A stretch of DNA of 64,000 bases from Cardiobacteriaceae bacterium (lineage in GTDB: Bacteria > Pseudomonadota > Gammaproteobacteria > Cardiobacteriales > Cardiobacteriaceae): positions 1 through 64,000 of the forward strand of contig JAFUTP010000037.1 of assembly GCA_017484165.1 (NCBI GenBank), in the 5' to 3' direction. The translations under genes were made by a program, and so were the position numbers. The notes beneath the pieces are model-generated. The model was not told where the DNA came from. It made no database searches and saw only the letters and a list, made by a program, of their open reading frames with translations. Shown here in pieces: positions 1-64,000 of the stretch (positions are counted from its first letter, which is position 1; every line of letters starts with the position of its first letter).

Positions 1-2
1 GT

Positions 3-320
3 GATAAAATAATCGCTCCAATGAATTATAAAGGCACGATGACAAGTGAATTTTTTGAAAAATGGTTTGTCGAATTTTTAATTAAAGAGCTAAAACCAAA
101 TTCAGTCATTATTTTAGATAATGCATCATTTCATAAAATCCAAAAACTACACGAAGAGGTAAAAAAATATGGTCATACAGTGCTACCTTTACCGCCTTAC
201 TCCCCAGAATTAAATCCAATTGAAAAATGCTGGGCAAACATTAAAAAATATCTCCGAAGTGTAATTCATAATTACAATACAATTGAAGAGGCAATAATGA
301 GCTATTTTGCTGGGGAATGA
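3..320 (+). mobile_element. IS630-family transposase, C-terminal part (gene enters from left edge)
   Basis: The reading frame is already open at base 3, ahead of the first ATG at 21, so the gene begins outside the window. The visible part is the C-terminal half of a DDE transposase of the IS630/Tc1 type. It has the second catalytic Asp in VIILDNASFHK and the final Glu in the family signature LPPYSPELNPIEKCWA, followed by an IKKYLR helix. IS630 elements usually insert at TA dinucleotides. The stop lies inside the first unit of a 51-bp tandem duplication. No downstream inverted terminal repeat could be paired because the left end of the element is absent. Confidence 0.9.
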
Positions 321-374
321 CTATACAATACAATTGAAGAGGCAATAATGAGCTATTTTGCTGGGGAATGACTA
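273..374. repeat. 51-bp tandem duplication at the 3' end of the transposase gene
   Basis: Bases 273-323 are repeated immediately as 324-374, with three further matching bases. The unit covers the last codons of the transposase, its stop codon and the next few bases. The duplication leaves the protein intact because the first copy contains the stop. It could come from slippage or an aberrant transposition at the element's right end. Confidence 0.9.
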
Positions 375-601
375 TACTTGCCGATCCAAGTCTTGGTAAT
401 ATTTCTTTGAGTAAAAATAAATTTATTAAATATTGGTATACTACAAATGATGGTATGGCTGGAAAAGTTCTTGTTTTATTTACAGAAAATAAAGAAACAA
501 AGAATAATTATGAGTTTTTCGATAAAAACGCTAAATTTAAGGCTAATAGCATTATAAAAAATATAAAACACAATAATTATAGTCGTTTTACTTCAAAATA
601 A
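368..601 (+). pseudogene. Unrecognised 77-residue frame, probably the tail of a gene cut by the IS
   Basis: The frame has no recognised family. The protein is Lys/Asn/Phe-rich and ends NNYSRFTSK. Its ATG lies in the duplicated end of the IS and has no clear ribosome site, so the natural start was probably lost. The best reading is the 3' remnant of an AT-rich accessory gene interrupted by the insertion sequence. Bases 602-685, down to the methyltransferase stop, show no further feature. Confidence 0.3.
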
Positions 602-685
602 TAGCATTTTTAAGCTCAATTATATACTGTTTGTTTATAAACCAACACAACGGATAAAAAAATACACACAGTACACATTAACATT

Positions 686-1885
686 TCAAGCAAACAATCT
701 TAACTGTGCTACACCATTCTCAACGACATTATCGTTAGCTATATATCCGTCATAGTTTTTAATCATTTCAAAATAATTTTCAATCATTAAAGCTAATGCT
801 TTGGCTAATAAAGGCGGAACGGCGTTGCCAATTTGCTGGAACTGAGAAAGATTTTTTTCCCAAGACATTGTGGTTCTTTTCCCTTTGAAAATATAGTTAT
901 CAGGAAAAGATTGTAATCTTGCTCCTTCTCGTGCGGTAAAATTTCTATTTAAATAAGGATGAACAAAATTACTTTGAAAACAAGCAGGTAAAGTGGGAGA
1001 CGGTCTATCTGGATAAGGTCTCATATTGTTTTGTGAATACACTTTTCCACTAATTTTTTCTGCATTACCGCGTTGTCTTTGCATGTGTTCTTGTGGTACA
1101 TCGGCTAATGATTGTCCCCAGCCAATACATTTAAATCGTTCAATCAGCCTTTGCGTGTGTCGCATGGAAATATGATTATTGACTTTTGATGAATTTTTTC
1201 TTGCCCATTTTTGATATTCGTTCTGCTCTGTTTTGGCATAATCTGAATTATCTTCACCTTGTCCTGCTTCAATTTGTGGTAAATCAGAAATTGCGTCCCA
1301 TAGTGATATTTGATTGTTTTCCGTAATTTTTTTAGGAATTAAAAATTGTGGCACAAAAGGAAAATCATCACGAATACCGATAAAAAATACTCGATTGCGT
1401 GCTTGTGGAACACCATAATCAGCCGCATTCAGTTGCACAATTTCCACATTGTAACCACAGTCTTTGGCAACCAAACAAATTACTTGTTTTACTAACTGCC
1501 CTGTTTTGGTTTTTGACGACAAAATGCCTGGAACATTCTCCATAATAAAAAAATTAGGCTTAAAGTCCTCTACAAAACGCATGTAATCCATAAACAAACT
1601 GTTTCTTGGATCTTTTGGGTCTCTAAATCCTGATACCGAAAAACCTTGACAAGGCGGTCCACCAATAATGCCTGAAATATTTTGCAAGTTAAACTGTTGT
1701 TTTGGCGATTGAATTTCCGTTATATCACCTACAAAAATATTGGCATTTTGTCGATTGAATTGATAAGTTTCTGCTGCCCACTCATCTTTTTCAATGGCTA
1801 ACACAGGGGTAAATCCAGCCATTTCAAAACCTAAACTCATTCCACCACAACCTGCAAATAGGTCAATGATTTGTTTGTCGCTCAT
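686..1885 (-). CDS. DNA (cytosine-5)-methyltransferase, type II R-M
   Basis: Methylates cytosine C5 in a specific DNA sequence using S-adenosylmethionine. The 399 residues carry the family motifs in order: motif I DLFAGCGGMSLGF (8-20), motif IV GGPPCQGFS with catalytic Cys79, motif VI ENVPG (116-120), motif VIII QARNR (161-165) and motif X GNAVPP (about 353-358). The stretch between VIII and IX is the target-recognition region; I cannot predict the target. The ATG overlaps the stop of the upstream endonuclease by 4 bases, so the two form one operon. The gene looks intact while its presumed nuclease is broken, leaving a functional orphan methylase. It is AT-richer than the core genes, which fits acquisition. 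Confidence 0.95.
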   Translation of the reverse strand: MSDKQIIDLFAGCGGMSLGFEMAGFTPVLAIEKDEWAAETYQFNRQNANIFVGDITEIQSPKQQFNLQNISGIIGGPPCQGFSVSGFRDPKDPRNSLFMDYMRFVEDFKPNFFIMENVPGILSSKTKTGQLVKQVICLVAKDCGYNVEIVQLNAADYGVPQARNRVFFIGIRDDFPFVPQFLIPKKITENNQISLWDAISDLPQIEAGQGEDNSDYAKTEQNEYQKWARKNSSKVNNHISMRHTQRLIERFKCIGWGQSLADVPQEHMQRQRGNAEKISGKVYSQNNMRPYPDRPSPTLPACFQSNFVHPYLNRNFTAREGARLQSFPDNYIFKGKRTTMSWEKNLSQFQQIGNAVPPLLAKALALMIENYFEMIKNYDGYIANDNVVENGVAQLRLFA

Positions 1886-2604
1886 ATCGATTTCTCCAAA
1901 ACGCCAACTAATGCGAAAATTGCACTTTCAAGAGAAGATTTTTCTAATGGCTTAAAGTATTCAGGTTTGTTAATGGGGCGTTCTACATTTCTTTCGCCTT
2001 TGATAAAAGTAAAGATATTCAAATCTACATTCTCAAAGTAAGACATAATCGAATGAGTTGCAGTGCTTCCAAACGAAATTTGGTTAATGGCAGAATAATC
2101 ACCACCTAACATTGATTCTAATTGAAACAAGAAACAGTGTAATTGTGGGCATTGCGTTTTGAGTAACATAAAATCTACCAAAATTCTTTTTAACATGGCA
2201 TTTTCTGTAAAGGCTTTACACTCAATGCCTGCAACAAATTAATTATCAATAAATATGTGTTTATCTACGGATAATTTATATACATAATTATCAATGTTGC
2301 TCAAAATATACTTTTTAATATTTTCAGGTTGCCTATCTAAATAATCTCTTTTAATGGGAATGGCAATTTTTTTAGAATTGATTGTTAATCTATTTTTATC
2401 TTGTTTTAATTCATCAATCCAAGCCGTTTCAATCAATTTTTGCGTGATAAATTCTTGCAATTTACCTTTCGTAGCACGCACTACACCACCGTAAGCACGC
2501 TCACCAGCATTATCTTTTTCGTGTGCTGTTTCTTCCATAACACCAATAACCGTGTTGTAGGTGTTGATGATTTCTTGAATGGATTGTTGTGTTGTTTGTT
2601 TCAT
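1882..2604 (-). pseudogene. Type II restriction endonuclease, broken by one in-frame stop
   Basis: Two pieces, 2239-2604 (121 residues from an ATG at 2602-2604) and 1882-2196, lie in the same frame. A single TAA at 2239-2241 separates them, followed by 14 sense codons before the next ATG. Reading through gives a 240-residue protein with FIDN, stop, FVAGIECKAF. That GIECK is a good PD-(D/E)XK catalytic strand. Internal restart at 2196 begins after ECK, so neither piece has a complete active site. The stop overlaps the methylase start (ATGA). The longer upstream frame to 2700 looks unlike the rest of the protein and was not used. Specific restriction family not identified. Readthrough or a sequencing error are the alternatives to a true null. 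Confidence 0.8.
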
Positions 2605-2762
2605 ATGACATTTTTTCTTTGATAATATAGCAAATTCAGACCAAAAGCAGACAAAGCGTTTCTGTGCAGACAGTATAAATAATACGGCAAGGAGAAACAA
2701 CGAAAGATGGTTTTGGTATGAATTTACTATAATTTATTGCAACATCATTTTAAACGGCTAAA

Positions 2763-3308
2763 TTATACCTTTTTCCCGTCCAAATAACAGGCTTTGCCTG
2801 CTACATAGTGCAGGGTTTTTAGTTCGTCAGGGGCGGTTTCAAATAGCCAGTGTCCGCCGTCAAAAATGCGATTATCGGCGTAGGCTGCTAATATTTTGCC
2901 CAGAAATAAGTCATATTTTTGTAGCATTTCGCGTTCAGGAATGACTTGACAAATCAGCCATGCAGCACAGTTTTTGAGCAATGGGACATCAAAACCGTCT
3001 TGATAAAAAATTTCCACGCCGTCCATTTTGTTTGGCATTGAAAAACGGCTATTTTCGCCCAAGTGAAAAAGCAAATCTTTTTGAGCAAAAACAGGCAGTT
3101 GCACCGCAAATAAGCCGCTTTTTTCAATCAGCGTGCGTGTAAAAGATGCGGTGCTGATGACGGCGGTGATTTTGTCGTAATCCAAAGGGCACACCCAAGA
3201 AGCCGACATTGCGTTAAAAACGCCGTCATTTTGTGCTGAAACGATTGTAGTTGCACCGTGATTTAACAGCCGATAGGCTTTTTCTGATGGCACAGAAATA
3301 ATGGTCAT
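2763..3308 (-). CDS. Flavin reductase-like FMN-binding split-barrel protein
   Basis: This 181-residue protein fits the DIM6/NTAB flavin reductase-like family, small FMN-binding split barrels that reduce flavins or serve as flavin-dependent oxidoreductases. Supporting segments are the N-terminal strand with GVFNAMSASWVCPLDYDK (FMN-phosphate region), STASFTRTLIEKSGLFAVQLP, and a C-terminal LHYVAGKACYLDGKK. It has no signal peptide, so it should be cytoplasmic. AAGGAG lies 7 bases before the ATG. The upstream gene (3345-4136) is separated by an uptake-word palindrome, and both genes sit in the accessory block with the R-M genes. The physiological substrate cannot be told from sequence. Confidence 0.8.
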   Translation of the reverse strand: MTIISVPSEKAYRLLNHGATTIVSAQNDGVFNAMSASWVCPLDYDKITAVISTASFTRTLIEKSGLFAVQLPVFAQKDLLFHLGENSRFSMPNKMDGVEIFYQDGFDVPLLKNCAAWLICQVIPEREMLQKYDLFLGKILAAYADNRIFDGGHWLFETAPDELKTLHYVAGKACYLDGKKV

Positions 3309-3325
3309 TTGAATACTCCTTATTT

Positions 3326-3340
3326 TTCAGGCTGCCTGAA
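3326..3340. repeat. Neisseriaceae DNA-uptake word as 15-bp palindrome
   Basis: TTCAGGCTGCCTGAA contains AGGCTGCCTGAA (the Simonsiella-type dialect) and, on the other strand, AGGCAGCCTGAA (the Kingella-type dialect). It lies between the O-methyltransferase and the flavin reductase gene. Such inverted pairs often also serve as terminators in Neisseriaceae. Confidence 0.85.
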
Positions 3341-3344
3341 ATAA

Positions 3345-4136
3345 TTATTTTAAATCTAAATGAATAATATACGATAAATTAAATGTATCTACCAACCACA
3401 TATTAAATTTTGTAATAAAATTAACTTTATGCCACAACATTTGTCGTGCTTCGGTGAAAAATGTTTGTGATGATAAAATTTGAGTTTGACTTTTTGTGGC
3501 AAATTCTTCTAATTTATTGATATAAAAATACATTTTTGCCATATCTTCACCAAAACGACTTACATAAAAATTGGCACATTTAACACCAAATTTAGTAGTT
3601 GCGTCAAAAATTAATTCGGCATTTTTAAAATTTTGTTTAATATTGTGAATTAGATTTAATATATCTTGTTCATAAAAATACATAAATACGCCATTTGCTA
3701 TAAATAGCGTAGGTTTATTTTTATCTATTTTAGCATACCAATCGGTATCTAACATACTTGCGGCAATTAAAATTTCGTTATTATTAGGCGGTAATATTTG
3801 TTGTCTGAATTGAATAACTTCGGATAAATCTATTTGATAAAATATGGCGTTTTTGTTATCAATGCGAAAGGCAACAGTTTCTAATCCTGCTCCTAAATTT
3901 ATTATATTGCATTCGCCATTTTTATCAATAAATTGTTGTATTTTTTTATCGCTAATGTGGTATCTTGCCGCAGAAGCAATCATTTCATATTGTGATGATA
4001 TTTTTAAAAATTTTTGTGGTATATGCGATTTTAATTGAATTGCGGTTTTATCGTTAAAATATTCACTAAAATGTTCGGCTGCAAATATTCTTGCTGCAAA
4101 TGGAATAAATAATGTATTGGCAATTTTATTATCCAT
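3345..4136 (-). CDS. Class I SAM-dependent O-methyltransferase (LCM/TcmP-like)
   Basis: A 263-residue methyltransferase of the leucine carboxyl methyltransferase / TcmP type, which methylates carboxyl or hydroxyl groups of small molecules or proteins. The SAM-binding glycine motif is NLGAGLETVAFRID (about residues 76-89), followed by the acidic ribose contact in YQIDLSEVIQFRQQ and a later LFIANGVFMYF strand, all characteristic of the family. The Shine-Dalgarno AAGGA overlaps the end of an uptake-word palindrome just upstream. It is cytoplasmic, with no biosynthetic partners nearby, so the substrate is unknown. Context and base composition mark it as part of the imported block. Confidence 0.8.
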   Translation of the reverse strand: MDNKIANTLFIPFAARIFAAEHFSEYFNDKTAIQLKSHIPQKFLKISSQYEMIASAARYHISDKKIQQFIDKNGECNIINLGAGLETVAFRIDNKNAIFYQIDLSEVIQFRQQILPPNNNEILIAASMLDTDWYAKIDKNKPTLFIANGVFMYFYEQDILNLIHNIKQNFKNAELIFDATTKFGVKCANFYVSRFGEDMAKMYFYINKLEEFATKSQTQILSSQTFFTEARQMLWHKVNFITKFNMWLVDTFNLSYIIHLDLK

Positions 4137-4148
4137 ATTTTAAATCCT

Positions 4149-4163
4149 TTCAGGCAGCCTGAA
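4149..4163. repeat. Neisseriaceae DNA-uptake word as 15-bp palindrome
   Basis: TTCAGGCAGCCTGAA is the same palindrome as at 3326, read from the other strand. It lies immediately upstream of the O-methyltransferase and marks the right-hand limit of the first imported block; core genes follow. Confidence 0.85.
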
Positions 4164-4175
4164 AATTGGTAACAA

Positions 4176-4298
4176 TCACATCAACCATTTTTTTGATATG
4201 CCATAACCATCATCAATAATTCTTTTTGCATAAGAGTTGATTGATAAAAGCATAAATAAACTTGCAAAAATAATGTGTATATTTTTCCGATTAGTCAT
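4176..4298 (-). CDS. Short exported peptide (40 aa), or truncated secreted protein
   Basis: An ATG at 4296-4298 is preceded by AAGGAA at ideal spacing, 11 bases after the bioDA stop, and reads 40 residues to TGA. The start is a clear Sec signal peptide: a basic MTNRKNIHI, a hydrophobic IFASLFMLLS core and SYA as likely cleavage site. The remainder, KRIIDDGYGISKKWLM, is very short. Either this is a genuine small secreted peptide expressed with bioDA, or it is the 5' stub of a longer exported protein truncated when the neighbouring uptake-word block (ending at 4163) arrived. Confidence 0.5.
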   Translation of the reverse strand: MTNRKNIHIIFASLFMLLSINSYAKRIIDDGYGISKKWLM

Positions 4299-4308
4299 AA
4301 TAAATTCC

Positions 4309-6294
4309 TTAATATTTATTCAATTTAATACATTCAATAATTGCATCACACAATTTTTTAATATCATCTTGCGAGCTGATATACGGTGGCATTAAATAAA
4401 TATTTTTAGCGAATGGGCGTATCCACACTCCTTGACGGACAAAAAACTCCTGCGCGATTTCACAATTTACATCTTTTTCAACTTCAACTACCCCTATTGC
4501 GCCTAAAATTCGCACATCTTTGACTTGTTTTAATTCTTTTGCTGGCGATAAATATTCAATTAAATATTTTTCAATATTTTGTACTTGTTCATACCAATTG
4601 GAATTTAACAAAACTTCGATTGCGGTATTTGCTACTTGACATGCCAATGGATTTGCCATAAAAGTTGGCCCATGCATTAGCGGTCGGTTGTTTTCAGATA
4701 CTTTAATTGCCGTATTTTTATTGGTTAAAACAGCGGCAAAAGACATGAAGCCAGCGGTGAGTGCTTTGCCGATGCAGATGATATCTGGTGCGATGTTTGT
4801 ATGCTGATAGGCGAATAATTTTCCTGTTCTGCCGAAGCCAGTTGCAATTTCGTCGAAAATTAGCAGTGCATCATATTTGTCGCACAATATGCGTAAATCC
4901 TCTAAAAATTCAGGGCGGTAAAACCACATTCCGCCTGCGCCTTGCACTATTGGTTCAATAATTACGGCGGCTATTTTTTCTTGATTATTTTTGAAGATAT
5001 TTTCGACTTCTTTTATTGCTTCTTTATTATATTTATTTTCTGGTTTTAGCTTATTCCAAGCGCAATTTGGTCTTGCGGCAAATATTTGTTCGGCAAGCAC
5101 CTCTTTGAATAAAAAATGCATACCGTTAGTCGGATCACATACACTCATTGCACCAAAAGAATCACCGTGATAACCACCGCGGACAGTCAAAATTTTTGTT
5201 TTATTCGGATTATTATTTTGTTGATATTGCAATGCAATTTTTATTGCCACTTCCACCGCAATACTTCCACTGTCGCAGTAAAAAATATTGTTAAATTCAG
5301 GCATTAAATTAAGCAATTTACGACTTAAATCGATTGCAGGTTGATGCGTAATTCCACCGAACATAATATGCGGCATTTGCTTAATTTGCTTGATTGCCGC
5401 TTGATTTATAACATAATTATTATATCCCAAAATTGCACACCACCAAGAAGACATTCCGTCAATGAGCCAGCGACCGTCTGCGAGCTGAATTTTATTTTTA
5501 TCGGTGCGAAGGACAGGATAAGTTTTAAGTGGTTTAATTGCCGAAGTATAAGGATGCCAAAGATGATTTTTATCGAACTCTAAATCAATAATTTTTTCAC
5601 TGTTAGGTGTTTTTTTCTCTACTAGAAGATGTAAATTTGCCGCAATTTCCTGCGGTTTTCTAACTTTTGGAATGCTAATTATCGGTATTTCAAACTTATT
5701 TTTTAAATAATCTAAATTAGAAAGACAAATTTCATCACTGTCATCGTGAAAATTTAACACTATTGCCGCTATTTTTAAGCCATAATTTTCAATCGTTTCG
5801 ATATTGAGCAGAATATTATTGAGCGCACCTAATTTATTTTTGGCAACTAAAATTATTTCTACATCAATTTCTCCAATTAAATCAAGAAATGTTTCTTTTT
5901 CATTTAGCGGCACTAATAATCCGCCTGCGCCTTCAATTAAAAGATGCTGATTTTCTGCAAAATATGGCTTTAAGTATTCCGTGAGAGTATTTTTATTTAT
6001 TGTGATATTTTCTTTTTTAGCGGCATAATGCGGAGAAGCTGGAAATAGCAAAGAATAGCAGGGCGCAATATTATTTTCAGAGCTTATTTTTTTATACTCT
6101 TCGACATCAGGTGCAATAATTTCGGAATTTATTTTTTCACAACCGCTTTGCACGGGTTTGATAGCTAAACATTTTTCTTTTTTTTCTAAAAATGCGGCTA
6201 ATAATCCTGCGGTAATGAAAGTTTTGCCGCAATCGGTATCGGTTGCGGTAATGAAATAACGGTTAAATGCACTGTTTTGGTTAAAATTTTGCAC
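4309..6294 (-). CDS. bioDA: BioD-BioA fusion: dethiobiotin synthetase + DAPA aminotransferase
   Basis: One 661-residue polypeptide joins two consecutive biotin-pathway enzymes. Residues 1 to about 225 are BioD: P-loop TDTDCGKT (18-25), KPVQSGCE (46-53) and EGAGGLLVPL (121-130). Residues about 236-661 are the PLP enzyme BioA, which makes 7,8-diaminopelargonate, the BioD substrate: WHPYT (246-250), GGYHGDSFGAMSV (373-385), IFDEIATGFGRTG (479-491) and GKALTAGF with Schiff-base Lys510. The order in the protein is reversed relative to the reactions. The start is GTG (6292-6294) with AGGTG upstream; no ATG fits better. Both halves appear full length and intact. BioD-BioA fusions are known from plants (BIO3-BIO1) and fungi. 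No other bio gene lies nearby. Confidence 0.95.
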   Translation of the reverse strand: MQNFNQNSAFNRYFITATDTDCGKTFITAGLLAAFLEKKEKCLAIKPVQSGCEKINSEIIAPDVEEYKKISSENNIAPCYSLLFPASPHYAAKKENITINKNTLTEYLKPYFAENQHLLIEGAGGLLVPLNEKETFLDLIGEIDVEIILVAKNKLGALNNILLNIETIENYGLKIAAIVLNFHDDSDEICLSNLDYLKNKFEIPIISIPKVRKPQEIAANLHLLVEKKTPNSEKIIDLEFDKNHLWHPYTSAIKPLKTYPVLRTDKNKIQLADGRWLIDGMSSWWCAILGYNNYVINQAAIKQIKQMPHIMFGGITHQPAIDLSRKLLNLMPEFNNIFYCDSGSIAVEVAIKIALQYQQNNNPNKTKILTVRGGYHGDSFGAMSVCDPTNGMHFLFKEVLAEQIFAARPNCAWNKLKPENKYNKEAIKEVENIFKNNQEKIAAVIIEPIVQGAGGMWFYRPEFLEDLRILCDKYDALLIFDEIATGFGRTGKLFAYQHTNIAPDIICIGKALTAGFMSFAAVLTNKNTAIKVSENNRPLMHGPTFMANPLACQVANTAIEVLLNSNWYEQVQNIEKYLIEYLSPAKELKQVKDVRILGAIGVVEVEKDVNCEIAQEFFVRQGVWIRPFAKNIYLMPPYISSQDDIKKLCDAIIECIKLNKY

Positions 6295-6317
6295 TATTAC
6301 ACCTATTTGTAATGCGG

Positions 6318-6854
6318 TTAAAATAAAATTTTACTAAAAATCCATAAAACAGCAAGAGCAAAAATAGCGGCAAGCACATCATCAATCATTATTCCTAAAC
6401 CACCACTTAATTTTGCATCTATTTGCCGTATTGGTGCTGGTTTTAAGATGTCAAAAATGCGAAATAAAATAAAACAAATAAAGGCTGAAATCAAAATATT
6501 GAGCTTTGCAAATAACGGAGAGGGAATAGCTAGCATTACTAGCCAAACGCCGACAAATTCATCCCAAACTATTCCTCCAAAATCATGAATTTTTATATCT
6601 TCCGCTGTTTTTCCGCAAAAATATATTCCGATGATAAAAGTAAAAGCTAAAAATAGGCTTGAAATAATCCATTTAGCAAATAATAATTTCCAGAACGGTA
6701 ACAACAAAATAACTCCCAACAATGTCCCCCAAGTTCCAGGAGCAGGATTGATTAAGCCGCTACCGAAACCGAATGCGCAAAAATGCACGGGGTTTTTGAC
6801 TAATGCTAAAAACGAAGTGGAGTATTTTTCAGCGTTTTTATATTTTTCCAGCAT
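6318..6854 (-). CDS. pgpA: Phosphatidylglycerophosphatase A
   Basis: Inner-membrane lipid phosphatase that dephosphorylates phosphatidylglycerol-phosphate to phosphatidylglycerol. Family signatures are GLINPAPGTWGTLLG (N-terminal), DFGGIVWDEFVGVWLVM (acidic active-site region) and RIFDILKPAPIRQIDAK followed by GGLGIMIDDVLAA. Several hydrophobic helices span the protein. At 178 residues it has the usual size. The ATG is preceded by a weak GGTAA. It sits between bioDA and two YbjN-like genes on the same strand, and the short gaps suggest a shared transcript. Confidence 0.95.
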   Translation of the reverse strand: MLEKYKNAEKYSTSFLALVKNPVHFCAFGFGSGLINPAPGTWGTLLGVILLLPFWKLLFAKWIISSLFLAFTFIIGIYFCGKTAEDIKIHDFGGIVWDEFVGVWLVMLAIPSPLFAKLNILISAFICFILFRIFDILKPAPIRQIDAKLSGGLGIMIDDVLAAIFALAVLWIFSKILF

Positions 6855-6877
6855 TTTGTTACCAAATTATTTATATT

Positions 6878-7432
6878 TTAATCTTCATCTGTTCCGCTTG
6901 CATCCGCGGTAATAACAGCAGGTATTGTCTCTACCTCTTGTGAGGAATTTATTTCACTATCAAGCTGAATATTTTCCTCTCTTTCCTGCGTAAAATTATC
7001 TTTTTCTTCCTTAAAAATTATATCCATCAACTGTTTGCTATATATATTTAATGCTTTCGACGGAAAGGATATGAGGTTTTTTAATATATTGTTAGGAATT
7101 AAAGGATCGGTATATTCAAAATTAACTTTGCAGCGGATTTCTCCGTCGTGGTAGTCGATTTCGAAGTTACCGCATTTGAGTTTGCTATTTGTATCGTTAA
7201 TAAATTGCGCAACTTGTGTATATTTTTTTTCATCGGCACGGAAAGGAAAAATTGCATAGGCATAAATATAATCTTGCCGCACATAAATATTAGTATTGCA
7301 AAAACTAATCGCACTTTTTGCGGGCAGAAAAGTTGCGCTAAAACTGCTATATTCCGAGTTAAAAGAATACTTTACTTCATATTGATTGAGTATGTCTTTA
7401 ATGTGATTACATATTTGCTCGATAGAGTCCAT
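6878..7432 (-). CDS. YbjN-like protein, paralogue of the upstream gene
   Basis: A 184-residue cytoplasmic protein with no signal peptide. Its fold pattern resembles the YbjN / type III secretion chaperone-like superfamily: an N-terminal amphipathic helix, paired strands, then KCGNFEIDYHDGEIRCKVNFEY, which aligns with GYFQIDNKAKEVIYIIKQEF of the next gene. An acidic, low-complexity tail (Glu/Ser/Asp) follows residue 145 and is absent from the paralogue. AAAGGA lies 7 bases before the ATG. The exact role is unknown; family members have been linked to stress and motility regulation. The family call is by pattern, not by strong motif. Confidence 0.55.
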   Translation of the reverse strand: MDSIEQICNHIKDILNQYEVKYSFNSEYSSFSATFLPAKSAISFCNTNIYVRQDYIYAYAIFPFRADEKKYTQVAQFINDTNSKLKCGNFEIDYHDGEIRCKVNFEYTDPLIPNNILKNLISFPSKALNIYSKQLMDIIFKEEKDNFTQEREENIQLDSEINSSQEVETIPAVITADASGTDED

Positions 7433-7455
7433 ATTTATCCTTTAATTATTCTCTT

Positions 7456-7947
7456 TTATTTATTCTTTTCCGCTAAAAAAACCGCTTGTTCTGCCGATAT
7501 ATTTTTCTTGTTATAAACTAAATAAAGTAAGCCCTCTCCGTAGCGACGAATCATACCAGGCGGCATAAAAAATAACACTCTTGCCAGATGATCATAGAAC
7601 TCTTCGCTGGCATCGCTATAAAATTCTTGTTTAATAATGTAAATAACCTCTTTTGCCTTATTGTCAATTTGAAAATATCCCACTCTTAAACCATAATTTG
7701 CTCGCGATATATATTCCAAAACAAGATTATTTAAGCTTTTAGTTATCTTAACTGGAACTCTTGCCGTGGAAATGGCAAAATTATGTGCAAAATCAATTTC
7801 GGCGGTTATGGCGCAGGAGGTGATTTTTCCCGCGATTGGAATAAATGATTGAATTCTTACAACTTCATCATTTGTGTCAATTTCAAAAGATAGTCCGTCG
7901 TTTTGCAAAATTGCTTTTATTTTTTGAATAAATAATGCTTCTTCCAT
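7456..7947 (-). CDS. YbjN-like protein
   Basis: A 163-residue soluble protein related to its neighbour at 6878-7432, probably by tandem duplication. The shared core is a strand-turn-strand segment (YGLRVGYFQIDNKAKEVIYI) after a helix. It has no transmembrane segment, signal peptide or enzyme motif. The two lie 23 bases apart on the same strand, and the encoded proteins may form a heteromer, as chaperone-like folds often dimerise. Ribosome site weak. Function not assignable. Confidence 0.55.
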   Translation of the reverse strand: MEEALFIQKIKAILQNDGLSFEIDTNDEVVRIQSFIPIAGKITSCAITAEIDFAHNFAISTARVPVKITKSLNNLVLEYISRANYGLRVGYFQIDNKAKEVIYIIKQEFYSDASEEFYDHLARVLFFMPPGMIRRYGEGLLYLVYNKKNISAEQAVFLAEKNK

Positions 7948-7987
7948 AAGTTAATCGAATAAGTAGAGAATTGTTATAAATAAAAAG

Positions 7988-8602
7988 TTATAAAAACTGC
8001 GATAAATCACCGCGACCTTGACGCAAAATTTCTGGCGGCATTGAAGTTAAATCACAAACCGTGCTCGGGGTAGGAATAATTTCTCCGCAATCGATAATTA
8101 AATCAACCGAATTAGTGATTTGCCGCGGCAGCTCATCGATTGGCAAACACTCATCATCGGAACTAAATAAAGAAACGCCCATCAAAGCTTCACCGTGCGC
8201 GGCGATTAGCTTGTTTATCAAATCCGATTCAGGGACGCGAATGCCGATAGTTTTGCGTTTTTCGTGCTGAACAAGGCGGGGAACTTCGCGGCTAGCAGGC
8301 AAAATACAAGTAAAAGCACCTGGAAAAATTGCCTTCAAAAGGCGAAATTGCACATTATCAACTCTGGCATAAACCGAAAGTTGGCTCAAATCGTGGCAGA
8401 GCAGGGTGAAAGGGTGGTTTTTATCGAGTTCGCGCAAGAGTCGAATTTTGCTCGCTGCTTGTTTATCGCCAAGTCGGCAAAGTAGGGCATAACCAGAATC
8501 CGTTGGCGCAATGATTACACCGCCGTTTTGTATCACTTCCAAAACTTGAGTCATTTGCGCGGGTTTGAGAAAACGCCTATCTGCTTCAATAATTTTTGTC
8601 AT
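7988..8602 (-). CDS. yciO: Sua5/YciO/YrdC-family protein, YciO type
   Basis: Belongs to the YrdC-fold family that binds ATP and double-stranded RNA. YrdC and Sua5 make threonylcarbamoyl-adenylate for tRNA t6A; the role of YciO is less certain. Segments seen are GGVIIAPTDSGYALLCRLGD (residues 29-48), LDKNHPFTLLCHDLSQLS, PGAFTCILPAS and KTIGIRVPES. The length of 204 suits YciO (about 206) rather than Sua5, which carries an extra domain. It starts within the pepP stop (TGATG, 1-base overlap), so it is translationally coupled to pepP. Confidence 0.85.
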   Translation of the reverse strand: MTKIIEADRRFLKPAQMTQVLEVIQNGGVIIAPTDSGYALLCRLGDKQAASKIRLLRELDKNHPFTLLCHDLSQLSVYARVDNVQFRLLKAIFPGAFTCILPASREVPRLVQHEKRKTIGIRVPESDLINKLIAAHGEALMGVSLFSSDDECLPIDELPRQITNSVDLIIDCGEIIPTPSTVCDLTSMPPEILRQGRGDLSQFL

Positions 8603-9927
8603 CAGCTGCGTCCCGCTAATAATTGCTCAATTTCGCTAATTGTCTTCGGTGCGTCAGCACTTAAAACTTCCGCGCCTTGTGCGGTAATGACGATGTCATC
8701 TTCAATGCGAATACCGATACCGCGCCAGCGTTCTGGAATAGTCTCGTCTTGCTCTTGCAGATAAATTCCTGGTTCGACGGTAAGCGTCATTCCTTCACGG
8801 TAAATTCGCGACTGACCATCTGGTTCTTTGTAATTTCCGACATCGTGAGTGTCTAATCCTAGCCAATGTCCCGTGCCGTGCGGATAGTATTTTTTCGCCT
8901 CTTCGCTTTCGACTAATTCTTTCGCTTCACCTTCAATAATCTGCAAATCAATCAAACCTTGCATCAGCAAAATTGAAGTTTCGCGGTGCAATTCGGCGTG
9001 AGTTTTACCGATTTTGGCATTTTTTATCGCTTCTGTTTGCGCGTGTAGGACGACTTCATACAAAGCTTGCTGGTCGCGACTGAATTTACCGTTAATCGGA
9101 AAAGTTCTGGAAATATCACCCGCGTATCCCGCATATTCCGCGCCAGCGTCGATTAGAAGTAAATCGCCATCTTTGAGCGGAGAAGAATTGCGTTGATAAT
9201 GCAAGCAGCAGGCATTTTTTCCTGCTGCCGCAATCGTTGAAAAAGCAGGCGAGCAACCTTTATGGCGACGAAATTCCGCCTCAATTGCCGCTTGCACCGT
9301 ATATTCATAAGCATTTGGCTTGGCAGCAAGCATCGCCGCACGGTGTCCCAGCGCGGAAATTCTGCCCGCTTCGAACATTAAATTTTGTTCTTCGATGGAT
9401 TTGATAAGCCGAAGTTCGCTTTCAAACGGTTCAATATCCAGATAATTTGCGCTATTTGCTGCGCCGCCTTTTGCTTTTACCGCTTGGATAAATTCCTGGG
9501 TTTCGCTTGCAAGTTCTACTCCGTCAAATGTGGTGTAGATATTTTTGATTTCCGCTTCCGATAAAAATGCAGCGATTTTTTCCGCTGCATCGTCAATTGA
9601 ATAAGTTTCATCGGCGGCATAAAGATTTTTAGCATCCGACGGTCCGATGATATGTCCCGTCCAAATTTCCATTTCAGGATTGCGTGGCTTGGAACAAAGC
9701 ATATAAAAATCTTTTTTACCGCGACGGGAGAGAAAAATTACCGCACAATCTTCGGGAAAACCGCTTAAATACCAAAAATTAGAGTTTTGCCGAAAAGGAT
9801 AGGCGTTATCTCTGTTTCTAATTTTTTCCGATGCGGAAAGCAAAATAACCGCCGACTGATTCGGTAACAGAGAAAGCAATTTATTGCGACGGCTAGCAAA
9901 AATTTCCTGATTAAGAACAGAGTGCAT
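8602..9927 (-). CDS. pepP: Xaa-Pro aminopeptidase
   Basis: Dinuclear-metal exopeptidase removing N-terminal residues before proline. The 441 residues match the E. coli enzyme. The N-terminal creatinase-like domain (to about 170) has NRDNAYPFRQNSNFWYLSGF. The catalytic pita-bread domain carries the metal ligands in LLIDAGAEYAGYAGDISRTF, the histidine of YYPHGTGHWLGLDTHD, and the glutamates of TVEPGIYL and GIGIRIEDD. No signal peptide; cytosolic. Its stop codon shares a base with the yciO start. Confidence 0.95.
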   Translation of the reverse strand: MHSVLNQEIFASRRNKLLSLLPNQSAVILLSASEKIRNRDNAYPFRQNSNFWYLSGFPEDCAVIFLSRRGKKDFYMLCSKPRNPEMEIWTGHIIGPSDAKNLYAADETYSIDDAAEKIAAFLSEAEIKNIYTTFDGVELASETQEFIQAVKAKGGAANSANYLDIEPFESELRLIKSIEEQNLMFEAGRISALGHRAAMLAAKPNAYEYTVQAAIEAEFRRHKGCSPAFSTIAAAGKNACCLHYQRNSSPLKDGDLLLIDAGAEYAGYAGDISRTFPINGKFSRDQQALYEVVLHAQTEAIKNAKIGKTHAELHRETSILLMQGLIDLQIIEGEAKELVESEEAKKYYPHGTGHWLGLDTHDVGNYKEPDGQSRIYREGMTLTVEPGIYLQEQDETIPERWRGIGIRIEDDIVITAQGAEVLSADAPKTISEIEQLLAGRS

Positions 9928-9947
9928 TTTTTATTTTCTGGAAATAA

Positions 9948-10952
9948 TTAAAGAGCTTCTTTGGTTAAGGTCGCGACTAACAATGCTTTTATCGTGTGCA
10001 TACGGTTTTCCGCTTGGTCGAAAACAATCGAATTCGGTGAGCTGAAAACATTGTGTGCAACTTCAACTCCGACGAGTTTTTTCTGCTCGAAAAATGCATT
10101 GCCAGCATTGGTTTTACGGTCGTGATAAGACGGCAAACAGTGCATAAATTTGGCTTGTTCGCCCGCGAGTTTCATAAGTTCTGGCGTTACGCGATACGGC
10201 ATTAGATGCTCTATGCGCTCATTCCAAGCATCTTCATCTTCGCCCATTGAAAGCCAAACATCGGTATGCACAAAATCCACACCGCGAACTGCTTGTAATG
10301 GATCTTCGGTAATTGTGAGTTTTGCTCCGCTTTTTTGCGCCAAAGTGTTGGCGTGGGCGACAATTTGCTGATGCGGTTGATATTGACGCGGCGCAGCAAT
10401 ACGGACATCAATTCCCATCAAAGCTCCCATCAATAACAGCGAATTGCCCATATTGAACCGCGCATCGCCGAGATAAGCAAAGGACAATTCATTTAACGGT
10501 TTATCAGAATGCTCACGCATTGTGAGTAAATCAGCCAGCATTTGGGTCGGATGGTCTAAATCGGTGAGTGCGTTATAAACAGGAACGCCAGCTTCTTTGG
10601 CAATGGTTGCGAGATGTTGTTGCTCAAAACCGCGGTAGCCGATAGCGTCATACATTCTGCCAAGAACTTGCGCGCTATCGTGCAAGCTTTCTTTACTGCC
10701 AAAATGCGTGTCCTGCGAGGTTAAAAATGTGCAATGCGCGCCTTGATCAGCGGCTGCAACTTCAAATGCGCAGCGAGTGCGAGTAGAGGATTTTTCAAAA
10801 ATTAAGGCGATGTTTTTGCCGAACAGTAATGGGTCTTCGATACCTTTTTTCTTTTCTGCTTTCAGCCGAGTTGCAAGTAACAATAAATTTAGAACTTCTT
10901 CCTGCGGGTGATCTGAAAGACGAAGCAGAGATTTTTGATACCAGTAATTCAT
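9948..10952 (-). CDS. argF: Ornithine carbamoyltransferase
   Basis: Converts ornithine and carbamoyl phosphate to citrulline in arginine synthesis (the catabolic ArcB reaction is the alternative). The carbamoyl-phosphate loop is EKSSTRTRCAFEVAA; ornithine-binding and catalytic segments are YNALTDLDHPTQMLADL and FMHCLPSYHDR with the family cysteine. The start was set at the ATG 10950-10952, because AAGGTG sits 8 bases upstream, whereas the longer GTG start would overlap that Shine-Dalgarno. This gives 334 residues, the normal length. No arc or other arg genes are adjacent, so anabolic use is assumed. Confidence 0.95.
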   Translation of the reverse strand: MNYWYQKSLLRLSDHPQEEVLNLLLLATRLKAEKKKGIEDPLLFGKNIALIFEKSSTRTRCAFEVAAADQGAHCTFLTSQDTHFGSKESLHDSAQVLGRMYDAIGYRGFEQQHLATIAKEAGVPVYNALTDLDHPTQMLADLLTMREHSDKPLNELSFAYLGDARFNMGNSLLLMGALMGIDVRIAAPRQYQPHQQIVAHANTLAQKSGAKLTITEDPLQAVRGVDFVHTDVWLSMGEDEDAWNERIEHLMPYRVTPELMKLAGEQAKFMHCLPSYHDRKTNAGNAFFEQKKLVGVEVAHNVFSSPNSIVFDQAENRMHTIKALLVATLTKEAL

Positions 10953-11007
10953 AAAACACACCTTGAAATATAAATCGCTATTTGTAGAAATAAAAATAAT
11001 TCGGAAC

Positions 11008-11868
11008 TTAACGGAATGTATCGCAAGCGGTCATTTCTCTTGCTTGCAAACCTCTGGCGAACCATTCTTTGCGTTGCTGTGCTGAACCGTGCGTGAAGTT
11101 TTCGGGATTGATTTTATTGTCAGAATATCCAGCGGACTTCATTATGCGGTCATCGCCAACAGCAGATGCAGCGGTAAGCCCTGCGGATATATCTTGTTCA
11201 TTGAGATTGATTTTGTATTTGGCGAGATTTGCTGCCCAAACGCCAGCGTAGCAGTCGGCTTGCAATTCGAGACGGACGGAAAGAGCATTTTTATCTGATT
11301 TCGTTCCCGCTTTTGCCATCGCCTGATGCGTTTTCGGCAAAGTTCCCGTTAAATTGGAAATGTGATGACCGTATTCGTGTCCGATTACATAAGCCATCGC
11401 GAAATTGCCCGCAACTTGATTGGAATTTGAAGCACCGAGACGGCGCATATCGTTAATAAAGTTCAAATCGACATAAATTTTTTCATCGGCAGAGCAATAG
11501 AACGGTCCAACTTCTGCTCCTGCTGCACCGCAAGCTGATTGCACACGGTTGCTGAATAAAACTAATTGCGCGGGGCGGAATTTCAATCCGTATTTTTGGA
11601 ATTGCGCTTGCCATAAATCTTCATTTGCCCCTAAAACGACGCGGATAAAATCCGATTGTTCATCGTTAGTAGGATTTTGTACTTGTTGTGTATTCGATTG
11701 TCCTACAAATTGCGCACCTGTTTCGACTAATCCAAGCATAGTGCCAACATCTTGTCCGAAAATTACGCCGATGATGACAATTATTGTTCCGAGAATTCCC
11801 AGTGGAGCTTTTCCACCGCCGCGACGGTCGCTGACATTTGCACTACGGCGAGCGTTTTTCCAATCCAT
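11008..11868 (-). CDS. ypfJ: YpfJ-type neutral zinc metallopeptidase
   Basis: A predicted membrane-anchored neutral zinc metallopeptidase (zinc-peptidase family typified by YpfJ). It starts MDWKNARRSANVSDRRGGG, the usual N-terminus, then one transmembrane helix (LGILGTIIVIIGVIFG) and a periplasmic domain with VIGHEYGHHISNLTG, where the HEYGH zinc motif lies. A downstream LELQADCYAGVWA supplies the usual Glu/Asp of the third ligand region. The ATG at 11868 has AGGAA upstream; the frame extends 18 codons further but lacks support. Substrate unknown. Confidence 0.9.
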   Translation of the reverse strand: MDWKNARRSANVSDRRGGGKAPLGILGTIIVIIGVIFGQDVGTMLGLVETGAQFVGQSNTQQVQNPTNDEQSDFIRVVLGANEDLWQAQFQKYGLKFRPAQLVLFSNRVQSACGAAGAEVGPFYCSADEKIYVDLNFINDMRRLGASNSNQVAGNFAMAYVIGHEYGHHISNLTGTLPKTHQAMAKAGTKSDKNALSVRLELQADCYAGVWAANLAKYKINLNEQDISAGLTAASAVGDDRIMKSAGYSDNKINPENFTHGSAQQRKEWFARGLQAREMTACDTFR

Positions 11869-12030
11869 AATTAAAAATTTCCTAATGATTTTCGTTATTT
11901 GTTTAGCAAAATAAGCTGGCATAATAGCGAAGTTTTTGGCTTTGTCGCCGAAATATATTGACGCTTGCGTTTGTAAATATGCTCAAATGCTTGATTATTA
12001 GCCGTATTTTTTATTTTTGGAGTTTTAGTT

Positions 12031-12582
12031 ATGCCACTAGCAGGGATTTTTATCATTTGGTTGATTTTGGAAATTATCACGACAATTTTTGTCGCAAAAC
12101 TTATCGGTTGGCGGTTAGTTTTGGGATTGTTCGTTTTAGGAATTATTGCGGCGGTTGCCCTGATGAAATGGCAGAAGAAAACATTTGAAGCGCGTCTTGC
12201 CAAAGATCCGCAAAATGCGATGAAAGATCAAATTGCCAATGCCTTTATTCCTATTGCTTTTGCGGTTCCTGGATTTTTGAGTGATATTTTTGGTCTATTG
12301 ATGCTCAATCCGAATATCCGTCGCCAGCTTTCAGCGAAGTTCTTCGGCACAATTTCAGCCGATTCGATTATTGAACAAGCAATGGCGATGTCGGGTCAGC
12401 CAAATAATTCCACCGTGATTGATGTTGAAGCAAAAAATACAACTAGCGCAACTAGCACGACTAGCACCGCAAACCCAGTTATTCAAAATATTCCTGCCTC
12501 CGATGCAGAAAATAAACCAGCTGGCAAAAAATCACGGATTGCGGGTGCAATCGATGCCGCGGTAAATACGGATAAAAAATAA
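12031..12582 (+). CDS. fxsA: FxsA family membrane protein
   Basis: FxsA is an inner-membrane protein whose overproduction relieves exclusion of phage T7 by F plasmid in E. coli; its normal role is unknown. This 183-residue protein has the FxsA layout: two N-terminal transmembrane helices, a cytoplasmic stretch with KWQKKTFEARLAKD, a third hydrophobic segment (AFIPIAFAVPGFLSDIFGLL), then a long polar tail. The tail has a run of Thr/Ser (about residues 138-150, repeated ACTAGC-type codons). GGAG lies 8 bases before the ATG. It is divergent from ypfJ. Confidence 0.9.
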   Translation: MPLAGIFIIWLILEIITTIFVAKLIGWRLVLGLFVLGIIAAVALMKWQKKTFEARLAKDPQNAMKDQIANAFIPIAFAVPGFLSDIFGLLMLNPNIRRQLSAKFFGTISADSIIEQAMAMSGQPNNSTVIDVEAKNTTSATSTTSTANPVIQNIPASDAENKPAGKKSRIAGAIDAAVNTDKK

Positions 12583-12650
12583 CGGGAAGGGGAAAAATCA
12601 ATTCCTTCTCAATAAGCTCTTAATAAAAACATTATTTAACGGAGAAGCAA

Positions 12651-14096
12651 ATGTCGCTGGAAAATCCATCTTTGATGCTTGATTTTTATGAACTTTCGAT
12701 GTCGGACGCTTATTTTCGGCAAGGTCGCACGCAGGAATGGGCAGTTTTTGATTATTACTTTCGTCGAGTGCCTGATCGCGGTGGATATGCAGTATTTGCG
12801 GGATTGGAAACTTTTCTGGATTTTGTTTGTAATCTGCATTTTGATGCGGAACAAATTGCATTTTTACGGAAAAAAGGCGGTTTATCGGAGGAATTTCTCC
12901 GTTATTTAGCGGATTTTCGTTTTCGCGGTGAGATTTATTCCTTCCCCGAAGGCGCGATTATTTTCCCGAACGAGCCCGTAGTTAGCGTCCGTGCTCCGTT
13001 AATTGACTGCCAACTTTTAGAAACATATTTATTGATGACGCTCAACCATCAATCTTTGGTGGCGACAAAATCTTCCAGAATTTGTGCCCAAGCTGGTAAG
13101 CGAGCGGTAAGCGAATTTGGTTCGCGTCGCGCACACGGCGGTGATGCCGCACTTTACGGTGCAAGAGCGGCGTTTATCGGTGGAGCGGTCGCAACGGCAA
13201 ATGTCGAGGCAGAAAAACGCTTCGGAATTCCCGCAGTCGGCACGATGGCTCATTCTTTCGTGCAGAGTTTTGATACGGAAGCGGAAGCTTTTGCGACTTA
13301 TGCGCGCTGCTATCCCGATAATTGTGTTTTACTAATCGATACTTACGATGTAATCAATAGCGGTATTCCAAACGCTATAAAAACACATACAGATGTATTA
13401 CAACCGCTAGGCAAAAGATTAAAAGCGGTGCGGATTGATTCAGGCGATTTGTCATATTTAAGCCGTGTGGTTCGACAAAAACTCAACGATGCGAATATGA
13501 AAGATTGCCAAATTATGGTGAGCAACAGTCTGGATGAATTTTTGATTAAGGATTTAATCAGTCAGGGCGCGGTGATTGACGGTTTCGGTATTGGTGAAAG
13601 ATTGATTACCGCGAAAACCGATCCCGTATTTGGTGGAGTTTATAAGATTGTTAGCCTCGAAAAAGACGGCAAAGTTTTACCGAAAATCAAAATCAGCGAA
13701 AACACGGTGAAAACGACTACACCAGGATTTAAGCAAGTTTGGCGACTTTTCGATGAGGGAAATATGGCTCTTGCCGATGTCGTGAGTTTGCGCGATGAAG
13801 AAAAACCGACAGACGGTTATGTTTTATTCGATCCGAATGCACCTTGGAAAAGAAAAAAGATTAGCGGTTTTCGTGCCGAGCCAATGCTTAATTTGGTATT
13901 CAAAGACGGTAAGTCGCTAGCCAAAATGCCATCCCTGCTGCAAATTCAAAAATATTGCAAGGAAAGTTTGCAAAGTTTTTGGTTAGAAGTAAAACGGCTC
14001 AAAAATCCGCATAGCTACTATGTTGATTTATCAGAAAAATTATGGAATTTGAAGCAGAAAATGCTTAATGAAAAATCACCGCAATTGAAGGATTAA
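12651..14096 (+). CDS. pncB: Nicotinate phosphoribosyltransferase
   Basis: First step of the Preiss-Handler NAD salvage route: nicotinate plus PRPP to nicotinate mononucleotide, with ATP hydrolysis. The 481 residues show MLDFYELSMSDAYF at the N-terminus, SEFGSRRAHGGDAALYGARA (nicotinate/PRPP contacts), GTMAHSFVQSF with the autophosphorylated histidine, RIDSGDLSYLSR and GFGIGERLITAKTDPVFGGVYK. It has GGAG 7 bases before the ATG and is followed 2 bases after its stop by nadE, so it forms one operon for rebuilding NAD from scavenged nicotinate. Confidence 0.95.
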   Translation: MSLENPSLMLDFYELSMSDAYFRQGRTQEWAVFDYYFRRVPDRGGYAVFAGLETFLDFVCNLHFDAEQIAFLRKKGGLSEEFLRYLADFRFRGEIYSFPEGAIIFPNEPVVSVRAPLIDCQLLETYLLMTLNHQSLVATKSSRICAQAGKRAVSEFGSRRAHGGDAALYGARAAFIGGAVATANVEAEKRFGIPAVGTMAHSFVQSFDTEAEAFATYARCYPDNCVLLIDTYDVINSGIPNAIKTHTDVLQPLGKRLKAVRIDSGDLSYLSRVVRQKLNDANMKDCQIMVSNSLDEFLIKDLISQGAVIDGFGIGERLITAKTDPVFGGVYKIVSLEKDGKVLPKIKISENTVKTTTPGFKQVWRLFDEGNMALADVVSLRDEEKPTDGYVLFDPNAPWKRKKISGFRAEPMLNLVFKDGKSLAKMPSLLQIQKYCKESLQSFWLEVKRLKNPHSYYVDLSEKLWNLKQKMLNEKSPQLKD

Positions 14097-14098
14097 AT

Positions 14099-14842
14099 AT
14101 GACTGCTGGTGAATATGTAGATTATTTACTCCGCTGGCTGGAAGAGCTTCGTCAAACTCTTTACAAAAAAGATGCTTATGTTTTGGGAATTAGCGGCGGC
14201 ATTGATTCGGCGGTTTGTGCACATTTGTTGCAGAAAACGGGAAGAGAGGTTTTTGCATACACACTGCCAGCCGAAGTTAGCAGTAGTTCTGATATTTCTG
14301 ATGCTAGGCAGGTCTTTCGAGATTGCGGTTTTCAATATCGGGAAATTTCCATCGCGCCGATGTTTGAGATGCTGATGCAAGAAATCAAACCAGAACTGCC
14401 CGCAAAATTCGAGCGCGAGCAAGTTTTATACGGCAATTTGATGGCGCGTCTGCGTATGGTTTCATTATTTACTCTCGCGCAAGCACGAGAAGCCGTGGTG
14501 GTAGGAACGGATAATTTGGCGGAATATCACACGGGATATTTCACTAAATTCGGCGACGGTGCAGCTGATTGTTTTCCGCTTGCGAAATTGCGTAAAGAAC
14601 AAGTGCGGGAACTTGCAAAATATCTCGGAGTGAATAATAAGATTATCGAAAAAGCACCGTCAGCAGGACTTTGGCAGGGACAAACCGATGAGGACGAAAT
14701 GGGAGTGTCCTATCAAGAAATCGATGCATTTCTACGCGGAGAAAATGTGTCCGATAGCGCAAAAGAAAGAATCGATTTTTGGCATAACCGCTCGGTGCAT
14801 AAAAGAATGCTTCCGCCAGTCCCCGAAAAAGCTTGGGAATAA
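14099..14842 (+). CDS. nadE: NH3-dependent NAD+ synthetase
   Basis: Amidates nicotinate adenine dinucleotide to NAD+ with ATP and ammonia. The 247-residue length, with no glutaminase domain, marks the ammonia-dependent form. The PP-loop is GISGGIDSAVCAHLL (residues about 30-44), and GTDNLAEYHTGYFTKFGDG with PLAKLRKEQVRELAKYLGV forms the deamido-NAD site. Only two bases separate it from pncB, and AAGGA near the pncB end serves as ribosome site. With pncB it closes salvage, apart from NadD, which is not in the window. Confidence 0.97.
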   Translation: MTAGEYVDYLLRWLEELRQTLYKKDAYVLGISGGIDSAVCAHLLQKTGREVFAYTLPAEVSSSSDISDARQVFRDCGFQYREISIAPMFEMLMQEIKPELPAKFEREQVLYGNLMARLRMVSLFTLAQAREAVVVGTDNLAEYHTGYFTKFGDGAADCFPLAKLRKEQVRELAKYLGVNNKIIEKAPSAGLWQGQTDEDEMGVSYQEIDAFLRGENVSDSAKERIDFWHNRSVHKRMLPPVPEKAWE

Positions 14843-14857
14843 TTTAAGGAAAACGCA

Positions 14858-16063
14858 ATGTTTGGTATTAAAGATTTATTTAGTAAGAAAAAAACACTTA
14901 AATTAGATAGAAAAATAAATGTGGTGTTTTTGGTGTATAGGCCAAGTATTTTTACATCTGTGCGGTCTGTTTATGAATGTGCAAAATCTCATAAGGATAT
15001 AAATGTTTATATAGTTGCTTTGCCAGCTTGTATGGAAGAGTATGCAGATGGAAAACAGAGTGCTGAATATGAAGAGTTTTATCGATCTATTGATACCGAA
15101 ATGTTGCAGGCATACGATAAAAATGAGGATAAATGGTTAGATTTATCAGAATTATCACCTGATTATATATTTCTACCAATGCCGTATGAAGAATATTATT
15201 TGAAGTATTCATTTACATATCTTTCACAAATTGCAAAATTATGCTTTGTTCCTTACGGATATTCTTGTTTGGAACAATATGTACATTTTCATTTTAGATG
15301 TAAAACTTTTTTAGCTAATTTGAGTTTTGTTTTTACTAGTAGCCTTACTGAATATGGTATCTACATGAGAAATAATAGTAAGGGCGCAAGGGTTTTTAAT
15401 ATTGGTTATCCGAGATTCGATTTATTAAACCTAAAAAATAATACTAGTACCGATAAAAAACAGCAGTTAAAAATTTTGTATTTACCGCGGTTTACGGTGG
15501 AATACGATAAAAAACATTTTTTTCCAGAGGGTAGTAGTTTTATAGAATTTAAGGAAAATGTTATTAGTTGGGCACAACAGAATGATGATTGTGATTTTGT
15601 TATTCGACCGCACCCTGTTATGTTTGCGCAAGCAGTGTCTATGAATGTTATGACACAGGAAGAAATAGATAATTGGAAAAAAAGCGTCTCTGATTCCAAG
15701 AATATGAGTTTAGATGACGCTACGATTTCTTCGTATATTGAACGCTTGCTTGATACAGATGTATTTATTAGTGATTTTTCTAGTTTATTAGTGGAATGTT
15801 TTATCACTAGAAAACCAGTGATTTATACGGGTAATCCTGACGGTATGATTGAAGAAGTGCAGGAAATGTTGGAAAGTTTTTATGTTGTTGATAATTGGCA
15901 AGAAGTTGAAAAAATACTCTCCGACTTAAAGCAAGGAATTGATCCTAAAAAAGAATTGCGTGAAAAAGCGGTGGATAATTTTATGCAGGGCAGAGAGTAT
16001 AATGTTGGGGAAAAAATAATTGATATTTTAATAGAAGATTTTCAGCAAAACAGTAAAAAATAA
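14858..16063 (+). CDS. CDP-glycerol glycerophosphotransferase-like enzyme
   Basis: A 401-residue soluble or peripheral enzyme with the C-terminal signature of the TagB/TagF glycerophosphotransferase family. FVIRPHPVMF supplies the catalytic His, and TDVFISDFSSLLVECFITRKPVIY is the nucleotide-binding/acidic segment with the conserved D-S-S-E arrangement. In Gram-positives these build teichoic acid; in Gram-negatives relatives decorate capsule or lipopolysaccharide with phosphoglycerol or sugars. The gene lies between nadE and dacA on the same strand. It is visibly richer in A/T and rare codons than nadE, which hints at separate arrival. No CDP-glycerol synthesis gene is nearby. Confidence 0.75.
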   Translation: MFGIKDLFSKKKTLKLDRKINVVFLVYRPSIFTSVRSVYECAKSHKDINVYIVALPACMEEYADGKQSAEYEEFYRSIDTEMLQAYDKNEDKWLDLSELSPDYIFLPMPYEEYYLKYSFTYLSQIAKLCFVPYGYSCLEQYVHFHFRCKTFLANLSFVFTSSLTEYGIYMRNNSKGARVFNIGYPRFDLLNLKNNTSTDKKQQLKILYLPRFTVEYDKKHFFPEGSSFIEFKENVISWAQQNDDCDFVIRPHPVMFAQAVSMNVMTQEEIDNWKKSVSDSKNMSLDDATISSYIERLLDTDVFISDFSSLLVECFITRKPVIYTGNPDGMIEEVQEMLESFYVVDNWQEVEKILSDLKQGIDPKKELREKAVDNFMQGREYNVGEKIIDILIEDFQQNSKK

Positions 16064-16074
16064 GGAATAAAATA

Positions 16075-17433
16075 GTGTTGAAAAAATATCTAATCAGTGT
16101 AGTTTTTTTTATTTTTACTCAAACTATTTTTGCGCAAAATTCAGCTATTGAATTATCTTCTCTGAATGCGGAAGAGGTGGAAAATAAAACCGCAGAGGCG
16201 GAAGAAAACTTGCCGAACAGTGGGAAAATAAATCAGACGCTAGAAGATAGAATTCATTCAAATTTACCGAAATTAAAAGCTTATGTTTTGTTAGATGCGG
16301 ATAAAAATCAGGTTTTGTTGGAATATAACTCCGATGAAAAACTGCCGCCTGCGAGTTTGACTAAACTAATGACCGCATATTTGACTTTTAAGAAAATAAA
16401 AACTAATCAAGTTTCATTAGATACGGAAATTCAAATTTCAGAAAGAGCATTGAAGGAAGAAGGTTCCAAAATGCGCTTGAAGAAAGGTGAAAAAGTGCGG
16501 TTAGAGGATTTATTGCGGGGAACTATAATCCTTTCAGGGAATGATTCAGCCTATACTTTGGCGGAATATTTAGGTGGCGGTAATGTGGAAAAATTCGTCG
16601 AAGAGATGAATGATACAGCCGTAAGACTGCAAATGAAAAATACGCATTTTGTCAATAGCAACGGTTTGCCGAACCCAGAACATTATTCTTCGGCAAAAGA
16701 TATTGCCTTGTTATCGGCGGCGATTGTGCGGGAATTTCCCGATTTTTATCAATATTACGGTGAAAAAGAATTTATGTGGCACGGCGAAAAACGCACGAAC
16801 CGTAACCGTTTATTGTGGAAAAATAGCCAGATTGATGGTATGAAAACAGGTTATACCGATGCCGCGGGTTATTGTTTATCGGCGAGCGAAAAACGCGACG
16901 ACTCTCGCTTGGTTGCGGTAGTTATGGGAGCACAGGAAGAAGAAAACCGTTATCAAGCCGCGCAATATTTATTAGACGAGGGTTTTGAAGAATTTCAAAT
17001 GACGACTTTTGTGAAAAAAGGCGAGCAAGTCGGCGTTGTGCAAGCATATAAAGCCCAGCAAGACAATATCGGTATTGTGGCAGCAGAAGATATAACGATA
17101 CGCTTAAACCGTGCAATTGCGGATAAATCGAAAATCCTGCTTGATATTCCTGAACCGATTATTGCTCCATTGGAAAAAAATAGCAAAGTGGGGTCAATAA
17201 AAATTAGCGATGGGGTAAAAATTTATGCCGAAGTCCCTGCTTTGACGGCAAATGAATTAGCAAAAGGTGGGATAATAAAAAGATGGCGACACGGTCTTGC
17301 GTTAAAGAAGATAGCTAAAAATAAAAATGCCGATAGGGTAGAAAATAATAATGAAGAGCTGGAAAATAAAGCTAATAATGCAGCGGAAGATAATAATGAA
17401 AATACCGATAAGGATATAAAAAATGCCGAATGA
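16075..17433 (+). CDS. dacA: D-alanyl-D-alanine carboxypeptidase (PBP5/6 type)
   Basis: Periplasmic penicillin-binding protein trimming the terminal D-Ala of peptidoglycan pentapeptides. It has a signal peptide (KKYLISVVFFIFTQTIFA) and the three serine-acyltransferase motifs: SLTK within PPASLTKLMTAY (about residue 94), SGN in ILSGNDSAYTLAE and KTG in KTGYTDAAGYC. A C-terminal PBP5 beta domain follows. The usual membrane-anchoring amphipathic helix is replaced or followed by an Asn/Glu/Lys-rich tail (last 50 residues). Start is GTG at 16075 with AAGGA 8 bases upstream (TTG at 16078 is the alternative). First gene of the conserved dacA-ybeD-lipB cluster. Confidence 0.95.
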   Translation: MLKKYLISVVFFIFTQTIFAQNSAIELSSLNAEEVENKTAEAEENLPNSGKINQTLEDRIHSNLPKLKAYVLLDADKNQVLLEYNSDEKLPPASLTKLMTAYLTFKKIKTNQVSLDTEIQISERALKEEGSKMRLKKGEKVRLEDLLRGTIILSGNDSAYTLAEYLGGGNVEKFVEEMNDTAVRLQMKNTHFVNSNGLPNPEHYSSAKDIALLSAAIVREFPDFYQYYGEKEFMWHGEKRTNRNRLLWKNSQIDGMKTGYTDAAGYCLSASEKRDDSRLVAVVMGAQEEENRYQAAQYLLDEGFEEFQMTTFVKKGEQVGVVQAYKAQQDNIGIVAAEDITIRLNRAIADKSKILLDIPEPIIAPLEKNSKVGSIKISDGVKIYAEVPALTANELAKGGIIKRWRHGLALKKIAKNKNADRVENNNEELENKANNAAEDNNENTDKDIKNAE

Positions 17434-17695
17434 GAGTAGAGAAAGTTTGCTGGAATTCCCCTGCGATTTTCCGATAAAAATAACGGGTAAAAATACGATT
17501 GAATTTCAACGGGAAATTATGGAAATCATCAATCAGCATATTCCTGAAAAAAAAAGAAAAGATTATTCCGAGCAATTAAGCCGTAATCAAAATTATCTGG
17601 CAATTACGATTGTTGCGAATTTCAATAATCAGGAAGAATTAGATAGCGTTTATCGGGCAATTACTGCGGCAAAAACGGTTTTAATGGCACTGTAA
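17423..17695 (+). CDS. ybeD: YbeD/DUF493 family protein
   Basis: A 90-residue small regulatory-fold protein of the YbeD (DUF493) family, ferredoxin-like and resembling ACT domains. The family pattern LLEFPCDFPIKITGK at the start and SRNQNYLAITIVANFNNQEELDSVYRAI in the middle are clear. It overlaps the dacA 3' end by 11 bases, with AAGGAT inside dacA as ribosome site, and precedes lipB by 3 bases. This order is conserved in gammaproteobacteria. Molecular role unknown. Confidence 0.93.
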   Translation: MPNESRESLLEFPCDFPIKITGKNTIEFQREIMEIINQHIPEKKRKDYSEQLSRNQNYLAITIVANFNNQEELDSVYRAITAAKTVLMAL

Positions 17696-17698
17696 AAA

Positions 17699-18328
17699 AT
17701 GTCGGAAAAAGAGAAAAATCAAGTAATAATTCGTGAATTGGGTCTTTGTGATTATTTGGAAATTTTCCAAAAAATGAAGGATTTTGTTAAAAATAGAACT
17801 ACTTCTGATGCGGATGAATTATGGCTTTTGGAGCATAAGAGTGTTTTTACCCAGGGCATCGCGGGCAAGGCAGAACATTTATTGAACACGGGAGATATTC
17901 CCGTTATTCAAATTGACCGAGGAGGGCAGGTTACTTATCACGGAGAGGGGCAGGCGGTAATTTATCTCTTGTTGGATATAAAAAGCCGTGATATTGGCGT
18001 TCGACCGTTAGTTTCTTTGCTGGAAAATACTACGATTGAATTACTAGCGGAATTTGGTATTAAAGCTAAATCTCGCCCTGATGCCCCAGGAGTTTATATA
18101 GAAGATGGTAGAAAAATTGCATCGCTGGGGTTAAAAATTTCGCGGGGGTATTCATATCACGGTATAGCGATAAATAATAATCTTGATTTAGAACCGTTTA
18201 GCCGAATTAACCCTTGTGGATTAGTGGGAATGCAAATGGCAAAAGTCGCTGAATTCTATCAAATTTCTACAATGGAACTTGCTCGAAAATGGGCAGAGAG
18301 GTTTATAAAAAAATGGGAAGAGGGTTGA
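17699..18328 (+). CDS. lipB: Octanoyltransferase (lipoate biosynthesis)
   Basis: Transfers octanoyl from acyl-carrier protein to lipoyl domains. The 209-residue protein shows the signature RGGQVTYHGEGQAVIYLLLDI, the catalytic lysine region KIASLGLKISRGYSYHG, and the catalytic cysteine in INPCGLVGMQM. It is last of the dacA-ybeD-lipB cluster. LipA, which completes lipoate synthesis, is not adjacent. Downstream 18329-18458 has no clear terminator; it is AT-rich leader for nrdA. Confidence 0.96.
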   Translation: MSEKEKNQVIIRELGLCDYLEIFQKMKDFVKNRTTSDADELWLLEHKSVFTQGIAGKAEHLLNTGDIPVIQIDRGGQVTYHGEGQAVIYLLLDIKSRDIGVRPLVSLLENTTIELLAEFGIKAKSRPDAPGVYIEDGRKIASLGLKISRGYSYHGIAINNNLDLEPFSRINPCGLVGMQMAKVAEFYQISTMELARKWAERFIKKWEEG

Positions 18329-18473
18329 AATTATTTAGCGTTATATTCTAGAAAAAAATCGAAAAAATATTATTTAATCATCTTGCAATGTTGGTTTATC
18401 AGGCTTGAAATTATGGTTTTTAGCATTATTATTTTGAGCCGTTGTTTTAATAATTTGCTTGTGCGGAGTAGTT

Positions 18474-20735
18474 ATGGTCAGTTCGGAAGAAATCGCAGTT
18501 GCCAAACGCGACGGTCGTAGGGAAAAAATCAATCTGGATAAAATTCATAAGGTTGTTGCTTGGTCTGCCGAAGGTCTTGATAATGTATCGGTAAGTCAGG
18601 TTGAACTTAAAGCTCATATTCAGTTTTATGACGGTATCACAACTAAAAGCATTCACGAGACTTTGATTAAAAGTGCCGCTGATTTAATATCGGAAGAAAC
18701 TCCCGATTATCAATATATGGCAGCAAGACTTTTAATGTTTCATTTAAGAAAAATTGCATATGGTCAATATAATCCGCCTTCTTTGTATGAACATATTACA
18801 AAATTGACAAAAGAGGGTAAATATGATAAGCAAATAGTGCAAAAATATGCCAAGGAAGACTGCGATTTAATTGATAAATTTATCGACCATGAACGAGACT
18901 TAAATTTCAGTTATGTAGCGGTTAAACAGCTCGAAGGTAAATATTTAGTTCAAGATAGAACCACAAAACAAGTTTATGAAACTCCGCAATTTTTATATGT
19001 TTTGGTGGGAATGTGTCTGTTTGCAGAATATCCAAAAGAGACCAGATTGGATTATGTCAAGCGTTTTTATGATGCTGTTTCAACCTTCAAAATCTCGCTT
19101 CCGACACCGATTATGGCAGGGGTTAGAACGCCGTCTCGGCAATTTTCGAGCTGTGTTCTTATCGAATGCGGCGATAGTTTAGATAGTATCAATGCTACCA
19201 GCTCTGCGATTGTGCGTTATGTAAGTCAAAGGGCAGGAATTGGGGTTAATGCAGGAAGAATTCGTGCCGAAGGTTCGAAAATCAGAAATGGTGAGGCAAG
19301 ACACACGGGCTGCATTCCTTTTTATAAACACTTTCAGACTGCGGTTAAATGTTGCAGCCAAGGGGGAGTGCGCGGCGGTGCGGCGACTCTTTTTTATCCG
19401 TTTTGGCATTTAGAAGTAGAAAATTTATTAGTCTTAAAGAATAATAGAGGGGTTGAAGATAACCGTGTCCGCCATCTCGATTATGGAGTGCAGCTTAATA
19501 AATTGATGTATCAACGGCTGTTGAAAAAGCAAAATATCACTTTATTTAGTCCTAATGATGTTGAAGGATTGTATGAAGCATTTTTTGCCAATCAGGAAGA
19601 ATTTGAACGCTTATATCTCAAATATGAAGCAAATGAAAATATCCGCAAAAAATCTGTTCCTGCGGTAGATTTATTCTCATTACTCATGCAAGAAAGAGCA
19701 GGGACGGGACGCATTTATATTCAAAATGTAGATCATTGCAATGAACATTCTCCGTTTATTTCTGAACTTGCACCGATTCGACAATCTAATCTTTGTATGG
19801 AGATTACACTGCCAACTAAACCGTTAGAAGATATAAATGATGGCAGCGGTGAAATTGCTTTATGCACTTTATCTGCCATCAATCTTGGAGTAATTGATAA
19901 GCTAGAAGATTTAGAAGAACCGCTAGAACTTATAGTTCGTGCATTAGATGCACTGCTTGATTATCAAGATTATCCTGTTCAAGCCGCAAGAAATTCATCT
20001 TTTAACCGTCGTAGTTTAGGTATTGGCGTGATTAACTATGCTTATTATTTAGCGAAAAATGCTTGTAAATATAGTGATGGCAGCGGTTTAAGTATTACTC
20101 ATAAGACATTTGAAGCATTGCAATATTATGCCCTGAAAGCAAGCAATAAATTAGCAAAAGAATTTGGTAAATGCCCTAAATTCCATGAGACTAAATATTC
20201 ATTAGGAGTTTTACCGATTGATACTTATAAGAAAGATGTTGATGATATTTGTAATGAAAAATTGCATTATGACTGGGAAAGTTTAAGGGGAGATATAAAA
20301 AAATATGGATTGCGCAATTCAACTTTAACATCTCTAATGCCTTCTGAAACTTCGAGTCAGATTTCTAATTCCACTAACGGAATAGAACCGCCCCGTGGTT
20401 TGATTTCAATTAAAGCATCAAAAGATGGTATTTTGAAGCAAGTAGTGCCGCAACTGCATAATATTTCGTATGAATTACTTTGGGATTTTCCCGATAATAA
20501 GGGCTATCTTGAATTAGTTGCGGTTATGCAAAAATTTGTGGATCAGTCGATTTCAGCAAATACAAGTTATGATCCTGCCAAATTTGCAAGTAATAAAGTG
20601 CCGATGCAGCAATTATTAAAAGATCTTTTGACGGCATATAAGTTAGGGATTAAAACTCTTTACTATCACAATACGAGAGATGGTGCAACGGATGCGCAAA
20701 CTGATGATTGCGCTGGTGGAGCTTGTAAAATTTGA
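18474..20735 (+). CDS. nrdA: Ribonucleoside-diphosphate reductase alpha chain, class Ia
   Basis: Large catalytic subunit reducing NDPs to dNDPs. The N-terminal ATP cone (RDGRREKINLDKIHKVVAW onward) binds dATP/ATP. The active-site region includes SSCVLIECGDSLDSI with the first redox cysteine and SNLCMEITLPTK with the thiyl cysteine and glutamate. The C-terminus ends DDCAGGACKI, the mobile Cys pair that re-reduces the site. The ATG at 18474 is used because GGAG lies 6 bases before it; a TTG five codons earlier also keeps the frame. 753 residues, close to E. coli NrdA. It is followed by a hairpin and nrdB, which has its own promoter-like region. Confidence 0.97.
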   Translation: MVSSEEIAVAKRDGRREKINLDKIHKVVAWSAEGLDNVSVSQVELKAHIQFYDGITTKSIHETLIKSAADLISEETPDYQYMAARLLMFHLRKIAYGQYNPPSLYEHITKLTKEGKYDKQIVQKYAKEDCDLIDKFIDHERDLNFSYVAVKQLEGKYLVQDRTTKQVYETPQFLYVLVGMCLFAEYPKETRLDYVKRFYDAVSTFKISLPTPIMAGVRTPSRQFSSCVLIECGDSLDSINATSSAIVRYVSQRAGIGVNAGRIRAEGSKIRNGEARHTGCIPFYKHFQTAVKCCSQGGVRGGAATLFYPFWHLEVENLLVLKNNRGVEDNRVRHLDYGVQLNKLMYQRLLKKQNITLFSPNDVEGLYEAFFANQEEFERLYLKYEANENIRKKSVPAVDLFSLLMQERAGTGRIYIQNVDHCNEHSPFISELAPIRQSNLCMEITLPTKPLEDINDGSGEIALCTLSAINLGVIDKLEDLEEPLELIVRALDALLDYQDYPVQAARNSSFNRRSLGIGVINYAYYLAKNACKYSDGSGLSITHKTFEALQYYALKASNKLAKEFGKCPKFHETKYSLGVLPIDTYKKDVDDICNEKLHYDWESLRGDIKKYGLRNSTLTSLMPSETSSQISNSTNGIEPPRGLISIKASKDGILKQVVPQLHNISYELLWDFPDNKGYLELVAVMQKFVDQSISANTSYDPAKFASNKVPMQQLLKDLLTAYKLGIKTLYYHNTRDGATDAQTDDCAGGACKI

Positions 20736-20742
20736 TGTAAAA

Positions 20743-20772
20743 AAAGCGGGGGAGAAATTTCTCCGCTTTATT
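20743..20772 (+). terminator. Hairpin with T-rich 3' side after nrdA
   Basis: AAAGCGG and GAGAAA pair with TTTCTCCGCTTT across a short loop (the left arm has a GGG bulge), then ATTTTT. It may attenuate readthrough into nrdB, consistent with the separate nrdB promoter. Confidence 0.6.
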
Positions 20773-20781
20773 TTTCGCTTG

Positions 20782-20790
20782 TGTTATACT
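20782..20790 (+). promoter_or_regulatory. Extended -10 promoter element for nrdB
   Basis: TGTTATACT reads as TGn-TATACT, an extended -10 box 42 bases before the nrdB start. No good -35 was found, which extended -10 promoters tolerate. It is directly followed by a Fur-like palindrome. Confidence 0.45.
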
Positions 20791-20791
20791 A

Positions 20792-20810
20792 GATAATAAT
20801 TATTCTTATT
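20792..20810 (+). promoter_or_regulatory. Fur-box-like operator before nrdB
   Basis: The 19 bases starting GATAATAATTATT match the consensus GATAATGATAATCATTATC at 14 of 19 positions by my alignment. The site overlaps the expected transcription start of nrdB. The AT-rich background makes chance matches fairly likely, so confidence is limited. Confidence 0.4.
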
Positions 20811-20831
20811 TGATAATCAGGAGTAATAAAA

Positions 20832-21971
20832 ATGGCGATGCAAAATTATTCAACTTTTTCACAAATTAAAAATAACCAACTTAAAGAACCGATGTTTTTG
20901 GGACAACCCGTAAATGTTGCCCGTTATGATCAGCAAAAATATCCGATTTTTGAAAAACTCATTGAAAAGCAATTGTCATTTTTTTGGCGACCAGAGGAAA
21001 TTGATATTGCCCAAGACCGTATTGATTTTGCTAATTTACCCGAGCATGAAAAGCATATTTTTATTAGCAATTTGAAATATCAAACTTTGCTGGATTCGAT
21101 TCAGGGTAGAAGTCCGAATGTGGCATTTTTGCCCTTGGTTTCTATTCCTGAATTAGAAACATGGATTGAAACATGGTCTTTTTCGGAAACTATACATTCC
21201 CGTTCATATACACACATAATCCGTAATATTGTCAATGACCCTGGGATTGTTTTTGATGATATTGTGGAAAATGAATATATCCGTCGTCGTGCCAATGATA
21301 TTGCTCGTTATTATGATGATGTTATTGAATATTCCCAACATTATTTACTTTACGGTGAAGGTAATTATACATGCAACGGCAGACCGCTTTCAATAATTAA
21401 ACATGAGTTGAAAAAGAAAATTTATCTTTGCCTGATGTGCGTTAATGTGTTGGAAGCAATTAGATTTTATGTTTCTTTTGCATGTTCTTTTTCATTTGCG
21501 GAACGGGAATTGATGGAAGGTAATGCAAAAATTATCCGCTTGATTGCCCGTGATGAACAACTGCATTTAACGGGAACACAGCATATGATTAACCTCATAC
21601 GCGACGGAAAAGATGACCCAGAAATGGCAATCGTCGCCAAAGAGTGTGAAGAAGAAGCATATCAAATATTTTTAACCGCAGTTAATCAGGAAAAAGAATG
21701 GGCAGCTTATTTATTCAAAGACGGTTCGACAATTGGTTTGAATAAAGATATTCTTTGTCAATATGTGGAATACATTACCAATTTAAGAATGCAAGCAGTT
21801 GGATTAAATCCACCATTTCCGAAAAGTACACAAAATCCAATTCCATGGATTAACGCGCATCTATCTTCGGATAATGTGCAAGTCGCTCCGCAAGAAGTAG
21901 AATTAAGCTCCTATTTAATCGGACAGATTGATAGTGAAGTTGATGTGGAGGGATTGGATTTTGATTTGTGA
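20832..21971 (+). CDS. nrdB: Ribonucleoside-diphosphate reductase beta chain, class Ia
   Basis: Small subunit with the di-iron tyrosyl radical cofactor. It closely follows E. coli Nrd[20 protein letters not shown] carries the radical tyrosine (Y122 in E. coli). The iron ligands lie in [14 protein letters not shown], the ETIHS Glu/His and, later, [23 protein letters not shown]-terminal [15 protein letters not shown] matches the NrdA-docking tail. 379 residues. CAGGAG precedes the ATG. The stop lies only three bases from the stop of the convergent nuclease gene at 21975, so this is the left edge of the R-M island, and no host terminator remains between them. Confidence 0.97.
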
Positions 21972-21974
21972 AAA

Positions 21975-22694
21975 TTAAATACTTAATATAGAAAATACAA
22001 CTTTATTGATAAATTTTTCGTAATCATTAAAAATAACCGCATTATCAAAATTAAACTGTTTATTTGATAATTGAATAGAAAAATCATTATTCAAATAGTA
22101 GTTAATATAATCTTGTTTGTTTTTTGTTTCTGTTTTAGGTTCTGAAATATTGATTATACACAGTAAAGTTTTATCAGGTGTATGAAAAAATTGTTTTTTA
22201 TCATCTTGTGATAATTGAATATATTTTTCCAAATGGTGTTTATCAATTATTTCCCATTTAGTTATTTTTCCATTATTATCAAAATAAGGTAATTTTTCAG
22301 GGATAACCAAAATTTGAAAATATAATTTTTGATTACAGCGAATATTTGCAGTTTCGCCTAACATATTTTCAAAATAATTATTAGAATTTTGAAAATAATT
22401 GCTCATTACATATTTAACTGCTATTCCTGCAATCGAATGATTGTTGTTTTTAATGGTTATATCAACCATTTTTTCAATATATCTGCCTTGTATTTTTTCT
22501 TCTTTGCCATTATTAAATCCTAATGCAGATACAGTATAATTTGCTTTATCTGTATTTTTATCTTTTATTTTATTATCAATATCTTGTGCTACTCTTCCGT
22601 GCAATACTTTTAGTTTCTCATTACTACGAGCATGAGTTTGTAAATAAGTTAAAAAAGATTGTTTAAGCACATTCAAAAAGGTCTGATTGTTCAT
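21975..22694 (-). CDS. Putative type II restriction endonuclease partner of the adenine methylase
   Basis: About 239 residues; not recognised as a named restriction family. It directly follows an adenine methyltransferase and overlaps it by 32 bases (start ATG at 22692-22694; a start five codons earlier is possible). This is the usual place for the nuclease of a type II system. A candidate PD-(D/E)XK core is YIEKMVDITIK followed by GIAVKYVMSNYF, giving D...AVK in place of the common E-X-K. Gln/Asn/Lys-rich and AT-rich like the rest of the island. It could alternatively be a specificity or accessory protein. Confidence 0.6.
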   Translation of the reverse strand: MNNQTFLNVLKQSFLTYLQTHARSNEKLKVLHGRVAQDIDNKIKDKNTDKANYTVSALGFNNGKEEKIQGRYIEKMVDITIKNNNHSIAGIAVKYVMSNYFQNSNNYFENMLGETANIRCNQKLYFQILVIPEKLPYFDNNGKITKWEIIDKHHLEKYIQLSQDDKKQFFHTPDKTLLCIINISEPKTETKNKQDYINYYLNNDFSIQLSNKQFNFDNAVIFNDYEKFINKVVFSILSI

Positions 22695-24099
22695 TTTTGT
22701 CTCCAACAATTTTATAATCCAAATATTTTAACAAGTCTTTTGATGAAAATGTATAATATCCGCCTTGTTTATATTTGCCTAATGATTGAATATAATCCAC
22801 AAATTCTTGTTGAAATAAAATTCGTTTTAATTCATTGAAAGATAATTCAGTTAAAATATATAAACCGCTATAACTGCCTGTTCCTGCTGGGCAGGGAGTT
22901 AATTTTATATCATCTATATTACGAATTAAAGCATTTATGGCGTATTTATTTTTCCAAGTATCCAATATTCCTTGCGAACGCCCAAAAACATGCCAAATAT
23001 TTTTATTTTCTAAACTGCGAGATTTTAATCTTTCTTCGTTTTCAAAATAATAGTTTTTAATTTTTGGTACTTTAATTAGTTCATCAAATGGAATATATTT
23101 GCCTGTTTTATCATAAGGATAAAAACATTTAGCCATTGTTCCTGTTGAAGATTTAATTATAGGAATAGTGTATTCTTCAAAATCAAATTGTCCGATAAAA
23201 AAGTTATCGCATAATGTGGCAAAACCATTTTTAACATCGATAATGTTTTTTTCAGGCTGCCTGAAAATAATGTTTTTTATTTTTTTTAAGTTATTCTTAT
23301 TAGAAAAATAAAAATTTTCATCAATATAAAATTCATTATAATTTAATTTTTCTGTTTGTTGATTTTCAAAATTAGTATATTTTATATATTTATTATTTTC
23401 TTGCGTTAATAAAATAATGGCAGTATAAGTGGTTGCATTAAATATTTGCGTATGTTTTAAGTCTATTACTTTTTTAAGTAATTTATTTTGAATTAAATTT
23501 TTGCGTAATAATTTTGCTGCTAAACTATTAAATAAAGATGACGGATTGATATAACACAACACGCCTGTTTTATTAAGCATATTGATACCAATTTCATAAA
23601 ATACAATATATAAATCAGTCATTCCTTGTTGTGATAAATAAAATTGTTTAACTGCTGAATAATCTAATAAATTATGCACTCGTACATACGGCGGATTTCC
23701 AACCACAAAATCCATTTTGCCATTATAATCTTGAACCGTTAAAGCATCTCTATTTTTTATATCCCATTCAATATTATAAATACCTGATAATTCTGTAATT
23801 TTATTCAAATTATCAATACATTTTTGATGTTCAGTTTTTTCAATTTCTATGCCGTGAATATAGTGTTCTAAATCGTTTTTTAATTGTTGTGTACTGTATC
23901 CTTTTTTAAATGCAGTTTCACAATAACGGCGAACAATTTCGCATAAAAATGCACCGTCTCCGCAACTGTTATCAATAATGTGTTTTTGCAATATATTGTT
24001 ACCACAATAATTTGCGGTATTTAGAATAAAACATACCATATCAATCGGTGTGTAATAACGACCGTTGTTTTTTTCTTCTGTGCGTTTGGTTTCTTTCAT
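22663..24099 (-). CDS. N6-adenine DNA methyltransferase, type II (Eco57I/TaqI-like)
   Basis: A 478-residue gamma-type adenine methylase: SAM-binding motif IIDNSCGDGAFL (residues 41-52) then catalytic NPPY (135-138) in FVVGNPPYVRVHNLL. The C-terminal half, from about 250, should be the target-recognition domain. It overlaps the downstream nuclease by 32 bases or more. An uptake-word palindrome (23251-23265) lies inside the coding region and is translated as FRQPE, so the signal does not break the gene. Specificity cannot be predicted. The low G+C and internal uptake word mark Neisseriaceae descent. Confidence 0.92.
   Translation of the reverse strand: MKETKRTEEKNNGRYYTPIDMVCFILNTANYCGNNILQKHIIDNSCGDGAFLCEIVRRYCETAFKKGYSTQQLKNDLEHYIHGIEIEKTEHQKCIDNLNKITELSGIYNIEWDIKNRDALTVQDYNGKMDFVVGNPPYVRVHNLLDYSAVKQFYLSQQGMTDLYIVFYEIGINMLNKTGVLCYINPSSLFNSLAAKLLRKNLIQNKLLKKVIDLKHTQIFNATTYTAIILLTQENNKYIKYTNFENQQTEKLNYNEFYIDENFYFSNKNNLKKIKNIIFRQPEKNIIDVKNGFATLCDNFFIGQFDFEEYTIPIIKSSTGTMAKCFYPYDKTGKYIPFDELIKVPKIKNYYFENEERLKSRSLENKNIWHVFGRSQGILDTWKNKYAINALIRNIDDIKLTPCPAGTGSYSGLYILTELSFNELKRILFQQEFVDYIQSLGKYKQGGYYTFSSKDLLKYLDYKIVGDKNEQSDLFECA
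23251..23265. repeat. Neisseriaceae DNA-uptake palindrome inside the methylase gene
   Basis: TTCAGGCTGCCTGAA lies in frame within the adenine methylase, encoding Phe-Arg-Gln-Pro-Glu on the minus strand. Both AGGCTGCCTGAA and AGGCAGCCTGAA are present, one per strand. Confidence 0.9.
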
Positions 24100-24214
24100 T
24101 GTTTAACCTAATTCCATATTGCGAAAAAATATATTTCCATGTGTTTTTAATAATCTTGCACTCTCAAAAAATAATTACGCTGTGCGGGATAAAATAACGG
24201 TAAAAATAACGGTA

Positions 24215-24246
24215 AAAAAATCCGCCAGAATATAGCGGAATTTTTT
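24215..24246 (-). terminator. Rho-independent terminator downstream of the secF' chimera
   Basis: AAAAAATCCGC pairs with GCGGAATTTTTT around a 9-base loop, with T-runs on either strand. It lies 32 bases after the stop of the chimeric frame at 24278. The rest of 24100-24277 contains a repeated TAACGGTAAAAA motif and no gene. Confidence 0.7.
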
Positions 24247-24277
24247 AGGAAATATAAATAATTATATACGACATCAT

Positions 24278-24562
24278 CTAGCACAATTTTACACCGACAC
24301 CGACGCTCGCTCCGTAATGTCCTTTGGAATTGCCTGAACCAGTAGCTCTAAACACCAAACGACCGCTTTGTGATGTTTGAGAATATCCGATTGCATAACC
24401 TTGTTGTCCACGGTAAGTGCCGCCTGTAAATTCCACAGAAAAATTTAAGCCTTTGAATATTAAGAAAAACACGGCAAGAATAAATGTAATCAGCGAAATC
24501 GCCGTAGTAATCTTGCCCCACGACATAAAAGGAATGTCTTTTTTAAATCGGAATAATTCCAT
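24278..24562 (-). pseudogene. Chimeric remnant: SecF N-terminus joined to a YadA-like autotransporter C-terminus
   Basis: The 94-residue frame is two unrelated fragments in phase. Residues 1-49 (24416-24562) are the N-terminus of protein-export subunit SecF: MELFRFKKDIPFMSWGK, a transmembrane helix, then the hallmark LNFSVEFTGGT. The sequence is especially close to what I know of neisserial SecF. Residues 50-94 read YRGQQGYAIGYSQTSQSGR and SGNSKGHYGASVGVGV, the terminal strands of the YadA/NadA-type trimeric autotransporter anchor. The join lies at about 24415. Neither part can function alone: SecF lacks all later helices and the anchor lacks its passenger. It is best read as recombination debris from a donor genome. 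Confidence 0.8.
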
Positions 24563-24592
24563 ATTTGTTTAACTCCATTTATATTTTAAATT

Positions 24593-24607
24593 TTCAGGCT
24601 GCCTGAA
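24593..24607. repeat. Neisseriaceae DNA-uptake palindrome
   Basis: TTCAGGCTGCCTGAA between the stop of the HaeIII-like nuclease and the start of the secF' chimera, a typical terminator position in neisserial genomes. Confidence 0.9.
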
Positions 24608-24623
24608 AATGTTTTATAGCAGA

Positions 24624-25577
24624 CTATTTTGATTTATGCCAAAAACAATCCACAATTAAAATATCAGCTGGCATACCTTTGATTTGTATATCAAATTTCA
24701 AACTTGGTTCAACCTGCGTTTTTGCGTTATGTATTCTTAACGAAAATTGCCAACCCTCATCTAAACAAAGCAATAAAGTATTTTTCTTATCTTTTGAAAA
24801 ATCTAAATATAAAATTTCCGTAGGTAATAAAACCGCTTTTAATTTTTTTATGCTATTTTTACCTAATTGCTGATGAAGATTAAATACTTGTAACTGTGTT
24901 TTCTTTTGATTATCCACACTAATTACTTTATAAAAATCTGATTTACCTAAAATATATTCAACAATTTTTTGTGCAACAATATGCCCATGTTGTTGATATA
25001 TTCTATTTAATTCATTTTTAAAAGCACACATTAAGGGATAATAAACTTTATCTTCTTTATTTTCTAAATCACGCCAATTTGACCCCTTTTGTTTTTCTTG
25101 CTCTAAATAATTAAAAATCGGTTGAATTTCATTTTTATAATTTTGTGATACTGGAATATTTAACCATTTTTTACCAAAATCAATTTTAGGGCTTAATCGA
25201 GAATGTTTTGCCGCAAAATGATTGTGTTTTACACTCAATCCAATTTCCCAACCAATCGAACTTCTAATAATTAAAATATCTCGCACATCAGCGGATTCGC
25301 CTTTACTGTCTTTTTGTAATTGTAATTCTAATATATCGTTATTATTTTTCTCTTGAATTAAAGGCTCAAATTCAAATAGCGTATCAATAATAGAATTTGC
25401 ACTGATTAAATATTTTTCTTGGGTTTCTTTATCTAATAATTCCCAAGATTTTAATGCTGCGTCAAAACTGCTATTTTGAATAATTTTTACATTTTTTATT
25501 TTTTCAATCGCATTAAATAATGAAATTAAACTCGCATATTCATATGCTCTTCCTGTTTTATTGCTTTGATTGCTCAT
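24624..25577 (-). CDS. Type II restriction endonuclease, HaeIII/NgoPII family
   Basis: A 317-residue homologue of R.HaeIII and R.NgoPII, which cut GGCC. The N-terminus [15 protein letters not shown] and the segments [13 protein letters not shown] and [20 protein letters not shown] fit the family. ADVRDI and GLSVKHN carry the likely Asp and Val-Lys of the catalytic core, as in HaeIII-type enzymes. It overlaps the methylase by 4 bases (methylase first, nuclease second), the order that lets protection precede cutting. No frameshift or early stop seen; probably functional. Recognition of GGCC is inferred from the partner methylase. Confidence 0.92.
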
Positions 25578-26560
25578 TTTTCTATCTCTAATGCTTGCAA
25601 AATAGATTTTGCCATTTCAAAAGATAAATTTACAGGAACAGCGTTGCCAATCATTTTATAACCGTCATTTAAGTTATTGTAATAAAAAATAAAATCATCA
25701 GGAAAACCTTGCACTCTGGCACATTCACGCACTGTTAAACGGCGGTATAAATGCTCTTTACCTTCCACAAATTTATTTTTATTGAGTGCCACTTTGGGCA
25801 TAATCGGTGCTTGTGGGTGTAATTGACATTGTCTGCCTGACGCTTGCACAGTAAATGCCTGTTCATGCCATTGTCGCACACGATTTCTACTCATAAAAAT
25901 CGGCGAAAATCCGCCAATATAATATTCGTGATTAGGAAATTTACATTGATCTCCATTTGTTTTATTTTGCGGTAATGCTTTTATGGCATTATTTTGCAAA
26001 TCAAAAATAATATCTTTAAATGTTAATTTTTCTTTATACGGTTGTGGCGGCATATACGAAACATTTAAATCTTTTCTAAAACCAATATAAAAAACGCGTT
26101 TTCTATCTTGTGCCACACCATAATCGGCCGCATTTAATAAAACAATATGCAAATCATATCCTGATTGTTCAAATTCTTGCACAATATTTTTAACCGCTTG
26201 ATTATGTCGCTCTGCCATCATTCCTTTCACATTTTCTGCTAAAAAGAATTTAGGTTTTTTATCGCGTAAAATACGGATATATTCATAAAAAAGTTTTCCT
26301 TTTGGATCATTAATTCCCCTTAAAGAACCTGCTTCGCTCCAAGATTGACAAGGTGGTCCACCGATAATACCATCACAATCAGGAAATTCATTTGATGATA
26401 TTTGTTTTATATCTTTTTTAATTAAGTTGGTGTGATGATTTTTTTCGTATGTTTCCCAAATAGTTTTGTCAAATTCATTTGCAACGGATATATTAAATCC
26501 TGCTTTCTCAAAGCCTAAATCTAATCCACCACAACCAGCAAATAAACTGACTAAATTCAT
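25574..26560 (-). CDS. Cytosine-5 DNA methyltransferase, HaeIII/NgoPII type (GGCC)
   Basis: A 328-residue C5-cytosine methylase closely resembling M.HaeIII throughout, including the recognition domain. Motif I is [13 protein letters not shown] (5-17). [14 protein letters not shown] carries catalytic Cys71. Others are ENVKGMM (109-115), [13 protein letters not shown] (from 151) and, in the recognition region, [26 protein letters not shown] and [20 protein letters not shown]; motif X is [11 protein letters not shown].HaeIII methylates the inner cytosine of GGCC; this enzyme should do the same. It overlaps the nuclease start by 4 bases. An uptake palindrome lies 15 bases upstream of its ATG. Confidence 0.95.
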
Positions 26561-26574
26561 ATTAAAAAATCCTT

Positions 26575-26589
26575 TTCAGGCTGCCTGAA
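26575..26589. repeat. Neisseriaceae DNA-uptake palindrome
   Basis: TTCAGGCTGCCTGAA between the relic at 26598 and the HaeIII-like methylase. Degenerate copies lie close by: TTCAGGTTGCCT at 26859-26870 and TGGTTGCCTGAA at about 26999-27010. Confidence 0.9.
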
Positions 26590-26597
26590 AAAATCAA

Positions 26598-26755
26598 TTA
26601 CGCACTTGCACTAAATTTACGATATTCATTTCTTACATTATCTAACAAAATTTGTTTGCCATTTCTTTCAACAAGCCAATAATCAAAACCATTTAAGCGT
26701 TTTGCTTTTACTGATTTTAGTAAAGCGAGCACATAAGGGACTTTAAAAATTCGAG
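26598..26755 (-). pseudogene. 3' relic with a RAMA-like domain, possibly a CcrM/HinfI-type adenine methylase tail
   Basis: About 50 sense codons end at 26598. The peptide runs KVPYVLALLKSVKAKR, then LNGFDYWLVERNGK and ILLDNVRNEYRKF. This spacing (NGxxYWxxxxxG, then IDxxRxxYR) resembles the RAMA domain found at the C-terminus of CcrM/HinfI-type GANTC adenine methylases. The rest of the gene is missing. Upstream the frame runs into a foldback element (26755-26983), which supplies a false N-terminus (frame open to 26858). The methylase identity is a pattern-based inference from a short peptide. Confidence 0.45.
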
Positions 26756-26983
26756 TGTCATTGCGAGATTTTTCCATAGGAAAAATCGTGGCAATCCAGT
26801 TTTGCCGATAGGCAAAACACAACGCCGCAAGGCGTTGCAACGACATCGCAAAACGCAATTCAGGTTGCCTATTTTTTTAAGAAACAGTGCGTTACAACGC
26901 CTTGTAGCGTTGATAAAAAAATCTAACGATTTTTTTTACTGGATTGCCACGATTTGAACTTCGTTCAAATCTCGCAATGACAC
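26755..26983. mobile_element. 229-bp miniature inverted-repeat element
   Basis: Both ends read GTGTCATTGCGAGATTT inward (17 perfect bases). After a small hairpin in each arm (GATTTTTCC-ATA-GGAAAAATC and GATTTGAAC-TTC-GTTCAAATC), both arms continue ATCGTGGCAATCCAG. The centre has further GC-rich palindromes around GCAAGGCGTTGCAAC. It has no coding capacity. Similar GTCATTGCGAG...GGCAATCC repeats occur in many bacterial genomes. It occupies most of the 289-bp stretch between the relic and the gene at 27045. Confidence 0.85.
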
Positions 26984-27044
26984 AGTTCTTTTTTTCATGG
27001 TTGCCTGAAATTTTAATTTTTGCAAGTCCCTTGATGTATGAATA

Positions 27045-27770
27045 TCACAAAAAAACTTTATTCTCCAATTTTCTTCCTTCTGAAAGATTATTGTAAAAAC
27101 ATTGTATATCATCATAATTTACAAATCTGAATAAATTACTATATTGATTATAAACTTCTAATTTCATTATTTGTTCATATTTACTTTTATGTTTTTCAGG
27201 TGAAACTATTTTAAATTCTGTTTTAAAATCTTTTAATTGCAAACTTCTATTTAATGCCGTTTCAAGAGTTCCTATACTATCAACAATTTCAAAAATTATT
27301 TTAGGAAAATACAATCCTTTTTGATTAAACCAAATAACATCTATCAATTTTGCTTTTTTTATAATTTCTGGATATGAAAAATCAGGACATTTTGCGACAG
27401 TTGCCAAATGGTTTAATTTTACATTATCCCTATAAATTGCACTTGGGTCTGCAGTATATGTTGCATATCCTAAAAAATTACCAATCTCAATACAAATACC
27501 TTCAATATATGAGTGCATTCTTACAATGTCATCACTTCTCGGTTTTTCTTCTACAATATAATCCATTAAGGCATATATGCTTAATCCTATCTTTTTAAAT
27601 GTACGATTATTCCTTATCTCACGATATAAAACACCACGAAGACCTGCAGTCCAATCTTTTGCTTGCGTGGCATTGGGATAATATTTAGTTATTCTTTTAT
27701 AGAGTTCGGATAATGAAATAGTTCCCCCATTATCTTCCATAACTCTTTTAATTGCTTCAACTTTTGTCAT
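27045..27770 (-). CDS. Winged-helix plus PD-(D/E)XK-like nuclease protein
   Basis: A 241-residue two-part protein. Residues 1-70 look like a HARE/winged-helix DNA-binding domain (VEAIKRVMEDNGGTISLSELYKRI..., then GVLYREIRNNRTFKKIGLSIYAL). From about 110 there is a restriction-like core: LIDVIWFN, then PKIIFEIVDSIGTLETAL, matching the common pattern in which an ID precedes FEhE. Here the second acidic residue of the usual EVE is Val, so activity is uncertain. It lies 14 bases downstream of a nuclease gene on the same strand. It could be the second subunit or regulator of that system. Confidence 0.55.
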   Translation of the reverse strand: MTKVEAIKRVMEDNGGTISLSELYKRITKYYPNATQAKDWTAGLRGVLYREIRNNRTFKKIGLSIYALMDYIVEEKPRSDDIVRMHSYIEGICIEIGNFLGYATYTADPSAIYRDNVKLNHLATVAKCPDFSYPEIIKKAKLIDVIWFNQKGLYFPKIIFEIVDSIGTLETALNRSLQLKDFKTEFKIVSPEKHKSKYEQIMKLEVYNQYSNLFRFVNYDDIQCFYNNLSEGRKLENKVFL

Positions 27771-27784
27771 TATATTAACTCGTT

Positions 27785-28594
27785 TTAGAAAATAACGCTC
27801 AATTTTTCATCCGTTAGAGATAATTCTTTTCTTAAATTGATATATTTTTGTTTATCTGATAATAATTTATTCAATATATCAGGGTCTTTTGTTTGCATTT
27901 TTAATAACATTTTTTTCATTATTTCATCATTATCAAAATTCACAATATTCAAAATATATTCATTTAATTCACGCTTACATTTATCCAAATATAAAGTAAA
28001 TTCATTCCAAATATCAAATCTATTAAATAGTTTTACAAATAATTCTTTACCATAAAAAATATTGATTTCCACAATATCATCTGTATTGTTTTGGATTTGT
28101 TCTAAATAATATTTTCTATTTTTCTTTAATGAATCATCAGAAAACCACATTGTGGCTTTAATTTTGTGATTTTTAAATTTGGTTTTAATTAACTTAATTT
28201 TTTTAATAAAATTAGCATACTGACCACGCTTTTTAGTTGAATCGTGATCATCTCTTATTTTTTGTTCAATAATATAAATAATGTTTTCATTATTATTTTT
28301 GAATAATTGATCAACATTTAATTCATCATTATTTTCATCTACACCAATATTTTTATCTAAATTGTGATAACCCGTATCTAAAATATATTGCGTTAATATA
28401 TCTTCAATAAAATCACCAAATTTAATTTCACAACTCTGTGTGATATTTTGAATGAGTTTTGTTTTGGCATTAGTAACACGAAATAATCCAATATAACGAT
28501 TCGGATTTTTAATAACCGTAGTTAAAATTTCATAATTAACATCTTCACCAAAAACTTGTAAATTGAGTTTTTGTTTAAATTCTTCGTATTTCAT
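27785..28594 (-). CDS. Type II restriction endonuclease-like protein without methylase partner
   Basis: 269 residues. The probable catalytic strand is NIIYIIEQKIRDDHDSTKKRGQ, where the E-x-K triad lies in IIEQK and is followed by DDHDSTKKRGQ, a motif I associate with type II restriction enzymes. An earlier acidic residue (FGDFIEDILTQYIL) would complete the PD-(D/E)XK site. The specific family cannot be named with confidence. It is upstream of the winged-helix nuclease-like gene and follows a methylase-like relic (28636-28743). No intact methyltransferase accompanies it, so it must be inactive, protected by one of the other methylases, or not a restriction enzyme. Confidence 0.65.
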   Translation of the reverse strand: MKYEEFKQKLNLQVFGEDVNYEILTTVIKNPNRYIGLFRVTNAKTKLIQNITQSCEIKFGDFIEDILTQYILDTGYHNLDKNIGVDENNDELNVDQLFKNNNENIIYIIEQKIRDDHDSTKKRGQYANFIKKIKLIKTKFKNHKIKATMWFSDDSLKKNRKYYLEQIQNNTDDIVEINIFYGKELFVKLFNRFDIWNEFTLYLDKCKRELNEYILNIVNFDNDEIMKKMLLKMQTKDPDILNKLLSDKQKYINLRKELSLTDEKLSVIF

Positions 28595-28612
28595 AAATAA
28601 TCCTTATTAACT

Positions 28613-28627
28613 TTCAGGCTACCTGAA
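28613..28627. repeat. DNA-uptake palindrome, Eikenella dialect
   Basis: TTCAGGCTACCTGAA contains AGGCTACCTGAA, the Eikenella-type uptake word. It differs from the other palindromes in the window by one central base and lies just upstream of the nuclease at 27785. Confidence 0.8.
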
Positions 28628-28635
28628 AAGTTTTT

Positions 28636-28743
28636 CTACGCATAAACCAAATGTTTTCCTGTTTTAAGCAAAGCGTTAATATCATCAAAAGCGTTTTGCA
28701 AGCGTTCTTGGTGATATTGAAAATAATTGTTATGAAATATTGC
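28636..28743 (-). pseudogene. 3' gene relic, tail-like end of a lost methylase
   Basis: Thirty-five sense codons end at TAG (28636-28638). The peptide begins AIFHNNYFQYHQERL and continues QNAFDDINALLKTGKHLVYA, helical and charged as a protein C-terminus would be. The frame meets a stop at 28744, where the host terminator region begins. Position immediately ahead of the nuclease, where its methylase should be, suggests it is what remains of that methylase after deletion. There is no motif to prove this. Confidence 0.35.
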
Positions 28744-28747
28744 TTAA

Positions 28748-28779
28748 AAAAAATGCCTGCAAAATTACAGGCATTTTTT
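28748..28779 (-). terminator. Rho-independent terminator of the PhnD-like/PAS/Roadblock operon
   Basis: AAAAAATGCCTG pairs with CAGGCATTTTTT around CAAAATTA. It lies 26 bases beyond the stop at 28805 and marks the host side of the island's right boundary. Confidence 0.85.
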
Positions 28780-28804
28780 ATTGAATATGAATAAGACAGA
28801 AATT

Positions 28805-29542
28805 TTAATTGAGTGTGTCCATCATATCGCAGAAGAAATTTGCATGAACATTGTTCATAACCTTAAAACCACGCGGCACGCCTAAATCATTTATAACATC
28901 GGTAAATGAATTAAGCATATTTACCTTGCTTTGAATTGATGCATGCAATTGTTCACAAGCAGGCGAGCAAAGTAACGTGTGGAAAAGAACATAAAGCGAA
29001 CTTTTGATAATCGGTTCAAAATGATCTTTAAGGTTGGGGGCAAGTTCATTGAAAATATTCGAACGAATACAGCCAAGCACCGAACGGTCGTTATACACTT
29101 GACGGATTATCGTTTGCACATAATCAAGACTATTCCAGTTAATATCTTTTTTGCCTAAATTTGACGGTTCCATCAAAATAAGCGAAATTCTCTCAACATA
29201 ATAATCACGCATACAAGCAATTGAAAAACTGCTATCTACTTGATTTATATGGGAAATTGCCGCGTTTTTGTTAGCAAAAATCGTAACTTCATCGGATACG
29301 AAAGTCGGACGCAGTAGCGGCTGATAAGAAAATTTGCGATACAACTGCACGGTATCGAACGGACCTGCATAAACCAAAGAAGGTTGTTTGGTTAAATGTT
29401 GATAGTAATCATCAAAATCACTAGCGACATGCAGATGAATTGCTTCGCCCGTCAATTTTTGCAATAAGTGATTGAATTGATACCAAGCAGGAATATGCGC
29501 AGCAGCAAAATCGGGGGCAACTAAAAAATTGTAATCGCTCAT
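28805..29542 (-). CDS. PhnD-like substrate-binding domain protein, cytoplasmic
   Basis: 245 residues with the fold pattern of PhnD/phosphonate-type periplasmic binding proteins: YNFLVAPDFAAAHIPAWYQFN, a SLVYAGPFDTVQLYRKF strand-helix at the ligand cleft, RPTFVSDEVTIFANKNAA, and FSIACMRDYYVERISLILM. It has no signal peptide or lipobox, so it should act in the cytoplasm, unlike transport PBPs. No ABC transporter is nearby. Start ATG has AAGGAG upstream and overlaps the PAS gene stop by 4 bases (ATGA), so it is the third gene of a translationally coupled trio. Ligand unknown. Confidence 0.75.
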   Translation of the reverse strand: MSDYNFLVAPDFAAAHIPAWYQFNHLLQKLTGEAIHLHVASDFDDYYQHLTKQPSLVYAGPFDTVQLYRKFSYQPLLRPTFVSDEVTIFANKNAAISHINQVDSSFSIACMRDYYVERISLILMEPSNLGKKDINWNSLDYVQTIIRQVYNDRSVLGCIRSNIFNELAPNLKDHFEPIIKSSLYVLFHTLLCSPACEQLHASIQSKVNMLNSFTDVINDLGVPRGFKVMNNVHANFFCDMMDTLN

Positions 29543-30051
29543 AATTTCTCCTTCGCTAGCATTTCTTTATACAGCTTGGTGCAATAGTTGATTTTTTCTC
29601 TTGACGGTTGGCGGCGAACGGAAGTAAAGCCTTTAATCCGTTTATTTTGGTCGAAATTTGGAACAATCGTTGCATAAACCCAATAAAACTGACCGTTTTT
29701 GCGCAGATTTTTTACATAACCATTCCATTTTCTACCGCTTAAAACCGTATCCCATAAATCTTTGAACGCAGCACGCGGCATAGAAGGGTGGCGGAGAATG
29801 TAATGCGGTTGTCCGATAAGTTCTTCTTTGGAATAACCAGAAAGGATTACAAATGCACGGTTAGTGTGAGTAATAATTCCGTTGATATCGGTGCGAGAGA
29901 TAATCAACTCACCTTCTGGATACGGAAATTCATCGTCTATAACAGAAACTTCGCGCAATTTCCCGTCGTAATGTGTCAATTTGATATGTTCGACTGGCTT
30001 TATGTTGGGAATTGAGCTCGTTGTTAAGTCGTTGTCGGTAAGATTTTCCAC
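29539..30051 (-). CDS. Stand-alone Aer-type PAS sensor protein
   Basis: 170 residues. The single domain closely follows the FAD-binding PAS of the aerotaxis receptor Aer: ISRTDINGIITHTNRAF, then LSGYSKEELIGQPHYILRHP, SMPRAAFKDLWDTV, W in GRKWNGYVKNLRKNGQFYWV and IKGFTSVRRQPS. In Aer this domain binds FAD and senses redox state. No HAMP, methyl-accepting or kinase domain follows, so the output must go to a partner protein. Start is GTG (30049-30051) with AAGGAG 9 bases upstream. It sits between the Roadblock and PhnD-like genes. Confidence 0.9.
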   Translation of the reverse strand: MENLTDNDLTTSSIPNIKPVEHIKLTHYDGKLREVSVIDDEFPYPEGELIISRTDINGIITHTNRAFVILSGYSKEELIGQPHYILRHPSMPRAAFKDLWDTVLSGRKWNGYVKNLRKNGQFYWVYATIVPNFDQNKRIKGFTSVRRQPSREKINYCTKLYKEMLAKEKL

Positions 30052-30064
30052 TGTAACGAACTCC

Positions 30065-30430
30065 TTAATCTAATTGATTGAGGATTGCAAGTGCAGCACG
30101 ACGAAGTTCTGGTCGCAGTGCATTTGCATTAAGTTTGGCATCAGCTTGGATAACTGCTATTGCTTCATTATTGATGTCAATAATCAAAATTACACCGTTG
30201 TCGGTGAATAGTTGCGTATAACCGATGTTACCAACATTGAACAACTTGCCAGCACGACGGCTGATAGCGTTGAAAGCAGAAGAAACAGCTCCGATTTCGT
30301 CGATTGGTGAAGAATCTGGGAAGGTAGATGCAATTAGAACACCGTCTGCATAGTAAAGACTGATATTTTGGATTTCTGCAAATTGTCTTTGCAAATTATT
30401 CAGGTGAGTAACAATAATGCTGTTATCCAT
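30065..30430 (-). CDS. Roadblock/LC7 domain protein
   Basis: 121 residues forming one Roadblock/LC7 domain, a dimerising fold that commonly regulates small GTPases of the MglA type. Visible features: N-terminal helix, ISLYYADGVLIASTFPD (the strand with conserved DG), SAFNAISRRAGKLFNVGNIG, ILIIDINNEAIAVIQAD and a C-terminal ANALRPELRRAALAILNQ helix. No MglA-like GTPase is in the window. GGAGAG precedes the ATG. First gene of the trio, 13 bases before the PAS start. Confidence 0.9.
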   Translation of the reverse strand: MDNSIIVTHLNNLQRQFAEIQNISLYYADGVLIASTFPDSSPIDEIGAVSSAFNAISRRAGKLFNVGNIGYTQLFTDNGVILIIDINNEAIAVIQADAKLNANALRPELRRAALAILNQLD

Positions 30431-30504
30431 AAAACTCTCCGTAACTTAAAAATACTGAATTGAGATAATTAAAGTCTGATGATTATAAATAAATGTAATA
30501 AACA

Positions 30505-31098
30505 CTAATTTCCTATTTGATTGTTGATTTCAAATAAGCTCACAACTCTAACAACGCCAGAGACTTTTTGTGCAACTGACACTGCGGCGTTTGCTTCATT
30601 TTCGCTCACAATCCCCATTAAATATGTAACTCCGTGTTCGGTAACGACTTTGACACGATGTGGATTAAATCCAGGAATTGCGACATCGAGCAGGGCAGTT
30701 TTGACCTTGGCGGTTTGTTTAGTGTCATATCCGCGATGAGCAAGGGAGCTACGAGGACCGATTGCGATGTGATTGAACACTCGCTGCACGCCAGAAACCG
30801 AACCAGCTACATATTCTGCTTGTTGTTTTACATTCGTGTCCGCAGCTTCACCAGTTAGCAAAACCGCGCCGTTATATGCGGTTACGACTATATGACTATT
30901 TTGTTTGATATTGAATTCGCTTCGTAGGCGGTTTGAGACATTTAATTGCAGAGTTTTGTCGTCGATTACCGTTCCTGCGCTACGACGGTCATTGGCGACG
31001 GACACTCCCGCTGCTGCTCCGCCGAGAACTACTGGTGCGCAACCGTTAAGTGATGCAGCAAGCAAAGCGATTGAGAGGCTTAAAAAAATTTTTTGCAT
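30505..31098 (-). CDS. dolP: Outer-membrane BON-domain lipoprotein DolP (YraP)
   Basis: DolP supports outer-membrane integrity and BAM function. The 197-residue protein has a lipoprotein signal (LSIALLAASLNGC, acylated Cys20), GAAAGVSVANDRRSAGTVIDDK, then two BON domains: VSNRLRSEFNIKQNSHIVVT...GVQRVFNHIAIG and VKTALLDVAIPGFNPHRVKVVTEHGVTYLMG to VSGVVRVVSLFEI. AAGGAT lies 9 bases before the ATG. Standard length and layout. The gap to the Roadblock gene is 74 bases with no clear terminator. Confidence 0.93.
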   Translation of the reverse strand: MQKIFLSLSIALLAASLNGCAPVVLGGAAAGVSVANDRRSAGTVIDDKTLQLNVSNRLRSEFNIKQNSHIVVTAYNGAVLLTGEAADTNVKQQAEYVAGSVSGVQRVFNHIAIGPRSSLAHRGYDTKQTAKVKTALLDVAIPGFNPHRVKVVTEHGVTYLMGIVSENEANAAVSVAQKVSGVVRVVSLFEINNQIGN

Positions 31099-31157
31099 AG
31101 GTCTTTATCCTTGAATTTTTTCTTATTTTTTTGATTTATCTGATTTTATGTTTTTCA

Positions 31158-32678
31158 TTATTTTCCCAGATAAAAGTTGGGAAAAAAATTGTCGTTTTTT
31201 TGCATTGCCGCATCAATTTGTTTTTTTGAATTTTTTTCTTTCTCCGATTTATTTTTCTCGTTTGTCCTCTCATTGATTTCGACGATATCGTTTTGTAATT
31301 CTTTGGCATCGCCGCCGAGTGCGAGGTAGAGCTGAATTGAGCGAGTTAAGTGCTGATAACGGTTATCGAGCATTTCTTGTTCGACGCTGCGTAAATTTTG
31401 TTGAGCCGAGAGCAAATCCGATAGGGCATCTTTTCCTACTTTATATCTAACTTCGGATAGTTCCGCGAGTTTGCGGGCATTTTTGAGTCGTTGTTCGACT
31501 TGTGGAGTTTCGAGGCGCAGTTCGTGTAGAGAAATTAGCGCATCTTCGACATCGGCGAAGGATTTGTAGAGAGTATTTCTAAATTTTGCTAAATCTGCTT
31601 CGTATTGCAATTTGCTTGATTTGAGGGCGAGATTTTTTTCGCGGTATTGCATAAACGGTAGAGCGATTGATGCTCCGACTGATGCGGCGGGATTTTGGAA
31701 AATTTCTCGCAAGAGCGAACCGCCAGCGGAAAGCGAGGCGGAAAGCGATAAATCAGGATAAAAATCGCGTTCGTTGATGGCGATTGTGGCTAAATCGTTT
31801 TGCAGACGATATTGAGCAGCGCGTAAATCTGGTCGTTGGCGCAGAAGTTCTGCTGGAATTTCGGCTGCGATTTTGGGGATTTTGAAATCGGCAAGTTTTG
31901 CCGAACCGACTGCGAATTTCTTTGGAGCTGCGCCGAGCAGCACGGTTAATGCGTTTTCGGCTTGTTTTTCTTCGGCGATGAGTGCGGTGCGGGAATTTTT
32001 TAGGCTTGCCAAGCTTTGTTCGGCGTTCAATCTATCGACTTCGCTAGCTTTACCGTATTTCACTTTGCTTTGGACGATTTGATAGGTCCGTTCTTGGGTT
32101 TTGAGATTTTGGGCGTTGATGCGCAATTTTTCGTTGATATAGACGAGTTTGATGTAAGCATTTGCGACTTCGCCTTGTAATGAGAGTTTGCTGGCGAGCA
32201 AATCTTCGGCACTTGCATTTGCTGTCCAGACGGCGTTTTGAGTGCTGATTTCTAATTTATCCCACAAATCTAGTTGATAGGAAGCAGACAGTCCTGAACC
32301 GAAGCTATGTGAATTTTGATTGCCAGAAAATCGCCGTGATGCGCTAGTGCTCATTGAACCGTTGAAACTGACGCTTTGGTCAAGTTCGGCGGAGTCGATT
32401 TGCAATCTGGCTTTTTTCCAAGCGATGGCACTAGCGGCTAAATCTTGATTATTCGCGAGAGCTTCTTCGATGAGTGAATTTAGTTTCGCGTTGCCAAAAT
32501 TGCGCCACCAATCGTTTTTATGTTTTTGGGCGCGGTCGGCATATTTATTTATCCAATCGGCTGGGATCTCGCTTGTATTTTTGACATCTGATTTCGCGTT
32601 GCCAAGCGGATTTATCGAGCTACACGCGGTTAAAAATAAGGCGGAAAAAATGGCGGTGTAAATAATTTTTCTATACAT
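31158..32678 (-). CDS. RND efflux outer-membrane lipoprotein (OprM/CusC/NodT family)
   Basis: 506-residue TolC-like channel with a lipobox (ALFLTAC, Cys19). The family domain begins KHKNDWWRNFGNAKLNSLIEEAL and contains two OEP repeats, with LRQRPDLRAAQYRLQNDLATI and the coiled-coil SFADVEDALISLHEL. The C-terminal 45 residues are a Glu/Lys/Asn-rich, low-complexity tail (NERTNEKNKSEKEKN...) not usual in the family. No inner-membrane RND pump or adaptor gene is adjacent, so it may serve a pump encoded elsewhere. Ribosome site weak. Confidence 0.92.
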   Translation of the reverse strand: MYRKIIYTAIFSALFLTACSSINPLGNAKSDVKNTSEIPADWINKYADRAQKHKNDWWRNFGNAKLNSLIEEALANNQDLAASAIAWKKARLQIDSAELDQSVSFNGSMSTSASRRFSGNQNSHSFGSGLSASYQLDLWDKLEISTQNAVWTANASAEDLLASKLSLQGEVANAYIKLVYINEKLRINAQNLKTQERTYQIVQSKVKYGKASEVDRLNAEQSLASLKNSRTALIAEEKQAENALTVLLGAAPKKFAVGSAKLADFKIPKIAAEIPAELLRQRPDLRAAQYRLQNDLATIAINERDFYPDLSLSASLSAGGSLLREIFQNPAASVGASIALPFMQYREKNLALKSSKLQYEADLAKFRNTLYKSFADVEDALISLHELRLETPQVEQRLKNARKLAELSEVRYKVGKDALSDLLSAQQNLRSVEQEMLDNRYQHLTRSIQLYLALGGDAKELQNDIVEINERTNEKNKSEKEKNSKKQIDAAMQKNDNFFPNFYLGK

Positions 32679-32850
32679 TTTTGAATATTCAAGATTGCTA
32701 ATAAGAACGGTTATTTTCTACTAAAAAACAAATCGCTAATATTTTTGGAAAATGACGGTCAAATTCTTTTACTGACTGAAATAAAGCGGGAAAAATCCGA
32801 ATTTTTAATAACTTCAAATTTTTAACTTCAATTTTTTAAGGAAATCATCA

Positions 32851-34698
32851 ATGAGCAGAAAAATTCCTCTTCGTTCGCAAACTTCGACTGCGGGACGGAA
32901 TATGGCTGGGGCACGGGCATTGTGGCGTGCAACTGGAATGCAGGACGCTGACTTCAAAAAACCGATTATTGCGGTGGTCAATAGTTTTGTGGAATTTGTT
33001 CCTGGGCATATTCATTTACGGGAAGTTGGGCAGTTGGTTTGCCGTGAAATTGAACGAGCGGGCGGGGTTGCGAAAGAATTTAACACGATTGCGGTTGATG
33101 ACGGTATCGCGATGGGGCACGATGGAATGCTTTATTCGCTGCCAAGCCGCGACATCATTGCCGATAGCGTTGAATATATCGTCAATGCGCATTGTGCTGA
33201 CGCGATGATTTGTATTTCAAACTGCGACAAAGTTACGCCAGGAATGCTGATGGCAGCGATGCGGCTCAATATTCCAGCGGTTTTTGTCTCTGGTGGTCCG
33301 ATGGAGGCTGGCGTTTCAGCGGCTTCTGACCATAAGCTGGATTTGATTGACGCGATGGTTTATGCGGCAAATCCGAATATTTCTGATGAAGTTGTGGCTG
33401 ATTTTGAACGGGCAGCTTGTCCGACATGCGGTTCTTGTTCGGGAATGTTTACGGCGAATTCGATGAATTGCCTAACCGAAGCATTAGGACTATCTCTACC
33501 TGGAAATGGAACATTGGTTGCGACGCACACTGACCGTCGAGAATTATTTTTGCGTGCGGCGCGAACAATTGTGGAAATTGCCGAGCGTTATTACCGCGAT
33601 GGCGATGAAACGGTGCTACCGCGTTCAATTGCGACTTTTGCGGCTTTTGAAAACGCAATGAGTTTGGATATTGCAATGGGAGGATCGACGAATACGATTT
33701 TGCATTTGCTGGCAGTGGCGCAGGAAGCGGGTGTGAATTACACGATGAAAGATATTGATGCGCTTTCACGCAAAGTGCCGCAGCTGTGCAAAGTCGCGCC
33801 AAATACGCAGAAATTCCATATCGAAGATGTGCATCGGGCTGGCGGAATAATGAATATCTTGGCGGAGCTTGCACGGGCTGGTTTACTGCATACGGATGTT
33901 CGAACCGTGCATTCAGCATCTTTGGGCGCGGCGGTTGAACAATACGATTTAATGAATTCCGATACCGCGCCAGAAATTCGTGAGTATTACCGTGCGGCGG
34001 CGGCAGGAAAAATTAGCAAAGAGGCATTTACGCAATCCTGTCGTTATCAGGAAAACGATACCGACCGCGAACAGGGCTGCATTCGTTCATTGGAATATGC
34101 ATATTCAAAAGAGGGCGGTTTAGCGGTTTTATACGGAAACATTGCAGAAGACGGTTGCGTCGTCAAAACCGCGGGAGTGGATGAAAAAATCCTCAAATTT
34201 GCGGGAGAGGCGGTAGTTTTCGAAAGTCAGGAAGATGCGGTTACGGGAATTTTGGGTGGAAAAGTTAAGGCGGGCAATGTCGTGATAATCCGTTATGAAG
34301 GACCGCGCGGCGGACCTGGAATGCAGGAAATGCTTTATCCGACTAGCTATTTGAAATCGATGGGTCTCGGTAAAGAATGTGCGTTGCTCACCGACGGACG
34401 CTTTTCGGGCGGCACTTCTGGATTATCAATTGGACACGCATCACCAGAAGCCGCGGCAGGCGGTGCAATCGGCTTAATCGAAAACGGCGACCGTATCGAA
34501 ATCGATATTCCCGCTCGTTCAATCAATTTGATTATTTCCGATGATGAATTGTCAAAACGCCGTAGCGCGCAAGATAAAAAAGGTTGGAAGCCAGCAGCTC
34601 TGCGCCCGCGCAAGGTTTCGAATGCCTTGAAGGCTTATGCGCTGTTGGCGACTAGTGCGGATAAGGGCGCGGTTAGGGATATTTCGCGCTTGCTGTGA
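32851..34698 (+). CDS. ilvD: Dihydroxy-acid dehydratase
   Basis: Fe-S dehydratase of valine, isoleucine and leucine synthesis. Full length at 615 residues. Cysteines for the cluster lie in [19 protein letters not shown] and [19 protein letters not shown], and [19 protein letters not shown] near the C-terminus matches the family signature. TTAAGGAAATCATCA precedes the ATG. The upstream 172-bp gap has only AT-rich sequence with a modest hairpin (AAAGCGGG...), and no leucine leader peptide was found. It stands alone with no ilvBN or ilvC beside it. Confidence 0.97.
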
Positions 34699-34724
34699 TT
34701 GGAAAAATGTTGTGAGATTGGATA

Positions 34725-34759
34725 AAAATCGCCGCTTACGGCGGCGGTTTTGTTTTTTC
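34725..34759 (+). terminator. Rho-independent terminator of ilvD
   Basis: AAAATCGCCGC pairs with GCGGCGGTTTT around TTACG, followed by GTTTTTT. It starts 26 bases after the ilvD stop. Confidence 0.9.
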
Positions 34760-34793
34760 TGTGTAAAGCTATATCGCTAGATTTTTAGATAAA

Positions 34794-34908
34794 GGGCGCA
34801 TCTGAATTTAGGGTTAGTTCTATTTTTTACCCTCGTCATCCTGAACGCAGCGAAGGATCTGCTGATAGAGATTTTTCGCCTACGGCTCAAAATGACGAAT
34901 TTATGCCC
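34794..34908 (-). mobile_element. Miniature palindromic element, copy 1 (reverse orientation)
   Basis: Begins GGGCGCATCTGAATTTAGGG and ends ATGACGAATTTATGCCC, with an internal palindrome built from CGTCATCCTGAACGCAGCG and CTACGGCTCAAAATGACG. The left flank TA (34790-34791) and the right flank TA (34909-34910) could be a target duplication. It lies between ilvD and the mscS-type gene. Confidence 0.85.
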
Positions 34909-34982
34909 TATTGTTTTTGAAATGTGATGCCGAGTTGTTCGGCTTTGTTTTAACGGTTATTTTTTGATTTATTGATTTATTT

Positions 34983-37900
34983 ATGTGTAGAAAGAACAGA
35001 TTAGTTGCGAAATTTTTTAGTTTTCTCCTTGCTTTTTTCTCTTGCTTGTTGATTTTTAATTTTTCCTTTGCCGACAATTTGAGCAAGGAAGAACAGCAGG
35101 CTTTGTCGAAATTTGCCGATGTTTTAGAAAATCCTAAACAGCGTGCGGCTTTGGTGCGGCATTTGCGGAATTTAGAAAGCACGGAAGATAAAAATAAAAA
35201 AACCGCGGATACGAAGAAAAATACGGATAAAACCGCAGCAAAAAGCGCGGAGAAAACCGATAAAACCGCGGGTAAGACGGATAAAAATACGGATAAAAAT
35301 ACGGATAAAACAACTGCAAAAACCGTTGATAAAACAGATAGCAATGAAGCTAAAAACGAGACGGCAACTAATCCAGAAACGGAAACCAAACATTTCAACT
35401 CATTAGAGCAATTGCAGGAAAAATCGCGCGAAAAAGAAAAAGCGGCACTGGATGAAGCGCGCGCTCGTGGTGAAGATGTTCCGCTACCGCGTTTGCCACC
35501 AGAACAACGCAAAGAAAAAGAACAGGCAAGTTCAGCAAAACCAGAGCCAGCAGCGCAAGCGGATAAAGCGCAAACGGATAAAGCTCAAACGGATAAAGAG
35601 AAGAAAGAAGAAAAAACTAAAAACAAAGCGCAGGAAAATCAAAAGAAAGTAGAAGAAACAAAGCCGCAAGCGGGTAAAGCAGCAGAAAAACAAGAAACAA
35701 AAGCCGAAAATCAAGAGCAGGGCGCGGACGAAGAACACGGGGAAGAAAAATCAGAAGAAGAGAAAAACGAAAACGCAGAAAACGCGCCCGCTGCCGTGCC
35801 GCCGCCATTGGAAAAAGTAACCGAAAAAGTTGCGGAAAACACCAAAGTTGCAATTAGCCACGCGGCGACCGTGCCGAAGAAAATTGTTGCCCTAGCAAGC
35901 AAAGTTGGCGGCACGATTTGGCAGCGTTTGAAAGCAAGCTGGCGGGCAATTACTCGCATCTTTACGGGAAAAGACTATCGCATTAAATCTCTGCAATGGT
36001 CGGAGATTGGGCAGGCTTTGGGATATGTTTTTGCGGTGATTTTGACGGTATTTCTTGCTTTCAAACTTGTCAATCGCTTGATGCGTAAGCTTTTTGTGAA
36101 ATTGGACAATTGGTCGCGAGAAGGAGCAAAAAGATTGCCCGCCTTGCTACGCCGAGTTTTGGCGATTTGCTGCGCGGTATCTTTGAATTTAGTCAATATT
36201 GCTCTGGCATCGGTTGCGGGTTACACACTCACGCTGTATATGCCCGATCCCAAGCATGAATTTGTCTCACAAGCAGCTTTATTTTTGAATTCTTTCATCA
36301 TTGTGGAAATGCTCAAAGTTTGTGCGGGAGCTTTGCTCCGCCACGATTACAGCGGACTGCGCCTCTTGCCAACGGAAAACAAAATCGCGGCATATTGGTA
36401 TGACTGGTTTGCGGTTGTGGTTAGCTTGGTTACTTACGGATTTTTATTTGTTGTGCCTTTGGTGGAGTTTCATTTCAGTTATTCCCTATCGCAGGCGGTT
36501 TCTTCATTGCTCGCGCTCGGCACATTTATTTATGCGGTAAGAATGGTGATTGCGCGCCAAAACAAGGTGCGGCAAGCGATTTTGAAAATGGCAAATCAAA
36601 GCCCGTATCGGATGACGAGATTTTTCCTGCGTCTTGTTGCGTATTTTTGGCTTTATGCCGCGCTTTTGTATTTTGTAATGCTGCTTTACATCACCTTGCA
36701 AACCAGTCAGAAACAAGCTTTGGCTTTGGTGTTGCGCGGTACATTCTTCTCGTTTTTAGTGCTAATTGCGGGATATTTACTGACCAGCACGGCATCGACG
36801 GTTATTCATAAAAAATTCTCTATCCGCAAAATGCCGCTCTTGTCCGCGCAAATTAACACTTACATTCCGCTGCTGATGCATCTTTTGCGTTTTACCGTCA
36901 TTGCCGCTGTGATTGCTAGTTTGTTTGCGATTTGGGGCGTTGCTGATGTGATGCACTGGTTTAAGCTCGGCGGTCGCACTTTGATGGCGAAATTAAACGG
37001 GATTATTTTTATTTTGTCGCTCGCGGTTGCGGTGCGGCTGATTTTTTACGCCATCATCGAGCCACGGCTGAATACGGAAGGTATGCCTGACCAACAAGCC
37101 GCTCGCCGTCATACGCTTTTGACCTTGGCACGCAACGCATTCGACATATTTATGGTCGCATTCGTGCTGGTGATGGTGCTTTCGGAAATCGGAATAAATC
37201 TTGGACCGTTAATCGCAGGTGCTGGGGTGCTTGGTTTAGCTATCGGTTTTGGGGCACAGACTTTGGTGAAGGATGTGATTACGGGAATATTTTTGCAGCT
37301 CGAAAATGCGATAAACACCAATGATTATGTGAAGGTCGATGGAATTGCTGGTTGGGCGGAGAAAATTTCTATTCGCTCGATAACTATCCGTGATTTGAAC
37401 GGTATTTCGCATCTGATACCGTTTTCCAGCGTAACGATTGTGTCTAACTATATGCGCGATTTCGCTTATCACACGGAGGAATACGGCATCGGTTACAACG
37501 AAGATATCGATCACGCCATTGCGGTGATGGGCGAGGCGTTCGCGGAATTGGTGGAAAGTGATTGCAAATATTTGATTTTGGACAAAATCGATATTCAAGG
37601 CGTGGTTTCATTTGGTGATAGCGCGGTGAATATTCGAGTGCGGATAAAAACTCTGCCTGGTAAGCAATGGGCGGTGGGGCGAGCTTATAACCGTCTTTTG
37701 AAAATTCATTTTGACCGTGCGGGAATTGAAATTCCTTATCCGCATCAAACCTTGTATTTCGGTGCGGATAAACAAGGGCAAGCAAATCCGATATTTGTGG
37801 CAAACAGTCAGGCGACTGTCGCATCAAGCGCGCAAAATACGGAAAAAGCATCTTTGATAAATCAAAGAATTTTGGATAAGGCTAGCAATAAAGGGCAAAT

Positions 37901-38036
37901 TGCAGCAAATCAAGCAAATATTGCGATTGCCCAAGCTGCCAATGAGCAAAATTCGCCGCTTGCGGATACTCCAACATTAAATATCGAAAAAACCGCGGAT
38001 GGGGCAATTAAAGTTAATTTACCTTCTGGCTTATAA
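34983..38036 (+). CDS. Large MscS-family mechanosensitive channel (YbiO-like)
   Basis: 1017 residues. A Sec signal peptide (KFFSFLLAFFSCLLIFNFSFA) is followed by a short helical region (KEEQQALSKFADVLENPKQRAALVRHLRNL) as in YbiO relatives, then some 200 residues rich in Lys/Glu/Ala with repeats such as DKNTDKNTDKTTAKT. Next come several transmembrane helices and the MscS pore and cytoplasmic domain: LGPLIAGAGVLGLAIGFGAQ, then VKDVITGIFLQLEN and GIAGWAEKISIRSITIRD. It releases solutes on hypo-osmotic shock. The charged periplasmic segment is longer than usual. No strong ribosome site precedes the ATG. Confidence 0.88.
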   Translation: MCRKNRLVAKFFSFLLAFFSCLLIFNFSFADNLSKEEQQALSKFADVLENPKQRAALVRHLRNLESTEDKNKKTADTKKNTDKTAAKSAEKTDKTAGKTDKNTDKNTDKTTAKTVDKTDSNEAKNETATNPETETKHFNSLEQLQEKSREKEKAALDEARARGEDVPLPRLPPEQRKEKEQASSAKPEPAAQADKAQTDKAQTDKEKKEEKTKNKAQENQKKVEETKPQAGKAAEKQETKAENQEQGADEEHGEEKSEEEKNENAENAPAAVPPPLEKVTEKVAENTKVAISHAATVPKKIVALASKVGGTIWQRLKASWRAITRIFTGKDYRIKSLQWSEIGQALGYVFAVILTVFLAFKLVNRLMRKLFVKLDNWSREGAKRLPALLRRVLAICCAVSLNLVNIALASVAGYTLTLYMPDPKHEFVSQAALFLNSFIIVEMLKVCAGALLRHDYSGLRLLPTENKIAAYWYDWFAVVVSLVTYGFLFVVPLVEFHFSYSLSQAVSSLLALGTFIYAVRMVIARQNKVRQAILKMANQSPYRMTRFFLRLVAYFWLYAALLYFVMLLYITLQTSQKQALALVLRGTFFSFLVLIAGYLLTSTASTVIHKKFSIRKMPLLSAQINTYIPLLMHLLRFTVIAAVIASLFAIWGVADVMHWFKLGGRTLMAKLNGIIFILSLAVAVRLIFYAIIEPRLNTEGMPDQQAARRHTLLTLARNAFDIFMVAFVLVMVLSEIGINLGPLIAGAGVLGLAIGFGAQTLVKDVITGIFLQLENAINTNDYVKVDGIAGWAEKISIRSITIRDLNGISHLIPFSSVTIVSNYMRDFAYHTEEYGIGYNEDIDHAIAVMGEAFAELVESDCKYLILDKIDIQGVVSFGDSAVNIRVRIKTLPGKQWAVGRAYNRLLKIHFDRAGIEIPYPHQTLYFGADKQGQANPIFVANSQATVASSAQNTEKASLINQRILDKASNKGQIAANQANIAIAQAANEQNSPLADTPTLNIEKTADGAIKVNLPSGL

Positions 38037-38152
38037 ATACCGATAACAGTGGAAAAAATAAAGGCGAAGAGGGTAGAAAAATAACTTGTAACTTAAATGC
38101 GGAATTTTTGATTTTTTTATAAAGCCAGTTGATAAATAAAGAGGAATAATTT

Positions 38153-39016
38153 ATGGCATATAAATACATCTTAAATTTATCTTGTCCTGACCGAACAGGG
38201 ATAGTTTGTGCAGTATCGGGATTTTTAAGCAGCTTGGATATAAATATTCTCTCTTCGGCGCAATATTTTGACCGCGAATCGGGAAAATTCTTTATGCGCG
38301 TTGAAGTTAGCAGCGAAGTAAATAAGCAGGAATTGCCCGAAATCGCAGAAAAATGGACGGAAATAGCGCAAAAATGGCGAATGCAATCACAATGGTTTGA
38401 TGCTGAAAAAAAAGCAAGAGTGCTGATTATGGTTTCCAAAGAGGGGCATTGCTTGAATGATTTGCTGTTTCAAGCCGCAGAAGGGCATTTGCCGATAGAA
38501 GTTATTGCGGTTGCGGGTAATCATGAAATTCTCAAACCATACGCTGATTTTTATCAAATACCTTTTTATTATTGGGCTTTAAATGGCAATAACGATGCAA
38601 ATAAAGTGCAGCAAGAGAGGAAATTAATTGATGCGGTAGAGCAATTAAATATCGATACCGTGGTATTAGCAAGATATATGCAAATACTTTCTCCGCAATT
38701 ATGTGCTTTTTTAGAAGGTCGAGCAATTAACATTCATCACTCATTTTTACCGAGTTTTAAGGGGGCAAAACCATATTATCAAGCCCACGCAAGAGGGGTC
38801 AAACTTATCGGTGCAACTGCTCATTATGTGAGCACTGATTTAGATGAGGGACCGATTATCGAGCAAGATGTAGCAAGGGTTCGGCATGATAAAACGGTGG
38901 AAGAATTGACCAGCATCGGCAATGATATTGAACGGATTGTTTTATCCAGAGCATTGCGTTGGCATGCTGAACATCGGGTGATAATTAACGGAAATAAAAC
39001 GGTTGTTTTTAATTAG
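38153..39016 (+). CDS. purU: Formyltetrahydrofolate deformylase
   Basis: Hydrolyses 10-formyl-THF to formate and THF, balancing one-carbon pools. Residues 1-80 are an ACT domain starting YILNLSCPDRTGIVCAVSGFL. The catalytic domain shows IEVIAVAGNHEILKPYAD, LARYMQILSPQLC, NIHHSFLPSFKGAKPYYQA with the catalytic His, and GATAHYVSTDLDEGPIIEQD with the catalytic Asp. 287 residues, normal. GAGGA before the ATG. First of a same-strand run to the esterase gene at 40469. Confidence 0.96.
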   Translation: MAYKYILNLSCPDRTGIVCAVSGFLSSLDINILSSAQYFDRESGKFFMRVEVSSEVNKQELPEIAEKWTEIAQKWRMQSQWFDAEKKARVLIMVSKEGHCLNDLLFQAAEGHLPIEVIAVAGNHEILKPYADFYQIPFYYWALNGNNDANKVQQERKLIDAVEQLNIDTVVLARYMQILSPQLCAFLEGRAINIHHSFLPSFKGAKPYYQAHARGVKLIGATAHYVSTDLDEGPIIEQDVARVRHDKTVEELTSIGNDIERIVLSRALRWHAEHRVIINGNKTVVFN

Positions 39017-39064
39017 TTTTAGGTTATTTTTTAAGTGTAAATAAAATTATTGGAGGAATAAAAT

Positions 39065-39520
39065 ATGACCGATAAAACAGCAATAATAGTGCAAAAAATA
39101 AAGTCGTTCAGTAAGAAAAAATCAAGCCTATGGTTGGTTTTGAGTATTGCAATTTTATTATTATTTACTATTTCTGCGCATTTACTTCGTTCTGATAATT
39201 TACCGAGTAAAGCCGCGGCGGAATTTATGAATAGCCTTTTGCAGGGAACTCCTGATGAAACCTTAAATAAACTATCTCCTAATGTCTTGGAAGGATTAAA
39301 TAAAGCCCAGAAAATCGCAAAATTGCAGGAATTTCGCAGTGGAATTTTGCAAGGCGATAAAGTGCAAAAAATTCAAAGTAAAAAGGCAAAATCAAAGGAT
39401 TTTGGAATTACCATCAGCGTGCCAGTAAAAATTGAATTAGAGCATAACGGTGCAATTCGTGAGCAAAAAGAGATAATAAAAATGCAATATATCAACAAAG
39501 AATGGAAAGTGTTGCTATAA
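39065..39520 (+). CDS. Unrecognised single-pass membrane protein, DUF4878-like
   Basis: 151 residues: a basic cytosolic N-terminus (KIKSFSKKKSSL), one transmembrane helix (WLVLSIAILLLFTISAHLL), then a small extracytoplasmic domain with KAAAEFMNSLLQGTPDETLNKL and a C-terminal IIKMQYINKEWKVLL. That layout (helix, then strands, ending with a WKV strand) resembles DUF4878/lumazine-binding-like SnoaL-type folds. GGAGGA gives a strong ribosome site. The role is unknown; it is probably co-transcribed with purU and the next gene. Confidence 0.6.
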   Translation: MTDKTAIIVQKIKSFSKKKSSLWLVLSIAILLLFTISAHLLRSDNLPSKAAAEFMNSLLQGTPDETLNKLSPNVLEGLNKAQKIAKLQEFRSGILQGDKVQKIQSKKAKSKDFGITISVPVKIELEHNGAIREQKEIIKMQYINKEWKVLL

Positions 39521-39554
39521 ATACTAATAATTATTATAAGTCGGAGAAGTTGTT

Positions 39555-39986
39555 ATGAAAGAATGTCTCGGTATTTCCGAAGTTGGATTTGCTGCTTATT
39601 TCGGTTTATTTTTGATAATTGCAGTTATTGCGGTCAATATCTTTTTTAATATTATGTTAATTAAGAAAGATAAATCTGCTTATTACTGGATTGGAATTTT
39701 ATTTGTTTATTTGATTGCAGGAGTTTTTGCTTTACTTCTGCGGCAAAATATAGAAGAAAAACATAGTCTCTTACTTTGTGCTAATGAACCGATAAATATC
39801 ATTGCAGGAATTTTAAAACCTGTTGTTTTAGTTTGTGAAGTCGCTTTTTTCTTTATTTTGATTAGCTTTATTTGCGTGGGGAGCTATAAAATTTTTAATC
39901 AAATTTTTGCGGCGAAAAATAGCGAAGAGGGTAAAAATAATAATATTGAAAATAACGGTAAGAGTGGCGATAGCGGAAACTCATAA
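39555..39986 (+). CDS. Small multi-span membrane protein of unknown function
   Basis: 143 residues with three predicted transmembrane helices (YFGLFLIIAVIAVNIFFNIM, YWIGILFVYLIAGVFALLL, VLVCEVAFFFILISFICVG). The Asn/Gly/Ser-rich C-terminal tail ends SGDSGNS. No recognised family. The ribosome site CGGAGAA is good, and the TAA stop shares its last A with the tadA ATG (TAATG), so tadA translation is coupled to it. Confidence 0.6.
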   Translation: MKECLGISEVGFAAYFGLFLIIAVIAVNIFFNIMLIKKDKSAYYWIGILFVYLIAGVFALLLRQNIEEKHSLLLCANEPINIIAGILKPVVLVCEVAFFFILISFICVGSYKIFNQIFAAKNSEEGKNNNIENNGKSGDSGNS

Positions 39987-40462
39987 TGCTGAAAATAAAC
40001 TCATTAGAGCAAGAAAAAATTTTTATGCAGGAGGCATTAAAAGCTGCCAAGCAAGCTTTTGATTTAGGGGAAATTCCCATCGGTGCAGTGGTTGTAAATA
40101 AAGACGGAGAGCTGATTGCAAGCGCATTTAACTCGACAATTAGAAATTGCGACCCGACCGCACACGCAGAAATTTTAGCTTTGCAAATGGCAGCAAAAAA
40201 CATCGGTAATTACCGTTTAAGCGAATGTTCTTTATTTGTAACGATTGAACCTTGTGTTATGTGTATCGGAGCAATAATACAGGCAAGAGTGCAAAATTTA
40301 TATTTCGGTGCAAATAACTTAAAAGGTGGAGCAGGGGGATCTTGTTTTGATTTATATCGTAATAAAGAATTAAATCATAGTTTATATTCGGTAAAATCAG
40401 GAATATTAGCAGAAGAGTGTAGAAATTTAATGCAGAATTTTTTTCAAAATAAAAGGAAATAA
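39986..40462 (+). CDS. tadA: tRNA adenosine(34) deaminase
   Basis: Deaminates A34 to inosine in tRNA-Arg(ACG). 158 residues with the zinc deaminase motifs: TAHAEILALQMAAK carrying HAE (zinc His and proton-shuttle Glu), and EPCVMCIGAIIQARV carrying PCxxC. FGANNLKGGAGGSCFDL is typical of TadA. The start codon overlaps the stop of the preceding membrane protein. Confidence 0.96.
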   Translation: MLKINSLEQEKIFMQEALKAAKQAFDLGEIPIGAVVVNKDGELIASAFNSTIRNCDPTAHAEILALQMAAKNIGNYRLSECSLFVTIEPCVMCIGAIIQARVQNLYFGANNLKGGAGGSCFDLYRNKELNHSLYSVKSGILAEECRNLMQNFFQNKRK

Positions 40463-40468
40463 GAGAAA

Positions 40469-41113
40469 ATGGTGTTAAAAAAATATTTTAATAGTGTAAT
40501 TTTTATTTTAATTTTATCGCTTATTTTTTTAGTCTCTTGCGGTAAAAATAAAGCTAATGCTTATTATCCAAAACTATCAAACAGTGCAACTATTTTAGCA
40601 TTAGGGGACTCACTTACCGAAGGTTATGGCGCATCAAAGGGTGCAGATTATCCAGCGCAACTCTCCCAAATTATAGGCATAAGAGTGGTAAATGGCGGAG
40701 TGAGTGGGGATACTAGTGAGCAGGCATTATCGCGCCTGTCGGGATTGATTAGTGATAAACCTGACTTAATAATTTTGTGCATTGGCGGCAATGATTTTTT
40801 GCGCAAAATTCCTGAAAGCGAGACGCGGCGAAATATTTCGGCAATTATCGAAAAATCGCAGCAGGAAAATATTCCGATTGTGATGGTCGCTGTGCCATAT
40901 CTTTCAATGTCGGCTGCTTTTGGTATGTTGCAAGAGCATAATTTGTATGATGATTTAGCGCAAAAGTATAACATTGCCTTACTGAAAGGTGCTTGGGCAG
41001 AAATTTTAGGCAATGAAAGATTGAAATCTGATCAAATTCACGCTAATGATCAAGGTTATCGCTTGTTTGCTGAAAAAGTTGCAAGTTTTTTGAAAGATAA
41101 TTCAATTATTTAA
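40469..41113 (+). CDS. tesA: SGNH/GDSL esterase-thioesterase (TesA-like), lipoprotein
   Basis: 214 residues. The signal peptide ends in a lipobox (FLVSC, about Cys24), so it is probably a membrane lipoprotein rather than free periplasmic TesA. The SGNH blocks are ALGDSLTEGYGA (catalytic Ser), NGGVSGDTSEQAL (Gly), ILCIGGNDFLR (Asn) and QIHANDQGYRLFAE (Asp-His equivalent: D-x-I-H-A). It hydrolyses acyl or aryl esters; the true substrate is unknown. AAGGAAATAAGAG precedes the start, 6 bases after tadA. Confidence 0.9.
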   Translation: MVLKKYFNSVIFILILSLIFLVSCGKNKANAYYPKLSNSATILALGDSLTEGYGASKGADYPAQLSQIIGIRVVNGGVSGDTSEQALSRLSGLISDKPDLIILCIGGNDFLRKIPESETRRNISAIIEKSQQENIPIVMVAVPYLSMSAAFGMLQEHNLYDDLAQKYNIALLKGAWAEILGNERLKSDQIHANDQGYRLFAEKVASFLKDNSII

Positions 41114-41119
41114 GACTAG

Positions 41120-41139
41120 CGGAGTATTTTTTTACTCCG
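41120..41139. terminator. Bidirectional terminator between tesA and the nucleotidase gene
   Basis: CGGAGTA pairs with TACTCCG around a six-T loop, followed by a T-rich tail ending in TTTTTT. It separates the plus-strand run from the minus-strand genes. Confidence 0.75.
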
Positions 41140-41167
41140 TTATGTTTATTTTTTCACACTGTTTTTG

Positions 41168-41686
41168 TTAAAACAGTAAGTTTTTTAATTCCGCAATTGC
41201 TTGTTTTGGATTTATAAATAATATCCCTGTGCCACCAGAATTTTTCCACTCTTCGATATTTATTTTTAAGTCATCGATGAGAAAATAACCTGCTCCACGG
41301 CAAAATTTATATTTTTCCTCACGGTAGCAAATATTTACTTTCACATCAGCGGATAAATGTTTTTTGCACCAAGCGATTTTATCTTCCTTGGCGGTCAAAA
41401 TATTCTTGTCTGGCTTGGGAATTGCCGATAAAATTTCTACTTTATTGCCGAAATTTTCCACTGCGAAATTAAATAAGTCTTGTGCAGCAAAAATCATATC
41501 TAGCTTGCGATAAAAATTGGGGACTTTGCTTAAATCTTGCCATAATTTTTCACTTAATGTTTTTTCGCGCGGTAAGTTGTAATCTGGTAATTGATAACCG
41601 CAAAATTTTTGCACTCCTCTATCAAAATCAGCTAAAACACCGTCTAAATCGATGTAAATTTTTTCTATTTTCTGCATTTTGACCAT
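41168..41686 (-). CDS. HAD-family 5'(3')-deoxyribonucleotidase-like phosphatase
   Basis: 172 residues of the NT5C-type HAD family. The catalytic DxD is IYIDLDGVLADFD (residues about 10-22). KVEILSAIPKPD carries motif II Ser, and GAGYFLIDDLKINIEEW carries motif IV Asp pair. Such enzymes dephosphorylate nucleotides, often dNMPs. Translation may start at the first ATG or at the fourth codon (MQKIEK). Located next to anmK, without an obvious pathway link. Confidence 0.85.
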   Translation of the reverse strand: MVKMQKIEKIYIDLDGVLADFDRGVQKFCGYQLPDYNLPREKTLSEKLWQDLSKVPNFYRKLDMIFAAQDLFNFAVENFGNKVEILSAIPKPDKNILTAKEDKIAWCKKHLSADVKVNICYREEKYKFCRGAGYFLIDDLKINIEEWKNSGGTGILFINPKQAIAELKNLLF

Positions 41687-41719
41687 AATTAGTGCTTGTT
41701 TAATTCACTTGTAGTTATT

Positions 41720-42853
41720 TTAATCTGGCAAATAAACCCCGCCTAGAGTGCATTTTTGCTTGGCTCCCGTAACCGTTGGAAGATTTGCATCTTTGCCCAT
41801 CATTCTTTGCCAAGCAAGCCAAGCAAAGCAAAATGCCTCAAAAAATTGATTGTCGTAGCCGTCAATTTCAATATCAGAGATTTGCCAATCGGGGAGATTG
41901 GCGCGAATTCTTTCCATTAAAAATTTATTTTTTGCCCCACCGCCAGCTACTTTTACTGCGCCGCTGGGAAATGGTGCGAGTTCTTTTTGTAAGACAATTG
42001 ACAGCATTTCGACCAAAGTGCAGGCGATATTTGCATCTTGTGCTAAATCTTGGATATTTGCTATCTCTTTGATTTTATTGAGTTTTTCATCGAGCCAAGC
42101 GGGGTTGAAATATTCTCTTCCCGTGCTCTTCGGCGGTTTTTGCACAATAAATTCATCGCGTAGAAAACTGTCAAGTAGTTCGGGAATAATTTTTCCAGAT
42201 TTAGCAAAATTGCCATCGCGGTCGAATTTTTCTCCAAGATTTTTTTCGGCTAAATAATCCAGCAGGAGATTGCCGACAGAAATGTCATAGCCGATTGTCG
42301 CTTGATTTTGTTGGATAACCGAAATATTGGCAATACCGCCGATGTTTAATACTACCGTTGTGGAATAATTCGAGTGCTGATAAAGCTCCTGATGAAAACG
42401 CGGCACGAGCGGTGCGCCTTGTCCGCCAAAAGCGATATCTTTACGGCGAAAATCGGCTACAACGGGAATTTGCGTTTGCACGGCAACGATATTGGGATTG
42501 CCGAGTTGCAGTGAACAGCGGCTATTTGTCTCGATTTTGTGATACACCGTCTGACCGTGTAAGCCGATAGCTTGGATATTTTTCGCTGAAATGTCGTTCT
42601 TTGTAAGCGTTTTGTTGATGCTTTGTGCGTAAATTTCCCCGAGTTCTTGGTCAATTTGAGCGATTTTTGAGATTGGCAGTGCTTTATTGTTTGCAATATC
42701 AAGAATATCGGCACGCAGTTGGACGGGAAAATCAAAACTTTCCTGGGCGATGATTTGCCATTTCTCTGCAAAATTGCAAACCGCGACATCAACACCGTCC
42801 AAGCTAGTGCCTGACATTACGCCGATATAAAGATTATTGAATACTTCTTGCAT
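41720..42853 (-). CDS. anmK: Anhydro-N-acetylmuramic acid kinase
   Basis: Peptidoglycan recycling: phosphorylates and opens anhydro-MurNAc to MurNAc-6-P. Signatures are GVMSGTSLDGVDVAVCNF, GLHGQTVYHK, VVADFRRKDIAFGGQGAPLVP and FPSGAVKVAGGGAKN. The start at 42851-42853 (MQEVFNN) leaves an AAAGGTG at correct distance; the frame extends seven codons upstream into the symporter gene but without support. 377 residues. It starts four bases after the symporter stop, so the symporter and kinase form an operon, hinting that the symporter could import a recycled cell-wall sugar. Confidence 0.96.
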   Translation of the reverse strand: MQEVFNNLYIGVMSGTSLDGVDVAVCNFAEKWQIIAQESFDFPVQLRADILDIANNKALPISKIAQIDQELGEIYAQSINKTLTKNDISAKNIQAIGLHGQTVYHKIETNSRCSLQLGNPNIVAVQTQIPVVADFRRKDIAFGGQGAPLVPRFHQELYQHSNYSTTVVLNIGGIANISVIQQNQATIGYDISVGNLLLDYLAEKNLGEKFDRDGNFAKSGKIIPELLDSFLRDEFIVQKPPKSTGREYFNPAWLDEKLNKIKEIANIQDLAQDANIACTLVEMLSIVLQKELAPFPSGAVKVAGGGAKNKFLMERIRANLPDWQISDIEIDGYDNQFFEAFCFAWLAWQRMMGKDANLPTVTGAKQKCTLGGVYLPD

Positions 42854-42857
42854 TTTT

Positions 42858-44231
42858 TTACACCTTTTCGGCAAGAAAATGGCTCTCTTTCCTGCTTAAA
42901 TGAAGTATCAGTTTTCCGATTAAGCAGAAAAAAACGGCTAAAACTATTCCGAAAGTGGAATAGATTTTTTTATCAAATATTCCGCCTGCATCCAAAATTG
43001 CCCCCAACGCGCTGATTAGTCCCAAGCTAGAACCAGCAATCATTGCTAGTAGCACGCAAGTCTTATTGATTTTGCCCTGACAAATGAGCGTGAAAAATAA
43101 GGGTATGGCAACTCCACCGACAAATAAATCGTTGGCAGCGAAGAAATAATCCAAAATTGCCTTACCCTTTGTGGCTAAAAATAGGGCTATTGCGGCAAAA
43201 AATATGGTGGATATGCGGTAAAAAAGTAGCTTGTTGGTCTTAATTATGTCGTGTGCAAATACACTTGTTGAGGTAATTAACACCGTATCGGCAGAAGAAA
43301 CAATTGCGCTTAATAATCCAAGTAGCAAAATTATTCCTAAAATTGGTGGTAATTCATAAAAAAGACTATGAGTTAATAAGCTCTTGGGATTAGTTTCTGG
43401 ACTTGAAAAATTCAATGTAAGGAATGCAATTAACACAATCAAAAATGCCGATAATGCGATAAATACCGCTCCTAAAATTGCCCCCTTGATGGCAGTTTTT
43501 TCATCTCTTGCAGATAAAATTCGGGAAAATAACATCGGGTCGATAATGTAACTAATACCGACAAAAATCAAATAATAGAAGATATTATTTATACCAAAAT
43601 TGCTATTGGTCAAGTGCCAATCAATGCTTGTAAGATAATTAAAATCGGTTTTTGAGAAGAGAAAAATCATGGATAAAATAAAACTTATTAGCAATATTAA
43701 ATATTGATAAACATCACTTTTGATGACGCTCATTTGACCGCCTAATGCGGTGTAAATTGCAATGAGAAATACGGCTGAAATTAGCGCGCTAATATTGCTT
43801 ATACCGAATACTTCAAGTATTGCGGCAGCTGCGGAAAATTGCGCTGCCAAAATTGCCGTCCAAGCAAGGGAAATGATGATTGCAGCTATGATTGCGGCTT
43901 GTTTGGAAATATATTTTTCCATAATTTGCGGCAAAGTTAAAGCTTCCGTTCGACGCACAATTTTGGCAAAAAATAAAGCAAGAATTACTAAACCAATCGC
44001 TCCTGACAATAGATACCAAATTGCGGGAAAACCGTTTTTTGCCACATCTGCGACAAGTCCGATAGTTGCCGTTCCACCGATACAAGTAGCGGTAATTGAA
44101 AAACCTGTTTGAAAAACACCTGATCTGCGATTTGCAACTAAAAAATGTTTTAAGTCTTGTTTTTTGCGAAAATCTAAATAGGCGATATAAATTAGAATGA
44201 GGCTATAAATTGATAAGATGAATAAAGCCAT
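42858..44231 (-). CDS. Sodium:solute symporter family permease
   Basis: 457 residues with about 12-13 hydrophobic helices. Family features include the early FQTGFSITATCIGGTATIG (SSS helix 1 breaks) and GFPAIWYLLSGAIGLV, and a later SADTVLITSTSVFAHDIIK resembling the helix carrying the Na+ site. The substrate cannot be told from sequence; the family includes sugar, sialic acid, proline and pantothenate carriers. Its tight link to anmK suggests a sugar. AAGGAAG precedes the ATG. Confidence 0.88.
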   Translation of the reverse strand: MALFILSIYSLILIYIAYLDFRKKQDLKHFLVANRRSGVFQTGFSITATCIGGTATIGLVADVAKNGFPAIWYLLSGAIGLVILALFFAKIVRRTEALTLPQIMEKYISKQAAIIAAIIISLAWTAILAAQFSAAAAILEVFGISNISALISAVFLIAIYTALGGQMSVIKSDVYQYLILLISFILSMIFLFSKTDFNYLTSIDWHLTNSNFGINNIFYYLIFVGISYIIDPMLFSRILSARDEKTAIKGAILGAVFIALSAFLIVLIAFLTLNFSSPETNPKSLLTHSLFYELPPILGIILLLGLLSAIVSSADTVLITSTSVFAHDIIKTNKLLFYRISTIFFAAIALFLATKGKAILDYFFAANDLFVGGVAIPLFFTLICQGKINKTCVLLAMIAGSSLGLISALGAILDAGGIFDKKIYSTFGIVLAVFFCLIGKLILHLSRKESHFLAEKV

Positions 44232-44297
44232 AGTTCTTCCTTGATTATTTATAAAATAATTGTTTAATAGAGTAATTGTAATTTTTTATACTGTTAT

Positions 44298-44579
44298 CTA
44301 TTCAGATTTAAACTCTTGTAGTTCTTCTTTTGCACCGTTTTGCATTAAAATTTTCACCTTTTGCTCTGCTTGCTCTAATGCGCTTCGGCATTCGGAGATT
44401 ATTTTTACTCCTTTTTCATATTCTTTTAATGCAACTTCTAGTGAAACTTCGCCTGTTTCGAGTTTGCGCAAAATTTCCTCTAATCGTTGCAGATTTTTTT
44501 CATAATTTTTGAGATTAGCGTTTTTGTTGGAAATTTCTCGTTCTTCAGGAGAAGTTAGTAAATCGTTTTGCTGGTTCAT
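44298..44579 (-). CDS. xseB: Exodeoxyribonuclease VII small subunit
   Basis: 93 residues; the coiled-coil subunit of ExoVII, a single-strand DNA exonuclease. YEKNLQRLEEILRKLETGEVS, then LEVALKEYEKGVKIISECR and SALEQAEQKVKIL are the family pattern. There is a 20-residue polar N-terminal extension. The large subunit XseA and ispA, often adjacent, are not here. Confidence 0.93.
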   Translation of the reverse strand: MNQQNDLLTSPEEREISNKNANLKNYEKNLQRLEEILRKLETGEVSLEVALKEYEKGVKIISECRSALEQAEQKVKILMQNGAKEELQEFKSE

Positions 44580-44618
44580 TTTTTAACTCATAGTTGGTAG
44601 GCAAAAAATATTATTCGT

Positions 44619-45575
44619 TCAAGTGAATTTTTTATCTTCAATTGCTTGTTTTATCGACTGAAAACTTTCCCAGCGGCTTGCTGTAATTGTGCCGTTTGCA
44701 ATTGCTTGTTTTACTGCGCAATGCGGCTCGGTTTGATGTGTGCAATCGCTAAAACGGCAGTGGGCTATTGCGGCAAAAATATCTGGAAAAACTTTGTGCA
44801 TTGCCTGAATAACTGCATCTTTTTCCGTATTGTCGGGGAAGGAATAGCCGCGCACGCCAGGGGTGTCAATAATCGTGCCGCCTTCTGGGAGATGGTAGCG
44901 GCGGCAATTGGTGGTGGTGTGTTTGCCGAGTTTGGTGGTTGCGCTGATTTCCTGAATTTGAATGGCAAGATTGGGAATAAGTGCAGAAATTAGGCTTGAT
45001 TTGCCAACGCCTGATTGACCGCAAATTAGCGTTTCCTTGTCGCGGCAAAATTCGGAAATATCCTTGATGCCTGCGCCGTTGAGAGTTGAGCAGTGAAAAA
45101 TTGGAAAACTCTGATATACGGATAAATCCAGCATTCCGATATCGGATTTATTAGCCACAATCGCAGCGTGAATGCCTGCAATTTCAGCGGCAATCAAATA
45201 ACGGTCGATTAAATTAAATTGGCAGGCGGGCTCGATGCAAGCGACGATTAGAACCTGTTCGACATTGCTGGCGATAGCTTTATTTTTGCGGGCTTGGCGT
45301 TTGTAGAGCGTATTTTTGGGGCGCGCAGCGATGTGTTCGATGACGGCTTTTTCGCCCTGCATTGCAATTTGCACACGGTCGCCGACGCTAATCTCTCCCA
45401 GATTTTGCCGCCAGTCGCAGGAAATTTGCTGCCAAGCATCACCGCGTGCGACTTCCACCAGCACTTCATAGCCGAAATGAGCAATCACAATCGCTGCAAT
45501 TAAGTCATCTCTTTTGCTTTCGCGGATTTTGTTTTCGACAATTCTTCTTTGCTGCTGTTTAGTTATTTTGGGCAT
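44619..45575 (-). CDS. rsgA: Ribosome small subunit-dependent GTPase A
   Basis: Late 30S maturation GTPase with circularly permuted G motifs: G4 VANKSD precedes G1 ICGQSGVGKSSLI, and G3 IIDTPGVRGYSF follows. An N-terminal OB fold (about 40-110) and a C-terminal zinc site, CRFSDCTHQTEPHCAV, complete the family pattern. 318 residues. Standard. It begins at a minus-strand ATG beyond the mlaA terminator. Confidence 0.96.
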   Translation of the reverse strand: MPKITKQQQRRIVENKIRESKRDDLIAAIVIAHFGYEVLVEVARGDAWQQISCDWRQNLGEISVGDRVQIAMQGEKAVIEHIAARPKNTLYKRQARKNKAIASNVEQVLIVACIEPACQFNLIDRYLIAAEIAGIHAAIVANKSDIGMLDLSVYQSFPIFHCSTLNGAGIKDISEFCRDKETLICGQSGVGKSSLISALIPNLAIQIQEISATTKLGKHTTTNCRRYHLPEGGTIIDTPGVRGYSFPDNTEKDAVIQAMHKVFPDIFAAIAHCRFSDCTHQTEPHCAVKQAIANGTITASRWESFQSIKQAIEDKKFT

Positions 45576-45593
45576 CAGATTTGAGAAAAAAGC

Positions 45594-45610
45594 GAGGGGG
45601 CTAGCCCCTC
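45594..45610 (-). terminator. Terminator of mlaA
   Basis: GAGGGG pairs with CCCCTC across a GCTAG centre; on the minus strand it is followed by GCTTTTTT. It lies 13 bases after the mlaA stop. Confidence 0.8.
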
Positions 45611-45623
45611 ACAAGGTTTGGAG

Positions 45624-46769
45624 TTAGAACAAAAACGGTGCTGGCTCGTTGAAATATGTCGGAGCTGTATTTTCATAGTCCGCTGGCAGAGCATCTAAAT
45701 ATTCAGGCGTAGCAGCTGGAATAGCTTCTTCTATTTGACTATTCGTAACCGAAGGAATATTCGGCGCGGATAGATTATCTGTGTACTTTGGAACTGCTAT
45801 ATATTCAATCGTATCTTCCGCAAGTGGTGTAGTTGCTGGAGTTTGCGTAATTGGAGAATTTACCGTAACGGCGGTAGTAGGAGCGGTAGCGGTAAGCGTT
45901 GAATTAGTATTAGTTGGAGCAGCAGCTGTTTGATTAGCAGGAATTGGAGCGGTAGCTGTCGGACTAGTAGTAGTTGGAGTTGGATTTACCGCATTGTTAT
46001 TAGCCGTAGTAGCAGTTGTATCCGTTGTGGCAGGCGCTGAACTTCCCGCAAAAAGTGCATCAATATCATCAGATTGCATTTGATTTACAGGAGTGCCGAG
46101 TTGTCCCCAACGGTGTTGTAGCCAAGCATCGCGCATTGCAGCGTATTTATCCGTTGTTGCGCCTTCCATTTGTCTCTCGACTGGTAAAAGTGTTGCCCGA
46201 GTATCAACGGTATTGAGAGCGATCAAGGAGTAGCGAGTTGTGTCGTTATCGATGTAGGAAACAGGGTTGAGATAAGCATCGGGAATTTTTCCTGCCGCAT
46301 CACGCACCGTGCTTGGACCAAAAAACGGCAGCATTACGAATGGTCCAGATTGCACTCCGTAACGCGCCAAAGTCGAGCCGAAATCACGGCTGATTTTTTC
46401 GTTACCCATCGGAGTTGCAACATCAATCAAACCGCCGAGACCGATAACCGTATTGTTAATGACCCGTGCTCCGATTTTTGCGGTTGCGGGACCGTCAAGT
46501 TGTAAGGCAGCATTGGTAAATGAACTGACATCACCCAAATTGCCGAAAAAGTTATGAATTCCCGTGCGCATAAATTGCGGTAAAGCGACTTCATAAGCAC
46601 GAGCAACAGGTTTGAATGCGGTTTTATCGACAATTTCATTGAATGCAAAAACTTTGCGGTTAAAACCTTCCAAGGAATCTTTGGTATAGCCCTTTTCATC
46701 GATTGCGCTAGTGCAGGCAGTCAAAATAAAAAAGGCGGTTAGAAGTAAAAAATTGCAAGTTTTTTTCAT
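45624..46769 (-). CDS. mlaA: MlaA (VacJ) lipoprotein with a long Thr/Pro-rich tail
   Basis: Outer-membrane component of the Mla system that extracts mislocalised phospholipid. It has a lipobox signal (FFILTAC, Cys19) and the MlaA core: LEGFNRKVFAFNEIVDK, a ring-forming amphipathic region, GVQSGPFVMLPFFGPSTVRDAAG and LIALNTVDTRA. The core ends near residue 245. A further ~135 residues are Thr/Ala/Pro/Asn-rich (TTATTANNNAVNPTPTTT...) and end in Tyr/Pro/Glu-rich sequence. Normal MlaA is about 230-260 residues, so this tail is unusual and might sit in the periplasm as a flexible linker. No mlaBCDEF genes adjacent. Confidence 0.95.
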   Translation of the reverse strand: MKKTCNFLLLTAFFILTACTSAIDEKGYTKDSLEGFNRKVFAFNEIVDKTAFKPVARAYEVALPQFMRTGIHNFFGNLGDVSSFTNAALQLDGPATAKIGARVINNTVIGLGGLIDVATPMGNEKISRDFGSTLARYGVQSGPFVMLPFFGPSTVRDAAGKIPDAYLNPVSYIDNDTTRYSLIALNTVDTRATLLPVERQMEGATTDKYAAMRDAWLQHRWGQLGTPVNQMQSDDIDALFAGSSAPATTDTTATTANNNAVNPTPTTTSPTATAPIPANQTAAAPTNTNSTLTATAPTTAVTVNSPITQTPATTPLAEDTIEYIAVPKYTDNLSAPNIPSVTNSQIEEAIPAATPEYLDALPADYENTAPTYFNEPAPFLF

Positions 46770-46854
46770 TGAAAATTTCCGTTTAATGCTGATGCAAATT
46801 AATGCTGATGCAAAAAATGCGCGGGATTTTATAAGACCGTTATATAAGACCGTA

Positions 46855-46974
46855 GGGCGTGTCTAAAAATTCGTCATTTTGAGCCGTAGGCGAAAAATCT
46901 CTATCGGCAGATCCTTCGCTGTGCTCAGGATGACGAGAATAAAAATAGAACTAACCATAAATTTAGATGTGCCC
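46855..46974 (+). mobile_element. Miniature palindromic element, copy 2 (forward orientation)
   Basis: GGGCGTGTCTAAAAATTCGTC at the left and AACCATAAATTTAGATGTGCCC at the right; the ends are imperfect inverted repeats. The interior palindrome pairs TCGTCATTTTGAGC with GCTCAGGATGACGA. It ends 5 bases before the perM stop codon. Confidence 0.9.
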
Positions 46975-46979
46975 CGTAT

Positions 46980-48110
46980 TTATTGTTTATTGCGCGGCTT
47001 TTTATTAGCTTTATTAGTTACTTTATTTGCTGATTTAGTTGGCGTTGTTATTTCTTGTTGGTTATAAATATCGCTTGCGAGATACTTATCTTTGAAATAA
47101 AGCAGAAATACATTGATTACCGCAGCGGCAGGAAGTCCGATAAGTATTCCCGTAAAGCCGAAGAGTTGTCCGCCAGCCATTACCGCGAATAAAACCGCAA
47201 CAGGGTGCAAACCAGTTTTGTCGCCGATAAATTTTGGCGTGAGAATGACGGTTTCCATAATTTGTGCAATACCGAAAACTACGACCACTTCAAGCAGATG
47301 CAACCAATCTTGAAATTGCAATAAAGCCATAATTCCTGCTAAACAAATCCCGATAATTAAACCGAGATACGGCACAAAACTCACCATCCCCGCAAACATT
47401 CCGATAGCAATTGCCATATCTAAACCGATAATCGAAAGTCCAACGGAATAAATAATCCCCAGAGCCATCATTACGGAAAACTGCCCGCGCATAAATCCAG
47501 CGAGCACGGTATCGCTTTGAATTGCGAGTGTGCGCACGGTTGCGAGATGTTTTTTCGGGATGAGAGAATTGATTTTGGCAATGAGAATATCCCAGTCGCG
47601 AAGAAGGTAAAAAGTAACCACAGGGATGAGAAAAATATAGAGGGTGAGGGTAAATAAAATATTAAAAGAGCCCTGAATTGAACCGACAAAGAAGCTAGCT
47701 ATTTTTGAGCTATCCCCCAAATTATTTTTCAAAATAGCCTGAATTTTTTCGCTATTTAATTCACCGTTTTCAATGCCGATAAAACGCAGAAGAGTGTCGC
47801 CAGTATGGCTTTTAATCCATTCTAAATATTCGGGCATTTTGAGCATAAGGTTGGAAATTTGCGAGTTAATAGTAGGAATTAAAAACAGCACCACCACCAA
47901 CATCAATATCGTGAAGGATACAAAAACCGTGATAACAGCCCCGTTACGGGAAAAGTTTAATTTTTCTAATTTATCGGCAAGAGGGTCGCCTAAATAAGCG
48001 AGAAATGCTCCGCAGAGAAAGGGGGTTAAAATTGGGCGTAAGAGGTAAAATAAAAAACCGCAAAAGATGAAAAAAAATAGCCAAAAGAAGCGACCAGAAA
48101 ATGAATTCAC
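46980..48110 (-). CDS. perM: AI-2E family transporter, PerM-like
   Basis: 376-residue inner-membrane protein with about eight helices. Features: FLCGAFLAYLGDPLADKLEKL (PerM-type N-terminus), LIPTINSQISNLMLKMPEY, and AIAIGMFAGMVSFVPYLG-type segments. The family exports or imports diverse small molecules; function in most bacteria is unknown. A GTG start at 48108-48110 was chosen because CGGAGG lies 4-5 bases before it and the length then fits; the longer frame to 48317 overlaps the divergent prmB start and begins with unlikely sequence. The Asn/Lys/Thr-rich C-terminal tail (about 25 residues) is poorly conserved. Confidence 0.85.
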   Translation of the reverse strand: MNSFSGRFFWLFFFIFCGFLFYLLRPILTPFLCGAFLAYLGDPLADKLEKLNFSRNGAVITVFVSFTILMLVVVLFLIPTINSQISNLMLKMPEYLEWIKSHTGDTLLRFIGIENGELNSEKIQAILKNNLGDSSKIASFFVGSIQGSFNILFTLTLYIFLIPVVTFYLLRDWDILIAKINSLIPKKHLATVRTLAIQSDTVLAGFMRGQFSVMMALGIIYSVGLSIIGLDMAIAIGMFAGMVSFVPYLGLIIGICLAGIMALLQFQDWLHLLEVVVVFGIAQIMETVILTPKFIGDKTGLHPVAVLFAVMAGGQLFGFTGILIGLPAAAVINVFLLYFKDKYLASDIYNQQEITTPTKSANKVTNKANKKPRNKQ

Positions 48111-48236
48111 AAAACCTCCGAAATATTGGAAATGATTTAATTTTTTTGAAATAAAGATGGTTGGAAAAATATAGAAGAGTGTAAATAATTTATACTTTTT
48201 GAGCATTACCTGCAAATCAAAAATAAGGATAAATAG

Positions 48237-49160
48237 ATGAAAAATCTCACCACGATAATTGACTATATCCGTTATTCCGCTAGTGAAATGTCGCGTGCTG
48301 AACTTTATTACGGACACGGAACCGACAATGCACTTGACGAGGCAGCTTCATTAGTTATTGGGGTATTGCAATTGCCGTTTGGATTAGATATTCATTATTT
48401 GCAAACCAATCTCACCGAGCCTGAAAAATTGCAAATTATCAATTCTTTGCGAGCGCGAATTGATGAACGAGTTCCCGTTCCGTATATCACTCATCGCACA
48501 ATGTATGCAGGCTATGAGTTATACATCGATGAGCGGGCTTTAATTCCTCGCTCTCCGATTGCCGAATTGATTGAAAAAGGACTTTCTCCCTATTGGACAG
48601 GCGATCGCGCCCCAGAGCGGATTTTGGATTTATGCGCAGGAAGCGGTGCAATTGGAATTGTCGCGAAATACCGTTATCCGCAAGCGGAAGTTGTGCTCTC
48701 TGATGACGATAGCGATGCCTTGAAAGTTGCGGAGAAAAATATCGCCAAGTGCGGAATGGAAGGCTACAACATCGACATTTGCCACGGCGATTTGTTCGAA
48801 CATTTGGAAGGTAAATTCGATTGGATTTTGTGCAATCCGCCCTATGTTGAAGCGGCTGAAATGTCGTCGATTGTTGAAGAATTTCGCCACGAACCGCGCC
48901 ACGCTTTGGTTTCTGGCGAAGACGGTTTGGATTTAGTCCGTCGGATTTTGCTCGAAGCTTGCGATTATTTAACCGATGACGGTTTATTAGTAGTTGAAGT
49001 CGGAGCAAATTGGGTGAATTTAGAAAATGCCTATCCTGAAATTGGTTTTGAATGGGCAGAATTAGAACACGGCGGTGAAGGAATATTTGTCGTCAGTTGC
49101 GACGAACTCAAAGCTTGGCGCGAAAGCGGATTATTAAACGCGGTGCTGCCCGTAAGTTGA
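48237..49160 (+). CDS. prmB: Ribosomal protein L3 glutamine methyltransferase
   Basis: N5-methylates a glutamine of ribosomal protein L3. 307 residues. The SAM motif ILDLCAGSGAIGI (about 126-138) and catalytic NPPYVEAAEM are present. The insertion SSIVEEFRHEPRHALVSGEDGLDLVRR is typical of PrmB and distinguishes it from PrmC. AAGGA precedes the ATG. Ends at a strong terminator. Confidence 0.94.
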   Translation: MKNLTTIIDYIRYSASEMSRAELYYGHGTDNALDEAASLVIGVLQLPFGLDIHYLQTNLTEPEKLQIINSLRARIDERVPVPYITHRTMYAGYELYIDERALIPRSPIAELIEKGLSPYWTGDRAPERILDLCAGSGAIGIVAKYRYPQAEVVLSDDDSDALKVAEKNIAKCGMEGYNIDICHGDLFEHLEGKFDWILCNPPYVEAAEMSSIVEEFRHEPRHALVSGEDGLDLVRRILLEACDYLTDDGLLVVEVGANWVNLENAYPEIGFEWAELEHGGEGIFVVSCDELKAWRESGLLNAVLPVS

Positions 49161-49180
49161 GTGAAATTATTTTTTTGCAC

Positions 49181-49211
49181 AAAAAAGCACGATTTGGGTC
49201 GTGCTTTTTTT
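49181..49211 (+). terminator. Rho-independent terminator of prmB
   Basis: AAAAAAGCACGA pairs with TCGTGCTTTTTT around TTTGGG. Strong, with T-run, 20 bases after the stop. Confidence 0.95.
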
Positions 49212-49232
49212 GTGTTGTTTAGGGAGTAAAAA

Positions 49233-50321
49233 ATGCAGATTTATCTCGTCGGCGGTGCGGTGCGCGACAAATTGCTCGGTGTGAAAGTCAAAGACCGTGA
49301 TTTTGTTGTTGTCGGTGCAACGGTAGAAGAAATGCTCAACAGCGGATTTATGCAGGTTGGGCGCGATTTTCCCGTATTTTTACACCCCGAGACGAAGGAA
49401 GAATATGCACTTGCCAGACAGGAACGCAAACAAGGCAAGGGACATTGCGGATTTAGTTTTGAGTTTTCCGCTAATACAACTCTGGAAGAAGATTTAATCC
49501 GCCGCGATTTGACGATAAACGCAATTGCCGAAGATGAGAGCGGCAATCTCATTGACCCTTACGGCGGTGTGGAAGATTTACAAAACCGCGTGTTGCGCCA
49601 TATTTCTCACGCTTTTGCCGAAGATCCGCTTCGAGTTTTGCGCTTGATGCGTTTTTGGGCGCGTTTTTTTTCTTGTGGATTTTCGATTGCGCCTGAAACG
49701 ATGCAGCTTTGCCGTGAAATTGTCGCAAGCGGTGAAATCAAGGAATTAACTCGCGAGCGAATTTGGAATGAAACCGCAAGAGCACTAGTAACCGACGCGC
49801 CAGAGAAATATTTCGAAGGATTAAATGCCGTTGGAGCTTTGTTCGTCATTCTTCCCGAAAGCTCTAATTTCAATCTGGATGCGATGAATTTGCGCCTTGC
49901 GCATTACAGAAAAAATACTTCCGATGCCCATTGGCGGCTAGCTATTTGGCAGTGGCAGGAAGATGGTGTATTTGACAGTTTGCAGCGAAATTTGAACCTG
50001 CCGAATTTGTTTGTGCAGGCTATTTCTCGCCTGAATTTTGCAGGGCAATCTTTGCAAAATTGGCGAAATATCAGTGCGCGAGAAAAATTCAGCGTTTTGC
50101 AAAAGCTTGGAAGTTTCAAAAAAGATACGGCGGTATTTGAAATTTTGCGCTTGCTTGATATTGATGAAAAAATCCACGAACAAATCCGCACAGAAATTCA
50201 GGCAGCAACCGCAATTCGCGCTAATAATCCAGAATTTAGTAAGTATCAGGGAGCAGAACTTGGCGAACAAATCCGTCAAGCGCAAATTACTGCGATTGAG
50301 AATCTGGCTGTAAGTGCTTGA
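49233..50321 (+). CDS. cca: CCA-adding tRNA nucleotidyltransferase
   Basis: Adds CCA to tRNA 3' ends. Class II nucleotidyltransferase: [25 protein letters not shown] carries GG and DxD, followed by [23 protein letters not shown] and [11 protein letters not shown]. 362 residues, shorter than the 412-residue E. coli protein; the HD phosphohydrolase domain is not evident, so this should be the shorter class of bacterial enzyme. GGGAG precedes the ATG. Confidence 0.93.
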
Positions 50322-50383
50322 TAAATAAGAAATATGGCGGAATATCGGCAGCAATAAAAAGATGAAATAAATGGAAGAAATGC

Positions 50384-51004
50384 GTGAAATTCTTTTTCAA
50401 AAAAATTTTGCCCAAGCCAGACAAAGTTTTTAGCTCTAAAACACTCAAAAATATCCTGAAAAAAATTGACCGTTCCCAGATTTGGCAAGTCAACTGTTAT
50501 ACCGTGTCAATGGCGACTGCCTGCGGTTTGTTTTTCGGAGCATTGCCGATGGTGGGGCAAATTCCCTGTGCAGTTTTTGCAGCGGGAGTTTTGCGGGCAA
50601 ATGTGTTGCTGGCAGCCTTATTCACTCTTTGGTCAAATCCATTTACCTTTCCGATAGTTTTTTATATGAATTACCGCGTCGGACAATGGTTTTTCGATAA
50701 ATTGTTTTTTCTGCCGCTCTTCAATGTTGATTTTTCCAGCCAAAATTTGCTGGAAATGAAAGGCTCGATTTTGTTCCCGCTGTTTGCTGGTTCAATTTTT
50801 GTCGGTATTGTGGTTGCTGTTTTGGGATATTTGCTAATCAATCTTCTGTGGCGATTTTCCCTGTGGCGATACCTACAAAAACGCCGTGCGAAATATCCAA
50901 AATTGCTGGCATTTCAAGGAAAGAACCGAAAGAATGCAGTTAATTCGCAAAAACAAATGTCGCTTTTTGCTGATGCAGAACATGGGAAATGTGAGAAGAA
51001 ATAA
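50384..51004 (+). CDS. DUF2062 family membrane protein
   Basis: 206 residues with the DUF2062 pattern: IDRSQIWQVNCYTVSMATA and FFGALPMVGQIPCAVFAAG at the N-terminal helices, then LFTLWSNPFTFPIVFYMNYRVG. Three or four transmembrane helices and a basic C-terminal tail. The family has no settled function. GTG start (50384-50386) preceded by GGAAG. It is followed 6 bases after the stop by element copy 3. Confidence 0.85.
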   Translation: MKFFFKKILPKPDKVFSSKTLKNILKKIDRSQIWQVNCYTVSMATACGLFFGALPMVGQIPCAVFAAGVLRANVLLAALFTLWSNPFTFPIVFYMNYRVGQWFFDKLFFLPLFNVDFSSQNLLEMKGSILFPLFAGSIFVGIVVAVLGYLLINLLWRFSLWRYLQKRRAKYPKLLAFQGKNRKNAVNSQKQMSLFADAEHGKCEKK

Positions 51005-51010
51005 TCTAAA

Positions 51011-51129
51011 GGGCGTGTCTAAAAATTCGTCATTTTGAGCCGTAGGCGAAAAATCTCTCGGCAGATCCTTCGCTGCGTTCAGGATGACGAAGATAAAAAA
51101 TAGAACTAACCATAAATTTAGATGCGCCC
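51011..51129 (+). mobile_element. Miniature palindromic element, copy 3 (forward orientation)
   Basis: GGGCGTGTCTAAAAATTCGTC to TAAATTTAGATGCGCCC. TA at 51007-51008 and TA at 51130-51131 flank it, as in copy 1. It sits 6 bases after the DUF2062 stop and upstream of pilY1. Bases 51130-51300 hold the AT-rich pilY1 leader with no further gene. Confidence 0.9.
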
Positions 51130-51300
51130 TAAAAGCAGATGAGAGCTGATGTTCAAGCGATGTTTCTGTAAAAAAACAAACAAAACTTAATAGTTAATAC
51201 ATTCAGAAAATAATGATTTAAGGTTTAGTTAAGCCAGACGGCTTTACCAAATTTTGCAAATATTTGCAACACATACATAAAACTTTTGGAGACTAAACCT

Positions 51301-54300
51301 ATGCTTAATAAATTTAATCCTGCTGCCATCACGCTTGCAATTAGCATGGCTGTTGCAGCCGCGCAGTTAGTTTTTGCTGGTGATGGTGATAGTAACAACA
51401 ACCTGAATCTAAATAGTGACGACCAGCAAGTAGACGATTCAAATTCATCATCTGGAAACTCTGGTAAGTGCGAAAATCAAGATCCTGACAGTGCCACCGT
51501 TTCTGATTGTGAAAAGCCTGACACTGGTATTTCAAATTCTGCCGCACAAAACGAGGAAAAATCTCCGTTTTCGGTAATTCCTGCTTATTTAGATGTTGAA
51601 CAATCCGCATCAATTTCATATCCAACCGTTCGTCCGCGGGTGATGCTTTTAATTGATAACTCTGGTTCGATGAGTTTTTATCCCGATGGGACTAACTATG
51701 AAGAAGGCTCACCAGAAGATTGTCGTGCTTGGTCTTATGGCAGTGCAAGAGCGGGGGATCCTGCTTGTGCCCCTACTCGAATTGGGATTTTGTATTCCGT
51801 GCTCAATGAGTTGATTGGAAATGGTGCTGAATACAACAAGAAAATCAAATTCAATTACCTACCGATTTGGCCAAAAGAAGGTGGCGCGCCTGATGGTTCT
51901 GATAACACCATCAACAGCAAAGCGGTTCTTCCAGATTTTGTTGATGGCGCGAGTTTTATGAATGAGTTTGCTAATTTATATGTTTCAGGCTCTACACCAA
52001 CGACTGCGGCTTATGTTTCTGCGGCAGATGAAATGTTCAACAGCATCAAATACGCCTGCCAGAAGAACTACATCATCGTGCTTTCTGACGGTGAAACAAA
52101 TAACGATGGTCAGGGACAAGATGCTTCGGATGGTAATCGCGTTGAACAAACCACTAATCGTTCTGTTGCTTCACCGCTTAGAGCTGTGCTTGGTGATAAC
52201 TGGATTGCACCGAATGATGGTGCTTATCACTACCGCTGGGATAGCGGCTACAACCCTAGCAATTCTCAATTCGAAATTTATAAAGGAAAGAGATACGACG
52301 GCTCGGGACACGGTATTGCTTATTTCTCACGGCAACTGTTCGGTGGCGGTGAAGCGGATCTCAAAGCCGATACCGAAACCGATATAGAAGGAAATCCATT
52401 TGAAGGCAAGCAAAATATTCAAACTTATGCGATTGGTTTTGGTGCAGATGTTGGTGCCGATGGATCATCATCAGGACAATTGGCTTGGCAATATTTGCAG
52501 CAAGCTGGTCGTGTAGGTCTTGCAAATAATGATCCAAATAAAAGTGGTGCATTCATCGCAACTGAAAAAGAAACATTGAAAGATGCTTTTTCGAAAATAT
52601 TCTCTGCGGCGGTAGAGGATATGGAGCTGACAATGGGGACCGACATCATTCAAACTTCCGTTGCTGCTCCTGTGAATGTATCGGCTGGAAATTTGCAAAC
52701 TGGTTCTGATGCCGACGAAACTTATAAGACTTGGGTTGCGGCATTAGATGTTCGCACGGGTAACTGGTCATCAACTTTATCTTTCTCGAAATTTGATAGC
52801 AAAAAATTGGAAGAAGAAAAAGACGGCAAAACTTATCACCCGAAATATGAATCCGAGCGCACCATCATTATTCCAAGCACTGGCGGCTTTGAAAAACTAA
52901 CCGATAGCTCAACTCACGCGGCTTTGTTCGGATATGAAGACTACCAGGAAGAATATGCCAAAGCTTTCTTCCCATGGCTTTCTCGCAAAGGCGGTGCAAG
53001 TCTCACAGCGGATCAGGATATTGAAAAAGCGATTGAAGGTTTGAGTCCGAGAAAAATTGCGAAATACCGCGACCGTATCAAAGGTTCTTCTGCAAAAGAC
53101 GAAGTGAAAGATGATGCCACTAGCACTTCACCAACTGTTTCTATGGGTGGAGATGACGAAAAAGCGAAAATGCAGCGGATGATGGGGGATGTGATTGATT
53201 CCAGCCCGATTGCGATTCAAGACACCACCGTTGATTTGAACGATCCAGAATTTTCAGGCAATAAAAAAGATGAACTCATCGACCGTGCTCGTTATTTGAT
53301 TATGGGTAGCAACGACGGAATGCTCTACATCTTCCAACGGGCAGAAAAAGATGCTGCAACTCAAACTGACAAATTTGCTCCGTATAAATTCGTGCTGAAC
53401 TACCTTCCTGTTGATATGCCGCGTGAGAAGGATTACACGCTAGGCAAAATTTTGCCGACTACGGCGGAAACTGGTTACGGTAAGGAATACAAAAAAATCA
53501 AGACAGAAACTACCGATACAGTTAATGCTGGCACGGGACAAAACGAACAAAATACGACGGTAGAAGCAACGGGCGGACTGCCACATATTTATGGGGTTAA
53601 TGGCGGTCTTGCTTACACCACAACTGCAACGCTGCCAGGTCGCTTCCAAGAAACCTTATTGCTTGCCAATATGGGGCAGGGCGGACGCGGAGCTTTCGCG
53701 CTGAAAATTGGCGGTAACGATGCAACTTCGGCGACGAAAAAAGCTGTCGGTATCGATGCTGGCAATTACACCGCCAATGTTCCGATGTATCAAATCAAAA
53801 ACGGTGATGCTGGCGTAAAAATTGGTTATACCGTTGGTATTCCAGTGTTTGCTCAACTTGCATATAAATGGGCAACTCCTGCATCCGCAATTGTTAATCC
53901 GAACGACGAAGCAAATAAAGATGCCGATAAAACGCGCCCTAGCACGAAATGTTCAGGTGAGGAATATGACACCGATTTAACTCGTGCGGTTGCTTGTGCG
54001 AACCAAAATGTGCGTTTAGTTGGTTTTGTTGCAAATGGTTATCCAACTGCTGGTAACGAAAATCACGATGCTGCACCGACTTTGTATGTTTTCGAAGCTT
54101 TGGGATATGAAATCGGTAACGCTAAAACGGGCGAAGATGCGGATAAAAACGCAATATCGCTTGCGAAGAAAACTGGTGATGCAGCTGGTAAATTGATTAG
54201 AGCGGTGCAAATTGGCGATGCAACTGCGGGACGCGATGGGGTTATGGCTTTGGCATCACCAACTCCGCTTGATTCTGACGGCGACGGTATCGTTGATGTG

Positions 54301-55581
54301 GTTTATGCAGGGGATTTTGCTGGTTCGATGTATCGCTTTGATTTGCGCTATGACGATAAAGACTGGAAGGCATACAAAATCTTCTCTGGCGACAAAACTC
54401 GTCCGATTACCTCTGCTCCTGCGGTTTATCGGATAAATGGTGTAAGTAATTTGCAATATGTCGTAACTTTCGGCACAGGCAGCGATATTTATCCGAAAGA
54501 TTTGTCAGATGAAGACGGCGGCGGTGCTAAGGATGTGCAACGGATTTACGGTATTTATGACGATTTAGCCCTTGCTGGCAAAACCAAAACCGATGCCGAA
54601 TTGTTAGAACGCAAACTGACGGTAACCGAGCGCGAACATAAATTCGCCTCTGGATTTAATGCTGGACAAGAACCTGCATTCCGCCGAGTAAATGCAATTG
54701 AAGGTTGTGATTTTGACGGACAAAAAACGCAAGCTTTGAATAACCCAGCGACAACTTGCCCAATGGGAGTAAAACAAGGTTGGTATTTGGAGTTGTTGCC
54801 GAGCAGACCGTCTGATGTCAAACCAGAAGATGTTGGTGGTGATAAGGAAGTTATTGAATATTCCAGCGAACGGGTAGTAACGCGTCCGCAATTGCTCTTA
54901 AATTCTGTGTTCTATACCACTCGTAGCTATATCGTCGGCGATGGTGAAATCGATTTGTCAGGAATTGGCAAAGATAACGCTGATAAACCAGAAACTTGCA
55001 ACCAAGAAGAAACGGTTGAAGGAGCAAATGTTGGTATAGGAACTTCTTGGATTCTTGGTTTTAATGTGCTCACAGGCGGCACTCTCGACCAAGCTCGCTT
55101 CCAATTTATGACTGAATACGATAAAGATACTGGTAAGTCTTTGAATAAAGCCAAAGCGGGAATGGAAACGATTGTTGGCTTTGAATTAGATGCTGGTATG
55201 GAAGTGGTAGAAGAAAGCGCAGATGACCACGGCGGCACAACCGACAAGTCAGGCAAAGACAATAACAACAAGAACATTGCTTCTGCTCTCACGATTATTG
55301 ACTTCTCATCAAACGACAGCGTCCTTGATGCAGTTGATGAAAACGGCAATATCGGTAACGGTTTGCAGCAAAGTCTTGGCGGTGTTTATGACGCAACTCT
55401 CAACGGTTCAAAACCATACAGCGCGATTAGTGTGAAAAGTAATAGTTGTGTGAAGAAAAACACTTATGGTGCTTTCACGAACTTGTCCAGCGCTGGTAAG
55501 GCGGGAGTTGGTTTAGATGCTAATGAATGTGCTGGTGCGTTTGTTAGAACATCTTTACGGGAAATTAAAATGATTGAATAG
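51301..55581 (+). CDS. pilY1: PilY1/PilC-like type IV pilus tip adhesin
   Basis: 1426 residues from the ATG at 51301 (GGAG 9 bases upstream; a TTG five codons earlier is less likely). Signal peptide ends at about residue 26 (LVFA). After a Ser/Asn/Asp-rich linker, a von Willebrand A domain carries the metal site DNSGSMS at 119-125 and a later YIIVLSDGETNN. The C-terminal half is the PilY1 beta-propeller: MGSNDGMLYIFQ, GQGGRGAFALKI, PTPLDSDGDGIVD and VVYAGDFAGSMYRFDL. DSDGDGIVD (991-999) is the calcium site that controls pilus retraction in PilY1 proteins. It works at the pilus tip with minor pilins, none of which is nearby. Flanked by inverted copies of the miniature element. Confidence 0.9.
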   Translation: MLNKFNPAAITLAISMAVAAAQLVFAGDGDSNNNLNLNSDDQQVDDSNSSSGNSGKCENQDPDSATVSDCEKPDTGISNSAAQNEEKSPFSVIPAYLDVEQSASISYPTVRPRVMLLIDNSGSMSFYPDGTNYEEGSPEDCRAWSYGSARAGDPACAPTRIGILYSVLNELIGNGAEYNKKIKFNYLPIWPKEGGAPDGSDNTINSKAVLPDFVDGASFMNEFANLYVSGSTPTTAAYVSAADEMFNSIKYACQKNYIIVLSDGETNNDGQGQDASDGNRVEQTTNRSVASPLRAVLGDNWIAPNDGAYHYRWDSGYNPSNSQFEIYKGKRYDGSGHGIAYFSRQLFGGGEADLKADTETDIEGNPFEGKQNIQTYAIGFGADVGADGSSSGQLAWQYLQQAGRVGLANNDPNKSGAFIATEKETLKDAFSKIFSAAVEDMELTMGTDIIQTSVAAPVNVSAGNLQTGSDADETYKTWVAALDVRTGNWSSTLSFSKFDSKKLEEEKDGKTYHPKYESERTIIIPSTGGFEKLTDSSTHAALFGYEDYQEEYAKAFFPWLSRKGGASLTADQDIEKAIEGLSPRKIAKYRDRIKGSSAKDEVKDDATSTSPTVSMGGDDEKAKMQRMMGDVIDSSPIAIQDTTVDLNDPEFSGNKKDELIDRARYLIMGSNDGMLYIFQRAEKDAATQTDKFAPYKFVLNYLPVDMPREKDYTLGKILPTTAETGYGKEYKKIKTETTDTVNAGTGQNEQNTTVEATGGLPHIYGVNGGLAYTTTATLPGRFQETLLLANMGQGGRGAFALKIGGNDATSATKKAVGIDAGNYTANVPMYQIKNGDAGVKIGYTVGIPVFAQLAYKWATPASAIVNPNDEANKDADKTRPSTKCSGEEYDTDLTRAVACANQNVRLVGFVANGYPTAGNENHDAAPTLYVFEALGYEIGNAKTGEDADKNAISLAKKTGDAAGKLIRAVQIGDATAGRDGVMALASPTPLDSDGDGIVDVVYAGDFAGSMYRFDLRYDDKDWKAYKIFSGDKTRPITSAPAVYRINGVSNLQYVVTFGTGSDIYPKDLSDEDGGGAKDVQRIYGIYDDLALAGKTKTDAELLERKLTVTEREHKFASGFNAGQEPAFRRVNAIEGCDFDGQKTQALNNPATTCPMGVKQGWYLELLPSRPSDVKPEDVGGDKEVIEYSSERVVTRPQLLLNSVFYTTRSYIVGDGEIDLSGIGKDNADKPETCNQEETVEGANVGIGTSWILGFNVLTGGTLDQARFQFMTEYDKDTGKSLNKAKAGMETIVGFELDAGMEVVEESADDHGGTTDKSGKDNNNKNIASALTIIDFSSNDSVLDAVDENGNIGNGLQQSLGGVYDATLNGSKPYSAISVKSNSCVKKNTYGAFTNLSSAGKAGVGLDANECAGAFVRTSLREIKMIE

Positions 55582-55615
55582 TGATTTTTGCACTGTTTTA
55601 TTGTTTTTAATTAGC

Positions 55616-55643
55616 AAAAAAGCGGGAGAAATCTCGCTTTTTT
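55616..55643 (+). terminator. Rho-independent terminator of pilY1
   Basis: AAAAAAGCG pairs with CGCTTTTTT around GGAGAAATCT, followed by GTTTT. It sits 35 bases after the stop, just before element copy 4. Confidence 0.85.
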
Positions 55644-55649
55644 GTTTTC

Positions 55650-55768
55650 GATGCTCATCTAAATTTAGGCTAGTCCTATTTTTGTCCTCGTCATCTTGAG
55701 CGTAGCGAAGGATCTGCCGATAGAGATTTTTCGCCTGCGGCTCAAAATGACGAATTTTTAGACACTAC
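55650..55768 (-). mobile_element. Miniature palindromic element, copy 4 (reverse orientation)
   Basis: Reads ATCTAAATTTAGGCTAG then CGTCATCTTGAGCGTAGCG, ending TCAAAATGACGAATTTTTAG. Opposite orientation to copy 3 on the other side of pilY1. Terminal GGG/CCC less conserved than in the other copies. Confidence 0.85.
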
Positions 55769-55794
55769 CTTCAATAAAAACAATGATGAGCAAA

Positions 55795-55922
55795 GGGTTT
55801 ATCTAAAAATTTAAGTCATTTGTTGGTTTTGAAAAAATTTGAAAGCGGGGAATGGGGCAGCAGCCCCACAACTTTCTCAATTTTTTCGAAGAATGAAAAG
55901 AAATGGATGTTTAGATGTGTTC
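55795..55922. mobile_element. Related miniature element with the same ends but a different interior
   Basis: Starts GGGTTTATCTAAAAATTT and ends GTTTAGATGTGTTC, matching the ends of the ~120-bp family (GGGCGTGTCTAAAAATT and ATTTAGATGTGCCC). The interior is different: GAAAAAATTTGAAAG and CTTTCTCAATTTTTTC form a long hairpin around GGGGCAGCAGCCCC. With copy 4 and the pilY1 terminator it fills the 372-bp gap before hisB. Confidence 0.65.
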
Positions 55923-55953
55923 AGTATTTTGAATAGAGTAACGGAGAGCAACA

Positions 55954-56541
55954 ATGCGCACAGCAAGTTTTAATCGTCATACCAAAGAAACGCGGATTTC
56001 TGCCAGCATCAATTTAGACGGCACGGGAGTAAGCAGTATCAATACGGGGATTGGTTTTCTTGACCATATGCTCGACCAAACCGCAAGACACGGGCTGATT
56101 GATATTTCTTTGGAAGCGCAAGGCGATTTGCATATTGATTGTCATCACACGGTGGAAGATGTGGGAATTACGCTTGGTGAAACTTTGCGGCAAGCACTCG
56201 GTGAAAAGCGCGGAATTAGCCGTTTTGGTCATAGTTATGTGCCGTTAGATGAGGCGTTGTCGCGGGTGGTTATTGATTTTTCAGGCAGACCGAGCTTGCA
56301 TTTTCGGGCGAATTTTTCTCGCGACAAAATCGGCAATATTGATACGGAAACTTTTGCGGAATTTTTCCAAGGTTTTGCTAATCATGCGCTGGCGACGATA
56401 CATATCGATAACTTACACGGAATAAATAATCATCACATTATTGAAAGTATTTTTAAGGCATTCGGTCGTGCTTTGCGGCAAGCGGTTCGGATTGATAAAA
56501 GAAACCCCGATCAGATTGCATCGACGAAGGGTAGTTTGTAA
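55954..56541 (+). CDS. hisB: Imidazoleglycerol-phosphate dehydratase (monofunctional)
   Basis: Histidine synthesis. 195 residues, the dehydratase alone without the N-terminal phosphatase of E. coli HisB. Signatures are [38 protein letters not shown] (manganese-binding histidines), [17 protein letters not shown] and a C-terminal ASTKGSL. CGGAGAG precedes the ATG. It stands alone; no other his gene in the window. Confidence 0.96.
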
Positions 56542-56560
56542 GCCAAGATTTTTACGGTGC

Positions 56561-56588
56561 AAGCGGCAGAAATTGCCGCTTTTTTTAT
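56561..56588 (+). terminator. Rho-independent terminator of hisB
   Basis: AAGCGGCA pairs with TGCCGCTT around GAAAT, followed by TTTTTT. Confidence 0.9.
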
Positions 56589-56593
56589 TTAAT

Positions 56594-56712
56594 GGCATAT
56601 CGAAAAATTCGTCATTTTTAGCCGCAGGCGAAAAATCTCTATCGGTAGATCCTTCGCTGCGTTCAGGATGACGAGAGTTAAGAAATAGAACTACCCCTAA
56701 ATTTAGATGCGC
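56594..56712 (+). mobile_element. Miniature palindromic element, copy 5 (forward orientation)
   Basis: GGCATATCGAAAAATTCGTC at the left (first bases diverged) to CCTAAATTTAGATGCGC at the right, one base short of the rluC stop codon. Its translated interior creates spurious ERSEG-type peptide frames. Confidence 0.85.
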
Positions 56713-56713
56713 A

Positions 56714-57664
56714 TTAATTTTTATTAGCAATTTTGGCGAGCAATTTTTTTTCCTCTTCACCTAATTCAGCTCGGACGGAAATTTTTCTGTTTTGATATTC
56801 AAATTCGATAAATTCCGCGTGCAGGAACATTGATTTGTAGCCGAGATTTTCGATTTTGCGGTTGAATTGAAAATCGCCGTATTTTTTATCTCCTGCGATG
56901 CCGAAACCTTGCGATTTAACCGAGACGCGGATTTGATGTGTTCTGCCGCTTAAAAGTTTGGCTTCGACGAGTTTTGCGCCGAGAAATTTTTGCCGTATTG
57001 CAAATTGAGTTATGGCTAATTTGCTATTGGGTTCATCTTTTTTGCAGATGAGCATTTTTTCTTCGCCGTTTATTTCTGTTTTTTTTAGATAAATTTGGAT
57101 TTCGCGGCAATTTTCTCGCCAGTCATTTGTAAGGAATATGTATTTTTTCGTAATGCGACCGTCTTTGGAAGCTTGTTGAAAAGCGTTGAGAGCAGGGCGG
57201 TTTTTAGCGAGCACCAACACGCCAGTTGTGTCGCGGTCGATGCGATGGGCAAGATGCGCGTAGTTTTCGCCCCAGATTTTTTTGACCACATCGATTAAGC
57301 CGTATTCTCTTTGGCTACCAGCATGCACTGCTATTCCAGCGGGTTTATTGAAAATCAGAAAATTTTCATCTGTAAAAATTACCCTCTTTTGGATTAAATC
57401 AAGGAAATAATCGGGGATGAAAATTTCTTTTTTTTCTTCGAGATAAAGCGGTGGAATTCGGATTTCATCATTTAATTGCAATTTATATTCGGCTTTAATT
57501 CTTTTCTTATTAACTCGAACTTCACCCTTGCGCAAGATTTTATATATTTTGCTTTTCGGTAAATTATTTAACCTGTTGATGAGAAAATTATCTACTCTTT
57601 GCCCGATATTATTCTTATCTACGGTTAAATATTGCACCCCAGAGAAGTTTATTTTTTCAGTCAT
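56714..57664 (-). CDS. rluC: 23S rRNA pseudouridine synthase C
   Basis: Makes pseudouridines in 23S rRNA (positions 955, 2504 and 2580 in E. coli). The N-terminal S4 domain (VDNFLINRLNNLPKSKIYKI...) is followed by the RluA-type catalytic core: HLAHRIDRDTTGVLVLAKN with the catalytic Asp, and LVEAKLLSGRTHQIRVS. ATG at 57662-57664 gives 316 residues; the frame is open 47 codons further but that stretch overlaps the tetR 3' end and is not protein-like. The 3' end is immediately followed by element copy 5. Confidence 0.93.
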   Translation of the reverse strand: MTEKINFSGVQYLTVDKNNIGQRVDNFLINRLNNLPKSKIYKILRKGEVRVNKKRIKAEYKLQLNDEIRIPPLYLEEKKEIFIPDYFLDLIQKRVIFTDENFLIFNKPAGIAVHAGSQREYGLIDVVKKIWGENYAHLAHRIDRDTTGVLVLAKNRPALNAFQQASKDGRITKKYIFLTNDWRENCREIQIYLKKTEINGEEKMLICKKDEPNSKLAITQFAIRQKFLGAKLVEAKLLSGRTHQIRVSVKSQGFGIAGDKKYGDFQFNRKIENLGYKSMFLHAEFIEFEYQNRKISVRAELGEEEKKLLAKIANKN

Positions 57665-57698
57665 TAGCTTGTTTTTAAGGTGTGATTTTATTATTGAA

Positions 57699-58322
57699 TT
57701 ACTTAAATTTTGTAACACTAAATGCTTCAAAAGCAAGCAAAATAATTTCTTTTGCCTGGCTTTTAATAATATCTTGAGAGAATGGATCAGTAAGTGAGCA
57801 AACAACCCCAGTTAAGATGCTTTGCAGGTATGAATGCACCAAATCAACGCTATATTTATCGGATATTTCTCCGCTTTTGATATTTTGCTCGATGAGACGG
57901 CGGAGTTCTTGACGGATAATTAAGCGATATTGCGAAAATAAAGAATTGATTTCTGATAATTCCTGATTTAAGAGTTGTTCTTGGCGGATAAAAAATATTC
58001 TTGCAAAATGTAATCTAATTGCAAAATTAGGTAAATCAGCGACAAATAAGGCAAAAATTTCCGCTGTTTGCTGCCAAGAATAGTGCCCGTTTAGTAGCTT
58101 TTGTAATTCATTTATGTCGTTTTTTAGATATTGTTCGCAAAGAGCGCGGAGAATTTCTTGTTTATTTTTGAAGTGCCAATAAACCGCCCCTCTTGTCATA
58201 TTTGCTTCCACCGCGATATGCGACATTTTGGTGTATTTATAGCCCTTTTCGTCGAATAATTTAATAGCCGTTTCGATGATTAAATTTTTGGTCTCTTCGA
58301 CCTCTTCTTTGGTTCTACGCAT
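57699..58322 (-). CDS. TetR/AcrR family transcriptional regulator
   Basis: 207 residues. N-terminal HTH KLFDEKGYKYTKMSHIAVEANMTRGAVYWHFKNKQEIL matches the AcrR subgroup, which represses RND efflux operons, and the 160-residue C-terminal ligand domain has the typical helical pattern. No efflux genes lie beside it; the only efflux part in the window is the outer-membrane channel at 31158. Target and ligand unknown. The 5' side (58323-58452) is AT-rich and has no gene. Confidence 0.9.
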   Translation of the reverse strand: MRRTKEEVEETKNLIIETAIKLFDEKGYKYTKMSHIAVEANMTRGAVYWHFKNKQEILRALCEQYLKNDINELQKLLNGHYSWQQTAEIFALFVADLPNFAIRLHFARIFFIRQEQLLNQELSEINSLFSQYRLIIRQELRRLIEQNIKSGEISDKYSVDLVHSYLQSILTGVVCSLTDPFSQDIIKSQAKEIILLAFEAFSVTKFK

Positions 58323-58452
58323 GGTGTTTGTATTACTTGATATGACTGTTGATGAAATTAAAAGTATAGTTAAGAAGTATTAGATTTACGGACTGATTGA
58401 ATATTTCAAAATACGCGCTGTATTTCATAAGAAATATAAAAATATAAAAAAT

Positions 58453-58474
58453 AAAGGCGAATTGCTCCGCCTTT
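58453..58474. terminator. Terminator at the 3' end of the iron operon
   Basis: AAAGGCG pairs with CGCCTTT around AATTGCTC, 25 bases past the hemS-like stop; T-runs on both sides. Confidence 0.65.
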
Positions 58475-58498
58475 TAACTATTTGAATTTTTTACGGAC

Positions 58499-59623
58499 TT
58501 AACCGACGATTAACTTATCGGTGATTTCCGTCCATTTTTCGATTTCTTTTTCACCCTCTTGACGGCGACCGAAAATTTGCAAGACGGTTTGTCCGTATTT
58601 ATCAAAACCTTCAAGACATGAAATATAACCATCAATGGTTGGACGGCGCACCACCCAAGCTTCGCTAATGTTTTTGTCTTGCAGATGCAGATTGAAATCC
58701 TCTTCTTTGTGATCCAAGATATTGAGCCAATCGCCCATTCTTTTGACATTGTGGATTTTGGCGGTATGAATTTGCACCAAACCAGAATTTCCGACAAAAA
58801 TCATCACTTCAATTCCAGCTTCTTTTATTAAGTTGAAGGCATTTTCAAAACTTTGTCCTGAAAGCTTGAACGCGCAATTTTCTGGAGCTTGTTCATAAGC
58901 GCAAATACGGTCAATTCCGTAGCGTTTAATTATTCCGCCAAATTGATGAATATCTTTTAATTCCAACCATTCCTGCTGAAATTTTGCTTTTTCTTCCGCG
59001 GATAGTTCTTTGATTTGCCGCTCTGGCACGGTTTTTTTATTGAACGAGAGAGCTGGTTTTGTTTTTTTGAATTCCTGGGTGATTTTTTCCCATTCGGCGA
59101 TTTTGTCTTGTTCTGTCAAATAAACTTTTTGCACCGCTTGACCGCAATCATCGTAGAACTGGATTGAATGCGAGGCGATATTGCGGCTTGTATCTTTTAC
59201 CGCCAAAACGTATTTCCATTTGCTCGGAAACATACGCAAATTTAAGCCTTTGATATTGACGGCTATTCCGATTTTTTCGCTTAATTTGACTTTTTCATAA
59301 ACACCGTTTTTTTCGTGTACTGCGTTGTCGTTACGCACGATGGACATAACTTTGCCTAAATTTTCAAGGCGCAGTGTGATTAAATCGCGGATAACTTCAA
59401 AGCCTTCGCCTAAAAATGTTGCATTGGGATTTGTAAGCATCAATTCGCATTCGCTGATGCCTAATTTTTCAGCTGCTTGATAGGGATAGAAATGCGCTTT
59501 ATCGGCTTTGAGTTCGAGATATTTTTGCCAGTAGTTTTCTTTTTTATCTTGTGCGAAAAGGCTTAAAGATGAACTTGCGAATGTCAAAAAACTGGCACTT
59601 TGGATAAATCTTCTTCGTTGCAT
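58499..59623 (-). CDS. HemS/HmuS-like hemin-degrading factor with a Tat-type signal peptide
   Basis: 374 residues from the ATG at 59621-59623. The body matches the two-domain HemS/HmuS/ChuS family, which binds and degrades or traffics heme: PYQAAEKLGISECEL, FPSKWKYVLAVKDTSRN, IASHSIQFYDDCG, FAFKLSG-like repeats in CAFKLSGQSFENAFNLIKE and WVVRRPT. Those proteins are normally cytoplasmic. Here the sequence begins MQRRRFIQSASFLTFASSSLSLFA: a twin-arginine motif, a hydrophobic stretch and a cleavage site, predicting export. GGAG lies 11 bases upstream. Last gene of the iron operon, beyond a hairpin after tonB. Confidence 0.85.
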   Translation of the reverse strand: MQRRRFIQSASFLTFASSSLSLFAQDKKENYWQKYLELKADKAHFYPYQAAEKLGISECELMLTNPNATFLGEGFEVIRDLITLRLENLGKVMSIVRNDNAVHEKNGVYEKVKLSEKIGIAVNIKGLNLRMFPSKWKYVLAVKDTSRNIASHSIQFYDDCGQAVQKVYLTEQDKIAEWEKITQEFKKTKPALSFNKKTVPERQIKELSAEEKAKFQQEWLELKDIHQFGGIIKRYGIDRICAYEQAPENCAFKLSGQSFENAFNLIKEAGIEVMIFVGNSGLVQIHTAKIHNVKRMGDWLNILDHKEEDFNLHLQDKNISEAWVVRRPTIDGYISCLEGFDKYGQTVLQIFGRRQEGEKEIEKWTEITDKLIVG

Positions 59624-59697
59624 TTTGTTTGTGTCTCCGTATTGAATACAAAAATGATGATTTATGCCTTGAATGATGATTTTCAATTTATAAAAAT

Positions 59698-59724
59698 TGC
59701 GCTTAAATTTTGAGGTTAAGCGCA
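59698..59724 (-). terminator. Hairpin between tonB and the hemS-like gene
   Basis: TGCGCTTAA pairs with TTAAGCGCA; on the minus strand it is followed by ATTTTTA. It could terminate part of the tonB transcripts and lower hemS expression. Confidence 0.65.
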
Positions 59725-59758
59725 GTCTTTAATTATTTATTTAAGTTGATATTTATCT

Positions 59759-60682
59759 TTATCTTCTACTGATAACAAATTCCAAACCGACGGAAGTATT
59801 CATTGCCGTGGAATTGGGCGTTGGTTTGTAATGACCGACGCGACGCACGGCTTCGAGTGCCGCTTGGTCGAGCGCAGTATTTCCTGATGAGCGCGCAATG
59901 CGGACATTGCTAATTGTGCCGTCGGGGAGCACGGTAAATGCGATAACTGGCGTGCCCGTTATTCCCTGTTGTTGTTCGCGATTGGGATAGCGTTTATTGC
60001 GTTGGATTGCGGCATAAAGCCCTTGTTTGTAATTTTTATCGTTACCAGCGGAGGCGGCAGCGCGTGCAGCTTGTGCTTTGGCGGCAGCGGCGCGGGCGGC
60101 TTGTGCTCTGGCATTAGCTTCTGCTGCGGCTTTTCGATTTGCTTCGGCTTGCGCTCTGGCTTGTGCTTCGGCACGGGCATTTGCTTCGGCTTCTCTTGCG
60201 GCTTGTTCGCGGCGCAGAGCTTCTTTTTCCAAGCGTTCTTGTCTTTGCTTTTCAGCTTGTTCGCGTTTGATTTCTTTTTGTTTTTCCCGTTGTTTTGCTT
60301 GTTCTTTGCGTTTTTTCTCGCGTTGTTCGGCGATTCGTTTTTCTTCAATAACTTTTTGTTTTGCGATTTCCTGTTGTTTTATTGCTTCTTGTCGAGCGGC
60401 TTCCTCGGAGGCTTGCCGTCTTGCTTCTTCGGCTGCTTGTCGCTCTGCTTCCTGCCGTGCGGCTTCTTCGGCTGCTTGGCGTTCGGCTTCCTGATGTTCG
60501 GCGAGGGTGTCGGTTTCGGTTAATTGCAATTGAGTTATTTGTTCCCAGTCGATGCTGGTCGCTTCGGAATTGGGAATTGGTGTTTTATTGAGAAGAAACA
60601 TAATTCCCAGCACAACAGCTGCGTGAATTGCCGCCGTGATGGTGAATGAGGAATATTCCTGATATTTGTGATGGGTATACAT
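59759..60682 (-). CDS. tonB: TonB energy-transducing protein
   Basis: 307 residues. A transmembrane anchor near the N-terminus (AAIHAAVVLGIMFLLNK) is followed by about 150 residues of Glu/Ala/Arg/Gln/Lys repeats (EAARQEAERQAAEEARRQ...), more TolA-like than the Pro-rich E. coli linker, then the TonB C-terminal domain: RYPNREQQQGITGTPVIAF, LPDGTISNVRIARSSGN, LDQAALEAVRRVGHYKPTP. Operon with exbB and exbD confirms TonB rather than TolA. It couples the proton gradient to outer-membrane receptors. No receptor gene is in the window. Confidence 0.93.
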   Translation of the reverse strand: MYTHHKYQEYSSFTITAAIHAAVVLGIMFLLNKTPIPNSEATSIDWEQITQLQLTETDTLAEHQEAERQAAEEAARQEAERQAAEEARRQASEEAARQEAIKQQEIAKQKVIEEKRIAEQREKKRKEQAKQREKQKEIKREQAEKQRQERLEKEALRREQAAREAEANARAEAQARAQAEANRKAAAEANARAQAARAAAAKAQAARAAASAGNDKNYKQGLYAAIQRNKRYPNREQQQGITGTPVIAFTVLPDGTISNVRIARSSGNTALDQAALEAVRRVGHYKPTPNSTAMNTSVGLEFVISRR

Positions 60683-60691
60683 AGTTATTCC

Positions 60692-61078
60692 TTATGACTT
60701 CGGCGTGGTAAGCACGGAAATATTTTTGAGTTGATAGGTTTTGAGCAGTTCAGAAAGCGATACGAAAGTTTCAAACGGTGCTTCGCGGTCGAGTTTGAGC
60801 AAAATCGGCTGGGATTTTTCCCAGGATTTCATTTCCGCTTCGATTTGTTGGAGGCTTATTTGTTCGGAGGAGTTGTCGAGGTAGTAGTGTTGTTCTTTAT
60901 CGACGGTGATTACTTTCGGTAATTTTTCGCTTTCGACGGGATCGGCGTTATCAGCGGCAGGTAGCGATACATCGATTTTGCCGTTATGAGTAAAACTGGC
61001 GGTAAGCAGCGTGATGGCAAGCAGCACCAGCATTATGTCGATAAACGGTATGACATTTATCTGGTCGAACTTTTTCAT
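60692..61078 (-). CDS. exbD: ExbD proton-channel subunit
   Basis: 128 residues: one N-terminal transmembrane helix with the essential aspartate in IPFIDIMLVLLAITLL, then a periplasmic domain (ITVDKEQHYYLDNSSEQI) as in ExbD/TolR. It overlaps the exbB 3' end by four bases (ATGA) and ends 9 bases before tonB. Confidence 0.95.
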   Translation of the reverse strand: MKKFDQINVIPFIDIMLVLLAITLLTASFTHNGKIDVSLPAADNADPVESEKLPKVITVDKEQHYYLDNSSEQISLQQIEAEMKSWEKSQPILLKLDREAPFETFVSLSELLKTYQLKNISVLTTPKS

Positions 61079-61650
61079 AATTCGCCGCCCTCATAATTGC
61101 GCCGTGCTGCCCAAACTTCCTCGTCATTTGCTTCGTTTTCTTCGCTCAAATTGCGAAATTTCACTCTTTTATCCGTTGAAAAAACGCTTTCTTCTCGTGG
61201 ATTTGCTGCGTTTTGGTTTTTATTGCCGTGTTGGGAATGCCATTTGCGGCGGCGGACATTGGCGGAATTAGTAAGTAAGTTGTAAGAAATAATTGACGGT
61301 ATCGCAATCAAAATACCGAGTGCGGTTGCTTTGAGGGCGAGAGCGAGACCGACCATAATTTTGCCGATTTCGATTTGTCCGCCTTGCTGCCCGATGTCGT
61401 AAAAAGTAATCAAAACACCGACAACTGTGCCGAGTAGTCCGACATACGGTGCATTTGAACCGATGGTGTAAATCGGGGTTAAACCGCGTTCCAGAGCGTT
61501 ATCGAGCTGATGAATATCGGGATAAAGTTCGAGGTCGATTTGCGCATAAAACCAAGACCGTTCGATGGTTTTCCAAATCATTATGAAACTCATAATTCCG
61601 AGCACGATAAAAATAATGTTGTCAAGATGTTGTCTTAAAAAATCAATCAT
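61075..61650 (-). CDS. exbB: ExbB proton-channel subunit
   Basis: 191 residues, short for ExbB but normal for one subgroup. Three helices: NIIFIVLGIMSFIMIWKTI, then the MotA/TolQ/ExbB signature VGLLGTVVGVLITFYDIG and IMVGLALALKATALGILIAIPSIISYN. With ExbD it forms the proton-driven motor for TonB. The C-terminal cytosolic tail is polar. It starts 64 bases after the binding-protein gene. Confidence 0.94.
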   Translation of the reverse strand: MIDFLRQHLDNIIFIVLGIMSFIMIWKTIERSWFYAQIDLELYPDIHQLDNALERGLTPIYTIGSNAPYVGLLGTVVGVLITFYDIGQQGGQIEIGKIMVGLALALKATALGILIAIPSIISYNLLTNSANVRRRKWHSQHGNKNQNAANPREESVFSTDKRVKFRNLSEENEANDEEVWAARRNYEGGEL

Positions 61651-61714
61651 TTGATAATTCCTTAAAAATCAATAGGTTGGTGGTTGTTAGCTGCTTTTTA
61701 TTATTGCGTGCAGG

Positions 61715-62635
61715 TTATTTTGAAAACGCTTGTTTTAGCTCATTCAAGGTGCGTTCTAATGCGATTATTCCGCCGAAGTCGATATAAATTTCAGCAGGAG
61801 AGAGGTAAATCAGGCGATTATTTTTAGCTGCTTTGCTATCGAGAGTTCCAGCTTTGGAGAGAGTTTCTTCGGCTTTTTCCGCATCTTTTTGGTCGATAGC
61901 TTTTGCTCTATCAACAACGAAAATCCAGTCGGCATCCGCGTTTTTAATAAATTCCGCATCGATTGATTTAGTGCCACCGTGATTGCGCGCAGGTTTGCCG
62001 TCTGCTTGTTTTTCCGCTTCTTTGTCGATTAGTTCAAAGCCTAGTTTTTCAATCCAGCCGAGGCGTGATTCTTTGCCGAAAAGCGAGAGTTTTCCGTCAT
62101 TAGCCAGAATGATTAAAGCTTTGCCTGTTTTTCCTTCGGCGGCGGTTTTGGTTTCCGCGAATAATTTGTTGATACGGGAAGTGATTTCGGCGGCTTTTTC
62201 TTCTTTACCGAAGATTTTTCCGAGAGTGGCAAGGCGGTTTAAGGTAGCAGTAAAACTGTCGCCATCCATTGATAAATCGATGGTTTGCGCAATTTTTGCC
62301 GCTTCATCGAAATTTTTTGCGCTTTTCGTAGCAACGATGATGAGATCGGGTTCGACATTTGCGATTTTTGCAAAATCAACTTCGCGCATTGAACCGAAAG
62401 TTTTAGCGTTTTTATGCGCATCGGCGACAAAATCAGGGCGGAGTTTGTCGGGCGTTGCCGCAGCTTCCACTTCAAGTGCGGCGAGATTGTCTAAAACTCC
62501 GACATCGAGGACGGCAACTTTTTTGGGAGTTTCTTTGATTTCCACTGCACCTTTTTTGGTTTGGATTTCAAAGGCACTAGCATTTAATAAGGTAAAGGCG
62601 GAAAAAATTCCTAAAAATAGTGCTGTTAGACGCAT
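61715..62635 (-). CDS. Periplasmic iron-siderophore (or heme) binding protein, FatB/CeuE type
   Basis: 306 residues. Signal peptide TALFLGIFSAFTLLNASA, then a class III binding-protein fold: VAVLDVGVLDNLAALEVE, SMREVDFAKIANVEPDLIIV (the family REVD motif), TGKALIILANDGKLSLFG, LGFELIDKEA and SIDAEFIKNADADWIFVVDR. It delivers ferric siderophores or heme to an inner-membrane ABC importer, which is not in the window. First gene of the operon, with GAGGA before the ATG and Fur-like boxes upstream. Confidence 0.88.
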   Translation of the reverse strand: MRLTALFLGIFSAFTLLNASAFEIQTKKGAVEIKETPKKVAVLDVGVLDNLAALEVEAAATPDKLRPDFVADAHKNAKTFGSMREVDFAKIANVEPDLIIVATKSAKNFDEAAKIAQTIDLSMDGDSFTATLNRLATLGKIFGKEEKAAEITSRINKLFAETKTAAEGKTGKALIILANDGKLSLFGKESRLGWIEKLGFELIDKEAEKQADGKPARNHGGTKSIDAEFIKNADADWIFVVDRAKAIDQKDAEKAEETLSKAGTLDSKAAKNNRLIYLSPAEIYIDFGGIIALERTLNELKQAFSK

Positions 62636-62672
62636 AGAAAATTCCTCATTGTTGATGGATAAAAATATTCTT

Positions 62673-62711
62673 AATAATAATATTTATTATTTGGAGATAA
62701 GAATAATTATC
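62673..62711 (-). promoter_or_regulatory. Two adjoining Fur-like boxes upstream of the iron operon
   Basis: AATAATAATATTTATTATT (62673-62691) matches GATAATGATAATCATTATC at 14 of 19 positions by my alignment, and GATAAGAATAATTATC (62696-62711) is another inverted repeat of the same type. They lie 38-76 bases before the binding-protein start, in the promoter region of the minus-strand operon. Iron repression is therefore likely. Confidence 0.6.
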
Positions 62712-62747
62712 AAAAAAGTTAATTTTTCAACTCGGAAAATTCTTTTT

Positions 62748-62868
62748 GGGCGTATCTAAATTTAGGGTTAGTTCTATTTTTTTTACCTCGCCATCTTGAG
62801 CGCAGCGAAGGATCTTTCGATGGAGATTTTTCGCCTAGGGGTCAAAATGACGAATTTTTAGATATGCC
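62748..62868 (-). mobile_element. Miniature palindromic element, copy 6 (reverse orientation)
   Basis: GGGCGTATCTAAATTTAGGG at the left to ACGAATTTTTAGATATGCC at the right, with CATCTTGAGCGCAGCGAAG inside. With the Fur boxes it fills most of the 342-bp gap between the iron operon and the diflavin reductase gene. Confidence 0.88.
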
Positions 62869-62977
62869 AGTTTGTCATTCATTTGTATTTATTCTTCACA
62901 CATTTGCTAGTAATTGTGAGGAGATAATTTCCTGCAAGAAAACCGTTATTTTTCAGAAGAAGAGAGAAATATTCAGT

Positions 62978-64000
62978 ATGGAGAAAAAATCAATCAGCAT
63001 TATTTACGGCTCGCAGATGGGCACAGGCGAAAAAATCGCGAAAAAACTCGCGCAGGAAGCGCAAAAAAATGGCTTTTATGCAGAAGTTCTGCCGATGAAT
63101 TCCGCAAAAATCGAAAAACTTGCGCAAATTGACCGCTTGCTCGTTGTAACTTCAACTTACGGCGACGGAGAATTTCCCGACAACGGGCACTATTTCTGGA
63201 AAAAAATCGAACAATCATCAGAAAAACTCGGTAATTTGTATTACGCAGTGCTCGCGCTCGGCGACCGTGAATATCCGAATTTCTGCCGCGCAGGAAAACT
63301 CATCGACGAAAAACTATCCGCATTAGGCGCAAAACAAATCCTCGCACGGACAGAAATTGACGGTGATAGCCGAAAAATATCCGCCGAATGGATAAATAAA
63401 GTCCTGATTGAGGCAGAAAAAATTACAAGTTGCGGTGTAAAAAGCTTGACAGACGGCGAAATTGCTATCCGCGAAGAAAAATACAGCGCAACTAAACCAT
63501 TTATGGCAAAACTAAAAAACCGCATTCGCTTGTCGGGCGCGGGTTCTAGTAAGGAAATAATCCATCTCGATGTTGATGTAACGGGAATGGAGGAAGAATA
63601 CCGCGCAGGCGACATCCTCAATATCAAAGCGCGAAATTCATCTCTGGCGGTGGAAAGAATTTGCCAAGCGGCAAAAATTAGCGTGGAAAGCGATGTGCAA
63701 TTTGACGGCAAGACGCAGAAAATCGGCGATTTACTGGCAGAAAAGTTTGAAATTAGAACTCCGTCAAAGGAATTTTTTGATTACATCGCAGAACATACCG
63801 AAGATGGCAACTTTCTACGCCTGCAATCCAAACCGAAAAGCGAGGCTTGGAAAAAATATATTTACGGTAAAGAAACTGCCGATTTCATTCGGGAATTCGC
63901 CGATATTCCGTTTAGCGTCGAAAAATTTCTTGCGGTTTTGCCAGAGCTTAAATTCCGCGCTTATTCAATTTCCTCATCAGGTTTAGTTAGCTCAAATACG
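62978..64000 (+). CDS. CysJ-like diflavin reductase (continues past right edge)
   Basis: A frame opens at the ATG 62978-62980 and stays open to base 64000, 341 codons with no stop. The N-terminal flavodoxin domain has IIYGSQMGTGEKIAKKL (FMN phosphate loop), TSTYGDGEFPDNGHYFWKK and LGDREYPNFCRAGK. It is followed by an FAD-binding domain starting near residue 172, and the visible part ends at KFRAYSISSSG, the RxYS flavin motif. The layout matches the sulfite reductase flavoprotein alpha subunit and related NADPH diflavin reductases; the NADPH domain lies beyond the window. It diverges from the iron operon across 342 bp. The role may be sulfite reduction or flavin/iron reduction. Confidence 0.88.
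   Translation, partial: MEKKSISIIYGSQMGTGEKIAKKLAQEAQKNGFYAEVLPMNSAKIEKLAQIDRLLVVTSTYGDGEFPDNGHYFWKKIEQSSEKLGNLYYAVLALGDREYPNFCRAGKLIDEKLSALGAKQILARTEIDGDSRKISAEWINKVLIEAEKITSCGVKSLTDGEIAIREEKYSATKPFMAKLKNRIRLSGAGSSKEIIHLDVDVTGMEEEYRAGDILNIKARNSSLAVERICQAAKISVESDVQFDGKTQKIGDLLAEKFEIRTPSKEFFDYIAEHTEDGNFLRLQSKPKSEAWKKYIYGKETADFIREFADIPFSVEKFLAVLPELKFRAYSISSSGLVSSNT

Follow-up and report, generated by a model that had tools for sequence, protein, structure and literature searches.

Three adjacent genes of a Cardiobacteriaceae bacterium, encoding a Roadblock/LC7 protein (Robl), a stand-alone PAS protein of the Aer type and a cytoplasmic protein of the PhnD/PtxB binding-protein fold, are likely, at roughly two chances in three, to form the sensory and regulatory end of a small GTPase system of the Group 3 MglA type. 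Because many related bacteria carry the same trio at the end of a Ras-like switch operon, it is probably an overlooked input module of that switch which has been relocated in this genome. Group 3 systems occur in Neisseria, Xanthomonas and the methanotrophs, and the main text of PMC4316618 proposes for them a role in transcription regulation. No inputs to these switches are reported in the literature searched, and a flavin redox sensor together with a cytoplasmic binding-protein fold would be concrete candidates for what they sense. If this is true, the module would represent an unusual intracellular use of an ABC-type binding protein as well as a chemoreceptor-free path from respiration to a Ras-like GTPase.

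The trio and its surroundings

The whole stretch of DNA analysed, here called the window, comprises 64,000 nucleotides of contig JAFUTP010000037.1. All three open reading frames lie on its minus strand: Robl (121 aa) at 30065..30430, matching Pfam Robl_LC7 at 32.1 bits (cut-off 23); the PAS protein (170 aa, with a GTG start) at 29539..30051, matching PAS_3 at 56.5 bits (cut-off 25.6); and the PhnD-fold protein (245 aa) at 28805..29542, matching Phosphonate-bd at 40.4 bits (cut-off 27). The gap between the Robl and PAS genes is 13 bp, the PAS and PhnD genes overlap by 4 bp, and a Shine-Dalgarno-like GGAG stands a few bases 5' of each start, while a scan for promoters and terminators gave no signal above chance. 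A sister species (L031) has the trio too, with 93-98% amino-acid identity to the window copies; dN/dS between the two is about 0.11 (Robl), 0.05 (PAS) and 0.02 (PhnD). This identity and these low ratios mark the three as genuine genes, closely packed in a minus-strand operon and maintained by purifying selection, and the three coupled genes of the preliminary description, which had been made from the sequence alone, are borne out in coordinates, families and spacing.

Upstream of the trio, the window and the sister species share ilvD, a TolC-like gene and a gene for a BON lipoprotein. The downstream side is a variable island, since the sister species has other genes there. In the window this side is occupied by restriction-modification genes (24624-28594), comprising an HpyAIV-family type II enzyme (27785-28594), a HARE-HTH-like protein (27045-27770), a cytosine methyltransferase (25574-26560) and a second type II enzyme (24624-25577). 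PADLOC matched only these neighbouring restriction-modification genes and assigned the trio to no known defence family, and a defence role for the trio was ruled out on that basis.

Two candidate sensors

The family profile of the PAS protein matches 8dik, a crystal structure of the PAS domain of E. coli Aer, at an E-value of 2.5e-47. Aer contacts its FAD through H53, R57, W70, N85 and R115 (PMC9668731), and the corresponding residues of the window protein, H83, R87, W100, N115 and R146, are invariant in 54 of 54 homologues. The N-cap region is likewise shared with Aer; Aer M69 is replaced by leucine here, and position 60, an aspartate in 49 of the 54 homologues, is a serine in the window copy. 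Because of the profile match and the invariant FAD contacts, FAD redox sensing is the best prediction for this stand-alone domain. Unlike Aer, the 170-residue protein consists of PAS only and lacks HAMP and MCP signalling regions, and the genome (87% complete) has no detected chemoreceptor. Since no MCP domain is detectable there, a chemotaxis output is unlikely, and an output in the style of Aer was rejected. What had been described as a single FAD-type PAS without an output domain thus appears, judged by its sequence, to be just that.

The PhnD-fold protein gave a confident AlphaFold2 model (pLDDT 93.8) that matches PtxB, PhnD and ArrX; a search of viral folds with the same model returned nothing useful. 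ArrX and AioX serve sensing rather than transport. The fold is common to these periplasmic proteins (PMC5700983), but the trio protein differs from them in being cytoplasmic. Only about six residues precede the first beta-strand motif in the window copy and in most homologues, which leaves no room for a signal peptide, in keeping with the original description. In PtxB and PhnD the ligand oxygens are held by an STS motif and a histidine (PMC5700983), and alignment to PtxB with column counts shows this STS-H oxyanion site to be absent here. Nor, unlike its periplasmic relatives, does the protein have an ABC transporter or histidine-kinase partner in view nearby: the flanking ORFs inspected, both in the window and in the loci that were fully read, include no ABC ATPase or permease gene, and the transporter partner that would have told against the preliminary description is thus not seen there. 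With no signal peptide, no anion site and no ABC partner seen, a transport role was rejected.

The protein might instead be a structural adaptor that has lost ligand binding altogether, leaving a module that senses redox only; such a variant would be compatible with the main reading, and we consider it somewhat unlikely. The missing oxyanion residues are what an adaptor would be expected to show, as are the conservation of the C-terminal helix, which is among the most conserved parts of the family, and the alteration of family-consensus cleft residues in the window copy (N60 to G, D115 to Y). Set against this, P10, D11, P61, E85 and H188 are invariant and Y58 is near-invariant across the family, all in or beside the cleft-lining loops. 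This conservation, together with a dN/dS of about 0.02, suggests that the site was changed rather than lost, and the PhnD fold could then possibly provide a second, ligand input beside redox.

Conservation of the trio and its probable link to a GTPase

Named genomes were scanned with a single PhnD protein, taken from an operon in the class sample described below (locus L109), because a multi-row alignment of the family proved too divergent as a query. The scan yielded 80 loci, chiefly from Methylococcales methanotrophs together with sulphur-oxidising symbionts. The order Robl-PAS-PhnD recurs in 72 of the 80, and the exact arrangement T-X-GTPase(MglA)-Y-Robl-PAS-PhnD, in one direction and with short gaps, in 55, though these counts are not independent because one order, Methylococcales, dominates. 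Of the eight loci that depart from the three-gene order, at least three break off at the end of a contig or close to it. Conservation in a neighbourhood search was the feature on which the preliminary description had staked its proposal, and in this respect the proposal fared well.

The redundancy of the named loci was the reason for adding 369 genomes sampled evenly across the class, in which a match above 150 bits was taken as a strong PhnD-family match. Such matches were found in 19 genomes, and for 16 of the 19 a roadblock gene is no more than about 1.5 kb away, these linked matches spanning some 12 families. A roadblock gene is present in all 19 PhnD-bearing genomes versus 71 of 369 (19%) overall, a difference whose Fisher probability of 2.8e-15 overstates independence because the sampled genomes are related. 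Within the order the association is present but weaker, with roadblock genes in 11 of 13 PhnD-bearing genomes versus 6 of 19 lacking PhnD (p 0.004). Four class-sample loci (L100, L105, L108 and L109) were fully read, and in each of them Robl-PAS-PhnD closes a GTPase operon. Nearer to the window, PAS-PhnD pairs are found in L090 of the same family and L098 of the same order.

The window's own genome is arranged differently. The preliminary description had reported no GTPase locally, which is true for the window; the single GTPase of the MglA type in the genome is encoded on contig C4 in an operon X-MglA-RoblB, unlinked to the trio on contig C33. Its motifs are GSMGAGKTT, YGTPGQERF, ITHAD and DAR. 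According to the main text of PMC4316618, Group 3 MglA proteins are marked by the lack of a lysine in G4 and by DAR in G5, and their loci consist of an otherwise unknown protein with receiver-like and winged-helix folds, MglA, and one or two MglB proteins. The C4 GTPase has no lysine in G4 and carries DAR in G5, and it is encoded beside both X and the MglB-type RoblB. X homologues hold the same operon position throughout the family; the receiver-like and winged-helix folds ascribed to X are those given in that main text. The earlier suggestion that the three proteins might be joined to a Ras-like switch is partly supported: most named relatives examined encode the trio and a Group 3 MglA in one operon, and in the window's genome the two lie apart. 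Since the trio is encoded with the GTPase in most named relatives and in the four class loci, but on a different contig here, we infer as the simplest history that an ancestral operon was split and the trio retained.

The roadblock proteins are consistent with such a history. The window Robl has a Roadblock/LC7 fold by Pfam, and the family of Robl proteins that precedes PAS-PhnD in the full operons has a profile matching MglB structures. Profile comparison (hhalign) relates the window Robl to this operon family with a probability of 94% (E 1.5e-7) versus 33% for the family of RoblB, itself a Robl_LC7 match on contig C4. By this measure the window protein appears to belong to the operon family as a divergent member rather than to be kin to RoblB, and its origin as a copy of RoblB was ruled out. 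It is only about 19-27% identical to the operon homologues, and relative to them it may have switched partners. The Y protein of the full operon yields a structure model (pLDDT 90) with a helical N-terminal part followed by a roadblock fold, and its best structural matches are roadblock domains, MglB and Ragulator subunits. No relationship emerged when Y and Robl were compared as sequence profiles, so that the roadblock fold is visible in the structure model only. On the strength of that model we read the N-terminal part as a winged helix, and Y is probably the second MglB of the full operon.

Several other genes that encode or adjoin roadblock proteins stand out in the loci. A further family of small roadblock-like proteins (118-153 aa, borderline by Pfam) is found upstream of X in related genera, with members at L029:6975-7331, L028:8874-9850, L030:6237-6593 and L036:4778-5170; a gene divergent from a trio, at L035:2320-2688, is likely a relative. 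At L106:4468-6072 an ExeA/GspA-like ATPase (Walker motif GESGTGKT) is fused to a C-terminal roadblock domain in a protein of 534 aa. An apparent serine/threonine protein kinase (HRDIKPGN, DFG) is fused to a GTPase of the MglA type at L044:1596-3089 (497 aa), adjoining Y, Robl and a possible FIST-like protein.

The loci also invite the reading that PAS and PhnD are an independent redox and ligand sensor pair, whose link to a GTPase is optional or the result of hitch-hiking, and that the trio of the window acts on a target other than MglA. PAS-PhnD is indeed the tightest pair, with 80 adjacent pairs in the named loci at a median gap of 13 bp. Five named loci have the pair with no local roadblock gene, contig ends not being the cause, and no roadblock gene was detected in two PhnD-bearing genomes of the order. 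Such loci and genomes mean that PAS-PhnD may also act elsewhere. The independent pair is nonetheless improbable: it sits poorly with the roadblock gene found in every class genome with a strong PhnD match, with the retention of Robl beside PAS-PhnD in the window despite the missing MglA linkage, and with locus L035 of the same family, where the order is Robl-PAS-Robl-PhnD and the PAS gene is flanked by two roadblock genes. That mere chance placed a stray gene for PhnD-type transport beside genes for an Aer-like PAS and a roadblock protein is extremely improbable, for although each family is widespread individually, the gene order is kept over many families, and strong selection, the lost anion site and the lack of a signal peptide or visible ABC partner all speak against it.

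Unusual versions of the pair occur as well. The PAS-PhnD pairs on the contigs L176, L178 and L182, which are labelled Anaerolineae/Ardenticatenaceae and which, having no roadblock gene nearby, also count for the independent-pair reading, have PhnD proteins that share about 60% identity with the query from a methanotroph, pointing to either recent transfer or a binning error. Shortly past a full operon, L162:8677-11660 holds another PAS-PhnD pair, followed by a divergent second GTPase of this type. Between Y and Robl, L172:4881-6011 encodes a 376-aa protein that joins a STAS domain to a PhnD-fold domain, and a 405-aa PhnD-family ORF adjoining a roadblock gene (G177:C67:35516-36208) may be of the same kind.

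Proposed mechanism and relation to known systems

In the mechanism that we infer for the input module of a Group 3 switch, the PAS protein would bind FAD and report the respiratory redox state, much as Aer does. It would work with the PhnD-fold protein, which would open or close on a cytoplasmic ligand or partner, and their combined state would be passed to the MglB-like roadblock protein. The latter would tune the GTP/GDP state of MglA, by itself or jointly with the second roadblock protein, which is RoblB in this genome and Y where the operon is complete, and GTP-bound MglA would then act on effectors, possibly X and the type IV pilus machinery.

Pilus activity is a reasonable guess at the output, and no more, being circumstantial. 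A type IV pilin gene and a TfpX/Z-like gene, the latter match scoring below its curated cut-off, lie divergently beside the X-MglA-RoblB operon of both congeners; PilB/PilT-type ATPases are present in the genome; and MglA has a role in pilus control in Myxococcus (PMC7519303). These three observations are the grounds for the guess. The alternative output proposed for Group 3 in the main text of PMC4316618 is transcription, via X. The most specific form of the scheme is a two-input Ras-like switch, in which a flavin PAS and a cytoplasmic metabolite sensor would act through the roadblock protein and Group 3 MglA on the type IV pilus, allowing energy taxis on surfaces without chemoreceptors; we regard this version as doubtful.

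The closest described systems are the Group 3 MglA loci of the beta- and gamma-Proteobacteria, which according to the main text of Wuichet and Søgaard-Andersen (2014, PMC4316618) have the same X-MglA-MglB composition, with one or two MglB genes, and DAR in G5. The likeness covers both the operon of the relatives and the C4 locus. Unlike the published loci, a large subset of operons has the Aer-type PAS, the cytoplasmic PhnD fold and a TPR-like gene as conserved members, and the trio of the window's genome is unlinked from MglA. Neither PAS nor phosphonate occurs in that paper's main text. A literature search for roadblock together with PhnD and PAS found nothing, and in the titles and abstracts of the openly accessible MglA and roadblock literature on PAS, Neisseria, Xanthomonas and Methylomonas, the operon is undescribed. 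What appears to be new is a probable sensory module, PAS plus PhnD fold, of the known Group 3 MglA systems.

Two other systems offer partial parallels. The actinobacterial conservons CvnA-CvnD (PMC13343842, PMC4316618) likewise combine a sensor, a roadblock protein and an MglA-family GTPase in one operon, but the conservon sensor is a membrane protein resembling a histidine kinase, whereas here it would be a soluble flavin PAS with a periplasmic-binding-protein fold; no counterpart of CvnC was recognised. In Snodgrassella, the orphan Group 3 gene mglB-3 lies far from the mglA operon, as the Robl gene of the window does, and mutations in it were selected during colonisation of the bee gut (PMC11112851).
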